64,000 nt of DNA from Bradyrhizobium sp. B097 (GTDB lineage Bacteria > Pseudomonadota > Alphaproteobacteria > Rhizobiales > Xanthobacteraceae): positions 6,506,501 to 6,570,500 of the forward strand of contig NZ_CP152412.1 in NCBI RefSeq assembly GCF_038957035.1. The letters are read 5' to 3'. The translations under genes and the position numbers were made by a program. Below, one piece after another: positions 1-64,000 of this stretch (positions are counted from its first letter, which is position 1; every line of letters starts with the position of its first letter). Under the pieces are notes generated by a model that was not told the origin of the DNA, made no database searches, and was given only the letters and a program-made list of their open reading frames with translations.

Positions 1-334
1 CAAGGAAGCCGCCTACCTGCTCTGCCAATGGGTGGTCTCGCGGGGACAGGGCGCCCGCCTGCTGCAGGCCGGCGGCGGCGTGCCGTTCCGCAACTCCATC
101 GTCGACGACCCCGAGGTCGCCAAGGGCGTGAAGACCAAGGAATGGCTGCAATCGGTGGTCGACTCCGCCAAGATCTCGAAGCTCGGCCTGCCGGTCATCA
201 TCCCGGTCGCCGAATTCCGCGACATCGTCGGTGCGGCGCTGACCGCGACGCTGTCGGGCGCCGATCCCGCCACCGAATTGAAGAAGGCGCACGAGCAATT
301 CCGCCCCATCCTGGAGCGTAGTGAAAAAGCGTGA
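1..334 (+). CDS. ABC transporter substrate-binding protein, C-terminal part
   Basis: This is an open frame entering from the left edge and ending in TGA at 332-334, about 110 residues. It reads as the C-terminal lobe of a periplasmic sugar-type (family 1) solute-binding protein, with a late helix containing ELKKAHEQFRPIL. The stop overlaps the GTG start of the next permease (GTGA), which is typical of binding protein-permease-permease operons. The N-terminus and signal peptide lie outside the window. The substrate cannot be told from this fragment. The operon identity is firm because of the two MalF/MalG-like permeases that follow. Confidence 0.8.
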   Translation, partial: KEAAYLLCQWVVSRGQGARLLQAGGGVPFRNSIVDDPEVAKGVKTKEWLQSVVDSAKISKLGLPVIIPVAEFRDIVGAALTATLSGADPATELKKAHEQFRPILERSEKA

Positions 335-1272
335 GCGTGGTGACACAGGCTTCGCCGGCGGCGGCCGAGAACAACGCCGCGCCGGCGCGTGAATGGCGGC
401 CGCCGTCCTACTGGCCGTTCGTGATCCCGGCGCTCGTCGTGGTGCTGGCGGTGATCGTCTTTCCATGGGTGTTCACGATCTGGATGAGCATGCAGGAATG
501 GAAGGTCGGCTCGCCGACCGTCTTCGTCGGGCTCGCCAACTATCTGCGGCTGCCGACCGATCCGCGCTTCGTCGAGGCGGTCGGGCACACGCTGTCCTAC
601 ACCGCGCTGTCGGTGGTGCTGCCGCTGGTGTTCGGCACGCTGGCGGCGGTGGTGTTTCACCAGAAATTCGCCGCACGCGGTTTTCTGCGCGGCATCTTCA
701 TCATGCCGATGATGGCGACGCCGGTGGCGATCGCGCTGGTGTGGACCATGATGTTCCACCCGCAGCTTGGCGTGCTGAACTATCTGCTGTCGCTGGTCGG
801 CCTGCCGCCGCAGCTCTGGGTGTTCAACCCGACCACGGTGATCCCGTCGCTGGTGCTGGTCGAGACCTGGCAATGGACGCCGCTGGTGATGCTGATCGTG
901 CTCGGCGGCCTCGCCGCGATCCCGACCGAGCCCTATGAGAGCGCGCAGATCGACGGCGCCAATTTCTGGCAGGTGTTCCGCTTCATCACGCTCCCCCTGA
1001 TCATGCCGTTCCTGTTCATCGCCGGAATGATCCGCATGATCGACGCGGTGAAGAGCTTCGACATCATCTTCGCGATCACGCAAGGCGGGCCGGGCTCGGC
1101 GTCGGAGACCATCAACGTCTATCTCTACAGCGTCGCCTTCGTCTATTACGACCTCGGCTACGGCTCGGCGATCGCGGTGGTGTTCTTCCTCTTGATCGTG
1201 GCGCTGGCGGCGCTGTTGCTTTACTTGCGCAAGCGCCTGCTGTGGACGTCTCAGCTTGGGAGCGAGGCATGA
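331..1272 (+). CDS. Sugar-type ABC transporter permease (MalF/UgpA-like)
   Basis: This 313-residue inner-membrane permease has about six hydrophobic segments, the first at residues 28-50. The cytoplasmic EAA loop near residues 205-225 (YESAQIDGANFWQVFRFITL) is the contact site for the ATPase in binding-protein-dependent importers of the MalFG family. The GTG start overlaps the stop of the binding protein by four bases. It pairs with the downstream MalG-like permease to form the channel. No ATPase gene is visible within the window, so it is probably upstream of the binding protein. The substrate is likely a carbohydrate or polyol by family, but that is inference. Confidence 0.9.
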   Translation: MSVVTQASPAAAENNAAPAREWRPPSYWPFVIPALVVVLAVIVFPWVFTIWMSMQEWKVGSPTVFVGLANYLRLPTDPRFVEAVGHTLSYTALSVVLPLVFGTLAAVVFHQKFAARGFLRGIFIMPMMATPVAIALVWTMMFHPQLGVLNYLLSLVGLPPQLWVFNPTTVIPSLVLVETWQWTPLVMLIVLGGLAAIPTEPYESAQIDGANFWQVFRFITLPLIMPFLFIAGMIRMIDAVKSFDIIFAITQGGPGSASETINVYLYSVAFVYYDLGYGSAIAVVFFLLIVALAALLLYLRKRLLWTSQLGSEA

Positions 1273-2093
1273 GCCCGCGTCAGATTCTGGGCCGGATCGG
1301 GCTGTGGCTGTCGGTGTTCGTCATCGTCTCGCCGGCGATCCTGTTCTTCCTCTGGATGGCCTCGCTGTCGCTGAAGTTCGAGATCGACAACGCCTCCTAT
1401 CCGCCGGTGTTCATCCCGGAGCATTTCGCCTGGAAGAACTATGCCGACGTGTTCGCCTCCAACCGCTTCCTGACCTATTTCAGCAACAGCCTTGTCGTCA
1501 CCGGCTGCGCAACGGGGCTTGCGATGCTGGTCGGCGTGCCCGCCGGCTACGGCATTGCGCGGATGGCCGCGCATAAATCGGCGATCGTGATCCTGATCGC
1601 GCGCATCACGCCGGGCCTGTCGTATCTGATCCCGCTGTTCCTGCTGTTCCAGTGGCTCGGCCTGCTCGGCACGCTGGTGCCGCAGATCATCATCCACCTC
1701 GTGGTCACAGTGCCGATCGTGATCTGGATCATGATCGGCTATTTCGAGACCACGCCGCTGGAGCTCGAGGAAGCCGCGCTGATCGACGGCGCCACCCGCT
1801 GGCAGGTATTCCGCCATGTCGCGCTGCCGATCGCGAGGCCCGGGCTCGCGGTCGCCTTCATCCTCGCGGTGATCTTCTCCTGGAACAACTTCGTGTTCGG
1901 CATCGTGCTGGCCGGGCGCGAGACGCGCACGCTGCCGGTCGCGGTCTACAACATGATCTCGTTCGACCAGCTGAGCTGGGGCCCGCTCGCCGCCGCCGCG
2001 CTGATCGTGACCGCACCAGTGCTGCTGCTCACCGTGCTGGCGCAGCGGCAGATCGTGGCGGGGCTGACGGCGGGCGCGGTGAAGGGCGGCTAG
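1269..2093 (+). CDS. Sugar-type ABC transporter permease (MalG/UgpE-like)
   Basis: This 274-residue permease is the second channel subunit of the carbohydrate-type importer. The EAA motif is clear (EEAALIDGATRWQVFRHVAL, about residues 175-194). I chose ATG 1269 because it forms an ATGA overlap with the stop of the previous permease; the longer in-frame GTG at 1242 would lie inside that gene. The gene ends the operon, followed by a convergent autotransporter gene. Its last 196 bases (1898-2093) have a near-identical but frameshifted copy at 6329-6524. Confidence 0.9.
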   Translation: MSPRQILGRIGLWLSVFVIVSPAILFFLWMASLSLKFEIDNASYPPVFIPEHFAWKNYADVFASNRFLTYFSNSLVVTGCATGLAMLVGVPAGYGIARMAAHKSAIVILIARITPGLSYLIPLFLLFQWLGLLGTLVPQIIIHLVVTVPIVIWIMIGYFETTPLELEEAALIDGATRWQVFRHVALPIARPGLAVAFILAVIFSWNNFVFGIVLAGRETRTLPVAVYNMISFDQLSWGPLAAAALIVTAPVLLLTVLAQRQIVAGLTAGAVKGG

Positions 2094-2275
2094 GGCAACA
2101 TGAGGTGATGGGGGCCGTCGCAGGCGCGCTGCCAAAATATCGAAAACAACCCCATGCAAAGTAGCCGGCGGCGGCCGGCGTTCGACCAAGCAACTTGACA
2201 CGTCGGGCAACTCAGGGATATTCTTCTAATATTCCGAAATTGTGCAAACGTCCTCTCGCCCGTTCGTGTGAGGCA

Positions 2276-5095
2276 TTAGAATTTCCAGTTGATCTCGCCC
2301 TTGGCGGTGTGATTGCGCGAATCACGCGCAAGCTGTCCCGAATAGATGAGGCCAACGCTGGCGCTGCGCGCCAGGTTGAAGCCGAGACCCGCTTCGACCA
2401 GCAACGCATCGCGCGCGATCGGTACGCCGGCAACCGTGAACGGTGTCCCGTCGCCGGAAAACGCCAGCAGCGTTTCCGGCCTCACATCGCCGAACGCGTG
2501 CCGCCAGCCGAGCGTGCCGCGCACCGTCAGCGGCTTGCCGTCAGCCAGCGCTACCGCGCCCTCGCTGCGCAGCCCGAGCGTGGTGAAGGCGGTAGCCAAG
2601 GTATCGCCGCCGCCGCTGAGCGCCGCGCTGCCGGTCTCGGCAAAATGGCCGGTGTCGAGATGCACGTAGGCAAGCCCCGCGAACGGTTCGAGCGCGACTG
2701 GGCCGAGTGCGAAACCGCGGCCGATCTCGCCGAACACCTGGGCGGTGTGGGCATCGTAGCTCGCCTTGGCGGCGTCGAAGAAGCCGGGAAACACGATCGC
2801 GCGATTGGTATCGATGCTGTGCGCGGTGAAGGCGGCGCCGCCGCGCAGAGCCCAGGCGTCGAGCTGACCACCACCATAGAGCGCGAGGTGATAATTGTTG
2901 ATGGTGGCGCCGGAGCGGCGGTCATCGACATGCAGCAAGGACTGGGTGTAGCCGCCGGCAAAGCCGGCCCGCCAGCGCGCGTCGAAGGTGGCGTCGACGC
3001 CGGATATGACGCCGCCGGTCTCGCGCCTGAGCGCGGCGGCATTGCCGTCGCTGCCCGTGTGTCCCCAATCGCCGACGGCTTGCGCCCAGGCGGTCATCAC
3101 CCGCTCCTGCGGCAGAAATTTCGGCGCGGCCTTGAAGGCCGGTTCGGCCGCGTAGGCCAAAGCGCCGCTGCCGTCGATCGCGACGGCCTGAGGACCGATG
3201 CCGGCGAGCGCCGCAGACGGTCCGTCCGCGCTGCCGAAAGGCTGCCGCAGTCGGCCGATCACGGCGTCACGGACGTCACGCGACTCATCGAGCATTGCGC
3301 CCGCCGCGCTCGCGTGCAGCTCGCCGGAGAGCTGGTCGAACGCAAAGCGCGCCTGCGCCGGCGTCGTACTGGCGGCGAGCGCGTTGAACGCCGGCCCGCG
3401 GCCGAGGCCGTCTAACCCGGTCCCCGTCGCGATCTGGTTGCGCGTTTGCGCTGCGCTCGCAAAGCGCACATTGTTGCGCGCAAACGTCAGGAACACGTCG
3501 TTTGCATCATAGGTCAGGCTGGGCGCGATGAAGGCAAAGCTGCTGGTGCCGGACATTAAGCCCGAGAACGTGCCGGTCCTTCCTCCCGCTGCTGTCAGAA
3601 TCATGTAGGGCGTGTTGAGGAGGAAACCGTTCAGCGACGTCAACCGGACGGTTCCGCCGGAAAGATTGGCTGCTCCACTCGCAACGATCCTGTCGCTCCG
3701 TCCGGCCGCGTTAACGTCGAGGGCGTAGACGGCGCCCGGCAGCATAGCCATGCTGCCGGCAATATGGAGCGCGCCGATCGCGCCAATCGCGCCACTGCCA
3801 GGCGAGACCGTGCCGCCGCCGGCGATCGTGGTCGCGCCGACGGTGCCGGCGCCGGCGAGCGTGCCGCCGCTGTTGACGCTCACCGCGGATTGCGCGATCG
3901 AGCCGTTGACGGCGAGCGTTCCGGCATTGATCGTGGTGGCGCCCGTGAACGTGTTGACGCCGGAGAGCGTCAGCGTGCCGGTGCCGACCTTGACCAGGCC
4001 GCCGCCGGTGCCGCTGATGACGCCGGACACCTCGGTGGAGAGATTGTTGGAGCCGACCGTCAGCGTTTTTGCGCCGAACACGTAAGACCCCGCTCCCTCG
4101 ATCGAGCCCGCCGTCGTGCCGGCGCTTGTCAAATGCGACATATCGAACACGCCGCCGGCGTTGTTGATGAAACGCGCATTCCCGCCGGTGGCTTGAGCAC
4201 TAAAGAATGTCTGCCCACCGGCGTTGTTGATGATCGTCGCATTTCCGGCGCTGCTGGCATCACTAAAAGAGAGCTTGCTGTTGCCGAAGTTCGTGATGCT
4301 GGCGTTGGCGGCGGTACTGGAAAATTCAAAATTCACAATACTGTTGTTCGTGATGTTTGCGTTGGCAGCCGTGCTGCTGCCGGCGAAAATCACGTCACCG
4401 CCAGGGTTGGCAATGACCGCGTTAGCCGCCGTGCTGATGTCCTGAAAGGTCAGAGAGAAGCCGTTGGTGATACGGGCGTTGCCAGCCGCGCTGGTGTTGA
4501 AAAAAAATATCTCGGAAATAGTAGAATTGAGACTGTTGATGGTGGCGTTGCCGGCCGAGCTGCTGTCCGCAAAGTGAACTGTGCTGCCGTTGTTGATCGT
4601 GGCATTGCCCGCGGTGCTGGTGTTGCTGAAGAATGCCCCGCCAGAAGTCGTGTTGATGATGGCGTTGCCGGCCGAACTGGCGTTACTAAAACTGACCCCG
4701 CTATCGAAAACCGGAGCAAAGTTTGAATTGTTGACGATTCCCCGGTCGGTAAAATTCAAGCCCACACTGAATCTGTAGGCCGGCGCATCGCGGTTCAGCT
4801 GGATCGTCCCGATCGAGGTTATTCCCACGGACCTGATCGCGGTCTGGCTGGAGGCGCCGAAAATAGCGGTCCCCGTCGGCGGGAAGTTGGAATTCCAGTT
4901 GGCGGAATCGGTCCAGTCATTCGAGACAGGATGGGCGCTCCATGTCGCGTCCTGCGCCTCGCCCGTCCGCGGCATCAGGATTGCGCCGAGCAGCAACGCC
5001 CAGACCGTGACGCGCGCCATCGAACCCGCGCGCGCGCCGAACCGGCATGGACCAGCCGCGCCGGTCGGCGCCCTGTCCTGTTCCGAGACCCGCAT
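2276..5095 (-). CDS. Autotransporter with nine short N-terminal repeats and an outer-membrane beta-barrel
   Basis: This is a 939-residue type Va secretion protein. A hydrophobic signal core ([10 protein letters not shown], residues 31-40) follows either an extended N-region or, with the alternative ATG at 5020, a short one. Residues about 136-312 hold nine repeats of roughly 20 residues with consensus F-x-x-x-S-[ST]-A-[GA]-N-A-x-I. A PATR-like passenger repeat follows (about 358-397, [20 protein letters not shown]). The last ~260 residues form a beta-barrel ending in aromatic Phe (INWKF), as expected for BAM-dependent insertion. The role is probably adhesion or surface structure. The ligand is unknown. 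It lies convergent to the ABC permease and divergent from an AraC regulator. Confidence 0.88.
4160..4690 (-). repeat. Tandem coding repeats in the autotransporter passenger
   Basis: Nine degenerate units of about 57-66 bases encode the S-[ST]-A-[GA]-N-A-x-I repeats, with a tenth unit near residues 318-332 more decayed. Units share amino acid pattern more than DNA sequence (for example [30 protein letters not shown]). The pattern suits a beta-helix passenger in which each unit forms one coil. Confidence 0.8.
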
Positions 5096-5203
5096 CCCAA
5101 ACTCCCTCGTCGACTCCTAGGGATACGACGTGTAGGGATGGCCGGATGAGCCCGCTTGGGCTGCCGCGTCACGGACTTGGGACTGAGACGCCAGCCTTGA
5201 TTT

Positions 5204-6244
5204 TTGAACCTGGTGCTACAACAGAGCAACACAGATCAGAGCACATACGCCGACGAGCCCATGATGTCAGAGTCCCCAGAACCCACGACGCTCCGATTCT
5301 CGACCGCCGAATGGCCGGCGCAGAACCGGCTCGCGATATGGCGCGAAGCGATCGGACGCCGCGTCTTTCAGTTCGACACGATGCCGTTGCATGACGGGCC
5401 GTTCCATGCCGAGGCGACGGCGCAGGCCCTGCCCGAGCTGTGCTTTGGATCCTGGACCCTCGGCAATCTACGCACTGCCGTGACGCACGACCTGCTCGAC
5501 GGCACCGACCACCTCATGCTCCGCATCTCGCTGAGCGGCACGCCCGTCCTATCGCACCGGGGTCGCGAAGTCATCGGCGCTGCCGGCGATGCCATCCTGA
5601 TGTCGACCACGGAGCCGTGGGTGAGCATCTCTCCGTCGCTGACGCGATTCCTCAGCCTGCGGCTGCGGCGCAACGCGCTAACGCCGCTCGTGTCGTATCC
5701 CGAAGATGCGCTGATGCGCCCGGTGCCGCGCGATACCGCAGCCTTAAAACTGCTGACCTTCTATCTCCAAAAGCTGATCCGCATGGAGCCGATGTCGACG
5801 CCCGAACTGCGGCAGGCCGTCGTCACCCATATCTACGACCTCGCGGCGTTGGTGATCGGCGCCACCCGCGACGGGGCGGCTATGGCGAAGGACCGAGGCT
5901 TGCGCGCCGCGCGGCTTGCCGCCGCCAAAGCCGACATCCATGCGCATTTCTCTGATCTCGACCTCACGCTGATCACCGTCGCGGCGCGTCAGAATCTCTC
6001 GCCGCGCAGTCTTCAGCGCCTGTTCGCCGACGAAGGAACGACCTTCACCGAATTCGTCCTCAACGCCCGCCTGACGCAGAGCCATCGGCGGCTGACCGAT
6101 CCGCGCTGGGGCGATCGCAACATCAGCAGCCTCGCATTCGAAGCCGGCTTCGGCGATCTGTCCTACTTCAACCGCGCGTTCCGCCGCCGCTACGGCGCGT
6201 CCCCCTCCGACATCCGCGCCACGATGCGGCGTCGAGCGCGCTAG
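5204..6244 (+). CDS. AraC family transcriptional regulator
   Basis: This is a 346-residue regulator. Residues about 30-215 resemble the AraC-binding-like sensing domain (AIWREAIGRRVFQFD; AGDAILMSTTEPW). The C-terminal ~100 residues form the double helix-turn-helix, with NLSPRSLQRLFADEG in the first and IAxxAGFGDLSYFNRAFRRRYGASPSDIR-type residues in the second. ATG 5261 is a possible later start. It is divergent from the autotransporter, with only about 108 bases between the two starts, so it may regulate that gene. That link is inferred from position. Confidence 0.88.
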   Translation: MNLVLQQSNTDQSTYADEPMMSESPEPTTLRFSTAEWPAQNRLAIWREAIGRRVFQFDTMPLHDGPFHAEATAQALPELCFGSWTLGNLRTAVTHDLLDGTDHLMLRISLSGTPVLSHRGREVIGAAGDAILMSTTEPWVSISPSLTRFLSLRLRRNALTPLVSYPEDALMRPVPRDTAALKLLTFYLQKLIRMEPMSTPELRQAVVTHIYDLAALVIGATRDGAAMAKDRGLRAARLAAAKADIHAHFSDLDLTLITVAARQNLSPRSLQRLFADEGTTFTEFVLNARLTQSHRRLTDPRWGDRNISSLAFEAGFGDLSYFNRAFRRRYGASPSDIRATMRRRAR

Positions 6245-6328
6245 GCACGTGAGGCCCACTCTTATGCGAACTTGGGGATCATGGAGCGCTAACTAGCCAG
6301 CGAGCGCCGTCAGCACCGCGGCGATCGG

Positions 6329-6524
6329 CGGCATCGTGCTGGCCGGGCGCGAGACCCGCACCTGCCAGTCGCGGTCTACAACATGATCTCGTTCGACCAG
6401 CTGAGCTGGGGCCCCGCTCGCCGCCGCCGCGCTGATCGTGACCGCGCCGGTGCTGCTGCTCACCGTGCTGGCACAGCGGCAGATCGTGGCGGGGCTGACG
6501 GCCGGCGCGGTGAAGGGCGGCTAG
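6329..6524 (+). pseudogene. Frameshifted duplicate of the ABC permease C-terminus
   Basis: These 196 bases match 1898-2093, the last 65 codons of the MalG-like permease including its TAG stop, with only a few mismatches. One base is deleted near 6360 (CACGCTGCC became CACCTGCC) and one C is inserted near 6413 (GGGGCCCG became GGGGCCCCG), so the reading frame breaks and is later restored. There is no upstream permease sequence or start. It is a gene remnant produced by duplication, not a functional gene. Confidence 0.9.
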
Positions 6525-6656
6525 AGCGTGTACCCATAATCCGCCCGCCAAACGACGCCCGCATTACCGTTAAAAGCGGACAAAAGAGGCGCGCTTGGCC
6601 ATGTCGGCTAAGGGCCAAGGGAGACAGCACGACGTCTTCTATGTAGAATACTCTGG
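6525..6656. repeat. Intergenic repeat remnant
   Basis: The stretch directly after the permease fragment contains CGTGTACCCATAA (6527-6539), a 13-base string found again at 9753-9765. I see no gene here. Strings of this kind look like pieces of a dispersed intergenic repeat; that identification is from memory and is uncertain. Confidence 0.4.
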
Positions 6657-6944
6657 ATGTCCAAGTTTCGGGTAACCGATGCCTTCGCTCTTGAGCGTCG
6701 CCGACTGTTTGTTCTGGCCGGCGCCATAGCAGAAGGGCAGATTCAAGTCGGCATGATTGTGAACGTGCCGCTAAACTCTTCGCTGTCTGTCTCTGGACAA
6801 ATTCACAGCATCGAATACTGCCGGCGAACCAATGGTCGAGAGGACGTCTGCCTCTGCATTGCGTACGAAAGCTCGGATGATCTCGACACATGGAATGGCC
6901 TAGATCTCCGAAACGAGACGTTGGACGTAGTGCCAGCGACGTAG
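6657..6944 (+). CDS. Small protein of unknown function, possible beta-barrel
   Basis: This is a 95-residue protein starting at ATG 6657 (MSKFRVTDAFALERR). It has alternating hydrophobic residues and the stretch AEGQIQVGMIVNVPLN followed by SVSGQIHSIEYC, which recalls the beta-barrel of EF-Tu domain 2-like folds. I do not recognise a named family. There is no signal peptide or membrane segment. It stands alone between repeat remnants and the convergent aspartokinase gene. No strong ribosome-binding site is obvious, so expression is uncertain. Confidence 0.55.
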   Translation: MSKFRVTDAFALERRRLFVLAGAIAEGQIQVGMIVNVPLNSSLSVSGQIHSIEYCRRTNGREDVCLCIAYESSDDLDTWNGLDLRNETLDVVPAT

Positions 6945-7082
6945 CATCCATCTAACCTTCTTGCTGGCGGTTCTTGAGTGACCGCTTCCAATCACAAGGC
7001 GATATCCTCGACGTTGGGTCGCGTACATCGCGGAAGCCCGGGTCGGGCCAATAGACGACATCGCCCCTTTTCCAAGTTTCAA

Positions 7083-8276
7083 CTAGATCAGCGAATGCAA
7101 GGCCCTGACCGCAGCCTCGCGGCTCTCCGTCGGAACAAAGAAACTCACCGAATGCGATGACAAGATATACTTGTCGGCGATGATCCCGTGACGTTGCAGA
7201 ATCTGAACCGCCTTGTATGGCAGATCCGAAGAAATACCGCCGAAGCAAGTGAGGCTCACCGAACTGAGAGTCTCGCGCTGTTTGCGGAGGTCTTTGCTCC
7301 TCTCCAGCGTACGCAGCAACGCGTCGAGCGTCTCCGAATCGGAAGTCATCATGATGCGGGTTTTTTCGGCGGCGAAAGCCGAGGCGAGGAGTTGCGGCCA
7401 AGGCAAGGCGTTTTGCTCGAGATGCTGCGCGAACTTCTCGAAGCCTTGATTGAGGTCCGCCGAATCGATTTCCACATGCTCAATGCGAGTCATCGAGTTG
7501 ACGGCCAGGATTCTTCCGTTCTCCATGTCCGCGACCTCCTTCATCACTTGCGTGCTATGTCGAGCGCCGCCCCACTTTCTCAAGACCAAGGGCACGTTTC
7601 GGCTGTGGGCCAGCTCCACGCTGCGAAAATGCAGCACCTTGGCGCCCCAGAAGCACATTTCGGATAGGGATGCGAAATCCAGCTGAGGCAAGGTTTTTGC
7701 ATTTGCGACGATGCGCGGATCAGCCGAGCAAACTCCGTCGACCTCCTTGATAATCTCGCAGCACTCCGCTTGGAGTGCCGCAGCCATGGCGACCGCGGTA
7801 GTATCGCTGCCACCCCGGCCAAGCGTCGTGATTTCCTTGGTGAGCGGATTCACGCCCTGAAAGCCCGCCAGAACCACGATGCGTCCGCGATCGAGCTCTT
7901 CACGCACGCGAATCGGCCGCACATCCAGAATGCGTGCGGAGGAATGGGATCCATCGGTCATCACGCCGGCCTGACTGCCGGTAAAGCTGATCGCCGGCAC
8001 GCCGAGATCAGACAGCGCCATGCTCATCAGGGACATGCTGATGCGCTCGCCGGTGGTCAATAACATATCGAGTTCGCGGCGATTGGGATGCGGGCTGATC
8101 TGATAGGCCATCCTGACGAGTTCGTCGGTGGTCTTGCCCATCGCTGAAACGATCGCCACGACACGATGGCCACGGCCATGCAAGTCGGCGACGCTGCTCG
8201 CGACTGCGCGGATCTTTGCCGGTGTTTCGAGACAGGCGCCGCCGTATTTTTGCACGATGGTGGTATTGCTAGGCAT
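7083..8276 (-). CDS. Divergent aspartate kinase
   Basis: This 397-residue protein has the amino acid kinase fold of aspartokinase (ATP + L-aspartate to aspartyl phosphate). The N-terminal lysine motif reads [12 protein letters not shown] rather than the usual KFGGTS. Other motifs are intact: TTGERIS (about 75-81), SFTGSQAG (about 97-104), [17 protein letters not shown] (about 150-166) and [13 protein letters not shown] (about 177-189). The C-terminal third is where regulatory ACT domains normally sit, and it is weakly conserved. It is monocistronic and not linked to lysine, threonine or ectoine genes. It could be a secondary paralogue with altered regulation. Confidence 0.8.
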
Positions 8277-8315
8277 TCTTGCCCGCGTCGTGTTGAAAGG
8301 CGCAGCTGAACCGGA

Positions 8316-9548
8316 TCAGATCGTTCTCCCCTTCGACGCTTTTGCGGTTTTTGATCGTTTCGCCACGACCTGCAGAGCGCCCCGGTTGCGCTTCTTGATA
8401 TCCGCTTCCGCGCGCTGAGCTTTCGTCCCGCCGCGGTGAGCGGCGTATTCCTTGCCGTCTATCGGCGCGACATGCGGCGGATCTCGATCGAGATACGGTC
8501 GCCCGATTCCAAAATCCGGTCCGCGCGCATCGATCCATTTCCAAAGGGCCTCGGTGGAGACCCAACGCTCCGCTCGCGTCGCGCCTTTGACGCTCACGAC
8601 ATCAGCGGCAAGCCCGTGGCCATAGCCGCCGCGGAAGCTCCCTCCGTGGTATGACTTGTCGGACGCCGCCTTCAGGCCGCTCGCGATCGATTGACGGTAG
8701 TCATCGCGGAACGCGCTGGTTATCCCGGGCGACAACCCGGCCTGCTCGGCCGCGTAAAGCGCGTGAAACAGCTTGAGCCTGAAGCTCCGGTCCACCCCTC
8801 CAATCACGTAGTCGATCAACGGCATGGACATTCTTTCCGCCGCCTTCGGATCCTTCCACGTGAAATCGTTATCGACGCGCCTGGTGAACGTCCTGGTGAC
8901 GGTCACCATCTTGCGCTTCCTTTTGACCGTCACTTTCCGCTGCTCTTGTACGCTGATGGTGTCTTCCTTGGGCGTCCGCTCGTAGAGGGCCCACAAGTAC
9001 TGGTCGATGCACACATCAACGACGAGGCACTCTTCGAAAATATCCAGGGGTCTCGTGGCCTCCTTGGTGTCGCTCGACACTGGAGCCGTGCTCGCTATCG
9101 CCGTTTGCTCCGGCGATGTTTCGACCGGCAGCATCTGCGACGAATCCGGCAACGCAGCCACGACGATTGATTTCGGTTCGCTCAAGGTCGCTGTCGCGTC
9201 AGGGGCCGGCGGCGCCGGCATCGATTCAACCGCCATCGCCGCATCGGCGTCAGCGACAGCGCTGCCCATGACGCCTGCCTGCGGCGTGACCGTCGCGTCG
9301 GAGGCCGGCCGCGTCACGGGTTCGGCAGCCATCGCCACATCGGCGTTCACGTTGGCGACTGCAGCTGCCTGTCGCGTATCAGCCGGTTCGGCATTGGCGG
9401 CGAGAGATGATGCGAGTCCCTCGACGGGCACTGCTCCGGTGTTCCCGATGCCGGCAGAGCCGGCAAGCCAGGCAAAGAGCCAACCTGCGAGAACGACCGT
9501 CCCGCACAACTCCGGCGTCACCGTCGCAATTCGCCGCGGGTTCATCAT
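8316..9548 (-). CDS. Membrane-anchored M15/VanY-like peptidase-domain protein
   Basis: The protein is about 410 residues from ATG 9548 (an upstream in-frame ATG at 9623 would add 25). An N-terminal hydrophobic segment (TVVLAGWLFAWLAG) is followed by a long Ala/Pro/Val-rich linker of ~150 residues, then a charged stretch (KVTVKRKRKMVTVTRTF) and a C-terminal domain of about 180 residues. That domain carries HGLAADVV and DPPHVAP, resembling the zinc-ligand motifs of M15 D,D-carboxypeptidases, which act on peptidoglycan peptides in the periplasm. The first ligand motif deviates from the textbook HxxGxAxD pattern. The family call is therefore reasonable but the activity is unproven. Confidence 0.65.
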   Translation of the reverse strand: MMNPRRIATVTPELCGTVVLAGWLFAWLAGSAGIGNTGAVPVEGLASSLAANAEPADTRQAAAVANVNADVAMAAEPVTRPASDATVTPQAGVMGSAVADADAAMAVESMPAPPAPDATATLSEPKSIVVAALPDSSQMLPVETSPEQTAIASTAPVSSDTKEATRPLDIFEECLVVDVCIDQYLWALYERTPKEDTISVQEQRKVTVKRKRKMVTVTRTFTRRVDNDFTWKDPKAAERMSMPLIDYVIGGVDRSFRLKLFHALYAAEQAGLSPGITSAFRDDYRQSIASGLKAASDKSYHGGSFRGGYGHGLAADVVSVKGATRAERWVSTEALWKWIDARGPDFGIGRPYLDRDPPHVAPIDGKEYAAHRGGTKAQRAEADIKKRNRGALQVVAKRSKTAKASKGRTI

Positions 9549-9868
9549 CCCGAAGCCTCCAAAGGCTCGATCCGAGCCCTGTTGCACAGCCAAGCACCTG
9601 ACGGCTTCGATCATTCGGATCAAATGGAAACGCGCAATGGGCGGAAGCCGTTAGGCCAACGCTTTTCCAAGAAGTGTTGCTCGGCCGCAACGCGCGGTCG
9701 CTAGCAATCTGGCACGGAGGGAACGCGCCTTATTCGCGGCCGCAGCCCAGGTCGTGTACCCATAAAATGGGAAGCCGAGAAAGGCGCGGATGATGTCTCA
9801 TCCAGCTGCCCAAGAGCGCACTTCGCGGAAGGTCCGAGCCGAGCCATGAGCGGACATCTGGGCCAAGG
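9549..9868. other. Intergenic region between peptidase and AraC genes
   Basis: I see no convincing gene in these 320 bases. They contain the upstream region of the peptidase gene and a second copy of CGTGTACCCATAA at 9753-9765, also seen at 6527-6539. A minus-strand frame at 9730-10020 overlaps the AraC gene and looks spurious. Confidence 0.5.
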
Positions 9869-10831
9869 TCATCCGGCAACTGCTGCTTCCTGAACGTCCC
9901 CTTGCCTTCCTCCGCCATCAGATCGTCGAGCCGCTCGGTACCGGCCAGGCGATAGGCCGTGATGCCGGTGGAACAGTTTCGAAAACGCCGCCGCGGTCTC
10001 GTAACCGACCCGGCTTGCAATTCGTGCGATCGGCTCGTCGCTGGTTTCGAGCAGGAACGCCGCCTCTGCCATCCGGCGTTCGATCACATAACGATGCATG
10101 GACTGGCCGACGAGCTTGGTAAAGCGCGCCGAAAATACCGAGCGGCCGAGCCCCACGCGCTGGCCGAGGTCGCTCAGGGCCCAGGGCCGCTCCGGGTTTT
10201 CGTGGATCAGCTTGAGTGCGGGCCCGATGTGCGGGTCCGATATCGCCCCGAGCCACCCGCCTTCTCCGGGACCGAGGGACTTGATCCAGTTTCGCAATAC
10301 CTCGACAAAGAGCACTTCCGTCAGTCGTGAGAGCGCGACGCGTTGGCCAGGACGCTCGAGCGCGGACTCGCTGACCATGCGACGCAGGATCGCTTCAAGC
10401 CACTCACTGTCCGCCGTTGGCTTCAGCAGGAGCACGGGCGGAAGTAGCTCCAGCACGCTGCCGAACAGCGGCCGCGAGACGGTGAAATTGCCGCAGATCA
10501 TGGTCGAGAGCGGCTTGGCACGGCCGCCGTGACGAACGACGCCAAGACGCGGCGAAGATCGATCGATATCGATGATCTGCAAAGGCTTGGCTCGGCGATC
10601 CGAATAGAACACATGCGGCTCGCCGCGGGTGATCACGACAAGATCGCCCTCCGTCATCTGGATTTCCTGTCCCTGTCCGAGCGCAAGGGTCGCCGAGCCG
10701 CGGCTGAGATAGTGAAACAGGGCGTAGGGGCGCGCCGGCAACTCCAGATTCCAGGGATGGCCGAGCTCGAAGTGAAAGAGCAGCGTCCCGCCGAGACGAA
10801 CGCGATCGAGCACCTGGGCGAGAATATCCAT
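9869..10831 (-). CDS. AraC family transcriptional regulator with cupin sensing domain
   Basis: The protein is about 320 residues, taking ATG 10831 (MDILAQVLDRVRLGGTLLF), the usual start of this subgroup; a longer form from 10870 is possible. The N-terminal ~170 residues match the cupin-type AraC binding domain (WNLELPARPYALFHYLSRG; EGDLVVITRGEPHVF). The C-terminal part holds two helix-turn-helix units (ALSDLGQRVGLGRSVFSARF and IARIASRVGYETAAAFSKLF). Its Arg/Gly-rich tail after SPGRYRAARR is unusually long. It is divergent from a secreted alpha/beta hydrolase, whose expression it may control; this is inferred from position. Confidence 0.88.
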   Translation of the reverse strand: MDILAQVLDRVRLGGTLLFHFELGHPWNLELPARPYALFHYLSRGSATLALGQGQEIQMTEGDLVVITRGEPHVFYSDRRAKPLQIIDIDRSSPRLGVVRHGGRAKPLSTMICGNFTVSRPLFGSVLELLPPVLLLKPTADSEWLEAILRRMVSESALERPGQRVALSRLTEVLFVEVLRNWIKSLGPGEGGWLGAISDPHIGPALKLIHENPERPWALSDLGQRVGLGRSVFSARFTKLVGQSMHRYVIERRMAEAAFLLETSDEPIARIASRVGYETAAAFSKLFHRHHGLSPGRYRAARRSDGGGRQGDVQEAAVAG

Positions 10832-11046
10832 GCCGCCGAGATTAGACCGGCGGACGATCCGACACAACATACGGACGATTGATCCCTATCGTCCGAAAGA
10901 CCGGCGGAATAGGTCACGTCGCGGCGGGCCGACGGCACGTACGGCAACCATTTCGCCGATGGCAGATGGAAGAACCGCGACCTTGCTGGAAACGCCTGTC
11001 CATTCCTCCGGACCGTGCTCGTCCGTTACGCCAACAGGAACAATCA

Positions 11047-11817
11047 ATGCGAAATATCTTCCTCTCAGCCGCCGCCCTACTTCTGGCCGGAACGACATTG
11101 GTCGGCTCCGTCCATTCCGCCGAGCTGCCCAAGGGAGCAGCCCACAACATCGTACTCGTGCACGGCGCTTTCGTGGACCAGACGAGCTGGCAGCCCGTTG
11201 CCGATATTCTCACGAAGAAAGGCTACAACGTCACGCTCGTCGAAAATCCGCTCACCTCCCTTGCCGCTGACGTCGATGCCACCAAGCAGGCGCTCGCGAA
11301 GCAGGACGGCAAGACCGTCCTCGTCGGCCATTCCTGGGGTGGCGTGGTCATCACGCAGGCCGGTAACGATCCGAAGGTCTCGGCGCTCGTCTACGTCTCC
11401 GCTTTCGCGCCAGAGGTCGGTGAATCCCTGGCGTCGCTGGCAAAGGCCGGCCCGCCGACCGAAGGCGGCAACGCGATCCATCCCGATGCGAAGGGCAATT
11501 TGTACATCGATCCCAAGGTGTTTCCGTCAGCCGTGGCGGCCGACCTTCCTCCGGAAATCGCTGCGCACCTGGCCAACACGCAGCTTCCGTTGAACCACGT
11601 TGCGTTCGAAGCCCCCGTCGACATTGCAGCCTGGCATGACAAGCCGACGTTCTACGTCATCAGCACCAAGGACAAGGTCCTCGCGCCCGAGGCCCAGAAG
11701 TCGTTCGCAGCCAGGATGAAGGCGCAGACGACGGAAGTCGCCGGCAGCCATGCCTCGCTCGTCGTCCATGCGAAGCAAGTTGCCGGGGTGATCGAAAAGG
11801 CAACGCTCGTGAAGTGA
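11047..11817 (+). CDS. Secreted alpha/beta hydrolase
   Basis: The protein is 256 residues from ATG 11047, preceded by AGGAA. A Sec signal peptide (IFLSAAALLLAGTTLVGSVHSA) precedes an alpha/beta-hydrolase domain with IVLVHGAFVD, the nucleophile elbow GHSWGG and a late histidine (AGSHASLVVH). An aspartate in STKDKVL probably completes the Ser-Asp-His triad. It belongs to the small EstC/salicylate-esterase-like periplasmic hydrolases, and the substrate is unknown. It is divergent from the AraC/cupin regulator, and a GC-rich hairpin follows it. Confidence 0.85.
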   Translation: MRNIFLSAAALLLAGTTLVGSVHSAELPKGAAHNIVLVHGAFVDQTSWQPVADILTKKGYNVTLVENPLTSLAADVDATKQALAKQDGKTVLVGHSWGGVVITQAGNDPKVSALVYVSAFAPEVGESLASLAKAGPPTEGGNAIHPDAKGNLYIDPKVFPSAVAADLPPEIAAHLANTQLPLNHVAFEAPVDIAAWHDKPTFYVISTKDKVLAPEAQKSFAARMKAQTTEVAGSHASLVVHAKQVAGVIEKATLVK

Positions 11818-11824
11818 CGGTACC

Positions 11825-11850
11825 GCTCCCGGCGCGTTCGCGGCGGGAGC
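11825..11850 (+). terminator. GC-rich hairpin after the alpha/beta hydrolase gene
   Basis: GCTCCCG (11825-11831) pairs with CGGGAGC (11844-11850) seven bases after the hydrolase stop. There is no clear T-run, so it may be a weak terminator or an mRNA 3'-end stabiliser. Confidence 0.45.
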
Positions 11851-12085
11851 CCGCACCTCGCTCGGAGCAGTGCAGAACGCATCGGACCGCGATGGCGAAA
11901 ACCAGGCAAAGCCGCAGAACGTCGCCCAAGATCTTGATGCGCAAATCACAGCCTTGCTACGCGAATGCGCAAGCTAAAGCGTCCTGATAACGCCTTCGGC
12001 CGATGGAAGTCGCAACTCATACCAATCGTAGAACGCAACGGGCATTGTCATGACGCGAGCCAGGCGTTCGAAGGGAAATTCCTGC

Positions 12086-12613
12086 ATGTACAAGACACTT
12101 CTTGTCACTATCGCTGCCTCAGCTCTTGCCGCCGAGGCTGTCGCGTCTACTCCTGCCGTCAGGAAAGAGCCGCTGGATGCTGCGACCCTCATTGCGATAA
12201 AATCGAAGTTCGGCAAGCTGATGGAATTGGCCAACAACCACGATTTCAAGGCTCTGCATGGGATGTTCTGGCAATCGCCCTCGACCCTGTTGGTGGCCAA
12301 GAGCGCGATCCAGTCCGAAGGGAATTGGGCCGGTTTTTGGGGTAACGAGGCGATTGATCAAAAGCTGCACGATATCGGTAGCTCCGGTCCGGTCGTGCTC
12401 GAGCCAGATTATTCGAAGCTCAGGGTTGTCGGCCTGACGCGCGACGTCGCCGAGTCCTACGTGCCGATGAACATCACGGTCTCTTATGCTGGGCAGGATG
12501 GAACAGCCAGGCCGTTTCTCATGATCATCAATTGGCTTCGCGTCGGGAAGGACTGGAAGATTGCTTCCGAAATCATTCTGCCGGTGCCGCCCGTCCCCGC
12601 CGCGAAGGGCTAG
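12086..12613 (+). CDS. Exported SnoaL/DUF4440-like protein
   Basis: The protein is 175 residues from ATG 12086, with GAAGGGAAA upstream; an earlier ATG at 12050 would place twelve charged residues before the signal. A signal peptide (LLVTIAASALAAEAVAS) is followed by a cone-shaped NTF2-like domain: an N-terminal helix (IAIKSKFGKLMELANNHDF), a central FWGNEAI segment and a C-terminal sheet (PFLMIINWLRVGKDWKIASE). Such proteins are small-molecule-binding or isomerase-like, but no catalytic residue can be assigned here. It is monocistronic and convergent with the next gene. Confidence 0.65.
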   Translation: MYKTLLVTIAASALAAEAVASTPAVRKEPLDAATLIAIKSKFGKLMELANNHDFKALHGMFWQSPSTLLVAKSAIQSEGNWAGFWGNEAIDQKLHDIGSSGPVVLEPDYSKLRVVGLTRDVAESYVPMNITVSYAGQDGTARPFLMIINWLRVGKDWKIASEIILPVPPVPAAKG

Positions 12614-12672
12614 GCGCTTCGATCCGGCTATGGCTGCGCGTTGATGAGTGTGCGTCCTGATCTCATCACGCT

Positions 12673-13350
12673 CTACGCAGCGAGCGCCTCCAGTACCGCG
12701 GCTGAATCGGTAACCCAACCAAAGATGCCGCCCTGGGCCTTGATCATCTTCAGGCCCATCTCGTGGAATTCCGGAAAATACGACGCGCAGCCGTCTGATA
12801 TCACGACGCAGCGATAGCCGCGGTCGTTGGCCTCGCGCACCGTGGTGTTGACGCAGACTTCGGTGGTGACGCCGCAGACCAAGAGATTCTCGATGCCGTA
12901 TTTCTGCAGGATGTCACCGAATTCGGTGGCGTAGAACGCGCCCTTGCCGGGTTTGTCGATCACGATCTCGCTGCCCAGCGGATAAAGCTCGGGGATGATG
13001 TCGTGCCCTGCTTCGCCGCGGATCAGGATCCGACCCATCGGCCCGGGATCGCCGATCCGCAATGACGGCGCACCGCGCTCGAGCTTCGCTGGCGGCGCGT
13101 CGGAGAGATCGGGCAGATGGCCCTCGCGGGTATGGACCACGAGCAGCCCGGCATCGCGCACCGCGGCGAGGACGGCGGCGATCGGTTGCACCGCGCGGGC
13201 GAGCTGGCTGACGTCGTTGCCGAGCGTCTCGCCGAAGCCCCCTCGCTCCATGAAATCGCGCTGCATGTCGATGATGACGAGCGCGGTCTTGCTCCAGTCG
13301 AGCGTGATCGGCGCCGGCTCCGCCGCGATTGTCCCGCTTGAATTCGCCAT
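12673..13350 (-). CDS. Cysteine hydrolase, isochorismatase-like (BiuH family)
   Basis: This 225-residue cytoplasmic amidohydrolase has the three catalytic elements of the family: Asp in [11 protein letters not shown], Lys in [14 protein letters not shown], and the nucleophilic Cys in [11 protein letters not shown]. It resembles biuret/triuret amidohydrolases and the second copy at 23561-24244, sharing GDPGP-GRIL-RGE-G-DIIPEL and NDRGY. The likely reaction is hydrolysis of a small ureide or amide with ammonia release; the exact substrate is unassigned. It is divergent from formamidase. A near-perfect sigma-54 box (13390-13405) lies about 40 bases upstream, pointing to nitrogen-limitation control. 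Confidence 0.82.
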
Positions 13351-13389
13351 GACGCACGCCCCGAATGCGAGAAGACCTGCACCTGATCA

Positions 13390-13405
13390 AGCAAACCGCG
13401 TGCCA
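13390..13405 (-). promoter_or_regulatory. Sigma-54 promoter for the cysteine hydrolase gene
   Basis: On the minus strand this reads TGGCACGCGGTTTGCT, matching the RpoN consensus TGGCACG-N4-TTGCW with the required GG-N10-GC spacing. Transcription would start near 13378, about 28 bases before the ATG at 13350. The palindrome CATTGCGCAATG (13404-13415) abuts the -24 element. Confidence 0.85.
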
Positions 13406-13541
13406 TTGCGCAATGATGCGGCTTGTGCCCTCAACCGCCCGAAACGTCCGGCATCTCAATCTGTTGGGACACGCTCGGCCGTTCTCCGCGCCATCGTCCC
13501 CGGTTCTCACCGGCACCTGATTTGCCGGTCGTTCGATCTTG

Positions 13542-13557
13542 CTGGCATGATCGTTGC
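13542..13557 (+). promoter_or_regulatory. Sigma-54 promoter for formamidase
   Basis: TGGCATGATCGTTGCT fits TGGCAYG-N4-TTGCW with GG-N10-GC spacing. The expected transcript start near 13568 gives a leader of about 75 bases before ATG 13644. A second, weaker GG-N10-GC match (CGGCACCTGATTTGC) lies just upstream at 13510-13524. Confidence 0.8.
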
Positions 13558-13643
13558 TAGCTAAGGGCCGGACGGGAGCCGGACCGAACGACGACAATCG
13601 TTCGCGAAATGACAGCCCAATTCAAACAGGCGGGAGGACAGGC

Positions 13644-14657
13644 ATGAATGGACTTGGCGGTCTCAACAAGTCACCCAATGGCGTCGTGATCGGACTGGTG
13701 CAGCTGCAGCTGCCCGTGGTGGCGACCAAGGCCGATCTGGCGCGGCAGACCGAGCGCATCGTCTGGATGGTCGGCAAGGCACGGCGCAATCTCGGCACCA
13801 TGGATCTGGTCGTATTCCCGGAATATTCGCTGCACGGTCTCTCGATGGATACCAATCCGGAGATCATGTGCCGGCTCGACGGCCCCGAAGTCGCGGCCTT
13901 CAAGCAGGCCTGCATCGACAACAAGATCTGGGGCTGCTTCTCCATCATGGAGTTCAACCCGCACGGCAACCCCTACAATTCAGGGCTGATCATCGACGAT
14001 CACGGCGAGATCAAGCTCTATTACCGCAAATTCCATCCCTGGATTCCGGTCGAGCCGTGGGAGCCGGGCGATGTCGGCATTCCCGTGATCGACGGACCGA
14101 AAGGCGCGAAGATCGCACTGATCATCTGCCATGACGGCATGTTCCCGGAGATGGCGCGCGAATGTGCCTACAAGGGCGCGGAGATCATGATCCGCACCGC
14201 AGGCTACACTGCGCCGATCCGCGACAGCTGGCGCTTCACCAACCAGGCCAACGCCTTCCAGAACCTGATGGTGACGGCCAATGTCTGCATGTGCGGCTCG
14301 GACGGGTCGTTCGACTCGATGGGCGAAGGCATGATCGTCAATTTCGACGGCAGCATCATCGCGCACGGCACCACGGGGCGCGCCGACGAGATCATCACCG
14401 CCGAGGTGCGGCCCGACCTCGTGCGCGAGGCGCGGATCAACTGGGGCGTCGAGAACAACATCTATCAGCTCTGGCACCGCGGCTATGTCGCGGTGAAGGG
14501 CGGCGCGATGGATTGCCCCTACACCTTCATGCAGGACATGGTGTCCGGCCGCTTCCGCCTGCCCTGGGAAGATCAGGTCAAGATCACCGACGGCACGTCC
14601 TGCGGTTTTCCCGCACCGACACGGATGTTCGGCAAGACCGCGAAGGCCGCCGAGTAG
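13644..14657 (+). CDS. amiF: Formamidase
   Basis: This 337-residue enzyme of the nitrilase superfamily, aliphatic amidase branch, hydrolyses formamide to formate and ammonia in the cytoplasm. The catalytic triad is visible: Glu in VVFPEYSLHG, Lys in LYYRKFHPW, and Cys in LIICHDGMFPE. The motifs GCFSIMEFNP, ENNIYQLWHRGYVA and LPWEDQVKI follow formamidase (AmiF) closely. Length equals the family norm (~335). ATG 13644 is preceded by GGGAGG at 13632. The sigma-54 box upstream suggests expression under nitrogen limitation. The neighbouring gene is a divergent cysteine hydrolase. Confidence 0.93.
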   Translation: MNGLGGLNKSPNGVVIGLVQLQLPVVATKADLARQTERIVWMVGKARRNLGTMDLVVFPEYSLHGLSMDTNPEIMCRLDGPEVAAFKQACIDNKIWGCFSIMEFNPHGNPYNSGLIIDDHGEIKLYYRKFHPWIPVEPWEPGDVGIPVIDGPKGAKIALIICHDGMFPEMARECAYKGAEIMIRTAGYTAPIRDSWRFTNQANAFQNLMVTANVCMCGSDGSFDSMGEGMIVNFDGSIIAHGTTGRADEIITAEVRPDLVREARINWGVENNIYQLWHRGYVAVKGGAMDCPYTFMQDMVSGRFRLPWEDQVKITDGTSCGFPAPTRMFGKTAKAAE

Positions 14658-14660
14658 CCG

Positions 14661-14779
14661 CTAGAGCGGTATGAGTTTTGGTTGACTCGCCTTGCCGCGC
14701 TTTCGGTTCACCTCTTCCCATCGGGGAGAGGTGAACTTTCGATGCCGGTCCGGCTCAACCCAATCTCATCATGCTCTAG
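14661..14779. repeat. Intergenic mosaic inverted repeat, copy A
   Basis: A 119-base element between the stops of amiF and yeiH. Its ends are imperfect inverted repeats of ~25 bases (CTAGAGCGGTATGAG at the left; the right end reads CTAGAGCATGATGAG on the other strand), with an inner stem GTTCACCTCT...AGAGGTGAAC. The right-end CTA supplies the TAG stop of yeiH. Related copies lie at about 25780, 39725 and 46825. Confidence 0.75.
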
Positions 14780-15837
14780 TTGAAGAAGTGCACGAGGCCG
14801 ATGCTCAAGCCCAGGAGCAGCATCAGCGACAGCGTGACCGCTGCCGTCACGCGGCCGCCGACGGTCGAGAGCACGCGAACATCGACGCCGAGCCCAAGTG
14901 CTGCCATCGACACCACGGTGAGGATCGCCGCCGTCCTGGTCACCGGCGCGATCGCGATGTCAGGCACGAGCTGGAACGAGCGCAGCGCGGCCAGCACCAG
15001 GAAGCCGATGATGAACCAGGGTACCAGCTTGAACGGGCTGATCGAGGCACCTGCTTTGGCGGTGCCGGCGGCCTTGCGCCGCCGCGCGACCAACAACGAA
15101 AGGGCGACCACGATCGGGCCCAACATCAGGACCCGCACCAGCTTCACCAGCGTGCCGATCTGGGTGCTCACAATGCCGGCCGGCACGGTCGCCGCCAGCA
15201 CCTGCGGCACGGCATAGACCGTGAGGCCGGCGAGGATGCCGTATTGCGTCGCCGTCAGCTTCAAGAGCGGGATCAGCAGCGGCAGGCCGAGCACCATCAG
15301 CACGCCGAGAATGGCGGTGAACGAGATCGACGAGGCGATGTCGTCGCCATCGGCCTCGATCACGGGCGCCACCGCGGCAATCGCGGAGTTGCCGCAGATC
15401 GAATTGCCGCAGGCGATCAGGATCGCGAGTTTGGTCTTGAGCCCGAGGATCCGGCTGAGACCATAGGTCACCGCCAGCATGATCACGACGGTGACAGCGA
15501 TCGCGCCGATCAGGAGCCCGCCCGACGCCACGATGGCGGCGAAGCTGATGGACGCGCCCAGCAGCATCACCGCAACCTCGAGCAGCTGCTTGGCGCTGAA
15601 GGCAATGCCCGAGCGCCAGCGCTCCGGCGGCTCCCAGGCGGTACGGACCGCCATGCCGAGCAGGATCGCGACGACCAGGGCCTCGATATAGGGGTGGTCG
15701 AAGACCCGCTCTTCGGCGGCCTGGATACCGAGCGAGATGACCGTGACCACCCCGCAGAGCAGAATGCCCGGAATGAGCAGGAAAATGCGCTTCAGCGCGC
15801 CCTGCTTCTGCCCCTGATCTTGCTCTTGTTGCGGCAC
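14776..15837 (-). CDS. yeiH: YeiH/UPF0324 family membrane transporter
   Basis: This 353-residue integral membrane protein of the Cons_hypoth698 family has about ten hydrophobic segments. Family hallmarks include YIEALVVAILLGM, KQLLEVAVMLLGAS, ACGNSICGNSAIAAVAPVI and ALGLGVDVR. Members are annotated as putative sulfate/sulfite exporters, but the substrate is not firmly established. The divergent LysR gene 86 bases away matches the usual YeiH-regulator arrangement. The N-terminus is Gln-rich (MPQQEQDQGQKQG). Its TAG stop lies within the end of repeat copy A. Confidence 0.9.
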   Translation of the reverse strand: MPQQEQDQGQKQGALKRIFLLIPGILLCGVVTVISLGIQAAEERVFDHPYIEALVVAILLGMAVRTAWEPPERWRSGIAFSAKQLLEVAVMLLGASISFAAIVASGGLLIGAIAVTVVIMLAVTYGLSRILGLKTKLAILIACGNSICGNSAIAAVAPVIEADGDDIASSISFTAILGVLMVLGLPLLIPLLKLTATQYGILAGLTVYAVPQVLAATVPAGIVSTQIGTLVKLVRVLMLGPIVVALSLLVARRRKAAGTAKAGASISPFKLVPWFIIGFLVLAALRSFQLVPDIAIAPVTRTAAILTVVSMAALGLGVDVRVLSTVGGRVTAAVTLSLMLLLGLSIGLVHFFN

Positions 15838-15844
15838 GACATCC

Positions 15845-15902
15845 TCTTTTCGGAGAAGATTTTATGCGCCAGGGCGCCGCGCTTGGCTAATATCTTTTCG
15901 GA
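15845..15902. promoter_or_regulatory. Shared yeiH/lysR control region with direct repeats
   Basis: The 86-base divergent spacer contains TCTTTTCGGA twice (15845-15854 and 15893-15902), 48 bases apart. They are candidate recognition sites for the LysR-type regulator. The second copy is close to the lysR start. Confidence 0.4.
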
Positions 15903-15923
15903 CTGCCCCGATAGAGAGAAGTT

Positions 15924-16895
15924 ATGTCCCTTAACCTGCATCTGCTCCGCCTGTTCGCGGCCGTGGCGAGAACCGGAAGTTTCTCGCGCGCCGCCGACCT
16001 CCTGCACATCAGCCAGCCCGCGATCTCCAAGGGCGTGCGGGATTTCGAGCTGCAGGTCGGCTGCCGGCTGCTCGACCGCACGCCGAAGGGGGTGCGGCCG
16101 ACCCGGGAGGGCGCGGCGCTGGCTCGCCATGCCGAGACGCTGTTCGCGGCCGAGCGCGCCGCCGAGGACGAGTTGCAGTCATTGCGCAACCTCGACAGCG
16201 GCTCGCTGCGCATCGGCGCCAGCACGACGATCGCGACCTACATGATCCCGGAATATCTCGGCGTGTTTCACCGCGCCTTTCCCGGCATCGACCTGCATGT
16301 GGTGAGCGCCAACACCTCTGATATCGCCGCGCTGATGCTGGGGCACGAGATCGAAATCGCGCTGGTCGAGGGGCCAGTCGAGGACGAGAATTTGATCAGC
16401 GCAGCCTGGCGTACCGACGTGATGGTGCTGATCGCGGCTCCGGATCATCGCTTCGCAGCCGCCGCGGGCGCGATCGACGTCCGCCTGCTCAACGACGAGA
16501 TCCTGATCGTGCGCGAGCCCGGCTCAGGCACGCGCGAGGTGGTTGCACAGGCACTCGCCGCCCACCGCGTCGAGCCGCAGCGCACGCTCGAGATCGGCAG
16601 CACCGAGGCGATCAAGCAGGCGGTGGCGGCCGGTGTCGGCGTCGCCATCGTGTCGGTCGCGACGATCGACGATCAGGTGAAGCTGGGGAAACTCAAGGTG
16701 ATCCCGATCAAGGGCGTCCATATCGAGCGCACGCTGTGGCAATTGAAGTCGCCCGGCCGGCTCGACGTGCCGGCAGCGGTCGCGTTCGAGGGGATCATTC
16801 GGGAGACAAAGGGCGCGAAGACGGTGCCGCGCACGCCGTCGGTTAAAGCGCGGCGAACAGACCCTGCGCCCACGCAACGGCATGCTCGAAGCTGA
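15924..16895 (+). CDS. LysR family transcriptional regulator
   Basis: The protein is 323 residues. The N-terminal winged helix-turn-helix (LLRLFAAVARTGSFSRAADLLHISQPAISKGV, split by the recognition helix) is followed by the periplasmic-binding-like effector domain (GSLRIGASTTIATYMIPEYLG; EIEIALVEGPV; GSGTREVVAQAL). Divergent pairing with yeiH indicates it is the YeiE/CbbR-like regulator of that transporter. The effector domain ends near residue 295; the Arg/Pro-rich tail is unconserved-looking, and its last 53 bases overlap a convergent small gene on the other strand. Confidence 0.9.
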   Translation: MSLNLHLLRLFAAVARTGSFSRAADLLHISQPAISKGVRDFELQVGCRLLDRTPKGVRPTREGAALARHAETLFAAERAAEDELQSLRNLDSGSLRIGASTTIATYMIPEYLGVFHRAFPGIDLHVVSANTSDIAALMLGHEIEIALVEGPVEDENLISAAWRTDVMVLIAAPDHRFAAAAGAIDVRLLNDEILIVREPGSGTREVVAQALAAHRVEPQRTLEIGSTEAIKQAVAAGVGVAIVSVATIDDQVKLGKLKVIPIKGVHIERTLWQLKSPGRLDVPAAVAFEGIIRETKGAKTVPRTPSVKARRTDPAPTQRHARS

Positions 16896-17064
16896 ACACG
16901 CCGGGCTCGAAATAGACCGCGCGCGCCAGCACGATGCCGACCACCAGCACCCAGAACACGCTGGTGCCCGCGGTCTTCAGCCATTTCGACACGCCTTCGC
17001 TCGCGGCCGAAGAATCGACCGCGGGGACCGGCTCGCCGAAGGGATCGAATGCGGATTGGCTCAT
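16843..17064 (-). CDS. Small single-pass membrane protein
   Basis: The protein is 73 residues from ATG 17064 (MSQSAFDPFGEPVPAVD); an ATG at 17076 adds four. It has a charged soluble N-terminal half, then one transmembrane helix (TSVFWVLVVGIVLARAVYF) and a short tail (FEHAVAWAQGLFAAL). No function is recognised. It overlaps the 3' end of the convergent lysR gene by 53 bases. The coherent membrane topology argues for a real gene despite its size. Confidence 0.6.
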   Translation of the reverse strand: MSQSAFDPFGEPVPAVDSSAASEGVSKWLKTAGTSVFWVLVVGIVLARAVYFEPGVFSFEHAVAWAQGLFAAL

Positions 17065-17254
17065 CGTCTTGACCATCTGGAATACCCTGACAATGTCGCG
17101 ATGACGGGGGCGGAAGCAAGGGTCGTGGAATGCCTTTTGCGGCGCCGACCTGGAAGGACGTTTCGTTCGAGTGGGGGCGAGGAGAGTTTTCTTCTCCAGC
17201 GGCTAAAAATAGCCTCGCGGCCACCTTGCCGAGATCGCACGCCACAAACTCCGT

Positions 17255-17375
17255 GTCGTCCCTGCGAAAGCAGGGACCCATACTCCGCGGCGGATGTTGT
17301 GAGCGGAATTCGTCGTTCCGGCGTCAGCTACAATCGGCATTCGTGGTTATGGGTCCCTGCTTTCGCAGGGACGAC
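17255..17375. repeat. Perfect 28-base inverted repeat element
   Basis: Arms 17255-17282 and 17348-17375 are perfect reverse complements. Each arm also contains its own small hairpin CCCTGC-GAAA-GCAGGG. The 65-base centre carries no gene. This looks like a dispersed REP/MITE-like palindromic element between the sensor kinase and the small membrane protein. The rest of the roughly 320-base gap (17065-17386) shows nothing I can assign. Confidence 0.8.
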
Positions 17376-17386
17376 AATCTTGGCAA

Positions 17387-18625
17387 TCAACTATCGGTTC
17401 CGCGCTGCGGCGCCAGGCGCGGCAGCGTGATCCGCACGTTGGTCCCGATGCCCGGGGCACTGTCCAGATGGAGCTCTCCGCCCAGCCGGTTCGTGACGAT
17501 GTTGTGAACGATGTGAAGGCCGAGCCCGATACGGCCGATGTCGCGGCGCGTGGTGAAAAATGGATCAAAGGCCTGCCGCAGCACGTCGCGGCTCATCCCG
17601 CAGCCATCGTCGGCGAACAGGATTTCCACCTGGTCCGCGCCCGAGGCGCGCAGCCGGATCGTGATGGTGCCGCCCTTGCCGTCCGGAAACGCATGCGCGA
17701 CCGAATTGACGAAGAGATTGGTCAGCGCCTGGCCGTAGGGACCGGGATAGCTGTTCATCGCAAGACCGGACGGGCAATCGACCTCGAGCGCCAGATTGTT
17801 CTTCGGCAACGCCGGACGCAGGTTCGAGAGCACCTGCTCGGTCACCTCGCCGAGATCGAACTGGCTGCGGTCGAAATAGCTGCGATCGACGGCGACCTGC
17901 TTGAATGATTGCACCAGATCGGCTGCGCGCTTGAGGTTGCCGACCAGCAGCGACGAGGCACTCTCGACGACCTCGATGAAATCGCTGAGGCTCGAGCGCT
18001 TCAGCTTGCCGCGCGCCGCCTCGGCGGCGAAGTCGGCGCATTTCTGCTCCAGCACCGAGGCGACCGTGAGGCTGGTGCCGACCGGACTGTTGATCTCATG
18101 TGCGACGCCGGCCACCAGCCGGCCCAGCGCCGCAAGCTTCTCCGCCTCGATCAGCGACGCCTGGGTCTCCTGCAGATGATGCAAGGCCTTCTCGGCCGCA
18201 TCGCGCGCGGCGCGGATCTCGCGTTCGCTGCGCTTGCGATCGGTGATCTCTTCGGCGGCAACGTTGACGCCGACGATGCTCCCGTTCGGCTCGCGCTGCG
18301 GGTGCCAATGCGTGATCCAGCATCGCTCGTCATTGTGGCCCGGGCGCTGGCCGTAAACCTCCACGCCGGTGACAGGCTCTCCGGTCTCCATGATCGAGCG
18401 AACGATGCCTTCGACCGCCGTGGCGAGTCCGGGCACGCAATCATGCACCGTTCGTCCGAGATGGCCCTCGACCGAGATGCCGCAGATTTCGGTGAGGCGC
18501 TGATTGATCTGAAGGTAACGGCAATCGGGAGAGAGGTAGGCAAGACCGATCGGTGCAGTGTCATAGATCAGCTGCAGCGCCGGTTGTTTTGGGAACTGAA
18601 CGTCCTCGACGACGGACGAGCGCAT
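17387..18625 (-). CDS. Soluble PAS-domain sensor histidine kinase (orphan)
   Basis: The protein is 412 residues from ATG 18625, which has GGGGGAAGGA upstream; the longer frame to 18703 lacks such a site. A PAS domain (about residues 15-135: IYDTAPIGLAYLSPDCRYLQI) leads through a coiled coil to the H-box (ALGRLVAGVAHEINSPVG), then an N-box (NLFVNSVAHAF) and G-boxes (FADDGCGMS; GIGLGLHIV) of the HATPase domain. It has no membrane segment, so it senses a cytoplasmic signal. There is no response regulator nearby, so its partner must be encoded elsewhere. Confidence 0.9.
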   Translation of the reverse strand: MRSSVVEDVQFPKQPALQLIYDTAPIGLAYLSPDCRYLQINQRLTEICGISVEGHLGRTVHDCVPGLATAVEGIVRSIMETGEPVTGVEVYGQRPGHNDERCWITHWHPQREPNGSIVGVNVAAEEITDRKRSEREIRAARDAAEKALHHLQETQASLIEAEKLAALGRLVAGVAHEINSPVGTSLTVASVLEQKCADFAAEAARGKLKRSSLSDFIEVVESASSLLVGNLKRAADLVQSFKQVAVDRSYFDRSQFDLGEVTEQVLSNLRPALPKNNLALEVDCPSGLAMNSYPGPYGQALTNLFVNSVAHAFPDGKGGTITIRLRASGADQVEILFADDGCGMSRDVLRQAFDPFFTTRRDIGRIGLGLHIVHNIVTNRLGGELHLDSAPGIGTNVRITLPRLAPQRGTDS

Positions 18626-18762
18626 GTCCTTCCCCCCGATGGGTAAGTCTAACGCTTCACGGGTGGCGTGCAATAGCCTCAACTGGGAGCGGTCCAGTGG
18701 CAATTCTGTCCAAATTCGGCACGGCGGAAAACGGACCGTCGGCCGCCCGAAGCGCGGCAGCT

Positions 18763-20046
18763 TCAGATATGCACTGCAACGTGCGGACGAAAACTCTCGA
18801 CGAAGCGCAGCAGCACCCGCGCGCCGGTGTCGGCGTCGGCGAGCTCAACATGCTCGGCCGGATTGTGGCTGATCCCGCCGCGGCAGCGCACGAAGATCAT
18901 GCCGATGTCAGCGACGTCGACCATCGCCATGCCGTCATGGCCGGCCCCGCTCGGCAGGTCGAATACGGCATGGCCCTCGGCTGCGACCGCCTCGGCGATC
19001 TGCGCTTTCAGCCATGGCGCGCAGGGCACGCTGCGGTTCTCGTGGGTGACGTCGATCTGCAAGGCCAGCTCGCGGCGCTTTGCGATCGCCTCGATCTGCC
19101 GCACGATGTCGGCGACGGCGCGCTTGCGATGCATGTCGCTCTGCGAGCGGATGTCCATCGTGAACGACACCTTGCCTGGGATTACGTTGGTGGCACCCGG
19201 CATGGCGCTGATGTAGCCGACGGTGCCGACGAGGCCGGCTTCATCGCTCCTGCAGAATTGCTCGATCGCAACGATGCATTCGGCGGCGCCGGTCAGCGCA
19301 TCGCGCCGCAGCGGCATTGGCACCGTGCCGGCATGGCCGGCGACGCCGGTGAGATTGGCGGCAAGCCGGGTCGCGCCTGAAATCGCGGTGACGACGCCGA
19401 CCGGCAGCGCCTTCTGTTCCAGCACGGGGCCCTGCTCGATGTGCAGCTCGACATAGCCGAGCAGCTCGCGGCGGGCGCGCGCCGCCTTGCCGATATGATC
19501 GGGATCGAGCCCGAAGGCGACCAGCGCATCGCGCATCGACGTGCCGGCGCGATCGCGGGTGTTGAGCACGCTCTCGTCGAACGTGCCGGCCACCGCGCGG
19601 CTGCCGAGCAGGGTCGACGCAAAGCGCACGCCCTCCTCGTCGGCAAAGCCCACGATCTCGATCGCGAACGGCAACCGCTTACCGCGCCGGTTCAGATCGG
19701 CGACACAGGCGATCGCGGTGATGACGCCGAGCGGACCGTCCCATCTGCCGGCATCGCGCACGGTGTCGTAATGCGAGCCGAGCATCAGGGCCGGCAGGCC
19801 CGGCCGCTCGCCCTCGTAGCGGCCGCAGACATTGCCGATCGCATCGAGGTGCGCGCTCATGCCGGCCTCGCGCATCCAGGACAGGATGAGATCGGCCGCC
19901 CTGCGATGCTCGTCGGTGAGGAAGACGCGCGCCAGATGCTCGGGCGTCTCCGAGATCGCCGCGAGCTGATCGATCCGCGCCACGATCTCGTCGCCAAGGG
20001 AAGATGGATTCGAGGACGATTTCTTCTCGCTCATGCTGTTTCCCAT
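18763..20046 (-). CDS. allC: Allantoate amidohydrolase (M20/hydantoinase-carbamoylase family)
   Basis: This 427-residue cytoplasmic metalloenzyme would hydrolyse allantoate with release of ammonia and CO2, giving ureidoglycine or ureidoglycolate. Metal-site motifs are complete: GSHYDTV, DGPLGV, DEEGVRF, HIEQGP and the C-terminal RGGISHNPAEH. GVAGHAGT and GYISAMPGATNVIPG match allantoate amidohydrolases better than N-carbamoyl amino-acid hydrolases, though the latter cannot be excluded. ATG 20034 (MSEKKSS) is an alternative start. It is divergent from the BMP transporter operon. PuuE allantoinase is encoded at 26 kb, giving consecutive steps of allantoin breakdown. Confidence 0.85.
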   Translation of the reverse strand: MGNSMSEKKSSSNPSSLGDEIVARIDQLAAISETPEHLARVFLTDEHRRAADLILSWMREAGMSAHLDAIGNVCGRYEGERPGLPALMLGSHYDTVRDAGRWDGPLGVITAIACVADLNRRGKRLPFAIEIVGFADEEGVRFASTLLGSRAVAGTFDESVLNTRDRAGTSMRDALVAFGLDPDHIGKAARARRELLGYVELHIEQGPVLEQKALPVGVVTAISGATRLAANLTGVAGHAGTVPMPLRRDALTGAAECIVAIEQFCRSDEAGLVGTVGYISAMPGATNVIPGKVSFTMDIRSQSDMHRKRAVADIVRQIEAIAKRRELALQIDVTHENRSVPCAPWLKAQIAEAVAAEGHAVFDLPSGAGHDGMAMVDVADIGMIFVRCRGGISHNPAEHVELADADTGARVLLRFVESFRPHVAVHI

Positions 20047-20396
20047 CGGTCCAGCCCGGCGCCTGGGCCCGCTTCACTCGTAGCAGGCCCGGTCCGATTC
20101 ACCAGCCGGCAAATGGCCCGCCCCCGCCGGGGCTCGCATCGGCCGTCCAGGGGTTAGCGACTGCTTAACGGCATTGCATACAACGACGATCGATCGCTCA
20201 CCAAATAGGCAATCCGGAATCTGCCGATTCCGAAGGCCGCCCATGTTGATTACTATTCACATTCATATTCAGTCACTTACAGAACCATGACCGCCAAATG
20301 TGCTCTGGCACGAAGCTTGCGACACTCCGTCACGCGCCGCTGTTACGGCGGCTGCGACAAGGACAGGCGGGTCGGCCCCGCCGGAGGGAGCAGGCG
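20047..20396. other. Divergent control region of allC and the BMP transporter operon
   Basis: This 350-base spacer has no gene. It contains a sigma-54 box at 20306-20320 facing the transporter operon and an AT-richer patch (20240-20285) suited to activator or IHF binding. No strong TGGCAC-type box faces allC, only a poor GG-N10-GC string. Confidence 0.7.
20306..20321 (+). promoter_or_regulatory. Sigma-54 promoter for the BMP transporter/BiuH operon
   Basis: TGGCACGAAGCTTGCG matches TGGCACG-N4-TTGCW except for the final base, with correct GG-N10-GC spacing. Transcription would begin near 20332, about 65 bases before ATG 20397. Confidence 0.85.
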
Positions 20397-21506
20397 ATGG
20401 ATTTTGGCAGGATTTCAAGAAGGCATTTATTGCAGGGAAGCGCGGCATTGGCGCTCGGCAGCACGCTCGGCGTTCGCGGCGCGGCGGCAGCGGAAACCAC
20501 GGTCGGCTTCATCTATGTCGGGTCGCGCGACGACTATGGCTACAACCAGGCCCACGCCCAGGGCGCGGCGGCGCTGAAGAAGCTTCCCGGCATCAAGGTG
20601 GTCGAGGAAGAGAAGGTGCCGGAGACCGACGCGGTCGAGAAGACCATCGAGTCCATGATCAATCTCGATGGCGCCACGCTGCTGTTTCCGACCTCGTTCG
20701 GCTACTACAACCCACACGTCGTCAAGATGGCGGGCAAGTTTCCGAAGATGCATTTCGAGCATTGCGGCGGCCTGTGGTCCGACAAGGACCCGAAGAACGC
20801 CGGCAGCTATTTCGGCTACATCGACGAGGCGCAATATATCTCCGGCATCGTCGCCGGCTATTCGACCAAGAGCGGCAAGCTCGGCTTCGTCGCGGCCAAG
20901 CCGATCCCGCAGGTGCTGCGCAACATCAACGCGTTCACGCTCGGCGCCCGGCTCGCCAATCCGAAGGCGACGACGCAGGTGATCTTCACCGGCGACTGGT
21001 CGATGCCGGTCAAGGAAGCCGAGGCGACCAACAGCCTGATCGACCAGGACGTCGATGTGCTGACCTGCCATGTCGACGGACCGAAGACGATGGTCGAGAA
21101 CGCCGCGCGCCGTGGCGCGATGGTATGCGGCTATCACGTCAATCAGTCGCCGCTGGCGCCGAAGGCCTATCTCACCGGCGCCGAGTGGAACTGGGAAGCG
21201 CTCTATCCGAAGTTCGTCAAGATGATCACCGCGGGCGAAGCGATCCCGAACTTCTACCGCGGCGGCCTGAAGGAAGAGATTGTCAAGGTCTCGCCCTATG
21301 GCGAGATGGTCTCTGCGGAAGCCCGCAAGCATGCCGACGACGTCAAGGCCAAGTTCATGTCCGGCGAGTACGCGATCTTCAAGGGCCCGCTGGTGGACAA
21401 CAAGGGCAAGACGGTGATCGCTTCCGGCACCGACCGCGGCCAGCAGGATCCCGAGCTCGAAAAGATGGACTATCTGGTCGAGGGCGTGATCGGAGCCACC
21501 GCGTGA
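20397..21506 (+). CDS. BMP family ABC transporter substrate-binding protein
   Basis: This is a 369-residue periplasmic binding protein of the BMP/Med (nucleoside-binding-like) family. The N-terminus has a twin-arginine-type signal (ISRRHLLQGSAALALGS). The mature part shows TVGFIYVGSRDDYGYNQAH, FEHCGG and ISGIVAGYSTKSGKLGFVAA, all family hallmarks. ATG 20397 follows GGAGGGAG (20383-20390). Relatives bind purine nucleosides or ureides; here the linked BiuH-like hydrolase, AllC and PuuE suggest a ureide or related nitrogen compound. It is the first gene of a five-gene operon downstream of a sigma-54 box. Confidence 0.9.
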   Translation: MDFGRISRRHLLQGSAALALGSTLGVRGAAAAETTVGFIYVGSRDDYGYNQAHAQGAAALKKLPGIKVVEEEKVPETDAVEKTIESMINLDGATLLFPTSFGYYNPHVVKMAGKFPKMHFEHCGGLWSDKDPKNAGSYFGYIDEAQYISGIVAGYSTKSGKLGFVAAKPIPQVLRNINAFTLGARLANPKATTQVIFTGDWSMPVKEAEATNSLIDQDVDVLTCHVDGPKTMVENAARRGAMVCGYHVNQSPLAPKAYLTGAEWNWEALYPKFVKMITAGEAIPNFYRGGLKEEIVKVSPYGEMVSAEARKHADDVKAKFMSGEYAIFKGPLVDNKGKTVIASGTDRGQQDPELEKMDYLVEGVIGATA

Positions 21507-22615
21507 CGACCGAGGCGGCGGAATCGGTGGAAGCGGCCGGCGGCGTCGCTCCGGCCGCCGATCCCGGCTTCCTCCAGCGCTACGGCACGAGCATCGAATA
21601 CATCCTGATCCCGGGCGCGGCGCTGGTCGGCGCGCTCGCGGTGTTCGGCGGGTTCATCGCGCTTTACGGCAAGAACCCGCTCGACCTCTATTTCTACATG
21701 TATTACGGCGCCTTCGGCACCTGGTTCTCCTGGCAGAACACGCTGACCCGCGCAGCACCGCTGATCCTGACCGCGCTGTGCACGGCGCTGCCGGCGCAGC
21801 TCGGCATGGTGATCATCGGCGGCGAAGGCGCGCTTCTGATCGGCGCGCTGTCGGCGACGTCAGCGGCGCTGGCGTTGCAGGGCGCAGCACCAATCGTCGT
21901 GCAGACCGCGATGGTGATCGCGGGCATGATCGGCGGCGGTCTCTGGATCACGCTGTCCGGCGGCCTCCGGCAATATCGCGGGGTCAACGAGACGATCTCG
22001 AGCCTGCTGCTGGTCTATATCGCGCTTGCGATCCTCAACCATCTGGTCGAGGGGCCGATGCGCGATCCGGCGAGCCTCAACAAGCCGTCGACGCGCGAGA
22101 TCGGCGCCGCCAACATGATCGGCAGCATTCCCGGCACCGATGTGCATTGGGGCCTGGTGTTCGGCCTCGTCGCGGCCGTTGCCGCCTACATCCTGATCTA
22201 TCACACCACTTTCGGCTTCGCCGCGCGCGTTGCCGGCGGCAACATCCGCGCCGCCAAAATCGTGGGGCTTGGCGTCGGCAAGCTGATCCTGACCGTCTGC
22301 TTCCTCGCCGGCAGCAGCGCCGGGCTAGCCGGCATGATCGAGGTCGCGGCTGTGCAGGGCCGCACCAATGCCAACCTCGCCGCGGGCTACGGCTTCACCG
22401 GCATCCTGGTCGCATTCCTGGCGCGGCAGAACCCGCTCGCGATCATTCCGGTCGCGATCCTGCTCGGCGGCATCTCGGCCTCCGGCGGCCTGTTGCAGCG
22501 GCGGCTCGGCCTGCCTGACGCCTCGGTGCTGGTCTTGCAAGGCATCATCTTCGTGTTCGTGCTGGCAAGCGATGCGCTCTACGGGCGGATCGGCTTCCTG
22601 AAGGGAAAGTCCTGA
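21503..22615 (+). CDS. BMP-type ABC transporter permease 1
   Basis: The permease is 370 residues from GTG 21503, overlapping the stop of the binding protein as GTGA. It has eight to ten hydrophobic segments and belongs to the branched-chain/nucleoside permease family (BPD_transp_2), with GVNETISSLLLVYIALAILN and RVAGGNIRAAKIVGLGVGK. It pairs with the permease at 22617. Open frame continues upstream of 21503 in the same register, but that is a shadow of the binding-protein gene. Confidence 0.92.
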   Translation: MTTEAAESVEAAGGVAPAADPGFLQRYGTSIEYILIPGAALVGALAVFGGFIALYGKNPLDLYFYMYYGAFGTWFSWQNTLTRAAPLILTALCTALPAQLGMVIIGGEGALLIGALSATSAALALQGAAPIVVQTAMVIAGMIGGGLWITLSGGLRQYRGVNETISSLLLVYIALAILNHLVEGPMRDPASLNKPSTREIGAANMIGSIPGTDVHWGLVFGLVAAVAAYILIYHTTFGFAARVAGGNIRAAKIVGLGVGKLILTVCFLAGSSAGLAGMIEVAAVQGRTNANLAAGYGFTGILVAFLARQNPLAIIPVAILLGGISASGGLLQRRLGLPDASVLVLQGIIFVFVLASDALYGRIGFLKGKS

Positions 22616-22616
22616 C

Positions 22617-23543
22617 ATGGCAGATAGCTCGCTCGGGCTCTGGACCGTCCCGCTCGCCGTGTTCGGCGGCGCCATCCGCGTCTCCACGCCGTTCCTGTTC
22701 GTCAGCCTCGGCGAATGCATCACCGAACGAAGTGGCCGCATCAATCTCGGCCTCGAAGGCACGCTGGTGATGGGCGCGATGAGCGCCTACGGCATCTCCT
22801 ATCTCTCCGGCTCGCCATGGCTTGGCGTGCTCGCGGCGGGGATCACCGGCGCCTTGTTCGGCGCGCTGCATGCCGGTATCTGCTCGCTGCCGCGGGTCAA
22901 CGACATCGCGGTCGGCATCGCGCTGATGCTGCTCGGCACTGGCCTCGCCTTCTTCCTCGGCAAGCCGCTGATCGAGCCGACGGCGGCAAGGCTGCCGGCG
23001 ATCGATTTCGGCTGGTGGAGCGACGTGCCGCAGGTGCGCGCGGCGCTGCGCATCAACGTGCTGTTCTTGATCGGCGTTGCCATTGCGCCGCTGCTGTACT
23101 GGGCTTTCAGAACCACGCGCTGGGGCCTGTTGATCCGCACCGCCGGCGAAAGCGCGGACGCGGCCCGCGCGATGGGCCATTCCGTGCTGCTGATCCGGTT
23201 GCGCGCCACCATGGTCGGCGGCTTCCTCGCCGGCATCGGCGGCTCGTTCCTGTCACTGTTCTATCCCGGCAGCTGGAACGAAGGGCTCTCCTCGGGACAA
23301 GGCATCACCGCGGTCGCGCTGGTGATCTTCGCGCGCTGGGACCCGATGCTGTGCCTGTGGGCCTCGCTCGCGTTCGGCGGCGCCGCGGCGCTCGGGCCTG
23401 CGCTGCAATCGGTCGGCATCACCTCCGGCTATCATTTGTTCAACGCCGCGCCGTACATCTTAACCCTGGCGATCATGATCATCACCTGCTCGCCGAAGCG
23501 CACGCTGACCGGCGCGCCCGCCGAATTGTCCATCACCCGATAG
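22617..23543 (+). CDS. BMP-type ABC transporter permease 2
   Basis: This is the 308-residue second permease, starting one base after the stop of permease 1. The conserved start of this subfamily is seen in [27 protein letters not shown], and the cytoplasmic loop in [14 protein letters not shown]. Together with permease 1 and the downstream double ATPase it forms a complete importer of the nucleoside (BmpA/RnsBCD-like) type. Confidence 0.92.
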
Positions 23544-23560
23544 ACGAGCGAGATCATTCC

Positions 23561-24244
23561 ATGCCCGAGCGCTTCATCAAATCCGAGCCCTACGCCTGGC
23601 CCTACAATGGCGACCTGCGACCGCAGAATACCGCGCTCATCATCATCGACATGCAGACCGATTTCTGCGGCGTCGGCGGCTATGTCGACAAGATTGGCTA
23701 CGATCTGTCGCTGACGCGGGCGCCGATCGAGCCGATCAAGAAGCTGCTCGCGGTGATGCGCGCGCAGGGTTTTCACATCATCCACACCCGCGAAGGCCAC
23801 CGCCCTGATTTGGCCGACCTGCCCGCCAACAAGCGCTGGCGCTCGCGCCAGATCGGCGCCGGCATCGGCGATCCCGGCCCGTGCGGCCGCATCCTGGTGC
23901 GCGGCGAGCCCGGCTGGGACATCATCCCCGATCTCGCGCCGCTGCCGGGCGAACCGATCATCGACAAGCCCGGCAAGGGCTCGTTCTGCGCCACCGACCT
24001 CGAGCTGATGCTGCGGCTGCGCGGCATCGAGAACATCGTGCTGACCGGCATCACCACCGACGTCTGCGTCCACACCACGATGCGCGAGGCCAATGACCGC
24101 GGCTTCGAATGCGTGCTGGTCGAGGATTGCTGCGGCGCGACCGACAGGAGCAACCACGACCACGCGCTGAAGATGATCAAGATGCAGGGCGGCGTGTTCG
24201 GCGCGGTGGCGAAATCCGCCGACCTGATCGGAGCGCTGTCGTGA
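23561..24244 (+). CDS. biuH: Biuret amidohydrolase-like cysteine hydrolase
   Basis: This 227-residue protein is close to the characterised rhizobial biuret amidohydrolase (biuret + H2O to allophanate + NH3). From memory, the shared stretches include [35 protein letters not shown] residues and [21 protein letters not shown]. Catalytic residues are Asp in IIIDMQTDF, Lys in DKPGKGSF and Cys in TTDVCVHTT. It is embedded between permease and ATPase genes of an importer, so substrate uptake and hydrolysis are co-expressed. The true substrate could be another ureide. No allophanate hydrolase is visible in this window. Confidence 0.85.
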
Positions 24245-25773
24245 TCATCGGCGAACCGCCCGCCCCATCAGGCGCGTTCGGCGTCGACGCCATCGCAATG
24301 ACGATGCGGTTCGGCGACTTCACAGCGCTCGACAATGTCGAGCTCAAGGTGCGTCCCGGCTCGTTCCACGCCTTGCTCGGCGAGAACGGCGCGGGCAAGA
24401 GCACGCTCGTGAAATGCATCATGGGCTATTACCACGCCACCGAAGGGGACATCCTGGTCGGCGGCCGCCAGCAGACCATCGCCAATCCCAAGAACGCGCA
24501 TGCGCTCGGGCTCGGCATGGTCTACCAGCATTTTACGCTGGTGCCGGCGATGACGGTTGCCGAGAACCTGGTGCTGGCGCGCGACGATGTGCCTGCCATG
24601 GTCGACTGGCGCAAGGAGAAGAAAGAGCTCGAGGCGTTCCTGGCGCGGATGCCGTTCAAGGTGCCGCTCGATGCAAAGGTCTCCGACATCTCCGCCGGCG
24701 AACGGCAGAAATGCGAGATCCTCAAGCAGCTCTATCTGAAGCGCCGCTTCCTGATCCTGGACGAGCCGACCTCGGTGCTGACTCCGGGCGAAGCCGACGA
24801 GGTGCTCGGCATGCTGCGCGCGATGGTGGTCGCGGGTGAACTGACCATCCTGATGATCACGCACAAGTTCCGCGAGGTGATGGCGTTTGCCGATGACGTG
24901 ACGATCCTGCGCCGCGGCAAGCTCGCCGGCACCGGCCGGGTCGCCGATCTCACGCCGGACGAGATGGCCCGCACCATGATCGGCGCCGAGCAGCTGACGG
25001 TGCAGCCGCCGCGCACCGGCGAGACCGGCGCGCCCCGGCTCGAGCTCGACAAGCTCACCGCGCTCGACGACGCCGGGGCGATTGCCGTGCACGGCGTGTC
25101 GCTGACGGTGAAGAGCGGCGAGATCGTCGGCATCGCCGGCGTCTCCGGCAACGGCCAACGCCAGCTGGTCGAGGTGCTGGCCGGCCAGCGCGAAGCCGAG
25201 GGCGGCGCGATCCGCGTCCAGGGCGAGGCCTATGCGGCAAGCCGCGAGGAGATGCGCCGCCACAAGATGTCGCTGCTGCCGGAGGAGCCGCTGAAGAACG
25301 CCTGCGTCGGCGGCATGAGTGTCGCCGACAACATCGCGTTCCGCGAGTTCGATCGCGCCCCGTTCGCGCGCGGCGGCTGGTGGCTGAACCGCTCGGCGTT
25401 CCGCGAGGACGCCGAGCGCAAGATCAATCGCTACAAGATCAAGACCCGCACGCCGGATACGCCGATCGCGGCACTGTCGGGCGGCAATGTGCAGCGCGCG
25501 GTGCTGGCGCGCGAGCTCTCGGGCGACGTCGAGGTGCTGATCGCCGCCAATCCGTGCTTCGGGCTCGACTTTGCCGCGGTGGCGCAGATCCACGCCGAGA
25601 TCATGGCCGCCCGCAACCGCGGCGCGGCGGTGCTGCTGGTCAGCGAGGACCTCGATGAGCTGCTGGAGCTGTCAGATCGGCTGGTCGTGATGTTCCACGG
25701 CGCGTTCGTCCATGAGGCCCGCGCCAGCGAGGCCGACCTCACCGAGATCGGCCGCCACATGGCCGGGCACTGA
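24241..25773 (+). CDS. BMP-type ABC transporter ATPase with two nucleotide-binding domains
   Basis: The protein is 510 residues from GTG 24241, overlapping the BiuH stop (GTGA). Domain 1 has Walker [10 protein letters not shown], signature [10 protein letters not shown] and Walker [12 protein letters not shown]. Domain 2 has a degenerate P-loop ([10 protein letters not shown], no Lys) and a second signature [15 protein letters not shown] with Walker-B-like NPCFGLDF; this asymmetry is normal for RbsA/YufO-like ATPases. It energises the importer encoded just upstream and is the last gene of the sigma-54 operon. Confidence 0.93.
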
Positions 25774-25779
25774 CGCGCG

Positions 25780-26019
25780 CTTGCCCAGGATGAATTTTGA
25801 TTGAATCAGCCGAGCCGCAGACTCGTTTCGCCTCTCCCGCTTGCGGGGGAGGCCGACGCGCGACGAGCGACGCGAAGCGTCGTCCGTAGCGCGGCGGGTG
25901 GGGGCTCTCTCTGCGATGGGATTCGCGGCAATACCCCCACCCCAGCCCTCCCCCGCAAGCGGGAGAGGGAGCGCAGTGTCCTTGCGGTCGCCAGCTCAAC
26001 CTGACTTCATCTTGCTCTA
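25780..26019. repeat. Intergenic mosaic inverted repeat, copy B
   Basis: An element between the ATPase and puuE genes. An inner stem of CCTCTCCCGCTTGCGGG type (25831-25852) pairs with its reverse complement (about 25946-25968). Outer ends resemble GGATGAATTTTGATTGAATC and its inverted partner ending TTGCTCTA. The terminal CTA (26017-26019) is the TAG stop of puuE. Copy C (39725) shares the same inner stem. Confidence 0.7.
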
Positions 26020-26955
26020 CCCGATCTCGAACGCCTGCGCGGCGAGATGCTTCAGATTGGCGTGCCAGTGCTCGGCGATCTGAAGCCGGGTCGGCACCCA
26101 GACCCGTTCGTGCTTCTGGATGTAGTCGAGGAAGCGCATCAGCGCGGCGGCGCGGCCGGGACGGCCGACGACGCGGCAATGCAGGCCGACCGACATCATC
26201 TTGGGTGACGTCGCGCCCTCGGCGTAGAGCACGTCGAAGCTGTCCTTCAGATAGGCGTAGAACTCATCGCCACCGCCAAAACCCTGCGGGTTGATGAAGC
26301 GCATGTCGTTGGCATCGAGCGCGTAGGGGATCACGAGATGCGGCTCGGTGCCGGCTGCCTTGATCCAGTACGGCAGATCGTCGGCATAGGAATCGCAGAG
26401 ATAGCGCAGGCCGCCCGCCTGCATCAGGAGCCGCAGCGTGTTGATCGAGGAACGGCCGGTGTACCAGCCGAGCGGCCGCGCGCCGGTCGCCTCGGTATGC
26501 ACGGCGATGGCGCGAGCGATCTCCGCGCGCTCCTCGTCCTCCGACATGTCCTTGTGCTCGACCCAGCGCAGGCTGTGGCTTGCGATATCCCAGCCCGCCT
26601 CCTGCATCGCCGCGACCACATCCGGATTGCGCTTCAGCGCCATCGCGACGCCGAACACCGTGGCTGGCAGCTTGCGCTCGGTGAACATCCGCCACAGCCG
26701 CCAGAAGCCGGCGCGCGAGCCATATTCGAACATGGTTTCGATATTGGCGTGACGCTGGCCGACCCAGGGCTGCGCACCCAGCACATCGGACAGGAACGCT
26801 TCCGAGGCACGATCGCCGTGCAGGATGTTGTTCTCGCCGCCCTCCTCGAAATTGACCACGAACTGCACGGCGACGCGTGCGGCGTCGGGCCATTTCGGAT
26901 CGGGCGGCGTGCGGCCGTAGCCGCGGAGATCGCGCGGATAGCGGGCCTCGGTCAC
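26017..26955 (-). CDS. puuE: Allantoinase, PuuE type (NodB-fold)
   Basis: This 312-residue enzyme of the polysaccharide-deacetylase-like, metal-independent allantoinase family opens allantoin to allantoate in the cytoplasm. Family motifs are GYGRTPPDPKWP, VNFEEGGENNILHGD, WRLWRMFTERKLPATVFGVA and HSLRWVEHKD. The GTG start (26955) lies one base after the TGA of the upstream DUF3830 gene, so the two are one operon. With allC it provides two consecutive steps. The TAG stop is contributed by repeat copy B. Confidence 0.9.
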   Translation of the reverse strand: MTEARYPRDLRGYGRTPPDPKWPDAARVAVQFVVNFEEGGENNILHGDRASEAFLSDVLGAQPWVGQRHANIETMFEYGSRAGFWRLWRMFTERKLPATVFGVAMALKRNPDVVAAMQEAGWDIASHSLRWVEHKDMSEDEERAEIARAIAVHTEATGARPLGWYTGRSSINTLRLLMQAGGLRYLCDSYADDLPYWIKAAGTEPHLVIPYALDANDMRFINPQGFGGGDEFYAYLKDSFDVLYAEGATSPKMMSVGLHCRVVGRPGRAAALMRFLDYIQKHERVWVPTRLQIAEHWHANLKHLAAQAFEIG

Positions 26956-26956
26956 A

Positions 26957-27370
26957 TCAGATTTCCTCGAAGCGGATGTTCTGCGCGCCCTTCCACAACA
27001 CGGTCTTACCGAACGCGGTGAGGTTCTCCAGCCCCGAGGTCAGCGTGATGAAATGATTGCCGGCGAGCTGACCCATCTTGCTGGCGAAGTGCACGCCGCC
27101 ATAGGCGAGCAGGATTTCGGTCTCGCTGATGCCGCCCGGGTAAAGGATGATCTGGCCCGGCGCCGGATAGCTGGTGTGGTTCTCGTAGGAGACGCCGAAA
27201 TCGAGATCGCCGAGCGGCATCCAGACGCCCTCGCCGCTCCAGCGCACATGGATCGCCTGGCTCTCGAACGGCATCGCCTTGCGGAAGGCGGCGACCGTCT
27301 TCGGCGCGAGCTGCTCCTCGAAACGGGCGTCAAAGGTGAACTCGCCGGCGCGGACAATCAGTTTGCTCAT
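26957..27370 (-). CDS. DUF3830 family protein
   Basis: This is a 137-residue cytoplasmic protein of DUF3830, a cyclophilin-like beta-barrel family of unknown function. Visible features are TFDARFEEQLAPKTVAAFRK at the start, then ALHVRW-like (AIHVRWSGEGVW), YPAPGQIILYPGG and LLAYGGVHF. ATG 27370 is the natural family start. It is co-transcribed with puuE, with a one-base gap. Members often sit beside ureide/hydantoin genes and BMP transporters (recalled, not checked), so it may handle a ureide intermediate. A weak GG-N10-GC match lies at 27435-27448 upstream. Confidence 0.8.
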   Translation of the reverse strand: MSKLIVRAGEFTFDARFEEQLAPKTVAAFRKAMPFESQAIHVRWSGEGVWMPLGDLDFGVSYENHTSYPAPGQIILYPGGISETEILLAYGGVHFASKMGQLAGNHFITLTSGLENLTAFGKTVLWKGAQNIRFEEI

Positions 27371-27569
27371 CGAACTCTCGTGGGTGGGCTGGACGGAATG
27401 ATGCCCCAACCATTGCCGCCGGCCCGCGCCGGACGCAAGGCCGATTCCGGCTCCAGATGCCGGTTTTTTGCTGCAATGGCGGCCGCGGCAACGCAGATTT
27501 GAGCAGGGTTGCATTGCACCCCGGCTCCCGCTTTGCGAACCTCTCTGCTCTCGCAAAGGAGGACGGCCG

Positions 27570-28304
27570 ATGACGACAAACAGCCTGCACCGACATGTGG
27601 CGCTGGTGACCGGCGGATCTCGCGGCATTGGCGCGGCCATCGTCAAGATGCTGGCGGAAGCCGGCGCTGCCGTCGCCGTCAATTATCGCGAGCGCTCGGC
27701 TGAAGCGGAGACGCTGGCAAAGGGCATCACCGCCGCCGGCGGCCGCGCCGTCGCTGTCGGCGCCGACGTCTCGGAAGCCGCCGACGTCACCAGCCTGGTC
27801 GAACGCGCCAAATCCGAGCTCGGTCCGATCGACATCCTCGTCAACAATGCCGGGATCGCGATCGTCAGGGGTGTCGACGACCTCACCGAAGAGGATTTCG
27901 ACCGCACCATCACGGTCAACCTCAAATCGGCGTTTCTCTGCACGCAAGCGGTGCTGCCGATGATGCGCACCCGAAAATGGGGCCGCATCGTCAACATCTC
28001 CTCCGGCGCTGCACGCGGCGGCGGCGCGATCGGGCCGCACTACAACGCATCGAAGGCGGCGATGGAGGGACTGACCCGGGGCTATGCCGCGCGCCTCGTC
28101 AAGGAGGGCATCACCGTCAACGCCGTCGCGCCGTCGCTGATCGAGACCGACATGATGAAGGGACAGAGCGGCCTCGTCAGCCGGATCCCGATCGGCCGCT
28201 TCGGCACCGCCGAGGAAGTCGCACAGGCGGTGATGCTGCTGGTCAACAATCCCTACATGACCGGGCAGACCATCGCGATGAGTGGCGGCATGGCGTTCAA
28301 CTAG
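27570..28304 (+). CDS. Short-chain dehydrogenase/reductase (FabG-like)
   Basis: The enzyme is 244 residues from ATG 27570, preceded by AAAGGAGG. The Rossmann motif TGGSRGIG (about 15-22), NNAG (about 92-95) and the catalytic Ser-Tyr-Lys set (SSGAARGGG; YNASK) are present. It therefore uses NAD(P)H for an oxo/hydroxy conversion. The closest general type is the 3-oxoacyl-ACP reductase-like SDR family; the substrate is not assignable. It is divergent from the DUF3830-puuE operon, with about 200 bases between. Confidence 0.88.
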   Translation: MTTNSLHRHVALVTGGSRGIGAAIVKMLAEAGAAVAVNYRERSAEAETLAKGITAAGGRAVAVGADVSEAADVTSLVERAKSELGPIDILVNNAGIAIVRGVDDLTEEDFDRTITVNLKSAFLCTQAVLPMMRTRKWGRIVNISSGAARGGGAIGPHYNASKAAMEGLTRGYAARLVKEGITVNAVAPSLIETDMMKGQSGLVSRIPIGRFGTAEEVAQAVMLLVNNPYMTGQTIAMSGGMAFN

Positions 28305-28395
28305 GTTCCGGACTGGCGTCGACACATCGGACGATCGAGTTGCGGCGCTTCGGTTCCGCGCCGTCATCAAAGCGTGGCAGGAACTGTGCTTGGCT

Positions 28396-28638
28396 ATGAC
28401 AGTTGTCCGTTTGGCGAAACCGGATTTGGAGCCTGTCGTGATCGATCCGAAAACGCTTCTCGAACGTGCCGCGCAGCTGGCTGATCAGGCCAAGGGCGAG
28501 GAAGATACCAGCATCCGCGAGCGGCTGCTGCGCATGGCCGAGCACTACCGCGATCTGGCCGCACATGAGGCCTGGGCGCATGAAAATCCGCCATCGGTGG
28601 GTGCGCTCACGGGTGCGCTCGGCAGCCGCGCGCAGTGA
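28396..28638 (+). CDS. Small helical protein of unknown function
   Basis: This 80-residue protein (ATG 28396; a GTG at 28438 is possible) consists mostly of amphipathic helices (PKTLLERAAQLADQAKGEED, then IRERLLRMAEHYRDLAAHEAW). It has no signal or membrane segment. Similar short proteins occur in Bradyrhizobium-type genomes as I recall, but no function is known. It stands alone between the SDR and a convergent epimerase-like gene. Confidence 0.6.
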   Translation: MTVVRLAKPDLEPVVIDPKTLLERAAQLADQAKGEEDTSIRERLLRMAEHYRDLAAHEAWAHENPPSVGALTGALGSRAQ

Positions 28639-28650
28639 CCTGATCCTCGA

Positions 28651-29541
28651 TCAGCTCACGCGAATGCGATAGCCCAGCGACTGACGTGCGCCCGGCGCGA
28701 TGTGCATCAGGCCCGGCTTGTCGGCGAACTCGCCATCGAACTCCGCGGGGCTGGCAAATCCGTGCCATGGCTCGATGCAGAGGAACGGCGCGCCGCCAGG
28801 CTTCGACCAGATGCCGAGTTCGCGGAAGCCGCGCCAGGACATTTCGATCGCCCGGCCTTGCGTGGCTGCTGCCGGGCCTAGTGTCGCCGTGAAGCGGACC
28901 GATGTACTCGCGACCTGATCGAAGACCATCGCGTCGTCATCGAACAGCTCCTCCGACAGCGCAACCGTTCTGCCCTTGACCGGATTGGGTTCAGGCTGCG
29001 GCCGCATCAATCCATCCTTCAGCCGCCGGATCGGCGCCGGTTCAGTCTTGCCGAAGGTCAGCGTGTAAGCCTCCTTCGGCAGCCCCGGCACCAGCGGCCA
29101 GTTGAAGGCGGGATGACCGCCGAGCGAGGCCGGTAGCATCTCGTCGCCGGTGTTGATGACGTCGAAGGCGACATCGAGATCGGTGCCATCGACCGCATAG
29201 GTGACCTCGAGCCTGAACGCGAAGGGGTAGCGCGTACGAGTCTCCGCATCGTCGGTGAGCGCGAGCTTGCATGATCGCGGCCCCCGCTCCAGCCAGGCAA
29301 AGCGGCGGTCCCGCGCAAAGCCGTGCTGCGTCATCGGATAGGTTTTGCCATGGTGGCGCAGCGTGTCGTTCCTCAACCGGCCGACGATCGGGAACAGGAT
29401 TGGCGCATGGCGCGGCCATTGCGGGCCGGCCTGCCACAGCAGTTCCATCCCTTCGGCATTGCTGAGCGACGACAATTCGGCGCCTTGCGCCAGGATGGTT
29501 GCGGCGATTCCATCGCCACGCAGCGTGTGACTGTCGCTCAT
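28651..29541 (-). CDS. Aldose 1-epimerase-like protein
   Basis: The protein is 296 residues from ATG 29541 (MSDSHTLRGDGIAAT); an ATG at 29565 is an alternative. The galactose-mutarotase-like fold is indicated by ELLWQAGPQWPRHAPILFPIVGRL, the MTQHGFARDR histidine motif, LGGHPAFNWPL and CIEPWHGF. Members interconvert sugar anomers or, in the YeaD branch, hexose-6-phosphates. The exact substrate is unknown. It is a single gene. Confidence 0.85.
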   Translation of the reverse strand: MSDSHTLRGDGIAATILAQGAELSSLSNAEGMELLWQAGPQWPRHAPILFPIVGRLRNDTLRHHGKTYPMTQHGFARDRRFAWLERGPRSCKLALTDDAETRTRYPFAFRLEVTYAVDGTDLDVAFDVINTGDEMLPASLGGHPAFNWPLVPGLPKEAYTLTFGKTEPAPIRRLKDGLMRPQPEPNPVKGRTVALSEELFDDDAMVFDQVASTSVRFTATLGPAAATQGRAIEMSWRGFRELGIWSKPGGAPFLCIEPWHGFASPAEFDGEFADKPGLMHIAPGARQSLGYRIRVS

Positions 29542-29652
29542 GCCTCGCCTCGCCGGTTGCGCCATGCCCTGACACGAGATGTTCGATGCCGGCGAAGCCG
29601 TCAACCCCAAAGCGATGGGGCCGCCCGCGCGTGGCGGCCCCTAGCCTCAAGC

Positions 29653-30420
29653 CTAACCGGCGATCTTGGAGAAATCGGGCTGCCGCCGCTCGGCAAAGGC
29701 GGCAAAGGCCTCGCGCGCTTCCGCGCTCATCAGTCGCTGCTGGAAGATTTCGCCCTCGCGCGCCATTTGCGCACTGATCCCAGCGGGATCGCGCATCAGC
29801 GCCTTGGTGTGCTGGAGCGAGCCGAACGGCCGCTTCGCCAGCGCGTCCGCCGCCGCGCGCGCCTTGGCGCGGAGATCCGCAAGCGGCACCACGGCATTGG
29901 CAAGGCCGATGGAGACCGCGGTCTCCGCCTCGACCGGCTCGCCGAGCGCGAACATCGCATAGGCCCGCGCATAGCCAATGCGCTGCGGCAGCAGATAGGT
30001 CGACGCCGCCTCCGGCACCAGCGCCAGATTGACGAACGGCGTGATCAGCCGCGCAGTCGGCGCGAGGTAGACGAGGTCGCAATGCAGCAGCATGGTGGTG
30101 CCGATGCCGACCGCATTGCCCTGCACCGCGGCAACCAGCGGCCGCGTCGCCTTGGCAAGGCCGGCAAGGAAGCGCGTCACGTGACGCTCGCCCTGCACGC
30201 CGCGCGACACCGCCGCGAAATCAGCGAGGTCATTGCCCGCGGTAAAGCTGTCGCCGTCGCCCTGCAACAGCACGGCGCGGATTGCAGAATCGCTTTCCGC
30301 GCGTTCGAGCGCGTCGGCCATCGCGCCATACATCGCGTTGGTGATCGCGTTCTTCTTGTCCGGACGCGCCATTGTCACGGTGAGAACGCCACCGTCCAGC
30401 GCTACGACCACTTCACTCAT
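29653..30420 (-). CDS. Enoyl-CoA hydratase/isomerase family protein
   Basis: This 255-residue crotonase-fold protein shows MARPDKKNAITNAMYGAM at the start, the oxyanion-hole stretch GDGDSFTAGNDLADF and VQGNAVGIGTTMLLHCDLV. One of the usual catalytic glutamates falls at FVNLALVPEAAS. It likely acts in acyl-CoA hydration or isomerisation. It lies downstream of a MarR gene on the same strand, 79 bases apart and separated by a repeat remnant, and is probably under that regulator. Confidence 0.87.
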   Translation of the reverse strand: MSEVVVALDGGVLTVTMARPDKKNAITNAMYGAMADALERAESDSAIRAVLLQGDGDSFTAGNDLADFAAVSRGVQGERHVTRFLAGLAKATRPLVAAVQGNAVGIGTTMLLHCDLVYLAPTARLITPFVNLALVPEAASTYLLPQRIGYARAYAMFALGEPVEAETAVSIGLANAVVPLADLRAKARAAADALAKRPFGSLQHTKALMRDPAGISAQMAREGEIFQQRLMSAEAREAFAAFAERRQPDFSKIAG

Positions 30421-30447
30421 GTCTCACTCCTGTTGCTTGCTTCGTGT

Positions 30448-30503
30448 TTGACGCGTTCTCTTGACGCGAACCGGTGCCCACTTCCGCTTTGAAAACGCTC
30501 TAG
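30448..30503. repeat. Repeat remnant supplying the marR stop codon
   Basis: The string ACGCGTTCTCTTGACGCGAA and what follows, ending in AAAACGCTCTAG, looks like one end of a dispersed intergenic repeat common in this bacterial group (recalled). Its terminal CTA (30500-30502) is the TAG stop of the marR gene. Confidence 0.5.
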
Positions 30504-30934
30504 CCGTCTTTGTCCTTCGGAAACTTCTCTTGCAGGCTGGTCAGCCAGCGCGCCACCACGTCGATCTCCGCTTCCGAAAATCCGTCCATCAGGCGGTTGT
30601 TGATCACCCTGGTCCGCGCCGCGGCGCGCCTGCCGAGCTCCTGCCCCGCCGCGGTCAGATGGAGCCGCTGGCTGCGCCCGTCCTCACCGTCGCGCCGGCG
30701 CTTCACGAGGCCCGCACGCTCCATCCGGTCGGCGAGCCCGGACATTGCCGACGGCACGATGTCGACCGCCTGCGAGACGTCGCCGATCAGCGCGCCGTCA
30801 TTGCGCCCGAGGAAGAACAGCACGCCGGCCTGCGCCGACGTCAGGTCGTGCGCGGCCGTCTCCTGCTCGATGGCGCGCTGCAGCCGCCGATAGGCCACGG
30901 TCAGAAGAAAGATCAGCCGGTGTTCCGCTCTCAT
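30500..30934 (-). CDS. MarR family transcriptional regulator
   Basis: This is a 144-residue winged-helix repressor. DLTSAQAGVLFFLGRNDGAL, VSQAVDIVPSAMSGLADRME (recognition helix) and the wing RRRDGEDGRSQRLHLTAAG are diagnostic. Two strong inverted repeats directly upstream (30946-30965, 30969-30990) are probable autoregulatory operators. It is followed by the enoyl-CoA hydratase gene on the same strand, so the ligand may be an aromatic or acyl-CoA-type compound. Confidence 0.9.
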   Translation of the reverse strand: MRAEHRLIFLLTVAYRRLQRAIEQETAAHDLTSAQAGVLFFLGRNDGALIGDVSQAVDIVPSAMSGLADRMERAGLVKRRRDGEDGRSQRLHLTAAGQELGRRAAARTRVINNRLMDGFSEAEIDVVARWLTSLQEKFPKDKDG

Positions 30935-30945
30935 GCCGCCGTTAT

Positions 30946-30990
30946 ATATTTCGCACGCGAAATATCAAGATATTTCGCGCACGAAATATC
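30946..30990. promoter_or_regulatory. Tandem palindromic operators for the MarR regulator
   Basis: Two inverted repeats start 11 bases before the marR ATG: ATATTTCGCACGCGAAATAT (30946-30965) and, at 30969-30990, GATATTTCG-CGCA-CGAAATATC. Both share ATTTCG-N4-CGAAAT, with centres 24 bases apart. The layout fits two MarR dimers bound on nearly the same DNA face over the promoter. Confidence 0.8.
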
Positions 30991-31194
30991 TTCCGATTTG
31001 ATGCTCCCCGACGAGCCTTGCCAATTGGCTGGATTGAGCCTCCGCAACCAGGTTGATTGCGGCATTTTGATCGCGTCGCCTTATCGCTGCACTGCGCTCC
31101 AGCAGAAAACCCTTGATCGACAACGATCAAACGGGAAATCTTCGATCCGGGGGCCGTGGTTTGCATTGCGGCCCGGGCGGGTCACGAGAGTGTC

Positions 31195-32094
31195 ATGACG
31201 TCAGCGGCAAGTTCGGACAGGGAGCGCGTTGTCCGCCCAAAGCGGCTGCGCCATCTCAGCGAAGCCATGCGTTGTGAGACCGCGTTTCGCCTGATCGTGT
31301 CCGAATGCCTCGAGGAAGTCGCAACCAATCACGAGGCGCTGAGCTCCGGCGATCCCACAGCGCTCCACCAGACCCGCATTGCACTCACGCGGCTGAAGGC
31401 GGCGATCGCCTTCTACGGACCGATGGTGGCGGACACCGAATGGACGCGGCTGAAATCCGAGTTGAAATGGCTGAGCGCTTATCTCAGCGCAACGCGCGAC
31501 CTCGACGTTGCGATCGACAACAGCAAAGGGCTGCCGGAAGAGCGCATGCTCCAGACTGCGCGAACCGATGCGTTCGAAGCCCTCAAGGAAGCCTTGCAAG
31601 GCGACCGTTACTGGCGATGGTTCGACGGCATGTGGGACTGGGTCGGCAGCGGCCCCTGGAGCACGCGGCAGAACCGCCGTGCCGCGCAACGGCGCGCGGT
31701 GCCGGTCTCGGTCTTTCACGCGCGCCGGCTGGCGCGGTGGCATGGCAAGTTGTGCCAGAAGAGCCGCGGGCTGCAAGGCATGGGCAAGAACAAGCGCCAC
31801 CGCGTCCGTCTCGCCAGCAAGCGGCTGCGCTACGCCATCGAGTTCTCGGAAGGCGGATTGCCCCCCGACGAATACGCGTCATGGCGGACGGTCCTCAAGC
31901 ATCTGCGCAAGGGACAACAACTGCTCGGCGAATTGAACGATGACGAGGTCCGTCGCGCGTTGCTCGAAAGTGCCGATGCCCTCGCGCGCCGCGCCGACGA
32001 GCGCAAGGCCAAGCATCAGCGCGTGCATGAGCGCAAGCGCAAGAGCCGCCTGCTGCGCCGCGCTGCAGACATCTACCGGAAGATCTCCAACTAA
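31195..32094 (+). CDS. CHAD domain protein
   Basis: The protein is 299 residues from ATG 31195. The conserved histidine alpha-helical domain is recognisable by HQTRIALTRLKAAIAFY, ELKWLSAYLSATRDLDVAI, KRHRVRLASKRLRYAIEF and a very basic C-terminus (RVHERKRKSRLLRRAA). CHAD proteins bind inorganic polyphosphate and are often found on polyphosphate granules. There is no attached CYTH/triphosphatase domain. It is a single gene facing the Ehr-type operon. Confidence 0.85.
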   Translation: MTSAASSDRERVVRPKRLRHLSEAMRCETAFRLIVSECLEEVATNHEALSSGDPTALHQTRIALTRLKAAIAFYGPMVADTEWTRLKSELKWLSAYLSATRDLDVAIDNSKGLPEERMLQTARTDAFEALKEALQGDRYWRWFDGMWDWVGSGPWSTRQNRRAAQRRAVPVSVFHARRLARWHGKLCQKSRGLQGMGKNKRHRVRLASKRLRYAIEFSEGGLPPDEYASWRTVLKHLRKGQQLLGELNDDEVRRALLESADALARRADERKAKHQRVHERKRKSRLLRRAADIYRKISN

Positions 32095-32254
32095 AGCGCG
32101 CATCAGCGCATCGTCGTCGGCGCGGATGCGGGCCCGAATTGGGTCACGCCAGAATTGATGTACAAAACATCATTTATTGGACTTGTCGCATCACTACTTG
32201 ATGTGCATAAATGACATTCAAACAGACCCGACTCTCAATCGACGGCTTCGATCG

Positions 32255-32527
32255 ATGATCACCGCGGCGCAGCTACGGGCTGCCAGAGCCTTGCTTGGTA
32301 TCGACCAAAGACAGCTCGCCGAGCTGTCCGGACTTTCGGTGCCGACCATCCAGCGCATGGAGGCGAGCGAGGGCACCATTCGCGGCAATGTCGACTCGCT
32401 TGTGAAACTGATCGACGCGCTCGGCACCGCCGGCGTCGAAGTCATCAACGAGGGTGCCGTCAGCAGCGGCGGCGGCCGCGGCGTGCGATTGAAGGCCGGA
32501 TCCGGCTCGCCGAAGGTGCAGACATGA
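32255..32527 (+). CDS. XRE-type helix-turn-helix regulator coupled to the Ehr operon
   Basis: The protein is 90 residues from ATG 32255. A single Cro/CI-type helix-turn-helix is evident (LRAARALLGIDQRQLAELSGLSVPTIQRME, continuous over residues 7-36), with a short C-terminal tail. Its TGA overlaps the ATG of the hyfB-like gene (ATGA), so it is translationally coupled to the complex and probably regulates it. An upstream in-frame ATG at 32177 is less likely because the extra residues do not fit the fold. Confidence 0.8.
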   Translation: MITAAQLRAARALLGIDQRQLAELSGLSVPTIQRMEASEGTIRGNVDSLVKLIDALGTAGVEVINEGAVSSGGGRGVRLKAGSGSPKVQT

Positions 32528-34539
32528 TCCCGGCGGTCACTCAGCAGGTCTGGTGTGTCGCCGCACTGCTGGGAACGACCGCCCTCGCGATCGCAACGAG
32601 CCGATCGCGCCGATCGACGGCCATTGTCTACGGCGCGACCTTTGCGATTTCGCTGGTCGCATTGGCCGGAGCCCTGTTCGCGCTCATCGCCCACGCCAGT
32701 GCGACGGAACTGATGCTGCCGGTCGGCTTGCCGTGGCTGGGATCGCATTTCCGCCTCGACGCGCTCGCGGCATTCTTTCTCGCCGTGGTCAATCTCGGCG
32801 GCGCGGCCGCAAGTCTTTATGGCCTCGGCTATGGCAGTCACGAATCCGCGCCACAGCGCATCCTGCCCTTCTTCCCGGCATTCCTGGCCGGGATGAACCT
32901 CGTTGTGCTGGCCGACGATGCGTTCACCTACCTCTTGTGCTGGGAATTCATGTCGCTCGCGTCCTGGGCGCTCGTGATGGCGCACCACCGCGATGCGGAC
33001 AATGCGCGCGCGGGCTACGTCTATCTCGTCATGGCAAGCTTCGGAACGCTGGCTTTGTTGCTCGCTTTCGGCCTGCTGTCGGGAGCTGGCGGCAGCTACA
33101 GTTTTGCGGCCATCCGCAGCGCCCAGCACACCCCGTCCGAAGCCGCCCTGGTGCTCGCGCTGATGCTGCTCGGCGCCGGATCGAAAGCCGGCCTGGTTCC
33201 GTTGCACGTGTGGCTGCCGCTGGCCCATCCCGCAGCACCGAGCCATGTCTCGGCGCTGATGAGCGGAGTGATGACGAAGGTCGCAATCTACGGCTTCATC
33301 CGGGTCGTGTTCGATCTGCTCGGGCCGCCAAGCTGGTCGGCGGGTGTCGTGGTGCTGGTGCTCGGCGGCGCGACCGCCGTGATGGGGATCCTCTATGCGC
33401 TGATGGAAAAGGATCTCAAGCGCCTGCTCGCCTACAGCACGATCGAGAACATCGGCGTCATCTTCGCAAGCCTCGGCCTGGCGCTGGCATTTCAGGCGAA
33501 CGGCCTCGGCCTGGCAGCGGCCCTCGCCTTCACGGCCGCGCTGTTCCACGTGCTCAACCATTCGTTCTTCAAGAGCCTGCTGTTCTTCGGCGCCGGCGCC
33601 GTGCTGACGTCGACCGGCGAACGCGACATGGAGAAGCTGGGCGGCCTGATCCACCGCATGCCGCTCACCAGCTTCGTCTTTCTCGTCGGCTGCGTTGCGA
33701 TCTCGGCGCTTCCGCCGTTCAACGGGTTCGTCTCCGAATGGCTGATGTTTCAGGCCGTCCTGCAGAGCCCCGATCTGCCGCAATGGCTACTGAAGATCAT
33801 GGTGCCCGCAGTCGGCGCCCTGTTGGCGCTGGCGGCGGCGCTCGCCGCCGCATGCTTCGTCAAGGCCTTCGGCATCACGTTCCTCGGCCGCGCGCGGAGC
33901 CCGGCCGCGCAAGCCGCAGGCGAGGTCGATCGCTATTCGCTTGCCGCGATGTTCAGCCTCGCCGCGCTCTGCTTCCTCGCCGGCATTCTGCCGGGCGTTG
34001 TGATCGACGCGCTCTCGCCCGTCGCGCAGGCCATGATCGGCCACCGGATGCCGGTTCAGGCGAACGACCCCTGGCTCTCGATCGTGCCGATCGAGGAGAG
34101 CCGTAGTTCCTACAACGGATTGCTCGTCTTCGTTTTCATCACGGCCGCGGCGTCGCTCGCGGTGTATTTCATCCATCGCTTTGCGTCGCGCGCGATCCGG
34201 CGCGGACCGGCCTGGGGTTGTGGCTTCACCGATCCGACGCCGGCGGCGCAGTATTCCGGAGCGAGCTTCGTCCAGCCGATCCGCCGGGTGTTCGGCACGT
34301 TGGTTTTCCAGGCCCGCGAGCACGTCGACATGCCTTCGCCGGGCGAATTGCGGCCGGCCCGCTTCAGGGTCGATATGCACGATCTGGTCTGGGAGCGGTT
34401 GTATACGCCCGTGACTGACGTCGTTTGGTTTTTCGCCGATCGGCTGAACCAGCTCCAGTTCCTGACCATCCGCCGCTACCTCAGTCTGGTCTTCGCAACC
34501 CTCATCACATTGCTGCTGGCGCTCGCGATATGGTCGTGA
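32524..34539 (+). CDS. hyfB: Hydrogenase-4 subunit B/NuoL-like antiporter subunit
   Basis: This 671-residue protein matches HyfB length. It has about 14-16 membrane helices and the proton-pumping (Proton_antipo_M) core: FMSLASWALVMAHH with its key Glu upstream, LLGAGSKAGLVPLHVWLPLAHPAAPSHVSALMSGVM (Lys and His residues), and the later Lys in ALMEKDLKRLLAYSTIENIG. It couples electron transfer or conformational change to H+/Na+ translocation in complex-I-like membrane arms. First structural gene of the operon. Confidence 0.93.
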   Translation: MIPAVTQQVWCVAALLGTTALAIATSRSRRSTAIVYGATFAISLVALAGALFALIAHASATELMLPVGLPWLGSHFRLDALAAFFLAVVNLGGAAASLYGLGYGSHESAPQRILPFFPAFLAGMNLVVLADDAFTYLLCWEFMSLASWALVMAHHRDADNARAGYVYLVMASFGTLALLLAFGLLSGAGGSYSFAAIRSAQHTPSEAALVLALMLLGAGSKAGLVPLHVWLPLAHPAAPSHVSALMSGVMTKVAIYGFIRVVFDLLGPPSWSAGVVVLVLGGATAVMGILYALMEKDLKRLLAYSTIENIGVIFASLGLALAFQANGLGLAAALAFTAALFHVLNHSFFKSLLFFGAGAVLTSTGERDMEKLGGLIHRMPLTSFVFLVGCVAISALPPFNGFVSEWLMFQAVLQSPDLPQWLLKIMVPAVGALLALAAALAAACFVKAFGITFLGRARSPAAQAAGEVDRYSLAAMFSLAALCFLAGILPGVVIDALSPVAQAMIGHRMPVQANDPWLSIVPIEESRSSYNGLLVFVFITAAASLAVYFIHRFASRAIRRGPAWGCGFTDPTPAAQYSGASFVQPIRRVFGTLVFQAREHVDMPSPGELRPARFRVDMHDLVWERLYTPVTDVVWFFADRLNQLQFLTIRRYLSLVFATLITLLLALAIWS

Positions 34540-35486
34540 TCTCGGACATCCTCGTTCAGTTGGGCCAGATGACGCTCGTGCTGCTGCTCGCGCCGCTCCT
34601 GACCGGCGTCGTGCGCAAGGTCAAGGCCCGCCTGTTGCGCCGGAAAGGTGCGTCGATCTTCCAACCCTACCGCGACCTGCTGCGGCTGCTTCGCAAGGAG
34701 GTCGTGCTCGCCGAAAACGCGTCCTGGCTGTTCCGTGTCACGCCCTACATAACGTTCGCGGCGATCTGGGTCGCCGCGGCGCTGGTCCCGACATTTGCGA
34801 CCGGCTTGCAATTCAACTGGAGCGCTGACCTGATCGCGATCGTCGCCCTGCTCGGCAGCGCGCGCTTCTTCCTCGCACTTGCCGGCATGGATGTCGGCAC
34901 CAGCTTCGGCGGCATCGGCTCCAGCCGCGAGGTGATGATCGCAGCGTTGGCCGAGCCGGCCATGTTGTTGATGGTGTTCTGCGTCGCGCTCATTGCCGGC
35001 TCGACCCAGCTGTCGACGGTCGCAACCTTCATGGCGTCGTCCGAAGTGGGATTGCGCGTCTCGCTCGGCATGGCGATGATTGCCCTCATCATGGTGGCGC
35101 TTGCCGAAAACGCGCGCATCCCGGTCGACAACCCGGCGACGCATCTGGAGCTGACCATGGTGCACGAGGCGATGATCCTCGAGTATTCCGGGCGTCACCT
35201 TGCCATGATCGAGTTCGGCGCCTTTCTCAAGCTGCTGCTCTACATCTCCCTGATCATCTGCGTGTTCTTCCCGTGGCAGATCACCACCGAGGGTGCGGGT
35301 CCACTGTCCTATCTGGTGAGCGTCGCCGCCTACATCCTCAAGCTTGCGGTCGCAAGCTTCCTGCTTGCCGTGTTCGAGACCGCGACGGCGAAGGTGCGGG
35401 TTTTCCGTGTCCCCGAGTTCCTCGGCGCCGCGCTCATGCTCGGCCTGCTCGGCACGCTGCTTCGGTTCGTGTCACGGAGCTTCTGA
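34530..35486 (+). CDS. hyfC: Hydrogenase-4 subunit C/NuoH-like subunit
   Basis: The protein is 318 residues from ATG 34530, overlapping hyfB by ten bases. The NuoH-like heel subunit is recognised by RRKGASIFQPYRDLLRLLRKE, MDVGTSFGGIGSSREVMIAALAEPAM, ENARIPVDNPATHLELTMVHEAM and VFRVPEFLGAALML. The acidic loop after ENARIP matches the conserved Glu/Asp channel entry of NuoH/HyfC. It links the membrane arm to the soluble HyfG/HyfI pair. Confidence 0.93.
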   Translation: MVVISDILVQLGQMTLVLLLAPLLTGVVRKVKARLLRRKGASIFQPYRDLLRLLRKEVVLAENASWLFRVTPYITFAAIWVAAALVPTFATGLQFNWSADLIAIVALLGSARFFLALAGMDVGTSFGGIGSSREVMIAALAEPAMLLMVFCVALIAGSTQLSTVATFMASSEVGLRVSLGMAMIALIMVALAENARIPVDNPATHLELTMVHEAMILEYSGRHLAMIEFGAFLKLLLYISLIICVFFPWQITTEGAGPLSYLVSVAAYILKLAVASFLLAVFETATAKVRVFRVPEFLGAALMLGLLGTLLRFVSRSF

Positions 35487-36148
35487 TGCACAACCTCGCC
35501 TTTGACATCGCCCATCTGCTTGCCGGCGGGCTCGTGCTGATCAGCTTCATGATGCTGTACCAGGACCGCCTGTATGCGCTGCTGAACATCTTCGCACTTC
35601 ATGCAGTGGTGCTCGCGCTTTCCGTCGCCTGGCAGGCCTACGTGCAGAACGCACCGCATCTCTACGTGACGGCGGTGATCGCGCTGGTCTTCAAGGCGAC
35701 CATCATCCCGGTGGCGCTGCACCGGATCGTCAAACAGCTCGGCATTCATCGCGATATCGAGACCTCGGTAGGTATCGGCCTGACCATGCTGGCGGGCATG
35801 GGGCTCGTCGCCCTCTCCATGATGGTGATGCTCCGCGTGACCGGCGCCGCCGATCCGCTGGCGCGGGAAGACCTCGCCTTCGCGCTGTCGGTGGTGCTGC
35901 TGGGATTGCTCGTCATGGTGACCCGGCGCAACGCCGTGAGCCAGGTCGTCGGCTTCATGTCGCTGGAGAACGGATTGGTGCTGGCCGCCACCGGCGCCAA
36001 GGGCATGCCGCTCGTCGTGGAAATCAGCGTCGCGTTTTCGATCCTGATCGCATTCATCGTCATCGGCGTGTTCCTGTTCCGGATTCGGGAGCGGTTCGAC
36101 ACCGTCGACGTCGGCGCACTCGATGAATTCAGGGGAGAGCGGCGATGA
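35486..36148 (+). CDS. hyfE: Hydrogenase-4 subunit E-like membrane protein (NuoK-related)
   Basis: This 220-residue protein with about seven membrane helices matches HyfE length (216 in E. coli). Its second half shows the NuoK-like pattern with a conserved Glu (VVGFMSLENGLVLAATGAKGMPL). ATG 35486 overlaps the upstream stop as TGATG. It belongs to the membrane domain adjoining the antiporter subunits. Confidence 0.9.
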   Translation: MHNLAFDIAHLLAGGLVLISFMMLYQDRLYALLNIFALHAVVLALSVAWQAYVQNAPHLYVTAVIALVFKATIIPVALHRIVKQLGIHRDIETSVGIGLTMLAGMGLVALSMMVMLRVTGAADPLAREDLAFALSVVLLGLLVMVTRRNAVSQVVGFMSLENGLVLAATGAKGMPLVVEISVAFSILIAFIVIGVFLFRIRERFDTVDVGALDEFRGERR

Positions 36149-37593
36149 CTGCGGCGTCGGATGCCGTCGCCTGGGTTCTACTGATACCGATCTGTGCCGC
36201 GGCGGTGCTTGCGGTGCTGCCCGGCTACCGGCTGACCGCGGGGCTCAATATCCTCGCCAGTCTCGGCACCTTGCTGGCCGCGCTTTCGCTGCTCGTCATC
36301 GAGCGCCCGCAGCCCAGCCCGTACCTGCTGATTGACGATCTCAATATCGTCTTCATCGTGCTCAACACCTTCGTGGGCTTCACCACGAGCGTGTTCAGCG
36401 CGAGCTATATCGCCCACGAACTCGAGACCGGGAGGCTGACGCCGGGCTATCTGCGATTCTACCATGCCATGTATCAGGTCATGATGTTCGGCATGAACCT
36501 CGCATTCGTGTCGAACAATATCGGCCTGATGTGGGTCGCAGTCGAGATCGCCACACTGACCACCGTCCTGATGGTCGGCATCTACCGGACCCATGCGGCG
36601 CTGGAAGCCGCCTGGAAGTATTTCATCCTCGGCAGCGTCGGTATCGCGCTCGCGCTGTTCGGCACGATCCTGGTGTACATGGCGGCCCGGCCGGTCATCG
36701 GCGAGGGCCAGGACGCCATGGTATGGACGGTGTTGATCAGCCGCGCGGCGACGTTCGACCCGGCATTGCTCAACGTCGCCTTCATCTTCCTGCTGCTCGG
36801 ATACGGCACCAAGGTCGGCCTGGCGCCGCTGCACGCCTGGCTTCCGGATGCCCATGCCGAGGGCCCGACCCCGATCTCCGCCGTGCTCTCCGGCCTCTTG
36901 CTCAACGTTGCGCTCTACGCTGTGCTCCGCTTCAAGATCCTGCTCGCCGCCAATCCGGATGCGATATCGCCGGGCCCGCTGATGGTGACGATGGGGCTGA
37001 CCTCGCTGCTGTTCGCAGCCTTCATGCTTTACCGCCGCCGCGACATCAAACGGCTGTTCGCCTATTCCTCGATCGAGCACATGGGCATCATCGTGTTTGC
37101 GTTCGGGATGGGTGGCCCGCTCGCCAACTTTGCCGGCCTGCTGCACATGGTGATGCACAGCCTCACCAAGTCGGGGATCTTCTACGCCGTCGGCCACATC
37201 GCACAGGTAAAGGGCACGCAGCGGATCGCCAACATTCGCGGCCTGACTGAAACCCATCCAGCCCTCGGCTGGAGTCTCGTGATCGGCGTGGTCGCGATCG
37301 CCGGCCTGCCGCCGCTTGGCATCTTCATGAGCGAATTTCTCATCGTCAGTTCCACCTTCGCGCGCCAGCCGCTGCTTGCCATCCCGCTGGTCTTCGGCCT
37401 GCTGCTTGCCCTCGGCGCGCTGATCCTGCGCCTGACCAGCCTTGCTTTCGGCGAGCCGCGCGGCAATGCCGCTCCGGCGGATGCATCCTATTTGCCGATG
37501 TTCGCGCATTTCGCGCTGGTGCTGACTGCCGGCATCTACCTTCCGGGACCGCTGGTCGTCTGGTTCCAGCACGTCGCCAACCTCCTGGGCTAG
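36145..37593 (+). CDS. hyfF: Hydrogenase-4 subunit F/NuoN-like antiporter subunit
   Basis: This 482-residue protein is the second antiporter-like subunit, overlapping hyfE by ATGA. Core motifs are NNIGLMWVAVEIATLTTVLMVG (catalytic Glu), LLGYGTKVGLAPLHAWLPDAHAEGPTPISAVLSGLL and RRRDIKRLFAYSSIEHMGI (Lys). A late Lys/His stretch is LLHMVMHSLTKSGIFYAVGH. With HyfB it gives the complex two predicted ion-translocating modules. Confidence 0.93.
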   Translation: MTAASDAVAWVLLIPICAAAVLAVLPGYRLTAGLNILASLGTLLAALSLLVIERPQPSPYLLIDDLNIVFIVLNTFVGFTTSVFSASYIAHELETGRLTPGYLRFYHAMYQVMMFGMNLAFVSNNIGLMWVAVEIATLTTVLMVGIYRTHAALEAAWKYFILGSVGIALALFGTILVYMAARPVIGEGQDAMVWTVLISRAATFDPALLNVAFIFLLLGYGTKVGLAPLHAWLPDAHAEGPTPISAVLSGLLLNVALYAVLRFKILLAANPDAISPGPLMVTMGLTSLLFAAFMLYRRRDIKRLFAYSSIEHMGIIVFAFGMGGPLANFAGLLHMVMHSLTKSGIFYAVGHIAQVKGTQRIANIRGLTETHPALGWSLVIGVVAIAGLPPLGIFMSEFLIVSSTFARQPLLAIPLVFGLLLALGALILRLTSLAFGEPRGNAAPADASYLPMFAHFALVLTAGIYLPGPLVVWFQHVANLLG

Positions 37594-37611
37594 CGCGAGG
37601 GAGAACGGGAT

Positions 37612-39123
37612 ATGCCGAAATTGATCGATCTGATCCAGGCGGGCCGCAAGGTCGAACGGCACCATCCATGGCCGCGCGCAGTGGTGGACGACGATGCCTG
37701 GCGCTCCGCCGCCAGCGCCCTCGCCGATGGCGGCTTGAGCCTGCTCGGGCTATGGGGCGAAGCATCGTGCGTGCATATGGCCATCCTCGACGACCGCACC
37801 TCCGATATCGGCGTGATCAGCCTGGATTGTCCCGATCGCCAATTTCCGTCGGTCGCGGCCTATCATCCTCCGGCGCTTCGATTGGAGCGCGCCGTCCACG
37901 ACCTGTTCGGGCTTCAGGCCGCGGGCACGCCGGATCCCCGTCCCTGGCTCGATCACGGCCGATGGCAAATGCGGTTCCCGCTGGGCGAACGTCTCGATGC
38001 ATCACCGGATGCGGCGCCTTATCAATTCCTTCCGGTTGAAGGGGACAACCTGCATCAGATTCCGGTCGGCCCCGTGCACGCCGGCATCATCGAACCCGGA
38101 CATTTCCGCTTTACGGCGAGCGGCGAGACCGTGGTCCGCCTGGAGCAGCGGCTCGGCTACACCCATAAGGGCATCGAAGGGCTGATGGCGGGGAGCACGG
38201 TCGAGCAGGCCGCGCGGCTCGCCGGCCGGGTCTCCGGCGACAGTACGGTCGCCTATGGACTGGCATTCGCGCAAGCCGTCGAGGCCGCGCAGCAGATTGC
38301 CGTGCCGCCCCGCGCGCTCTTGCTGCGTGCGCTGATGGCCGAGCTCGAGCGACTGGCCAATCATCTCGGTGACATCGGAGCGATCTGCAACGATGCGTCA
38401 TTTGCGCTGATGCAGGCACATTGTGCCGTGCTGCGCGAGTGCGTGCTGCGCGCTGCCGACGCTGCATTCGGCCACCGCCTGATGCGCGACCTTGTCGTTC
38501 CCGGCGGCGTCGCGCGCGACATCGCCGGCGACGGACCCAGCGCAATCCGGGCCGCGCTCGACCAGATCCGCCGGCATTTTCCTGCGCTGGTCGAACTCTA
38601 CGACAACACCGCCTCGTTGCAGGATCGTACCGTCACCACCGGCATCGTGACCCCGGCGCTCGCCCGGCAATTCGCGGCCGGTGGCTATGTCGGGCGCGCA
38701 AGCGGCCGCAACCATGACGCCCGACGCAGGCCCGGCTATCTCCCCTATGATGGTCTGCGTTTCGACGTCCCCGTTCTCAGCGATGGCGACGTCAACGCCC
38801 GCGTCTGGATCCGGATCCGGGAAGTCGAGCAGAGCCTTGCGCTGACGGACCAGATCCTGATCGGCCTCGAGGCCGGCCCGGTCAGAGTGTCGCTGCAAGG
38901 TGCGACCGAGCCTTGCGAAGGCATCGCGCTGGTCGAAGGTTTCCGGGGCGACATCCTGGCCTGGCTGCGCCTCGACGGCGATCGGATCGAGCGATGTCAT
39001 CTGCGCGATCCGTCGTGGTTTCAGTGGCCCCTGCTCGAGGCAGCGATCGAAGGCAACATCGTGGCGGACTTCCCACTCTGCAACAAGTCGTTCAACTGCT
39101 CCTATTCGGGGCAGGACCTCTGA
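37612..39123 (+). CDS. hyfG: HyfG/NuoCD-like large subunit lacking NiFe cysteines
   Basis: The protein is 503 residues. The N-terminal ~130 residues are the NuoC-like part (ERAVHDLFGLQAAGTPDPRPWL) and the rest the NuoD/hydrogenase large-subunit fold (GPVHAGIIEPGHFRF; EQRLGYTHKGIEGLM). At residues 206-211, where hydrogenases carry RVCGxC, it has RVSGDS. The C-terminus reads PLCNKSFNCSYSG instead of DPCxxC. The NiFe site is therefore absent, and hydrogenase activity is unlikely. It fits the energy-converting hydrogenase-related (Ehr) group. The redox partner or substrate is unknown. Confidence 0.88.
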   Translation: MPKLIDLIQAGRKVERHHPWPRAVVDDDAWRSAASALADGGLSLLGLWGEASCVHMAILDDRTSDIGVISLDCPDRQFPSVAAYHPPALRLERAVHDLFGLQAAGTPDPRPWLDHGRWQMRFPLGERLDASPDAAPYQFLPVEGDNLHQIPVGPVHAGIIEPGHFRFTASGETVVRLEQRLGYTHKGIEGLMAGSTVEQAARLAGRVSGDSTVAYGLAFAQAVEAAQQIAVPPRALLLRALMAELERLANHLGDIGAICNDASFALMQAHCAVLRECVLRAADAAFGHRLMRDLVVPGGVARDIAGDGPSAIRAALDQIRRHFPALVELYDNTASLQDRTVTTGIVTPALARQFAAGGYVGRASGRNHDARRRPGYLPYDGLRFDVPVLSDGDVNARVWIRIREVEQSLALTDQILIGLEAGPVRVSLQGATEPCEGIALVEGFRGDILAWLRLDGDRIERCHLRDPSWFQWPLLEAAIEGNIVADFPLCNKSFNCSYSGQDL

Positions 39124-39135
39124 GGACCGCAGGCG

Positions 39136-39669
39136 ATGCGCAAACTTTTGTTCCAGAGCCTGTTTCGCCAGCCATTGACCGAGCAAGCGCCGCGTCCGGA
39201 CGACGCCGCGCTCGCGGAGCTCGCGGCCACGGTCGGCCGCACCGCACGACGACGCCTCGGCCGCAGCCTCTCGATCCGCGAGGTCGATGCGGGCTCGTGC
39301 AACGGATGCGAGCTGGAAATTCACGCGCTCAGCAATGCGTATTACGATGTCGAACGGTTTGGAATCCGGTTCGTCGCCTCGCCCCGTCACGCCGATGTCC
39401 TGCTCGTCACAGGTCCGGTCACGACCAACATGCGCGAGGCGCTGGAGCGCACATACCTCGCGACCCCCGATCCCAAATGGGTCGTCGCTGTGGGCGATTG
39501 CGCCAGGGATGGCGGATGTTTTGCCGGCAGCTATGCGGTGGTTGGCGGGGTCTCGGCGGTTGTCCCTGTCGATCTCCATATTCCAGGTTGCCCTCCTTCG
39601 CCGATGGCCATTCTGCGTGGCCTCATCGGCTTGCTCGAGGCTGTGGACGCCGACGTCGCGGCAAGGTGA
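39136..39669 (+). CDS. hyfI: HyfI/NuoB-like small subunit with one 4Fe-4S site
   Basis: This 177-residue protein has cysteines in the expected N2-like positions: C55 and C58 (AGSCNGCELE), C122 (GDCARDGGCF) and C152 (IPGCPPSP). It should hold one [4Fe-4S] cluster at the interface with HyfG. It is shorter than E. coli HyfI (252). No HyfA/HyfH ferredoxin-type gene follows, so the electron donor must come from elsewhere or be an extra subunit. Last gene of the operon. Confidence 0.88.
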   Translation: MRKLLFQSLFRQPLTEQAPRPDDAALAELAATVGRTARRRLGRSLSIREVDAGSCNGCELEIHALSNAYYDVERFGIRFVASPRHADVLLVTGPVTTNMREALERTYLATPDPKWVVAVGDCARDGGCFAGSYAVVGGVSAVVPVDLHIPGCPPSPMAILRGLIGLLEAVDADVAAR

Positions 39670-39724
39670 GGGCACGCAGAGAGATGCGTTAGCCACCTGC
39701 GTCCGCCCGGTGGCGGCGATTGCC

Positions 39725-39942
39725 AAAGCAGGATGAGATTAGGTCGAATAACACCGCAAAGGCGGTTCGCTCCCTCTCCCGCTTGCGGGGGAGGGCTGGG
39801 GTGGGGGCTCTCTCCGCGGGTCACATCGCGGAGAGAGCCCCCACCCGCATCGCATCTTCGATGCGACGCGACCTCCCCCGCAAGCGGGAGAGGTGAGCCA
39901 GTCCGCCGTGAGACCGATTCAATCTGACGTCATCCCGCCCTA
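39725..39942. repeat. Intergenic mosaic inverted repeat, copy C
   Basis: An element between hyfI and the convergent lacI-type gene. The inner arms are CCCTCTCCCGCTTGCGGGGG (39772 onward) and its reverse complement (about 39871-39892), with a nested GGGGGCTCTCTCCGCG / CGCGGAGAGAGCCCCC pair. The outer right end CATCCCGCCCTAG supplies the TAG stop of the lacI-type gene at 39940-39942. Confidence 0.75.
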
Positions 39943-40950
39943 GCCGCTGTCGCGCAGCACCAGCTCGAAGCCGAGATCGATGCGGCGCTCGCCGCCGCGC
40001 TCCAGCATCAGCGTCGCCGCGGTGCGGCCGATCGCATCGCCATGCACGCTGATCGTGCTCAATGTCGGCGAGATCAGCTGGCCCATTTCGAGATCGCCGA
40101 GCCCGATCACGGCGACCGGCTGCGCCGATGCGGGGCCCTCGCGCAGCAGGCCGGCCTTGCGCAGCCCCGACATGAAGCCGATCGCATGCGCATCGTTGGC
40201 GGCGAACACCGCGTCGACATCTGGCAGGCGCGCATGCGCCGCCACGCTGCCGGAGTCCTTGCGGTCGAGGATCAGCCGGCGCGGCTCGGCGAGGCCGCTT
40301 GCCAGCGCCTCGTCCCTGAAGCCGAACCAGCGGCGCGTGCCGCGCGGATCATCGCCGCCGATGAAGGCGAGCTGCTTGCGCCCTTGCGCAACCAGATGCT
40401 TCGCGACGGCGACACCGGCCTTGTAATTGTCGAAGCCCGCGACCGCGTCGATCGGGTTTGCCGGCAGATCCCAGGTCTCGACGATCGGAATCCGCGCATT
40501 GCGCAGCAGGCGGCTGCCCTCCTCGGTCGCCGGCGAGCCGACCATGATGATCGCCTCCGGACGCCGCGACAGCAGCGCCGCCAGCACGCGATCCTCGCGC
40601 ACCGCATCGTAGCGCGACTGCGCCAGGATCACGGAGAAGCCGAGCGGCTCGAGCTTGTCGGACAGGCCTTGCACCGTGTCGGCGAAGATCGAGTTGGCGA
40701 TGGTCGGCACCAAGACGCCTACCGAATTGGTCCGCGCGCTCGCCAGCGCGCCTGCGACCAGGTTCGGGACATAGCCGAGGTCACGCATCGCCCGCTCGAC
40801 CCGCGCCCGGGTCTCCGGGGCGACGAGGTCAGGCATCCGCACCACCCGGCTCACCGTGATCGAGGAAACGCCGGCGCGCTTGGCTACCTCTGAGAGGGTG
40901 GGCGCGGCACCGGTCGGGCCGGTCCCGGGTTCGGTCAGGTCGGAGTTCAT
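39940..40950 (-). CDS. LacI family transcriptional regulator
   Basis: The protein is 336 residues from ATG 40950 (MNSDLTEPGTGPTG); the longer frame to 41004 would run through its own operator. The DNA-binding domain LSEVAKRAGVSSITVSRVVR with hinge helix (LVAGALASARTNSVGVLVP) precedes a periplasmic-binding-like effector domain (AIIMVGSPATEEG; FIGGDDPRGTRRW; AVFAANDAHAIGF). It is divergent from the dioxygenase gene. Two TTAGCGCTA operators in the spacer match the LacI/GalR class. Confidence 0.9.
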   Translation of the reverse strand: MNSDLTEPGTGPTGAAPTLSEVAKRAGVSSITVSRVVRMPDLVAPETRARVERAMRDLGYVPNLVAGALASARTNSVGVLVPTIANSIFADTVQGLSDKLEPLGFSVILAQSRYDAVREDRVLAALLSRRPEAIIMVGSPATEEGSRLLRNARIPIVETWDLPANPIDAVAGFDNYKAGVAVAKHLVAQGRKQLAFIGGDDPRGTRRWFGFRDEALASGLAEPRRLILDRKDSGSVAAHARLPDVDAVFAANDAHAIGFMSGLRKAGLLREGPASAQPVAVIGLGDLEMGQLISPTLSTISVHGDAIGRTAATLMLERGGERRIDLGFELVLRDSG

Positions 40951-40989
40951 GGGCCGGACCCTGCACGATTCCGGGTTGCCAAGCCATGA

Positions 40990-41026
40990 TGTTAGCGCTA
41001 GCATCGCATCATGTTAGCGCTAACAT
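40990..41026. promoter_or_regulatory. Paired LacI-type operators
   Basis: TGTTAGCGCTAGCA (40990-41003) and the perfect palindrome ATGTTAGCGCTAACAT (41011-41026) lie between the two divergent starts, with centres 22 bases apart, about two helical turns. They share TTAGCGCTA and are the probable binding sites of the LacI-type regulator controlling the dioxygenase operon. Confidence 0.85.
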
Positions 41027-41048
41027 GGAACAAAATGGGAGAAACGGC

Positions 41049-41921
41049 ATGATTTCAGACGAGCAGGCCCAAGCCTACAAGCGCGACGGGGTGATCGTGG
41101 TCCCCGAGGTGCTCAACCAGGAGACCCTCGGCAAGGTACGCACGGTGCTCGCAGAGCTGGTCGCGGGCGCCGCCGCGGTGAGCGAGCACACCGACGTCTA
41201 CGACCTCGAGCCGGGCCATACGCCGGAGACCCCGCGCGTCCGCCGCATCAAGGCGCCGCACAAGGTGCACCCGATCTTCGACGAGATCGTCCGCAGCCCC
41301 GCCGTGATCTCGATCCTGACCAAGCTGATCGGCCCCGGCCTTCGCCTGCACGGCTCCAAGCTCAACATGAAGTCGGCGCAATACGGCTCGCCGGTCGAGT
41401 GGCATCAGGACTGGGCATTCTATCCGCACACCAATGACGACATCCTCGCGATCGGCGTGCTGCTCGACGACTGCGATATCGAAAACGGCCCAATGCTGGT
41501 GACGCCGGGGTCGCACACCGGGGCTACGATGTGGGATCATCACGGCGAGGACGGCTGCTTCGCCGGCCTGATCGATCCGGACCAGATCCAGGACGACATC
41601 AAGCGCGCGGTGCCGTGCATGGGCAAGGCCGGCAGCATGTCGTTCCACCACGTGCGCGCGCTGCACGGCTCGGCGACCAACACATCGAACCGGCCGCGCA
41701 ACCTGCTGCTCTACGAAGTGGCCGCCAGCGACGCCTGGCCGCTGATGGGCGTGAAGGACTTTGACGAATTCAACAGCCGCCTGCTGGCGGGTCCGCCGGT
41801 GGTCGCACCGCGGCTGACCAACGTGCCGGTGCGGATGCCGTTGCCGCCGGCCAAACGGCAGGGATCGATCTACGAGACCCAGTCGGCGGCGAAGAAATCC
41901 TACTTCACACGCGCTGCCTGA
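41049..41921 (+). CDS. Phytanoyl-CoA dioxygenase family Fe(II)/2-oxoglutarate oxygenase
   Basis: The protein is 290 residues from ATG 41049. The double-stranded beta-helix oxygenase shows the metal motif HxD in VEWHQDWAFYPH, a distal His in SMSFHHVRALHGSA, and an Arg for 2-oxoglutarate in TSNRPRNLLLYE. It would hydroxylate a small substrate using O2 and 2-oxoglutarate. The LacI operators, transporter and TIM-barrel partner suggest a sugar- or polyol-derived substrate. The exact reaction is unknown. Confidence 0.88.
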   Translation: MISDEQAQAYKRDGVIVVPEVLNQETLGKVRTVLAELVAGAAAVSEHTDVYDLEPGHTPETPRVRRIKAPHKVHPIFDEIVRSPAVISILTKLIGPGLRLHGSKLNMKSAQYGSPVEWHQDWAFYPHTNDDILAIGVLLDDCDIENGPMLVTPGSHTGATMWDHHGEDGCFAGLIDPDQIQDDIKRAVPCMGKAGSMSFHHVRALHGSATNTSNRPRNLLLYEVAASDAWPLMGVKDFDEFNSRLLAGPPVVAPRLTNVPVRMPLPPAKRQGSIYETQSAAKKSYFTRAA

Positions 41922-41930
41922 GACCTGAGA

Positions 41931-41958
41931 CAATGCCCGCGGCAAGCCGCGGGCATTG
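41931..41958 (+). terminator. Perfect hairpin between dioxygenase and transporter genes
   Basis: CAATGCCCGCGG (41931-41942) and CCGCGGGCATTG (41947-41958) form a 12-bp stem with a CAAG loop, nine bases after the dioxygenase stop. No T-run follows, so partial termination or mRNA processing within the operon is plausible. Confidence 0.6.
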
Positions 41959-41998
41959 CTGCTTTCAAGACATAAAAATCAAAATAACGGGGAAACGA

Positions 41999-43345
41999 AT
42001 GACCGAGATGGCAAGAGATGGCGCTCGCACATCGCGCCTGCGTGTGATCCTGGCCGCAAGCATCGGCTCCGCGCTCGAATGGTACGACTTCTTCCTCTAC
42101 GGCACCGCGGCCGCGCTGGTGTTCGGCGAGCTGTTCTTTCCAAAGAGCGATCCGGTGGTCGGGACACTGCTGTCGTTCCTGACGTTCGGCGTCGGCTTCG
42201 TGGTGCGGCCGTTCGGCGGCCTGCTGTTCGGTATCCTCGGCGATCGCTATGGCCGCAAGCCGGTGCTGGTCGCAACGCTGTTGATGATCGGCATCGGCAC
42301 TACCGCGATCGGCTTCCTGCCGACTTATGCGCAGATCGGCGTCTGGGCGCCGATCCTTCTGGTTGCGATGCGCGTGATCCAAGGCCTCGGCGCCGGTGCC
42401 GAGTATGGTGGCGCGGTGATCTACCTCGTGGAGAACGCGCCGCCGAAGCATCGCGGCTTCTGGGGCGGCTTCGCGCCGCTCGGCGTCTCCGTCGGCAATC
42501 TGCTCGCCGCCGCCGCCTTCGCGCTGGTGACGATGCTGCCGCGCGAGGCGCTGATGAGCTGGGGCTGGCGCCTGCCCTTCCTGGCAAGCTTCCTCCTGAT
42601 CGTCGTCGGCATCTTCGTCCGCATGCGGATCACCGAGACACCGGTCTACACCCAGGCGGTGGTGGCGCGCGGCAAGGTCGAGAGCAACCCGGCGATGGAG
42701 GCGCTGCGCCGGCACCCGCGCAACTTCTTCGTCGTACTCGGCGCCCGGATGGCCGAGAACGGGCTTGGCTATTTCTTCCCGGTGTTTGGTCTGAGCTACG
42801 TCATCACCACGCTCGGCGTGCCGAAAGCGGAGGCGCTCAGCGCGCTGATGCTGGCCTTCGCGATCGAGCTGTTTGCGATCCTCGGCTTCGCGGCATTGTC
42901 GGACCGGATCGGACGGCGGCCGGTCTACATGTTCGGCGCGCTGGCCGGCGTGGCGCTTTCCTTCCCGTTCTTCTGGATGGTCGGCACCAAGGAATGGATC
43001 ATGATCGCGCTCGCCTTCATCCTGGCGCGCGCCGTGGTGACGGCGGCGATGTTCGGGCCGCAGGCGGCGTATTTCGCCGAACTATTCCCGCCGCAACGCC
43101 GCTTCGCCGGCTTTGCCTTCGCGCGCGAGCTCGGCTCGCTGCTGTCAGGCGGCCCGGCACCGTTCGTCGCCACCGCACTGGTGGCGGCTTACGGCACCTG
43201 GTGGCCGGTCGCCTGCTACGCGATGTTCCTGTCGGCCTGCACGGTGGTTGCGATCTGGATCGGACCAGAAACCTATCAGGAGAACATCGCCGAGGACGCG
43301 AGCGAACAGGCCGAATTGCCGACGGCGATTCCGGCACGGGCCTGA
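41999..43345 (+). CDS. MFS transporter, metabolite:H+ symporter (MHS) type
   Basis: The protein is 448 residues from ATG 41999, with GGGGAAA upstream. It has twelve membrane segments and MHS/ProP-like signatures: ASIGSALEWYDFFLYGTAAAL at helix 1, GDRYGRKPVLV in the 2-3 loop, QGLGAGAEYGGA, and SDRIGRRPVYMFG in the second half. It imports an organic acid, betaine or sugar-acid-like solute with protons. It lies between the dioxygenase and the TIM-barrel gene on one strand, presumably one LacI-controlled operon. Confidence 0.9.
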   Translation: MTEMARDGARTSRLRVILAASIGSALEWYDFFLYGTAAALVFGELFFPKSDPVVGTLLSFLTFGVGFVVRPFGGLLFGILGDRYGRKPVLVATLLMIGIGTTAIGFLPTYAQIGVWAPILLVAMRVIQGLGAGAEYGGAVIYLVENAPPKHRGFWGGFAPLGVSVGNLLAAAAFALVTMLPREALMSWGWRLPFLASFLLIVVGIFVRMRITETPVYTQAVVARGKVESNPAMEALRRHPRNFFVVLGARMAENGLGYFFPVFGLSYVITTLGVPKAEALSALMLAFAIELFAILGFAALSDRIGRRPVYMFGALAGVALSFPFFWMVGTKEWIMIALAFILARAVVTAAMFGPQAAYFAELFPPQRRFAGFAFARELGSLLSGGPAPFVATALVAAYGTWWPVACYAMFLSACTVVAIWIGPETYQENIAEDASEQAELPTAIPARA

Positions 43346-43348
43346 TCG

Positions 43349-44209
43349 GTGGCGCAGCAGCTGCGCGTCCTGCAGTCACTCTGGGCGATGGAGCGGCGAC
43401 GGGCGGATGAGGACGAATGGCCGCTGCAAACCCAGCTCGCAATGATCCGCGATGCCGGGTTTGACGGCGCCGGCGTGCGCTTCATCGATCCTGCCTTCGC
43501 GCGCGAGGTGACGAACTTCCTTCGCGCGCATGGCATGATCTGGCAGGCGCAATGCTATCCGAAGAGTGTCGACGATCTGAAGCCGGTGCTCGAGCTGGTG
43601 GTGCAGCTCGGCGCCGATCACGTCAACCTGCAGCCGGATATTCGGCCGCGCCGGCTTGCCGATTGCATTCCCCTGCTCGAAGGCTGGCGGCGGCTTGCCG
43701 CGGAGGCCGGCGTCGCCGTGCATGTCGAGACCCATCGCGACCGCATGACGACCGACCTGTTCTTCATGCTCGATCTGCTCGACTGCTTTCCCGATCTGCG
43801 GCTGACCGCCGATCTCTCGCATTACCTGGTCGGACGTGAGTTCGCCTGGCCGGTCGACGACGTCAATCATGCGATGATCCATCGCATCCTCGACAATGCC
43901 TGGGGCATCCACGGCCGCATCGCCAGCCGCGAGCAGGTACAGATCTCGCTCGGCTTTCCGCAGCACCAGGGCTGGGTGTCGTTGTACATGGGCTGGTGGG
44001 ACTACGGCATCCGCTCCTGGCGGAAGCGTGCCGGGCCCGATGCGACCCTGACCTTCCTGTGCGAACTCGGTCCCGCGCCATATGCCATCACCGGACCCGA
44101 CGGCAGGGAATTGTCCGACCGCTGGCAGGACGCGCTGGTCATGAAGGACATGATCCGCGCACTGTGGGACCGCATCGCGAACGAACCGCACGGCCCACCA
44201 TCGAGTTGA
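43349..44209 (+). CDS. TIM-barrel sugar isomerase/epimerase-like protein
   Basis: The protein is 286 residues from GTG 43349, three bases after the transporter stop. The xylose-isomerase-like (AP endonuclease 2) fold is suggested by MIRDAGFDGAGVRFIDP, LGADHVNLQPDIRP, GVAVHVETHRDRM with metal-type Glu/His, LTADLSHYLVG and LCELGPAPYAI. It is likely an isomerase, epimerase or dehydratase of a sugar derivative handled by this cluster. The reaction is unassigned. Confidence 0.78.
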   Translation: MAQQLRVLQSLWAMERRRADEDEWPLQTQLAMIRDAGFDGAGVRFIDPAFAREVTNFLRAHGMIWQAQCYPKSVDDLKPVLELVVQLGADHVNLQPDIRPRRLADCIPLLEGWRRLAAEAGVAVHVETHRDRMTTDLFFMLDLLDCFPDLRLTADLSHYLVGREFAWPVDDVNHAMIHRILDNAWGIHGRIASREQVQISLGFPQHQGWVSLYMGWWDYGIRSWRKRAGPDATLTFLCELGPAPYAITGPDGRELSDRWQDALVMKDMIRALWDRIANEPHGPPSS

Positions 44210-44270
44210 TCCAGAGCAGCTGCAGCGGCATGCTGCGGCGAAGCGCCATTCAGAACGCCACGAAGCCCTT

Positions 44271-45779
44271 ATGCGCGACCATCGGGTCCTTGCTCGTCGA
44301 CGCCTCGCATGCGTCGTTGTCCTTGCCATTGCGGCCTTTGCCCAGGCGAAGGCTGCCGCGGCAGAGCTGATGCTTGATGTCGCCTCCATGCCGCGGGTCG
44401 CGACCATCGACCCGCGCTTCCAGTCCTACAACATCGAGATGGTCGAGGTGACCGGCGGGCGGTTCTGGAAGCCCTATGCGGCCACCGCACGGACCGGTGC
44501 GAACGCGGAACGGTTCGCCGCGCGCACGCCGATCAATCTGCACGACGACAGGCTACGCACACTCGCAGCGGCACTCGCTCCCGCCTACCTTCGCGTGAGC
44601 GGGACCTGGGCCAACAGCACGTTCTTTGCGGATTCCGACGCGCCGCCATCCGCGCCACCGGCCGGCTTCAAGGGCGTGCTGACGCGACAGCGGTGGCGGG
44701 ACGTCATCGACTTCTCACACGCCGTAGACGCTCCCATTGTCACGTCCCTTGCGATCAGCGCCGGCACGCGCGACGCCGAAGGCCGATGGACCTCCGAACA
44801 GGCCCGGCAGCTTCTCGCTTTCACGAAATCGACCGGCGGCCGGATCGCCGCGGCAGAATTCATGAACGAGCCCGATCTGCAGGCCATCGGCGGCGCCCCG
44901 GAGCATTACGATGCCGCAGCTTACGGCCGCGATTTTGCAACCTTCCGCGCATTCATGAAGGACGCCGCACCCGACGTGACGATCCTCGGCCCAGGCACGA
45001 TCGGCACCGGCGCGGATGCGAAAGCCCTCTTTGCGGTTTCAGCGGCGGGTATCGACGCGGTCTCCTACCATCATTATGGCGCGCTCTCGACGCGGTGCTC
45101 CGGCGATCGCACGGCACGGCAGGCCTTGTCAGACCAATGGCTGGCACGAGCCGGCAAGACATTCGCCTTCTACCGGACGCTGCGCGACCGGCTCGCACCG
45201 GGCAAGCCGATCTGGCTGACCGAGACCGCGGAGACCGCATGCGGCGGCAACCGCTGGGCCGCGACCTTCACCGATACGTTCCGCTATCTCGATCAGCTCG
45301 GGCGGCTCGCCAAAGCGGGCGTTCAGGTGGTGATGCACAACACGCTGGCCGCGAGCGACTACGGGCTGCTCGACGAGCGAACCCATCTGCCGCGGCCGAA
45401 CTACTGGGCCGCGCTGCTATGGCGACGGCTGATGGGAACCACCGTGCTCGATGCCGGTGTCGGCGAGCAACCCGGTCTCCACGTCTATGCGCATTGCGCG
45501 CGCGATATGCCTGATGGAATAGCCCTGCTCGTCATCAACAATGATCGGCAGACGCGGCGCAAGCTGACGCTGCCGGCGGCATCGCAACGCTACACATTGG
45601 CGAACGAAAGGCCGGTCGACGGCAATGTTCAGCTCAATGGCAGCACGCTTGTGCTCGGAGCTTCCGACCAGATGCCCGCCCTGAACGGCGAGCCGGCCCC
45701 GGCGGGAGCAATCGTCTTCGCTCCCGCAACGATCACGTTCCTGACCGTCGCCAATGCGAGCAACACCAACTGCCGGTAG
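44271..45779 (+). CDS. Secreted glycoside hydrolase, GH79/heparanase-like
   Basis: This 502-residue protein has an N-terminal signal (RRLACVVVLAIAAFAQAKAAA). The (beta/alpha)8 clan GH-A pattern has the acid/base Glu in AAEFMNEPDLQ and the nucleophile Glu in IWLTETAETACGG. VMHNTLAASDYGLLDERT and the C-terminal beta domain recall GH79 beta-glucuronidases and heparanases. It would release glucuronic acid from glycans or conjugates outside the cell or in the periplasm. It lies 61 bases after the TIM-barrel gene on the same strand and may extend that catabolic cluster. Confidence 0.8.
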   Translation: MRDHRVLARRRLACVVVLAIAAFAQAKAAAAELMLDVASMPRVATIDPRFQSYNIEMVEVTGGRFWKPYAATARTGANAERFAARTPINLHDDRLRTLAAALAPAYLRVSGTWANSTFFADSDAPPSAPPAGFKGVLTRQRWRDVIDFSHAVDAPIVTSLAISAGTRDAEGRWTSEQARQLLAFTKSTGGRIAAAEFMNEPDLQAIGGAPEHYDAAAYGRDFATFRAFMKDAAPDVTILGPGTIGTGADAKALFAVSAAGIDAVSYHHYGALSTRCSGDRTARQALSDQWLARAGKTFAFYRTLRDRLAPGKPIWLTETAETACGGNRWAATFTDTFRYLDQLGRLAKAGVQVVMHNTLAASDYGLLDERTHLPRPNYWAALLWRRLMGTTVLDAGVGEQPGLHVYAHCARDMPDGIALLVINNDRQTRRKLTLPAASQRYTLANERPVDGNVQLNGSTLVLGASDQMPALNGEPAPAGAIVFAPATITFLTVANASNTNCR

Positions 45780-45793
45780 CGACCTGACCTCGC

Positions 45794-46645
45794 CTACGCC
45801 GCGTCGCGGCTGACGTCGGAGGATTCCGCCGGGCGCGACACCAGATGACCCAGCATAATGGCGGTCATCAACCGCTCCATCTCAAGCCATGCGGTGACAT
45901 GCGACATGGTCGGCCGGCCACCGAGCGCGAGCTGACTGACATCATCGACCGCCGTCAATCCGCGCGGATAGAATTCGCGGAAGATCACGCGCTCGGCCAG
46001 GCCGTCGACCAGGCGGAAATTCAGCGTCTTCGATAGTTCGTTGAGGGCTTCGCCGACCAGCCGCTTGTTGCGTGAACCGATCGTCGAGAGGCGGTTGCGC
46101 AGCACCACCCATTCGAATGCCGGCTGATCCTGCGCGCGGCGCTCGCGCCGCGCTTCCTCCACCATCTTCGAATAGTGGCTGATGCCGGTCACCTTGAAGT
46201 CGTTCGGATCGACGGTGCCGAGCACGTCGAAGTCGAGGAAGCTGTCGTTCAGCGGCGTAATCAGCGTGTTCGCCAGCGAATGCGTGAACGTCGTCAGATA
46301 GGTATCGTGGCCGGGGCAGTCGATGACGACGAAATCGTGCGACCGGCCGAGCCGCTCGACGATCTCGGCAAGCGCGCTGCGGCCGAGCGTCTCGACCTCA
46401 CTGCTTCGGCCGCTGACCGTCTCGAAGCACATATGCGCGGGGATACCGAGATCCAGCGAGGTTTCCCGCGCCCAATCCCGCCGGTTATCGACGTAGTGCG
46501 TCAGCGATTTCTGCTTATTGTCGAGATCGATGGTGGCGACACGCTGACCCGCCTTGATCAGCGCGATGGCGACGTGCATGGCAATTGTCGACTTGCCTGA
46601 GCCGCCCTTGTTATTTCCGACAACCATTACTCGTGCGTTTGTCAT
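45794..46645 (-). CDS. mipZ: Division-plane positioning ATPase MipZ
   Basis: This 283-residue ParA/MinD-type ATPase has the deviant Walker A GNNKGGSGKST, IDLDNKQKSLTHYVDNR, VIDCPGHD (Walker B) and the MipZ-characteristic LITPLNDSFLDFDVLGTVDP, WVVLRNRLSTIGSRNK and ERVIFREFYPRGLT. MipZ binds ParB at the origin and forms a bipolar gradient that restricts FtsZ assembly to midcell in alphaproteobacteria. The gene is monocistronic, as usual. Confidence 0.93.
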   Translation of the reverse strand: MTNARVMVVGNNKGGSGKSTIAMHVAIALIKAGQRVATIDLDNKQKSLTHYVDNRRDWARETSLDLGIPAHMCFETVSGRSSEVETLGRSALAEIVERLGRSHDFVVIDCPGHDTYLTTFTHSLANTLITPLNDSFLDFDVLGTVDPNDFKVTGISHYSKMVEEARRERRAQDQPAFEWVVLRNRLSTIGSRNKRLVGEALNELSKTLNFRLVDGLAERVIFREFYPRGLTAVDDVSQLALGGRPTMSHVTAWLEMERLMTAIMLGHLVSRPAESSDVSRDAA

Positions 46646-46824
46646 GGGAATCCATACCGGACGCTTGAGTGAAAGCAGGACGAAATAGAATTTAATGAAT
46701 GGATTCGAATCTCCCTGATTCGACGAATCTCGACAAGAGTCGTCGCACGATCATTGTGATCGAAATTGATGCGGCTGCGACAACATTGTCACAACCGCCA
46801 TTCGAGCACGTATCGTGAACGCAG
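46646..46824. promoter_or_regulatory. mipZ upstream region with several palindromes
   Basis: No gene is seen in this part. It contains GATTCGAATC (46702-46711), GATTCGACGAATC (46717-46729) and the near-palindrome GACAACATTGTC (46779-46790). The first two share ATTCG half-sites and could be operators for a cell-cycle or SOS-like regulator of mipZ; that is speculative. Confidence 0.4.
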
Positions 46825-47042
46825 CTAAGCATGATGAGAATAGGTTAGGCTGGTTCGGCATCGGAGGTTCACCTCTCCCTTTGGAGAGGTCGATTTGCGT
46901 AGCAAATCGGGTGAGGGGTTACGGTCCATCGAGAGAGTAAGAGCCCTCACCCGGATTGCTTCGCAATCCGACCTCTCCCCGGCGGGGAGAGGTGAACCGA
47001 AATCGCCGTGAGCCGATTCAACCAAATCTCATCCCGCTCTAG
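46825..47042. repeat. Intergenic mosaic inverted repeat, copy D
   Basis: This is the largest variant. The outer pair is AGGTTCACCTCTCC (about 46865) with GGGAGAGGTGAACC (about 46983-46997), nesting ATTTGCGTAGCAAAT and GGATTGCTTCGCAATCC stems. Its ends again resemble AGCATGATGAGAATAGGTT and CTCATCCCGCTCTAG; the terminal CTA (47039-47041) is the stop codon of the enoyl-CoA hydratase gene. Confidence 0.75.
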
Positions 47043-47827
47043 CGCCCCTGGAACACCGCGGCGCGGCGCTCGACGAACGACTTGATGCCCTCGGCAGCGT
47101 CGGCCGTGTTCAGCACGCGTTCGCGGATCTGCGGAATGATCGCAATCGCCGCCTGCTCGCCGGCTTCGATGAACTTGCGGCCCGCCTCTTTCGTCACCTG
47201 GATCCCGAGCGGCGCGTTGCGCGCGATGATCTCCGCAAGCGCCATCGCGCGCTCGATCTGCTGACCGGCCGGCACGACTTCCTGCACGAGGCCGATCCGG
47301 TGCGCTTCTGCGGCACTGAACTCGTCGCACAGCAAGAGATGATACATCGCATCACCCCACCCGGCGCGGCTGATGTAGCGGAAATGCGCACCGGCCAGCG
47401 GCGCGATGCCGCGCTTGGCTTCCATCTGACAGAACCGGCTGTCGTCGGCGGCAACGACGATATCGCCGGCCAGCATCATCTCGATGCCGACGGTGAACAC
47501 GACGCCCTGCACTGCCGTGATGATCGGCTTCCGGCACCGCTTCGACAGTCCAAAGGGATCGACGTTGCCCTCCGGCAGCGGCTTGCGGCTCGCCGTCGGA
47601 CCAAAGAATTTCGGCATGTCGAGACCCGCGGTGAAACTGCCGCCGGCGGCGCACAGCACGCCGACCCAGAGGCCATCGTCATTGTCGAGCAGCGTCAGCG
47701 CGTCGGACAGTTCAGCCATCATCTCCGGACTGAAGGCGTTCTTCTTCGCCGGATTGTCGATGATGATCTTCAGGATGTGATCATGCCGCTCGTGGCGGAC
47801 CCGCCCTTCGCTCGCGCTGCCGGACAT
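47039..47827 (-). CDS. Enoyl-CoA hydratase/isomerase family protein
   Basis: The protein is 262 residues from ATG 47827, with GGGAGGAA upstream; a longer frame to 47896 would cross the TetR control region. Crotonase motifs are DNPAKKNAFSPEMMAEL, the oxyanion-hole stretch AAGGSFTAGLDMPKF, and AVQGVVFTVGIEMMLAGDIVVA. It probably acts on acyl-CoA. It is divergent from a TetR regulator, which probably represses it. Confidence 0.87.
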   Translation of the reverse strand: MSGSASEGRVRHERHDHILKIIIDNPAKKNAFSPEMMAELSDALTLLDNDDGLWVGVLCAAGGSFTAGLDMPKFFGPTASRKPLPEGNVDPFGLSKRCRKPIITAVQGVVFTVGIEMMLAGDIVVAADDSRFCQMEAKRGIAPLAGAHFRYISRAGWGDAMYHLLLCDEFSAAEAHRIGLVQEVVPAGQQIERAMALAEIIARNAPLGIQVTKEAGRKFIEAGEQAAIAIIPQIRERVLNTADAAEGIKSFVERRAAVFQGR

Positions 47828-47858
47828 CCGTTCCTCCCTGCTTTGTGACTGAAAACTT

Positions 47859-47904
47859 TCTGGATGATGGTTGTCATCTAGATGCATGATGGTCATAATC
47901 CAGA
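47859..47904. promoter_or_regulatory. Candidate TetR operator region
   Basis: An imperfect dyad between the two divergent genes: outer arms TCTGGAT (47859-47865) and ATCCAGA (47898-47904), with GATGATGG/CCATCATG-type inner matches around CATCTAGATG. Position and symmetry fit binding of the adjacent TetR protein. Confidence 0.45.
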
Positions 47905-47931
47905 TGGAGAGTCAAACAGGGGTACTGCGAA

Positions 47932-48501
47932 ATGGGCCATTCCCAGGCCGACAAGGCCAGGAGCCGTGAGCGCATTCTGAACGAGGCTGCGACGCAGATC
48001 CGCGACAAGGGGCTCGACGCGCTCAGCATCGGAAGTCTGATGCAGCAGGTGAAGCTGACCCATGGCGGCTTCTATGGCCACTTCGCCTCGCGTTCCGACC
48101 TGATCGCCGCCGCGCTGGAACAGGCGCTGACCTTGGGTGAGGCGTCGGCGCGCGCATCGCGCGATCCCGACAAGCCGGTCAGCGTCAACTCCTTGGTGCG
48201 AAGCTATCTCAGCCGCAGCCATCGCGACTCGCCGAAGTCGGGCTGCGCGATCGGCGCGCTGATCTCCGATGTCGGCCGCGCCGACGAGCAGTGCCGCGCG
48301 GTGATGGAACCGCACATCGAATCCTTCATCGCCAAGGTCGCCGAGACGCTTGGCGACGACGACGATAACAGCGCGATCGTCGCGGTCAGTGCGATGGTCG
48401 GCGCACTCGCGATCTCGCGCGTCATCACTGATCCGAAGCGATCCGATGCCATTCTGCGCACGGTGCGCGATGCCATCGTCGCGATGGCGTCCGACCAATG
48501 A
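47932..48501 (+). CDS. TetR family transcriptional regulator
   Basis: This is a 189-residue repressor. The N-terminal helix-turn-helix is plain (SRERILNEAATQIRDKGLDA, then LMQQVKLTHGGFYGHFASRSDL). The C-terminal ligand domain resembles the TetR_C_16/AcrR-like group (KSGCAIGALISDVGRAD). It is divergent from an enoyl-CoA hydratase gene and upstream of an SDR gene on its own strand, so it may control both. Confidence 0.9.
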   Translation: MGHSQADKARSRERILNEAATQIRDKGLDALSIGSLMQQVKLTHGGFYGHFASRSDLIAAALEQALTLGEASARASRDPDKPVSVNSLVRSYLSRSHRDSPKSGCAIGALISDVGRADEQCRAVMEPHIESFIAKVAETLGDDDDNSAIVAVSAMVGALAISRVITDPKRSDAILRTVRDAIVAMASDQ

Positions 48502-48538
48502 TTTCGCCCGCGCCGCGGGCGGCTTGATGGAGTAAGCC

Positions 48539-49297
48539 ATGAACGACCGATCCGCCCTCGAGCCGACCGCTGTGCAGGGAAGCGTGCTGATTGCCGGCGT
48601 CGGCGCATCCAACGGCCTCGGCGCCGCGATCGCGCGCCGCTTTGCGGCCGGCGGCTATCCCGTCGCGATCGCCGGGCGCAACGCCGAGAAGCTCGCCGCG
48701 ACCGCGGCCGAACTCGCAGCTACCGGCGCCAGGGTCACCCATGTCGTCGGCGATGCCTCAAGTGCCGCGGATGTCGCCCGCTTCGTCGAGGCTGCCGGGA
48801 AGCTCGCGCCGCTGGCGATGGCCGTGCACAATGCAGGTTCCAACCGGCCGGCGCCGTTTCTGAAGGTGACTGAACAGCGCTTCGAGGAGCACTGGCGCGA
48901 ACACGCGCTCGGCGGATTCCAGCTCGCCCAGGCCGCGATCCCTGCCCTACTCGCGCGCGGCGGCGGCACGCTGGTGTTCACCGGCGCCAGCGGCTCGCTG
49001 CGCGGCAAGGCCAACTACGCGCCATTCGCCTCCGCCAAGGCCGCGCTGCGCGCGCTGGCGCAGAGCGTGGCGCGGGAATTCGGGCCGCAGGGCATTCATG
49101 TCGGCCATGTCGTGGTCGACGGCGGCATCGAGGGCGATCGCCTGCTGAGCATGCGTCCGCAATTGAAGGACGACCGCGGGCCGGACGGGCTGCTCAACAT
49201 CGCAGCGATCGCGGACGCCTATTGGGTGCTGCATCACCAGCATCGCAGCGCATGGACGCTGGAGCTCGACCTGCGGCCATGGGCGGAGTCGTTCTGA
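48539..49297 (+). CDS. Short-chain dehydrogenase/reductase
   Basis: This 252-residue Rossmann protein has an atypical nucleotide motif, IAGVGASNGLGAAIARRF, in place of TGxxxGIG, plus HNAGSNRPAPF and FTGASGSLRGKANYAPFASAK. The catalytic Tyr/Lys-like set is shifted (NYAPFASAK). This pattern is typical of SDRs of unknown substrate that sit next to GST-like genes (recalled). It starts 37 bases after the TetR stop. Confidence 0.85.
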   Translation: MNDRSALEPTAVQGSVLIAGVGASNGLGAAIARRFAAGGYPVAIAGRNAEKLAATAAELAATGARVTHVVGDASSAADVARFVEAAGKLAPLAMAVHNAGSNRPAPFLKVTEQRFEEHWREHALGGFQLAQAAIPALLARGGGTLVFTGASGSLRGKANYAPFASAKAALRALAQSVAREFGPQGIHVGHVVVDGGIEGDRLLSMRPQLKDDRGPDGLLNIAAIADAYWVLHHQHRSAWTLELDLRPWAESF

Positions 49298-49409
49298 CGG
49301 CACGGCGCCGTCGTCGTTCACCAGAGGAAATGGGTTGCGATCCGCTGAAATCTTGTCAGGCTGTGCGACAAGGTCCGAGGAGATCGCAGCCCTATCCCGG
49401 GAGAAGGCC

Positions 49410-50333
49410 ATGTCGCAGCCCACGCCGATCCTGCATCATTTCGATCAATCGCCGTTCTCCGAGAAAATCCGCATCATCTTCGGATTCAAGAAGCTCGCCT
49501 GGAACTCGGTACGGATTTCCCGGATCATGCCGCGGCCGGACCTGATGCCGATGACCGGCGGCTATCGCCGTACGCCGACGATGCAGATCGGCGCGGACAT
49601 CTATTGCGACACCCAGGTCATCATCCGCGAGCTGGAGCGGCGCTATCCGGCGCCGACGCTGTTTCCCGCAGGCAATGCCGGGATGCCCTGGGCACTCGGC
49701 ATGTGGGCCGACCGGCCGTTCTTCCAGAACACGGTCACCCTCGCGTTCGGCTTCATCGGCGACAAGGTCCCGCAGGATTTCATCGAGGATCGCGAGAAGC
49801 TGCGCGGCGCCAAGTTCGACGTCGCCGCCATGGCCGCGGCGCTGCCGCAGATGCGCGACCAGTTCCGAGCCAATGTCGACTGGATCGAGGCGCAACTCGG
49901 TGACGGCCGACAGTGGCTGTTCGGCGAGTTCAGCCTCGCCGACGTCAGCGCCTACATGAACGTATGGTACGCACGGCAGAGCGTCGCCACGATCGACGAG
50001 ATCGTGAAGCCCTTGCCGCGCCTTGCGACCTGGGAGGAGCGCGTCCGCGCGATCGGCCACGGCGCGCGCACCGAGATGTCGTCAGCCGACGCGCTCGAGA
50101 TCGCGGCGAAGGCGCGGCCGGAGTCGCCTGTTTTCGGTGACCCTTTGGATCCGAACGGCCGCAAGCCCGGCGACATCGTCAGCGTGATGCCGGATGACTA
50201 CGGCAAGATCCCGGTCCGCGGCGAGATCGTCTCGCTGTCCGCGCAGCACATCGCGATCCGCCGGTCCGACGAACGCACCGGCGAGGTCGTGGTGCATTTC
50301 CCGCGGGCCGGTTTCCTGGTCATCCCGGGCTGA
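49410..50333 (+). CDS. Glutathione S-transferase-like protein with C-terminal extension
   Basis: The protein is 307 residues from ATG 49410, with GGGAGAAGG upstream. The thioredoxin-fold N-terminus (HHFDQSPFSEKIRIIFGFKK) and an all-helical GST domain (DWIEAQLGDGRQWLFGEFSLADVSAYMNVW) are followed from about residue 215 by an extra beta domain of ~85 residues (GDIVSVMPDDYGKIPVRGEIVSL). The function of the extension is unknown. Same strand as the SDR, so possibly an operon. Confidence 0.82.
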   Translation: MSQPTPILHHFDQSPFSEKIRIIFGFKKLAWNSVRISRIMPRPDLMPMTGGYRRTPTMQIGADIYCDTQVIIRELERRYPAPTLFPAGNAGMPWALGMWADRPFFQNTVTLAFGFIGDKVPQDFIEDREKLRGAKFDVAAMAAALPQMRDQFRANVDWIEAQLGDGRQWLFGEFSLADVSAYMNVWYARQSVATIDEIVKPLPRLATWEERVRAIGHGARTEMSSADALEIAAKARPESPVFGDPLDPNGRKPGDIVSVMPDDYGKIPVRGEIVSLSAQHIAIRRSDERTGEVVVHFPRAGFLVIPG

Positions 50334-50519
50334 TCGCCGCTGGCCCGGCGGCAGGCCGGGATACAAGCGACCTGGAAACGCTGCGTTTCGCGGCGTGACC
50401 TTGCCTGCCGGCGAACAGGCAATACCTCCACTGGATCTCCAACCGAAGGCTCCACAGCGCAGGCTTGCGGACATCTCCGCAGCAATACGACCTTTCGGCC
50501 TGCGTGCGATGGGTGGCCC

Positions 50520-50538
50520 GTGGCGGATGCTCCGCCAC
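50520..50538 (+). promoter_or_regulatory. Hairpin just upstream of the LLM monooxygenase gene
   Basis: GTGGCGGA (50520-50527) pairs with TCCGCCAC (50531-50538) around a TGC loop, ending 20 bases before ATG 50559. It could affect translation or be a protein-binding dyad. Confidence 0.4.
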
Positions 50539-50558
50539 GCCGACAACTGGACTATGTG

Positions 50559-51593
50559 ATGACGACCTCTCTCGAATTCGGGCTCGACACATTCGGCGAC
50601 GTCACCAAGGACGCTGCCGGCGCGCCGCTGCCCCACGCCCAGGTGATCCGCAACGTCGTCGACGAGGCGGTGCTGGCCGATCAGCTCGGGATCGATTTCA
50701 TCGGGCTCGGCGAGCACCACCGGGCCGACTTTGCGATCTCCTCCCCCGAGACGGTGCTGGCGGCAATCGCCGCGCGCACCCAGAACATCCGCCTCGGCTC
50801 GGCGGTGACCGTGCTGAGCTCGGACGATCCGATCCGCGTCTTCCAGCGCTTCGCAACCGTCGACGCGGTCTCCAACGGCCGCGCCGAGGTGATCCTCGGC
50901 CGCGGCTCGTTCACCGAGTCGTTCCCGCTGTTCGGCTTCGACCTCAAGCAATACAGCGAGCTGTTCGAGGAGAAGCTCGACCTGTTTACCGAGCTCCTGA
51001 AGCAGGAGCCGGTGAGCTGGGAAGGCAAGCTGCGGCCGCCGCTCAAGGGCCAGTCAGTGTATCCGCCGGTCGAGCACGGCCGGCTGAAGACCTGGATCGG
51101 CGTCGGCGGCAGCCCCGAATCGGTGGTGCGCGCGGCGCATTATGACCTGCCGCTGATGCTCGCGATCATCGGCGGCGATCCCAAGCGCTTTGCACCCTAT
51201 GTCGACCTGCACCAGCGGGCCTACCAGCAGTTCGGCCGGACGCCGAAGCCGATCGGCGTGCATTCGCCGGGCTACATTGCCGAGACCGACGCGCAAGCTC
51301 GGGAAGAGCTGTGGCCCGACTACAAGGTCATGCGTGACCGGATCGGCAAGGAGCGCGGCTGGCCGTCGATGAGCCGCGACGAGTTCGTGGCTGAGGCCGA
51401 ACACGGCTCGCTCTATGTCGGTGGACCGGAAACCGTCGCCCGCAAGATCGCGGCGACCGTGAAGGCGCTCGGCGCGGCGCGCTTCCAGCTGAAATATTCG
51501 GCGGGCCCGCTGCCGCATGAGAAGCTGATGAAGAGCATCGAGCTCTATGGCCGCAAGGTGGTGCCGCTGGTGCGCGACATGCTCGCCGCCTGA
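50559..51593 (+). CDS. Luciferase-like (LLM) flavin-dependent monooxygenase
   Basis: The protein is 344 residues from ATG 50559. The bacterial-luciferase-like TIM barrel shows GIDFIGLGEHHRADFAISSPE, LAAIAARTQNIRLGSAVTVL, RAEVILGRGSFTESFPLFG and VGGPETVARKI. It uses reduced FMN/F420-type flavin to oxidise a small substrate, which is unknown. A hairpin immediately precedes the gene and a strong terminator follows it. Confidence 0.88.
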   Translation: MTTSLEFGLDTFGDVTKDAAGAPLPHAQVIRNVVDEAVLADQLGIDFIGLGEHHRADFAISSPETVLAAIAARTQNIRLGSAVTVLSSDDPIRVFQRFATVDAVSNGRAEVILGRGSFTESFPLFGFDLKQYSELFEEKLDLFTELLKQEPVSWEGKLRPPLKGQSVYPPVEHGRLKTWIGVGGSPESVVRAAHYDLPLMLAIIGGDPKRFAPYVDLHQRAYQQFGRTPKPIGVHSPGYIAETDAQAREELWPDYKVMRDRIGKERGWPSMSRDEFVAEAEHGSLYVGGPETVARKIAATVKALGAARFQLKYSAGPLPHEKLMKSIELYGRKVVPLVRDMLAA

Positions 51594-51620
51594 TCGGCGA
51601 GAGCGAGCTCACCAAAGCAA

Positions 51621-51655
51621 AACCCCCGGCGTTTTGGCGCCGGGGGCTCTGTTAG
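51621..51655 (+). terminator. Rho-independent-type terminator after the LLM gene
   Basis: CCCCCGGCG (51623-51631) pairs with CGCCGGGGG (51638-51646) around TTTTGG, flanked by AAAA on the left and CTCTGTT on the right. It lies 29 bases after the LLM stop and could work in both directions. Confidence 0.75.
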
Positions 51656-51933
51656 ATCTCAGTCAGATCAACGGGATCACCAGTTGCGCTGGACTTTGAG
51701 AATCAGGAGCAGGGTGTTCTGATCCTTCAGCTCGTACAGGGCAAGCGGCTTGCCGACGCTGCGCGATGAAATATCTCCACTGCGCGCGTGATGCACTCAC
51801 ATGACGCGAAACAGCCCGATGCAGTCACAAGATTCGCATCGGACGAGAGTCAGGCGGCGCCGTGAAGCGGCGGCGCGACCGGTCGCATCGGGGAATGCCG
51901 ACGGCGAAGGCTTGGCCAGGAGTAACGTCGTAC
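51656..51933. other. Intergenic region with a possible gene remnant on the minus strand
   Basis: No intact gene is seen. A minus-strand frame from GTG 51796 to TGA 51677 encodes about 39 residues ending SVGKPLALYELKDQNTLLLI plus KVQRNW. The coherent hydrophobic/charged pattern and aromatic terminus suggest either a tiny protein or the tail of a lost gene. The remainder (51800-51933) shows nothing assignable. Confidence 0.35.
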
Positions 51934-54900
51934 TCACTCGTCCAGGATGTCGAGCAGATCATCGATCCGCTCGAACGGCGGTTCGTTTGTCCTATCTGAG
52001 TAAAAGACGCGATCGCCGTCGCGTTGTAGCGACCGTGCTCTGGATTTAGGCAACCGCCCCGGCAGGAACGTCGCTGCGACGGCCTCCGGCCCGACGTCGA
52101 GCCTCACGATACCTCGCCGCTTGCAGTCGATCCTGAGCCTTGCCGCTGTGAAGAAATCCCGGCCGGCCGGCGGCAGCTTGCCGAAGCGGCGAGAGGTCTC
52201 TTCCTCCAGATCTTCCAGATCGTCTTCGCTCCGGCACCTCGCGACGCGGCCATAGATTTCGAGGCGCATGGATTCCGATTGCACATAACTCCTGGGCAGC
52301 AGGTCGGCGAGTGGAAGGTTGAGATCGGGCACCCAAAGATCCGCGGCCCGATCGTTGGTCTTCTCCGAAGCCTGTTTCAGAAGGTGGCTATAGAGCACCG
52401 GCCCGAAAACCTGCACGTGGCCGGATTGCCGCTCGGAAAGCAGATCTCCGGCACCTCTGAGGTCCAGATCGCGCTCGCTGATTGCGAAACCGGCGCCCGG
52501 TCGGCTGAACTCCTCGAGAACGGCCAAACGCTTGCCGGATTGCTCCGAGTTCGATTCCGTCAGCATGAACGCGAAGGCGCGCGTGCCACCACGTCCCACC
52601 CGCCCTCTGAGTTGGTGGAGCTGTGCCAGACCAAACTTTTCCGGCCAACAGACCACGATGGTGTTCGCCCGGGGAATGTCGAGACCGCTTTCCACGATGT
52701 TGGTCGCCAGCAACACGTCGGCCTCGCCTTCGACGAAGCTCATCATTCGATCGTCAATCTCGTCGGCCGGTAGCTTGCCATGCAGGCAAACGATGCGCAG
52801 CTCCGGGGCCACCGCCTGCACGCGCGCCAACAGCGGATCCAGATCCTGGATGCGCGGACAGATCAGGAAACTTTGCCCGTGACGTCGCTGCTCGCGCAGC
52901 AGTGCAGCGGCAATGGCGGCGTCCGAAAGTGGCGCGATCTTGGTCACGACTGGAAGCCGATGGACCGGCGGGGATGCGATCACGCTCAGGTCCCTAAATC
53001 CGGCGAGACCTGCCGCAAGCGTGCGCGGGATCGGCGTGGCGCTCATCCAAAGCGTATGGACGCTCTTCGCCAGGCCCGAAAGCTTCGCCTTCTCCGCCGC
53101 CCCGAAGTGCTGCTCTTCGTCGACAACGACCAGGCTCAGCTTGGCGAATTTCACGTCCTTCGATGCGATCGCCTGCGTGCCGACCACGATCTTCATCTTT
53201 CCGCTCCGCAGGCCTTCCTTGGTCTGCTTCATCTCCGCAGACGACGTCGCGCGCGACAAGCTGCCGACTTCGATGCCGAGCGGAGCGAACCGTTTGCGGA
53301 ACGTCGCGACGTGCTGTCTTGCCAGGACGGTCGTCGGTACGACGACGGCAACCTGCTTGCCTGACAGGGCAACGGCCGCCGCCGCGCGCAAGGCAACCTC
53401 GGTCTTGCCAAACCCGACGTCGCCGCAGACGACGCGGTCCATCGGATGACCCGAGGCAAGATCATCCAGGACGTCGCGAATCGCCTTTGCCTGGTCGACT
53501 GTCGTGAAATATGGAAAGCGCGCGACGAACCGCTCATATGCGGGACCGGGAGCGACCAGCTTGGGAGCGCGCCGGCGACGCCGCTGCGCGATGTGTTTGG
53601 CGAGCGCCTTGGCGGCAAGCTGAATCTCCTGCTCCGCCTTGGTCCGGCGCGCCCACCACGTGCTTCCGTCCGCCTTGTCCAAGGTCAGCTTGCCGCGCTC
53701 CGCCGCATACGGCCAGATCAGCGCAAGGTCGGCGGGCGGAACGAGCACGGCATCATCTCCGGCAAATCCCAGCCGGATCATCTCGCGCGATGATCCCTTT
53801 CCCATGTCGAGGGTTTGCAAGCCATCGAGCACGGCCAGCCCGCGCGGCAGATGAACGACGACCGCGCCGCGCTCCGGCACGTCGGGATGATCGAAAGCCG
53901 CACCCCAGGCTCTGGCCATGGGCTGCGGATGATGCGCGCGGCTGCCGAGCACGTCGGTCGCCGTCACGACGACAAGCGGCTTGCGGCCCGAACCGATGAA
54001 GCCGGCATCGAAGTCAGCCAGCAGCGCCGCTTCGCCACCCCGGCCCTTCGCCGCCTCGCTCCAACCTTCGACGCGCTCTGCCTTGATCCCACTCATGCGC
54101 TCGATCGCGCGCAGGTCGTCCTCCACCGCCGCAACAAACAGCAGCCGCGATCCGGCGCGCTGCGTGTCGGCGACAAAGGCGCGGAGCGCCTTTCGCGACG
54201 AGGCGACCTTCGAGAAATCGGGCGTCGGGGTGAACGCCGCCTTGCGAGGCAGCGCACTCATGCGCTTGGTCAGCCGCTTCCAATCGACGGGGCCGAAATA
54301 CTCGCGCTCCGTCTCTCTGCGGCCGGCCGCCTCCTTGATCGTGCTCAGCCAGCTATCGGCATGACCCGCAACTCCGGCGTCCGCGATCCAGTGGGCGCGC
54401 TCACAATAATCCGGCAGCGCCGCCCGCTGTGCCCGCTTGCCTCCCAACGCGATCCGTTCCGACATCGGATCGATCAGCAGTTCCTGGGTATCGAACACGA
54501 CGTCGTGTTCGTTGGGATCGACCCCGGCGATCCTGCGGATCACGCCACCGGAATGCTCGATTCTGTACGGCCCGAGGGCGCCGGCAGGAAACACTTCGAA
54601 CGTCATTCCGTGGAACAGGACGCTTCCGGGATAGTCCGCCTCTTCGTCGAGATCGTATCCCAGGGCTTCCAGACGATCCTTGAGATCCTGCTCGGAATAG
54701 CGTGCACCGACCTTCAGGCTGATGCTGAGGCGGCCCCAGCTGGCGGGCAGCGGCAATCGTTCCATGATCGCCTCTGCCGTCGATACCAGGAAGACCGGCT
54801 TCCTGCTCTTCGCGAGACGCCGCAACACCGAGCTCCGCCTGCCGGCGATCTCGTGCGACGGCTCCAGCCCGTCAAACGGCAAGGTATTCAGCCTCGGGAA

Positions 54901-55251
54901 CACCAGCACCTCGAGCGAAGGATCGAGCGAATGCAGCACGCCGCCGAGGCGCTCCGCCCTGTTCTCGCTTTCCGCAAGGAAGACGATGCCGTCTCGCCCG
55001 GACTTCTTCCATTGCTCGAGAAGATGCAGCGCCAGCATGCCGAGTGGCGAGGAGGATGAGATCCCGGAACGCGTCGATCCCTTGCTTTTCTTCTTCGCGC
55101 CAGCAGCCGCGCGGGCCTTCTTGGTATTCGCCACGTCAAATCCATCGTTATTGCGCAAGTTCGATCGCCCGGAGACAAGCATCTCCGGTCGATCGCCGGC
55201 CGCCGGCGCCCCCCGACGCACACGGCCAGCGCCCTCATTACAGCCTCGCAC
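51934..55251 (-). CDS. Mfd-like SF2 helicase (transcription-repair coupling factor paralogue)
   Basis: This 1105-residue protein is organised like Mfd: a UvrB-homology region at the N-terminus (ENRAERLGGVLHSLDPSLEVLVFPRLNTLPFDG), a reduced RNA-polymerase-interaction-like segment (VVHLPRGLAVLDGLQTL), then RecG-like motor motifs GDVGFGKTE (about 610), DEEQHFG (about 712), ATNIVESGLDIP and QLRGRVGRGG (about 882), and a C-terminal D7-like domain. HGIGRY of true Mfd is replaced by RGLAVL, so polymerase binding may differ. The N-terminus is uncertain: GTG 55134 or ATG 55182 would remove a basic, poorly conserved extension. Confidence 0.82.
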   Translation of the reverse strand: MRGCNEGAGRVRRGAPAAGDRPEMLVSGRSNLRNNDGFDVANTKKARAAAGAKKKSKGSTRSGISSSSPLGMLALHLLEQWKKSGRDGIVFLAESENRAERLGGVLHSLDPSLEVLVFPRLNTLPFDGLEPSHEIAGRRSSVLRRLAKSRKPVFLVSTAEAIMERLPLPASWGRLSISLKVGARYSEQDLKDRLEALGYDLDEEADYPGSVLFHGMTFEVFPAGALGPYRIEHSGGVIRRIAGVDPNEHDVVFDTQELLIDPMSERIALGGKRAQRAALPDYCERAHWIADAGVAGHADSWLSTIKEAAGRRETEREYFGPVDWKRLTKRMSALPRKAAFTPTPDFSKVASSRKALRAFVADTQRAGSRLLFVAAVEDDLRAIERMSGIKAERVEGWSEAAKGRGGEAALLADFDAGFIGSGRKPLVVVTATDVLGSRAHHPQPMARAWGAAFDHPDVPERGAVVVHLPRGLAVLDGLQTLDMGKGSSREMIRLGFAGDDAVLVPPADLALIWPYAAERGKLTLDKADGSTWWARRTKAEQEIQLAAKALAKHIAQRRRRRAPKLVAPGPAYERFVARFPYFTTVDQAKAIRDVLDDLASGHPMDRVVCGDVGFGKTEVALRAAAAVALSGKQVAVVVPTTVLARQHVATFRKRFAPLGIEVGSLSRATSSAEMKQTKEGLRSGKMKIVVGTQAIASKDVKFAKLSLVVVDEEQHFGAAEKAKLSGLAKSVHTLWMSATPIPRTLAAGLAGFRDLSVIASPPVHRLPVVTKIAPLSDAAIAAALLREQRRHGQSFLICPRIQDLDPLLARVQAVAPELRIVCLHGKLPADEIDDRMMSFVEGEADVLLATNIVESGLDIPRANTIVVCWPEKFGLAQLHQLRGRVGRGGTRAFAFMLTESNSEQSGKRLAVLEEFSRPGAGFAISERDLDLRGAGDLLSERQSGHVQVFGPVLYSHLLKQASEKTNDRAADLWVPDLNLPLADLLPRSYVQSESMRLEIYGRVARCRSEDDLEDLEEETSRRFGKLPPAGRDFFTAARLRIDCKRRGIVRLDVGPEAVAATFLPGRLPKSRARSLQRDGDRVFYSDRTNEPPFERIDDLLDILDE

Positions 55252-55650
55252 CCGCGTTGGATAGCGGCGGGTTCGGGATCAATTGCGGCATCGGGGGATG
55301 CCTCGGTCCGCGCCACCATTCTGATTGTAGTCCAGCCTTCACATCGGATCGCGCCGCCCGGGCATCCGAGAATTCACCGGCCCGAAAAATCACCGCAAGC
55401 CAGCTGCGCGTCGCGCCAGCTCGAATTGTCTTAGGGGTGTGAGCCACATCGGCGCCGATGCCGACGACGACGCGCAGGGCTGTTCGCCCTGCACGGCGAA
55501 CAGCTTCGATTGTCTTGAGACGTTCCTGCAAGGTCTTCTTCATCGCCGTCCCATTCACAAGCCATCGAACAAGACGTTCTGGACATCACGAGGCCGTCAG
55601 GCGGTCGCGCGGCGCTGCCGTGTCACGCAACAAAAACAGGGAAGGTTATC
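55252..55650. other. Leader region of the PstS-like gene with alternative hairpins
   Basis: This 399-base spacer has no convincing gene; a minus-strand frame at 55238-55558 overlaps the helicase start and has no family resemblance. GCAGGGC-TGTTC-GCCCTGC (55474-55492) and GCTGTTCGCC-CTGCAC-GGCGAACAGC (55479-55504) overlap and are mutually exclusive hairpins about 150 bases before the PstS-like start. Confidence 0.5.
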
Positions 55651-57624
55651 ATGAAGACGAAATCGTTCGCCGAACGCGTGCTGGGCACGACCTCGCTGGT
55701 CGTGTTGTCGGCCGCCGCCATGATCGGAGCCCAGCAACCGGCTGCGGCCCAAACCGGCATCTACGGCGGCGGCAGCACGCTGTCGTCGCTGGCGCTGCGG
55801 CAGATCTTCGACTGCTATGCAGGCTCGACGCTGGCCAATGACGGCCAGGCGTTCTCGCCAAGCTTCTCGACCGCAACCCCGAGCCCGAACCTGCTGCCGA
55901 CCAGCTGCACCCTCGTCTCGACCTCGGTCGAGGGCCTGTTCGCCGCCGTCGGCTCCGGCAACGGCCAGCGCGCCTACATCGCCGACGATGCGCGGCAGCT
56001 GTTCCGCGGCAGCCCGGACTCCGCGCCGGCCGTGGTGCGCAAGCCATCCGCCAAGCCGCCGTTCCGCGACACCGCCAATGCGGCCTTCAAGAGCTATCCC
56101 TATCCGCGGCTCGACTTTGCCGCCAGCGACGCGCCGCTCGCCAGCTCGATTGCAAGCCTGACCACCATCTCGTTCAGCAACTTCGTCCCGTCGACCAATT
56201 GGCAGAACACGCTGCTGATCGGCGCCCTCAGCAAATCGAACACCAGCTTCAACACCGCGGCCGTCGGCGCGCCGATCCAGGTCCCGGCCATGGAGGTCCC
56301 GGTTGCGATTGCGGTCAACACCGCCAATTCCGCCTCGGGCGTGACCTGGACCAACCAGTCGGCGCTGTCGCCGAACAGCCAGGCCGGCGGAGCGATCCAG
56401 CTCTCGGCCGCCCAGCTCTGCGCGATCTTCTCCGCGACCGTGACGGACTGGCACGACACCTCGACGCTGATCCCCGCGCTCGACGCCAACGGCGTGCAGC
56501 AATTCCAGCACTTCTACGACGCCAACACCAACGGCTCGCTGACCCCGGTCGCCTATACCAGCGGCCGGCTGCCGATCAAGGTGGTCTACCGTGCGGATGA
56601 TGCCGGCGCGAGCTACATCCTCACCAACTACCTCGCCAGCCTCTGCCCGCTGCTCGACCCGACCGGCACCTACAACTACAAGAAGATCTTCACCGGCGTC
56701 GGCGTCGGCGGCAGCACCACCGCCAACCTGCCGGCGGGCAAATTCTCCCGCCTGCTCGACAACATCAGGGCGGTGAAGAGCTCCGACCAGAGCGACCCCT
56801 ATGACGTGGATGACGACGAGGAACGTCCGGATCCGCACTGGATCAGCGCCTCGGGCAGCAACCACGAAGCGCTCAAGATCGGCACCGACCCGCGCTTCGC
56901 CGGCCGCATCGGCTATCTCAGCGCCGACTACACCCAGCCCTATGCGCAGACCGTGACCGAGGAAATCGCCGGGACCACGATCTCCGCGGCGGCTCCGCTG
57001 TCGGCCAGCATCCAGAACGAACGGCAGCGCCTGCTCGGCGTCTATCATCCGGGCCAGGTCGGCAGCAACGGCAGGGCGCAGAACTTCGTCCCGCCGACGC
57101 CGAACAATGCCCAGCTGGCGTTTGCCAACCTGACCGCCCCGGACATCTCCAGCAGCTATGATGCCTGGAACCTGTATGCCCAGGTCTATCCCGCCGGCAC
57201 CGTCGTTGGCGGCGTGACCTATGACGGCCTGTCTGTCATCGGCATCCCGCTGCAGTCGCAGAGCGACTATCCGATCACCGGCGCGAGCTTCCTCAACGTG
57301 TATAGCTGCTACAGCGACACGGCCGGGACGCGGGTGCCCGCCGTGAAGAACTGGCTTGCCTGGTACTTCGGCGGATCGGTCACCGGGCTGCCGAACTACA
57401 ATCCGGCGGCCTCGAACTCCGACAACCCCGGCTATGATCCGAATGTCGCCCGGGTCATTCGCAACAACGGCTTCCACGAGCTCGACGGCGTGTGGGCCAC
57501 CAACATCCTCAATGCCTATCTGATCTCAAGCGCGGCCAGCGGCCTGCCGAGCGCGATCGCGGCCTACAGCACGTCGGGCACCCAGACCGACGGCTGCACG
57601 GGCGTCACCGGCGGCGCGAAGTAA
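55651..57624 (+). CDS. Exported PstS-like (periplasmic-binding-fold) protein
   Basis: The protein is 657 residues from ATG 55651, preceded by AGGGAAGG. It has a clear signal peptide (GTTSLVVLSAAAMIGAQQPAAAQ). The start of the mature part (TGIYGGGSTLSSLALRQIFDCY) and later VPVAIAVNTA, QLSAAQLCAIFSATVTDWHD and IKVVYRADDAGASYILTNYL follow the PstS phosphate-binding fold, but the protein is about twice the usual length with a long C-terminal region ending in a Cys-containing tail. No pst transporter genes are nearby. It lies next to an FkbM methyltransferase and a giant adhesin, which suggests a secreted or surface role rather than phosphate uptake. Confidence 0.75.
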   Translation: MKTKSFAERVLGTTSLVVLSAAAMIGAQQPAAAQTGIYGGGSTLSSLALRQIFDCYAGSTLANDGQAFSPSFSTATPSPNLLPTSCTLVSTSVEGLFAAVGSGNGQRAYIADDARQLFRGSPDSAPAVVRKPSAKPPFRDTANAAFKSYPYPRLDFAASDAPLASSIASLTTISFSNFVPSTNWQNTLLIGALSKSNTSFNTAAVGAPIQVPAMEVPVAIAVNTANSASGVTWTNQSALSPNSQAGGAIQLSAAQLCAIFSATVTDWHDTSTLIPALDANGVQQFQHFYDANTNGSLTPVAYTSGRLPIKVVYRADDAGASYILTNYLASLCPLLDPTGTYNYKKIFTGVGVGGSTTANLPAGKFSRLLDNIRAVKSSDQSDPYDVDDDEERPDPHWISASGSNHEALKIGTDPRFAGRIGYLSADYTQPYAQTVTEEIAGTTISAAAPLSASIQNERQRLLGVYHPGQVGSNGRAQNFVPPTPNNAQLAFANLTAPDISSSYDAWNLYAQVYPAGTVVGGVTYDGLSVIGIPLQSQSDYPITGASFLNVYSCYSDTAGTRVPAVKNWLAWYFGGSVTGLPNYNPAASNSDNPGYDPNVARVIRNNGFHELDGVWATNILNAYLISSAASGLPSAIAAYSTSGTQTDGCTGVTGGAK

Positions 57625-57636
57625 CGCCAACATGAG

Positions 57637-57669
57637 ATCGTGATCCGGAACGATCCGGATCACGATTTT
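57637..57669 (+). terminator. Rho-independent terminator after the PstS-like gene
   Basis: ATCGTGATCCGG (57637-57648) and CCGGATCACGAT (57655-57666) form a perfect 12-bp stem with a six-base loop, followed by TTT. It lies 12 bases after the stop codon. Confidence 0.85.
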
Positions 57670-57725
57670 ACGGGAAGACATCAGCAGCCGGGCTCTTGAT
57701 CGTTCTTGACGTCTCAGCCGGTCTC

Positions 57726-58643
57726 TCAGCTGGTCTTGGCGGCAGCGCGGTGCGCCGCGGCGAGCTCGAAATAGCGGCTTCCCGCATCGGAGACGATCGC
57801 AGCGCGGTTGAGCAAATGCTGGATGCAGAGCGCCGCGAGATCGTAGGAGCCGTAGCAGTGATGGGCGACCAGCGCGAGATGCTTGAGCTGCTCAGAGCTC
57901 ATCGCGTCGGCCTTGGTGAAATCGCGGACATAGACGGCGTCGGCCTCGACCAGCTGGTTGAACGCCTCATAGGGATTCGTGCCGCGCATCGGCCAGATCA
58001 TGCGCTTGTCGATCGCCATCAGGGCATGGGGAATGAAGCCCTGGCTGCGCAGCTCGAGGTCGATCTCGCCGAACACCGGCTGCTGCTTGTACAGCGGGAG
58101 AAACGAGACCTCGGTCTGGATGACGACCGCGTTCGCGAGCTGCCGCCGCCCATTCTGGAAGATCGCAAGCTCCGAGCCCTGCACGTCGATCTTGAGATAG
58201 TCCAGCGCATCGATCTCGCCGATGTCATCGAGCCTGTGGGTCGCGATCTTGCTGTCGGCGATGATGCGGCCCCATTCGCTGAAGCCCTGAAAGTGCTTCA
58301 GCATCACGGGATCAGGCTCCAGCAGGCTGGTCATCCCGGGCGCGGCACAGACGCGTAGGCGGGCCTGCTCGCCGTTGCCGATGACATAGGGCAGATAGGT
58401 TTCGAGCTCGCTCTTGCGGGCATTGAGCTCGGCCAACGCGTTGGGCTGCGGCTCGAAGCCGAACAGCCGGCACAGGCGCTTCTGCAGCAGCGGCAGATAG
58501 GGCGGGACGTCGATCGGGTTGGCGCCGATATCGACCACCGCGGTGAGACGTTCGGGTACAAGCAGAGCGCCCAGGGGATCCGCATCGGCAGCTGGGGCCA
58601 CGGTTGACGGGGATGACATCATAGGGACCTCACGGAGCGGCAC
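57726..58643 (-). CDS. FkbM family methyltransferase
   Basis: This 305-residue SAM-dependent O-methyltransferase shows VVDIGANPIDVPPYLPLL (SAM site), FGFEPQPNALAELN, HRLDDIGEIDALDYLKIDVQGSE and VVIQTEVSFLPLY. FkbM enzymes methylate sugars or polyketides, often in glycan or glycopeptide synthesis. Its place between the PstS-like gene and the adhesin suggests modification of a surface glycan, or of a sugar on one of those proteins. That link is inference. Confidence 0.88.
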   Translation of the reverse strand: MPLREVPMMSSPSTVAPAADADPLGALLVPERLTAVVDIGANPIDVPPYLPLLQKRLCRLFGFEPQPNALAELNARKSELETYLPYVIGNGEQARLRVCAAPGMTSLLEPDPVMLKHFQGFSEWGRIIADSKIATHRLDDIGEIDALDYLKIDVQGSELAIFQNGRRQLANAVVIQTEVSFLPLYKQQPVFGEIDLELRSQGFIPHALMAIDKRMIWPMRGTNPYEAFNQLVEADAVYVRDFTKADAMSSEQLKHLALVAHHCYGSYDLAALCIQHLLNRAAIVSDAGSRYFELAAAHRAAAKTS

Positions 58644-58686
58644 GAGGCGCGTCGAACCTTGAGGTCGGAGCGCGCAGCTCTATCCC

Positions 58687-58772
58687 CGTCATTGCGAGCA
58701 AAGCGAAGCAATCCATCCCACCACACACGCGGAACCATGGATTGCTTCGTCGCTTCGCTCCTCGCAATGACG
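58687..58772. repeat. Intergenic inverted repeat element
   Basis: Arms CGTCATTGCGAGCAAAGCGA (from 58687, to 58715) and the near-complement ending CTCGCAATGACG (58738-58772) form an imperfect palindrome. A related palindrome type is widespread in alphaproteobacterial intergenic DNA (recalled). It separates fkbM from the adhesin gene. Confidence 0.7.
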
Positions 58773-58854
58773 AGGTTGCATACATTCACGGGCCTTCAAC
58801 GTGAGAAGGGCAGTGCGCAATCCGGATCAGCGCAGCCATGACACCAACGACCGG

Positions 58855-61800
58855 TTACTGCCCACCGCCGCGGCGACGGCGCTCGTCGTCGTTGCCGTTC
58901 GGCTTCTGGTTATTGCCACTGCCGCTGTTGCTCGGCGCCGCGTCATCGCCGCCGCTGCCGCCATAGCCCAGCACCTCGACAATTACGATCGAGGGCTGGT
59001 CATTGGGCTTGTTCGGCGCCGGCTGCCCCGCCTGCTGGGTCGCAGCGGTTGCGTTGTTGTTGACCGCGGATAGCGTGGTGCTCGGCGTCGGCACAGTGGG
59101 CAGCCCTGCCACCGTGGTGGCCTGAACGTTGTAGGCATTGAGCACGACCGGCGCCACCAGCAAGACTTCGTTGCCGGCGCGAATGCCCGCGGAGCCGAGG
59201 TCGATGGTGCCGCGCGGCGCAACCAAGGCGACGTTGCTCCTGGTCGGATCCTGCCCGGGCAGCGTGACCAGCGCGGCGATGCCGGCGCCGGTGACCAGCC
59301 CCTGCGGGTTGATATAGCAATAGCCGTCAACAGTGCAGATCTCGCTGAGCGCGGGGCTCGAGACATAGGTCTTCGGTCCCGCGCCGGCGCTGATGTCGCC
59401 ATTGGCGGTGAACAGGCCGATGTCGCCGCCCTGCTGAGTCATGATGCGGCTCTGGTTGACCAGGATCGAGTCGTTGGCAAAGGCACGGATGGTGCCGCCG
59501 CCGAGCGTCAGGATGCCCTCCTGGCTCGGGCTCAAGGTATCGAGCGAGGAGTGGCCGACGGTGATGCCGCCGCCCGGCCCGAGGATGTTGATGTCGCCAC
59601 CCATCTGGGTCTCGAGCACGGAGGCCGCGACGTTGAACCTGCCGGTCGCGATCTTCGGCGCGGCCTTGCCGTCGACGCCCAGGCTGTTGTCGGTGTAACC
59701 GTGGCCGGCCGGGAACAGAGTGGCGATCGCGGTGTAGGCCCGTGCATTCTGCCCAAAATAGGGGCTCGCCGGATTCTTGAAGTCCTTCCCGACCTGGATC
59801 AGAAAATCGAGGAAGGCGTGATCGACCATCAAGGCCTGCCCGGAAGACGACAGGCCGCCCAGGAACATCGGCCATACCCGACTTTCTGTAAGGCTGAATG
59901 GTGCGACGGTCGGATCGACCAGTCCGGTCGCCGTGAACTGGACGTTCGAGATACCCGCGGCGTTCAGCAGCACCTTGAGCTCGGCCGCGGACCGGACGCT
60001 GGTCTTCCCTGCGGCGATCAATTGACCGAGCAGCGTATTCATCTGCTGCGTGATCGACGGCAGGAAGTCGATGCCATTGGCGGCGGGGTCCAGTTTTGGA
60101 TCGGCAGCTCGCGCCGCCACCACCAGCGGATCGACGAATCGCAAGATCGCCGGCACGTAGTCGATGCCCGGTTTCACACCGAATAGCAGATCGACCTCGG
60201 CTCCCTGGGACGGCAGATACGGCTTGAGAGGGTTCGTCGGCAGACCGGCGAACGCACCGCCAACCGCGCTGCCGTTGCCGAGCGTCGCGATACCACGGGT
60301 CGACGTATCGGATGCCGAGAACGGACCCAGATCGTGCCCGGCCTGCAGCACGAAGGTGCCGGGGCCATAGAGAAGATAGGAGCCGCCGACCAGATCGTTG
60401 CCGGCAACGATGCTGGTGATGTCGGCCGCGTTGTTGTTCTGGCCGATGAAGGTCAAACTGATATTGGCCTGCGGCGTGCCGTTGCTGGTCGTCGAAACGC
60501 CGCCGCCCTGGGCTATCCCCGCGTAGATGTTGTTGCCCGCCTCGATCCGCGCCGGCTTGATCAGTGTCACGCTGGTGGTGACACTTCCATCGATGTTAAC
60601 GGCATAGATGTCCTTGCCGGCAGCGATGACGACGGGCACCGGATCGTTCGCATGCAGCGCCTGGGTCAGGGTCGCCCACGGCAGCCCGAGCGGGTTGACG
60701 GAGTTGCCGGCCAAGTTGATGGTTCGGTCATTTGAACCGATATATCGCGTGATGCCGCTATCAAGATCGGGCATCGAAAGACCTGCTCCCAGATCGATAG
60801 AGCCGGCCGCGACGAGATTGACAGTGCCGGTGTTACTCGGCACCAGGTTGCTTACGTCCGTCTTGCTGAGGGTCAGATTTCCGTTAAGTGCGGCGAGGTC
60901 GAGCGTAGCGGGAAGGAGCAATCCGACGGTCGCGGGGTCTGCCTGCCCGCCGAGGAAAACGCCGCCCGCATTGTGCACAAAAAGCCCCGGAATCGATACC
61001 TGAGAAACAGTTGGGGCGGTTACGTCGCCGGTGAGACTCGTCAGCGAAACGCCGCTGCTTGGGCCATAGCTGGTGAAATAATTGCTCCAAGAGACGTTGC
61101 CAGAGTTGAAGGGATCTGGAGATGCGCCAGGCAAATATTTCGCAGGATCGGCCTGTATCCCGAGATTAACCGGCAACGCGGCGGGATCGTAGACGTTGCC
61201 GAGCGTCACCGAACCGCGCGCGGCCAAACTAATGAATCCGTCCTGCACCGCCAGCAACAACGGCAGCGCATAGGTGCCGGCGACGGAGTTCGCGCCGAGT
61301 GTAACTCCGAGAGTCGGAAGGCCCTGGTTTAGCGGATTGCTGGTGGTGGCCTGCACCGAGCCACCGACCCGGATCAGGCCGGCGCCGCGGCCGACCAGGA
61401 AATCGCTGCTCAGGAGGTTACCGCCGGCCGTCACACTGAGATTGCCGCCGCCGTAATACGTCACCTTGGGCGGATTGGCCGACGTGAAACCGCCGCCGAC
61501 GACGAGCGTCTCCGGCAACGACGCGCCGATATCGATGATATCGGCGCCGGCCGACAGCGTGACGTTGCCGCCACCCAGCGCGCCGAAGCCCTGGAAGAAG
61601 GTGGCGTAGTTGATCCAGGCCGCGGTTTGGCAGGCAACCGCGCCCGCCGCCGCGCACGCTGCGAACGGCGTCGATGTGCCGTTTGAGAGGCCGTAATGGA
61701 TGTACCAGTCGCTCCACATCTGGCCGGTCGAGCCACCCTGCACGCCGAACCGACTGCCGTCAGAATCGGTCGGCATCTCGATGCCGATGATCGAGCCGCC

Positions 61801-64000
61801 AGCGGTGATGGTGACCGCGCCGCCGCCCGTTGCCCAGGCTGGCGTGCTGACCAGCCCGTTCGGGTTAAAGCTGTAGCCAATGGGCAACGTCGGTGCATTG
61901 AAATCCACGGGCGTGGCTATGGCGGCGCCGGCCGTGTAGACCGTGCCGGGAGCGAGTTGGTCGCGCAGTTCGACGTTACCGGCCGCAGCGATGGTGATGG
62001 AGCCGGTGCCGGTGCGCACGATCGTCGGGACGTAGATGGTGCCTCCACCTGCGAGGTTTGGCTCGGAGTTCAGATAAGAAGTATGCCCGTCGACGGCGAC
62101 GGTGCCCGTGACGGTCGGGGGCAACGACGACAGGGCGGCCACGGCGTTGGGATCGACCTGCTGTGTGGTGCCGGTGAAGGCCGCGCCGGCAACGATATCG
62201 TAGGAAAAGCTCCCCTTGCCGCTCACGGCCGCCGACATCAATTGCGACGCCGCCGTGGCGTTAAAGACGACGACAGGACTTCCACCAGGCGCGTTGTAGA
62301 CCGCCGGGTTGTTGGCGATCCGGTCGGCGGGAGGCGTCTGGTCGCCCGACGGCACGTAGGTCCCCTGCACGGTCGTGTAGGCTGGCGGCGGGGCCGGTGG
62401 CGTCACCGCGATGGCGGCAAGGACTCCGTTACTGAAGTCAAGTCCGGCCGCAGAGTCCAGCCCCGCTGGCAGGTTCGTTCGGGGAAGGAAATTGGACAGC
62501 CTGCCCTTAGCGCTGCCTAACAGGTTGGTGTTGATGACACTGAGGAAATAGGCCGTCCACTTTGTGGCATAGTCTTGCGCAGTGGTGACCACGTTGCCGT
62601 TCCCTGAAAACAGCAACCTGCCGATGCCGGTGGTCAGATTGTAGTACTGTGTCCCTGTGGTGGGCGCCGCGGGGATCACGTTGACTGACGGATCCAGCAG
62701 ACCGGTGACGTTTCTGGCCTGAGCGTATGCCACGAAGTCTGCGTAGGACAGCACGATCCCGCCGCGCGCCGAAACGCCGGTCGACGGGTTGATCCCATTG
62801 ACGTTGACGCCGATCAATTCGGTCTCGTAGGCGCGGAACATCCGCAGGTACTGGGAATAATATTGATTGTATTGATCGATCACCGCCGGATCGCTGGAGG
62901 AAATGACGACCGGCTGCGCCAACTTGAACTGCAGCGTGAGCGCGTTATAGGCGGCATCCGACAGCCCGAAGAATGCGGCACTGGGTGAGGCCGTGGGCGA
63001 TGAGGGGCCCGGCCACGAGCCGTTGGTCTTCACCAGATAATCGACGATCCCGCTTGAATTGTAGACCAGGTTGTTGCCGTCCGGGAACATGCCGAGATAG
63101 GCTTGATAGAGGCTCGAATTGAGTTCGCTCGCATAGAGGGCGGACGCGTCGCCGCCGCGCGGCGTATAGTTGACAAAGAAGCCGTCGGTCACCGTCGCGT
63201 TGATGTTGATGTTGTTCCTCACTTGCAGGACCAGCGACCCGGGCTCGCCGCCGGTCGCGGTGCGATACACCAGCGAGACGTGGCCGGATGCATCGACACT
63301 GCCTGCGCCCAGATTCCAGTTGCTGGCGACCGTGATGTTGCCCTTGTTGATGTCGAGGCTCGGATTAATCAGATCGATCTCGGGCCGCACGTGCATATTG
63401 GCGAAGCTCGCTCCGCCGCCTGCAGGCGTCACGGCAAGGTTCTGCACGAAGCTCGCCAGCGTGTTCTGATAGAAGCCGACGTGATCGGCATTCGGCGCGG
63501 TGACGATGAAGATCGTACCGGTCGCGAGCGGCGCCTGCGGCGTCGGCGCCACGATCGTATTGCCGTTCTGATCGGTCGTGTTGCCGTTCTGGTCGGTGCC
63601 CGGCAGCGGATTGCCGGCGGCATCGAACCATCCGGCCGGATCGATGATGCCGTCGAAATGCTGCGCGCCGGTCGAGCTGTCGGTGGTGCTCCACACCGCG
63701 TAGGGGTTGAGCACGACACCCTTGCCGATCGGGTTGCCGCCACCATCGACCACGCCGATGACGGTGCCGCGGAAATCGACGTTGACGGTGTTGTTGGTGA
63801 GGATCGGCGCGCGGATGATGACCGCTCCGCCGGCATTGTTGATGTTCGGCCCGCCCGGGCCGCCGCTGACGTCGAACATGGCGCCCGAGGCGACGCTGAT
63901 CGCCCCCGAGGTCGACATGTTCTGGTAGCCGTAGGTGGCGTTGACGGCGCCGTTCGCGTCGGGCGTGCCGGTGGTGCCCAGCGTGATGGTGCCGCCGGTC
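58855..64000 (-). CDS. Filamentous-haemagglutinin-type adhesin, C-terminal part (runs off the window)
   Basis: At least 1714 residues are visible with the frame open to the window edge, so the N-terminal secretion (TPS) domain lies outside. The protein is a long parallel beta-helix-type sequence rich in Gly, Asn, Thr and Val with repeated ITAGGSIIGI, VTLSAGADIIDIG and LNLAGG-like turns. The C-terminal ~600 residues resemble the FHA-associated DUF3739 region (AGKDIYAVNIDGS; GPGTFVLQAGHDLGP; NILGPGGGITVG). It ends in a low-complexity tail NNQKPNGNDDERRRRGGGQ. It is likely exported by two-partner secretion; the partner gene is not in view. Confidence 0.85.
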   Translation of the reverse strand, partial: TGGTITLGTTGTPDANGAVNATYGYQNMSTSGAISVASGAMFDVSGGPGGPNINNAGGAVIIRAPILTNNTVNVDFRGTVIGVVDGGGNPIGKGVVLNPYAVWSTTDSSTGAQHFDGIIDPAGWFDAAGNPLPGTDQNGNTTDQNGNTIVAPTPQAPLATGTIFIVTAPNADHVGFYQNTLASFVQNLAVTPAGGGASFANMHVRPEIDLINPSLDINKGNITVASNWNLGAGSVDASGHVSLVYRTATGGEPGSLVLQVRNNININATVTDGFFVNYTPRGGDASALYASELNSSLYQAYLGMFPDGNNLVYNSSGIVDYLVKTNGSWPGPSSPTASPSAAFFGLSDAAYNALTLQFKLAQPVVISSSDPAVIDQYNQYYSQYLRMFRAYETELIGVNVNGINPSTGVSARGGIVLSYADFVAYAQARNVTGLLDPSVNVIPAAPTTGTQYYNLTTGIGRLLFSGNGNVVTTAQDYATKWTAYFLSVINTNLLGSAKGRLSNFLPRTNLPAGLDSAAGLDFSNGVLAAIAVTPPAPPPAYTTVQGTYVPSGDQTPPADRIANNPAVYNAPGGSPVVVFNATAASQLMSAAVSGKGSFSYDIVAGAAFTGTTQQVDPNAVAALSSLPPTVTGTVAVDGHTSYLNSEPNLAGGGTIYVPTIVRTGTGSITIAAAGNVELRDQLAPGTVYTAGAAIATPVDFNAPTLPIGYSFNPNGLVSTPAWATGGGAVTITAGGSIIGIEMPTDSDGSRFGVQGGSTGQMWSDWYIHYGLSNGTSTPFAACAAAGAVACQTAAWINYATFFQGFGALGGGNVTLSAGADIIDIGASLPETLVVGGGFTSANPPKVTYYGGGNLSVTAGGNLLSSDFLVGRGAGLIRVGGSVQATTSNPLNQGLPTLGVTLGANSVAGTYALPLLLAVQDGFISLAARGSVTLGNVYDPAALPVNLGIQADPAKYLPGASPDPFNSGNVSWSNYFTSYGPSSGVSLTSLTGDVTAPTVSQVSIPGLFVHNAGGVFLGGQADPATVGLLLPATLDLAALNGNLTLSKTDVSNLVPSNTGTVNLVAAGSIDLGAGLSMPDLDSGITRYIGSNDRTINLAGNSVNPLGLPWATLTQALHANDPVPVVIAAGKDIYAVNIDGSVTTSVTLIKPARIEAGNNIYAGIAQGGGVSTTSNGTPQANISLTFIGQNNNAADITSIVAGNDLVGGSYLLYGPGTFVLQAGHDLGPFSASDTSTRGIATLGNGSAVGGAFAGLPTNPLKPYLPSQGAEVDLLFGVKPGIDYVPAILRFVDPLVVAARAADPKLDPAANGIDFLPSITQQMNTLLGQLIAAGKTSVRSAAELKVLLNAAGISNVQFTATGLVDPTVAPFSLTESRVWPMFLGGLSSSGQALMVDHAFLDFLIQVGKDFKNPASPYFGQNARAYTAIATLFPAGHGYTDNSLGVDGKAAPKIATGRFNVAASVLETQMGGDINILGPGGGITVGHSSLDTLSPSQEGILTLGGGTIRAFANDSILVNQSRIMTQQGGDIGLFTANGDISAGAGPKTYVSSPALSEICTVDGYCYINPQGLVTGAGIAALVTLPGQDPTRSNVALVAPRGTIDLGSAGIRAGNEVLLVAPVVLNAYNVQATTVAGLPTVPTPSTTLSAVNNNATAATQQAGQPAPNKPNDQPSIVIVEVLGYGGSGGDDAAPSNSGSGNNQKPNGNDDERRRRGGGQ

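Follow-up and report, generated by a model that had tools for sequence, protein, structure and literature searches.

Divergent RpoN-type promoters between two hydrolase genes

The window, by which we mean the whole 64,000-nucleotide stretch of Bradyrhizobium sp. B097 that was analyzed, contains two divergently transcribed hydrolase genes separated by a short intergenic region. The features of this region are as follows.

12673-13350, minus strand: trtA-like gene for a probable triuret hydrolase, an isochorismatase-like cysteine hydrolase of 225 aa, named from its structural relatives and residues
13390-13405, minus strand: predicted sigma-54 -24/-12 promoter of trtA, TGGCACGCGGTTTGCT, from exact consensus match, genome rarity, and conservation
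13404-13415, no strand: palindrome CATTGCGCAATG with core TTGCGCAA, overlapping the trtA -24 element at the position of the conserved putative operator ATTGTACACAAT
13510-13528, no strand: perfect dyad CCGGCA-N7-TGCCGG, found once in the window and containing an ATTTGC
13543-13558, plus strand: predicted sigma-54 -24/-12 promoter of formamidase, TGGCATGATCGTTGCT, from exact consensus match, genome rarity, and conservation
13644-14657, plus strand: formamidase gene, 337 aa, CN_hydrolase family (NF009803, 584 bits against a cut-off of 406; PF00795)

The initial annotation had proposed two RpoN-type elements with GG-N10-GC spacing, and both are exact matches to TGGCAY-N5-TTGCW. Its coordinates for the minus-strand element (13390-13405) are right; those for the plus-strand element are one base off, the site being 13543-13558 and not 13542-13557. 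The elements end 39 bp before the hydrolase start and 85 bp before the formamidase start. The genome-wide motif scan that had been suggested as a measure of rarity returned 41 exact matches to TGGCAYNNNNNTTGCW in 9,252,481 bases; the pattern reversed as a control gave 3. At up to two mismatches the window shows no excess (41 matches versus 46 expected), and the perfect ones are just these two. A single match to Sigma54_AID in the genome indicates that RpoN is present. Rarity in the genome, together with the conservation described below, thus supports the proposal of divergent sigma-54 promoters before two nitrogen-releasing hydrolases. That both elements represent genuine RpoN promoters, for triuret hydrolase and formamidase, is well supported on sequence grounds; co-induction of the pair under nitrogen limitation through RpoN is likely, and direct NtrC control of it is unproven.

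On the formamidase side, RTTTGC is found 21-23 bp before the -24 element in seven of eight sigma-54 formamidase promoters, one of these without trtA, and the element that holds it may be the mark of another regulator. A locally encoded enhancer-binding protein was sought and rejected as a candidate: the genome has 17 Sigma54_activat matches, 10 of them strong, and none lies in the window.

A probable triuret hydrolase and a biuret hydrolase in the same window

The product of 12673-13350 had been described as a BiuH-like cysteine hydrolase. Its best solved relatives are 6XIX (284 bits) and 6XJ4 (279 bits), with BiuH entries reaching 229 bits at best; the available passages of PMC7948467 describe 6XIX and 6XJ4 as the triuret hydrolase TrtA of Herbaspirillum. 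To transfer the residue positions published there for TrtA, the numbering was offset by 4, with the aligned catalytic Asp as anchor; all 13 positions checked match in the window protein, the catalytic D, K, and C included. Six of the 13 distinguish TrtA from BiuH, and at all six the protein is of the TrtA type; with a score of 262 bits on the NCBIfam BiuH model, below the cut-off of 370, a BiuH identity was rejected. The enzyme is therefore TrtA-like by residues and solved relatives, and probably a triuret hydrolase (TrtA).

The true BiuH of the cluster is encoded elsewhere in the window, behind a third sigma-54 promoter.

20196-20210, no strand: NtrC-type dyad GCTCACCAAATAGGC, lying 110 bp upstream of the 20306 promoter; no other exact GCYYA-N5-TRRGC occurs in the window
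20306-20321, plus strand: predicted sigma-54 promoter TGGCACGAAGCTTGCG, one mismatch, preceding the BMP transporter-biuH gene cluster
20397-21506, plus strand: gene for a BMP-type ABC transporter substrate-binding protein, start placed by eye (PF02608, 131 bits on 20391-21506)
23561-24244, plus strand: biuH, biuret hydrolase, start placed by eye, identified from the BiuH model, structures, and residues

In this cluster biuH lies downstream of the 20306 promoter, after the BMP-type transporter genes. Its product scores 389 bits on NF050097 (cut-off 370; on 23630-24244) and 420 bits against the BiuH structure 6AZO, with 416 bits against 6AZN/6AZQ (frame from 23552); it is of the BiuH type at all six discriminating positions. 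The TrtA and BiuH of the window share 111 identical residues out of 224 aligned. The cluster is flanked by an allantoate amidohydrolase-type gene (18763-20046) and by an allantoinase gene (26017-26955), the latter named by eye from its likeness to the PuuE of locus L062; allantoate and allantoin genes beside biuH would fit an origin of triuret in the oxidation of uric acid.

Conservation of the promoters in relatives

A scan of GTDB genomes for trtA relatives gave at least 567 confirmed matches, of which the best 80 loci were kept. The 34 closest among the matches listed (L055-L088) come from Bradyrhizobium, Rhodopseudomonas, Afipia, and one Xanthobacteraceae MAG, and 33 of these 34 have an exact sigma-54 element that starts 54-100 bp before the aligned start; the one exception is L088, which has no exact element. 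Among the other 46 of the best 80 loci, a same-strand element within 450 bp and with at most one mismatch is present at 19 and missing from 27; the actinobacterial loci L116, L125, L128, and L131 belong to the latter.

A search for formamidase in 60 genomes of the genus yielded 23 close orthologs (L135-L157). Exact sigma-54 elements are present on both sides in all seven divergent trtA-formamidase pairs among them, the window included, and in just one of the 16 formamidase loci without adjacent trtA (L155) does a sigma-54 element occur within 300 bp. Two further pairs from the GTDB scan (L055 and L056) have both elements. The gap between the paired elements is 137 bp in the window and 32, 57, 80, 124, 129, and 171 bp in the other six. 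Because both elements are retained although the gap varies in length, and because 33 of the 34 trtA loci among the matches listed keep theirs, promoter conservation exceeds what chance would give. In one genome (L152, G011) the trtA and formamidase elements are only 32 bp apart, with almost no space for a separate enhancer.

Several neighborhoods show features of their own. In L046, L035, and L045, sigma-54 promoters precede a dctA-like transporter gene (named by eye from the start of the protein) that is divergent from trtA or lies just after formamidase, hinting at a link to DctD or C4-dicarboxylates. Sigma-54-like elements also stand before trtA relatives of methylotrophs (L094, L098, L119), with a recurrent TTGTTGTAT after the -12, and of Ancylobacter (L114, L127, L133), with a recurrent TGCATACA over and after the -12; these sequences are perhaps the site of another regulator. 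A membrane-looking protein of ∼550 aa (family F1; e.g., L066:8689-10338) follows trtA in 32 of the 40 neighborhoods compared. One representative had no match in Pfam or NCBIfam, and the permease-like gene was not found in the strain B097 genome in a search that had no positive control; the F1 protein is a candidate importer of triuret or a ureide.

A putative operator abutting the -24 element

The palindrome beside the trtA promoter had been read as part of an enhancer site, a role that its position speaks against: it overlaps the -24 element and occupies the place where ATTGTACACAAT abuts -24 in relatives. For comparison we used 34 trtA promoters, namely the window and the loci with an exact element (L055-L087; L088 was left out). 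Among these, which derive from the matches listed, ATTGTACACAAT stands beside the -24 in 28 of 34, with 26 exact copies and 2 with one mismatch; the window, L055, L056, L061, L086, and L087 are 4-9 mismatches away. In the operator place the window trtA has ATTGCGCAAT, with 6 mismatches in register, and thus no canonical operator. Since CATTGCGCAATG stands at this position and its core is shorter by two bases than that of ATTGTACACAAT, it looks like an altered operator and not an enhancer, and is probably a degenerate form of ATTGTACACAAT. Its symmetry is not retained in all near relatives, one of which (L138) has TTGCGTAA.

Across 30 genomes, ATTGTACACAAT occurs at 37 places in 26 of them; its reversed control occurs in none of the 30. 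Thirty of the 37 loci were fetched, and in 27 the sequence abuts a -24 element, 16 times before trtA (called by tblastn) and 11 times before an AtzF-type amidase gene (called mostly by eye; a model or the strain's own AtzF served as reference for 4 of the 11). The remaining three copies (L168, L180, L187) have no abutting -24. The strain B097 genome holds a single copy, exact, before a full-length atzF whose product reaches 868 bits with the NCBI model, for which the cut-off is 487.

The gene that adjoins this atzF, in convergent orientation, encodes an FCD-type GntR protein (PF07729, 102 bits; PF00392, 56 bits). It comes after one gene of the atzE family and another that is small and resembles atzH (PF11533; HpxZ in NCBI's model). 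Orthologs of the regulator (E ≤1e-60) are present in 29 of the 30 genomes, and at each of the 11 AtzF-type operator loci the regulator gene shares the contig and is at most about 4 kb away; the order ABC-atzE-atzH-gntR with convergent atzF is kept in all four regions read. Genomes G017, G019, and G020 have the regulator and no exact operator. ATTGTACACAAT has the form ATTGT-N2-ACAAT, which is typical of GntR operators. From this form and from the gene neighborhood we infer that the FCD-GntR protein binds ATTGTACACAAT, which would then act as a repressor operator on sigma-54 promoters, by analogy with HutC at hutU. In those parts of the literature that were consulted on Bradyrhizobium biuret or allophanate, or on biuret with GntR, no regulator of this sort is mentioned.

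ATTGTACACAAT could instead be an extension of the sigma-54 promoter, or the site of another regulator, and no repressor site; its fusion to -24 in 27 of the 30 fetched cases would agree with this. We regard such a reading as unlikely. None of the other 40 exact sigma-54 sites in the strain B097 genome has this sequence, its one copy being that before atzF; where it abuts -24 it is common to two genes of one pathway, and it has the GntR-like form given above.

An NtrC-type dyad upstream of ureide promoters

The dyad GCYYA-N5-TRRGC lies upstream of 24 of the 34 trtA promoters (among the matches listed), 21 times at exactly 131 bp from the -24, and upstream of 9 of the 11 atzF promoters at 120-132 bp; the mean for shuffled sequences is 0.1. 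Such shuffle figures overstate the significance, because dyad and operator were counted only after they had been spotted by eye in sequences that are related and, for the dyad, non-independent. Fairer tests are the comparison of atzF with trtA, whose promoters are unrelated, and the scoring of the strain's own glnB and urtA, unseen when the pattern was formed, with a matrix built from the trtA and atzF sites of other genomes. This matrix gives 16.8 for glnB, 19.0 for urtA, and 15.8 for atzF; at the biuH operon it gives 16.5, the top score of the 64 kb. It was also run on 30 of the genome's 41 exact sigma-54 promoters, of which, atzF apart, the other 29 score at most 9.2.

Both glnB and urtA are classical nitrogen-control genes. 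As these genes carry the dyad, it can be read as an NtrC site; they also both appear in the RpoN table of strain DOA9 in the passages available (PMC13207237). The reading is one that we infer, since glnII and the other tested sigma-54 sites lack the dyad, and since a second UrtA-type gene (L233) and two other PII genes show no sigma-54 site. At glnII there is no dyad within 260 bp except a weak match (7.8) at 255 bp. Of seven loci looked at, five have no sigma-54 site (≤2 mismatches, 700 bp scanned): these two PII genes, L233, whose score is above the UrtA cut-off, and the genes of two urea-type binding proteins that are weaker matches. With the same qualification, the promoter of the biuH operon, which has the dyad, may be counted among the putative NtrC targets.

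Other upstream patterns were tried and rejected. NifA-type TGT-N10-ACA sites and strict GCAC-N7-GTGC each occur in none of the 34 trtA promoters (among the matches listed) and none of the 11 atzF promoters. The 17-base TGC-N11-GCA occurs in 9 of 34 and 6 of 11, respectively (shuffle 2.9 and 0.8; the 34 again being those among the matches listed), with no consistent site in the divergent regions.

The divergent pair itself differs from the dyad-bearing promoters. The initial annotation had held NtrC to be its probable activator, and NtrC could act directly on both promoters from intergenic sites, with the palindrome as part of the enhancer; the nitrogen-releasing products and the NtrC-type dyad at canonical relatives speak for this. 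We nevertheless think it improbable. No dyad within two mismatches occurs in 13351-13643, so that the pattern of glnB, urtA, atzF, and the biuH operon is absent here. A matrix that included the biuH dyad scores 17.9 there and at best -3.1 around the pair (12901-14100), and the other-genome matrix gives -1.6 at the pair against 16.5 at the biuH operon. An activator on the palindrome, which overlaps the -24, would compete with polymerase, and the promoters 32 bp apart in L152 leave little room. For biuret use elsewhere, the part of the source available (PMC5491218) reports improved and not impaired growth on biuret for an ntrC mutant of Burkholderia, which argues against biuret use in that organism being simply activated by NtrC.

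A model for ureide control in Bradyrhizobium

Our preferred explanation, which we hold to be quite probable as a whole, combines an RpoN-dependent promoter pair, a GntR operator and NtrC dyad at ureide genes, and the loss of both sites here. RpoN-dependent promoters in the intergenic region would transcribe trtA leftward and formamidase rightward. The Bradyrhizobium ureide set consists of trtA, atzF, and the biuH operon, whose predicted sigma-54 promoters mostly have an NtrC-type dyad ∼110-132 bp upstream; at trtA and atzF, the putative 12-bp operator ATTGTACACAAT is fused to the -24. The FCD-GntR protein encoded beside atzF would bind this operator, block Eσ54, and release it when a pathway compound is present, and full expression would need both nitrogen limitation, through an enhancer-binding protein that is probably NtrC, and substrate. 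In strain B097 and near relatives, the trtA promoter has neither canonical operator nor dyad and stands back to back with the formamidase promoter; the pair would still depend on RpoN while escaping GntR, and its activator would be either NtrC, acting in the absence of a strong site, or a different enhancer-binding protein. The -24/-12 elements, the assignment of trtA, the dyad-bearing ureide set, and the fusion of the putative operator to -24 draw their support from sequence together with conservation.

The lack of both operator and dyad sets the pair apart from most trtA relatives. As one trtA-formamidase pair (L148/L059) still has both, the loss belongs to part of the trtA-formamidase group. 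In its most specific form the explanation is tentative, and we would not put it at even odds: a ureide regulon would be held by two keys, FCD-GntR at the -24 of trtA and atzF and an NtrC dyad, mostly helically phased, 110-132 bp upstream, and both keys would have been discarded at trtA in the B097 clade, leaving bare back-to-back promoters that fire without a local NtrC-type enhancer or via another activator. A reading of the -24/-12 matches as random hits or as remnants without activity, which the lack of excess at two mismatches in the window could suggest, is very improbable and already disfavored, given 41 exact matches versus 3 and strict conservation while the spacer varies from 32 to 171 bp.

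The analysis ties the breakdown of triuret, biuret, and allophanate, known from enzymology, to a concrete candidate control circuit in Bradyrhizobium, a genus of major importance in soils and root nodules. Urea fertilizer contains triuret, according to the available passages of PMC7948467, so the timing of its use by bradyrhizobia bears on soil nitrogen. The analysis also offers a clear candidate for a repressor site that is fused to a sigma-54 promoter and would respond to substrate, and it suggests that one clade has lost this site.

Comparison with known systems

In Pseudomonas ADP, the atzR-atzDEF genes of the cyanuric acid/biuret pathway are governed by sigma-54 and NtrC, with a local repressor competing with sigma-54 polymerase; AtzR is of the LysR type. 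The points of likeness are the pathway, sigma-54, and, as putative counterparts here, NtrC and a local repressor in competition with polymerase; the regulator linked to the pathway here is an FCD-GntR protein. Nothing was found on AtzR with NtrC and cyanuric acid in the literature searched.

The window enzyme resembles the published TrtA (PMC7948467) in its catalytic and in all discriminating residues checked, and in the presence of a separate BiuH in the same genome. The passages of that paper to hand deal with the enzyme, not its regulation.

Expression data for strain DOA9 come from rpoN mutants grown under microaerobic, nitrogen-free conditions, in which atzF, atzE, glnII, glnB, urtA-D, and isochorismatase genes were lowered, as stated in the available part of PMC13207237. 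Table 1 there gives TGGCACGGCGCTTGC at -37 of isochorismatase gene 41390. This sequence is identical to eight trtA promoters (among the matches listed), which gives the DOA9 gene a trtA-type promoter; the same 15-mer also precedes an unrelated EF-hand gene in that table. A second entry, TGGCACGAAGCTTGC before gene 51382, is identical to the first 15 bases at window position 20306, and the DOA9 glnB promoter TGGCATAGACCCTGC is the same in the strain B097 genome (PMC13207237). Because weak motif matches are also in the table, as far as the source was available, it proves little alone. In the parts available, the account of the DOA9 RpoN regulon mentions neither an operator nor a part played by GntR, nor a formamidase gene in a divergent pair, and a term search of the main text found no formamidase (PMC13207237). 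A literature search for formamidase with sigma-54 and nitrogen limitation gave, in the portions retrieved, cyanide-wastewater work only; the main text of PMC4842269, as available, names none of these genes, and a term search of the available text of PMC4999443 found none of the relevant terms.

A parallel in arrangement is the hutU promoter of Pseudomonas, where the HutC footprint overlaps the sigma-54 site and the HutC site is TGTA-N2-TACA, as described in the available passages of PMC12977541. There too a nitrogen-source catabolic gene has a sigma-54 promoter overlapped by the site of a GntR-family repressor, with NtrC as activator. The regulator of hutU belongs to the HutC subfamily (PMC12977541), whereas the candidate here is an FCD-type GntR protein with the predicted site ATTGTACACAAT at triuret and allophanate genes.
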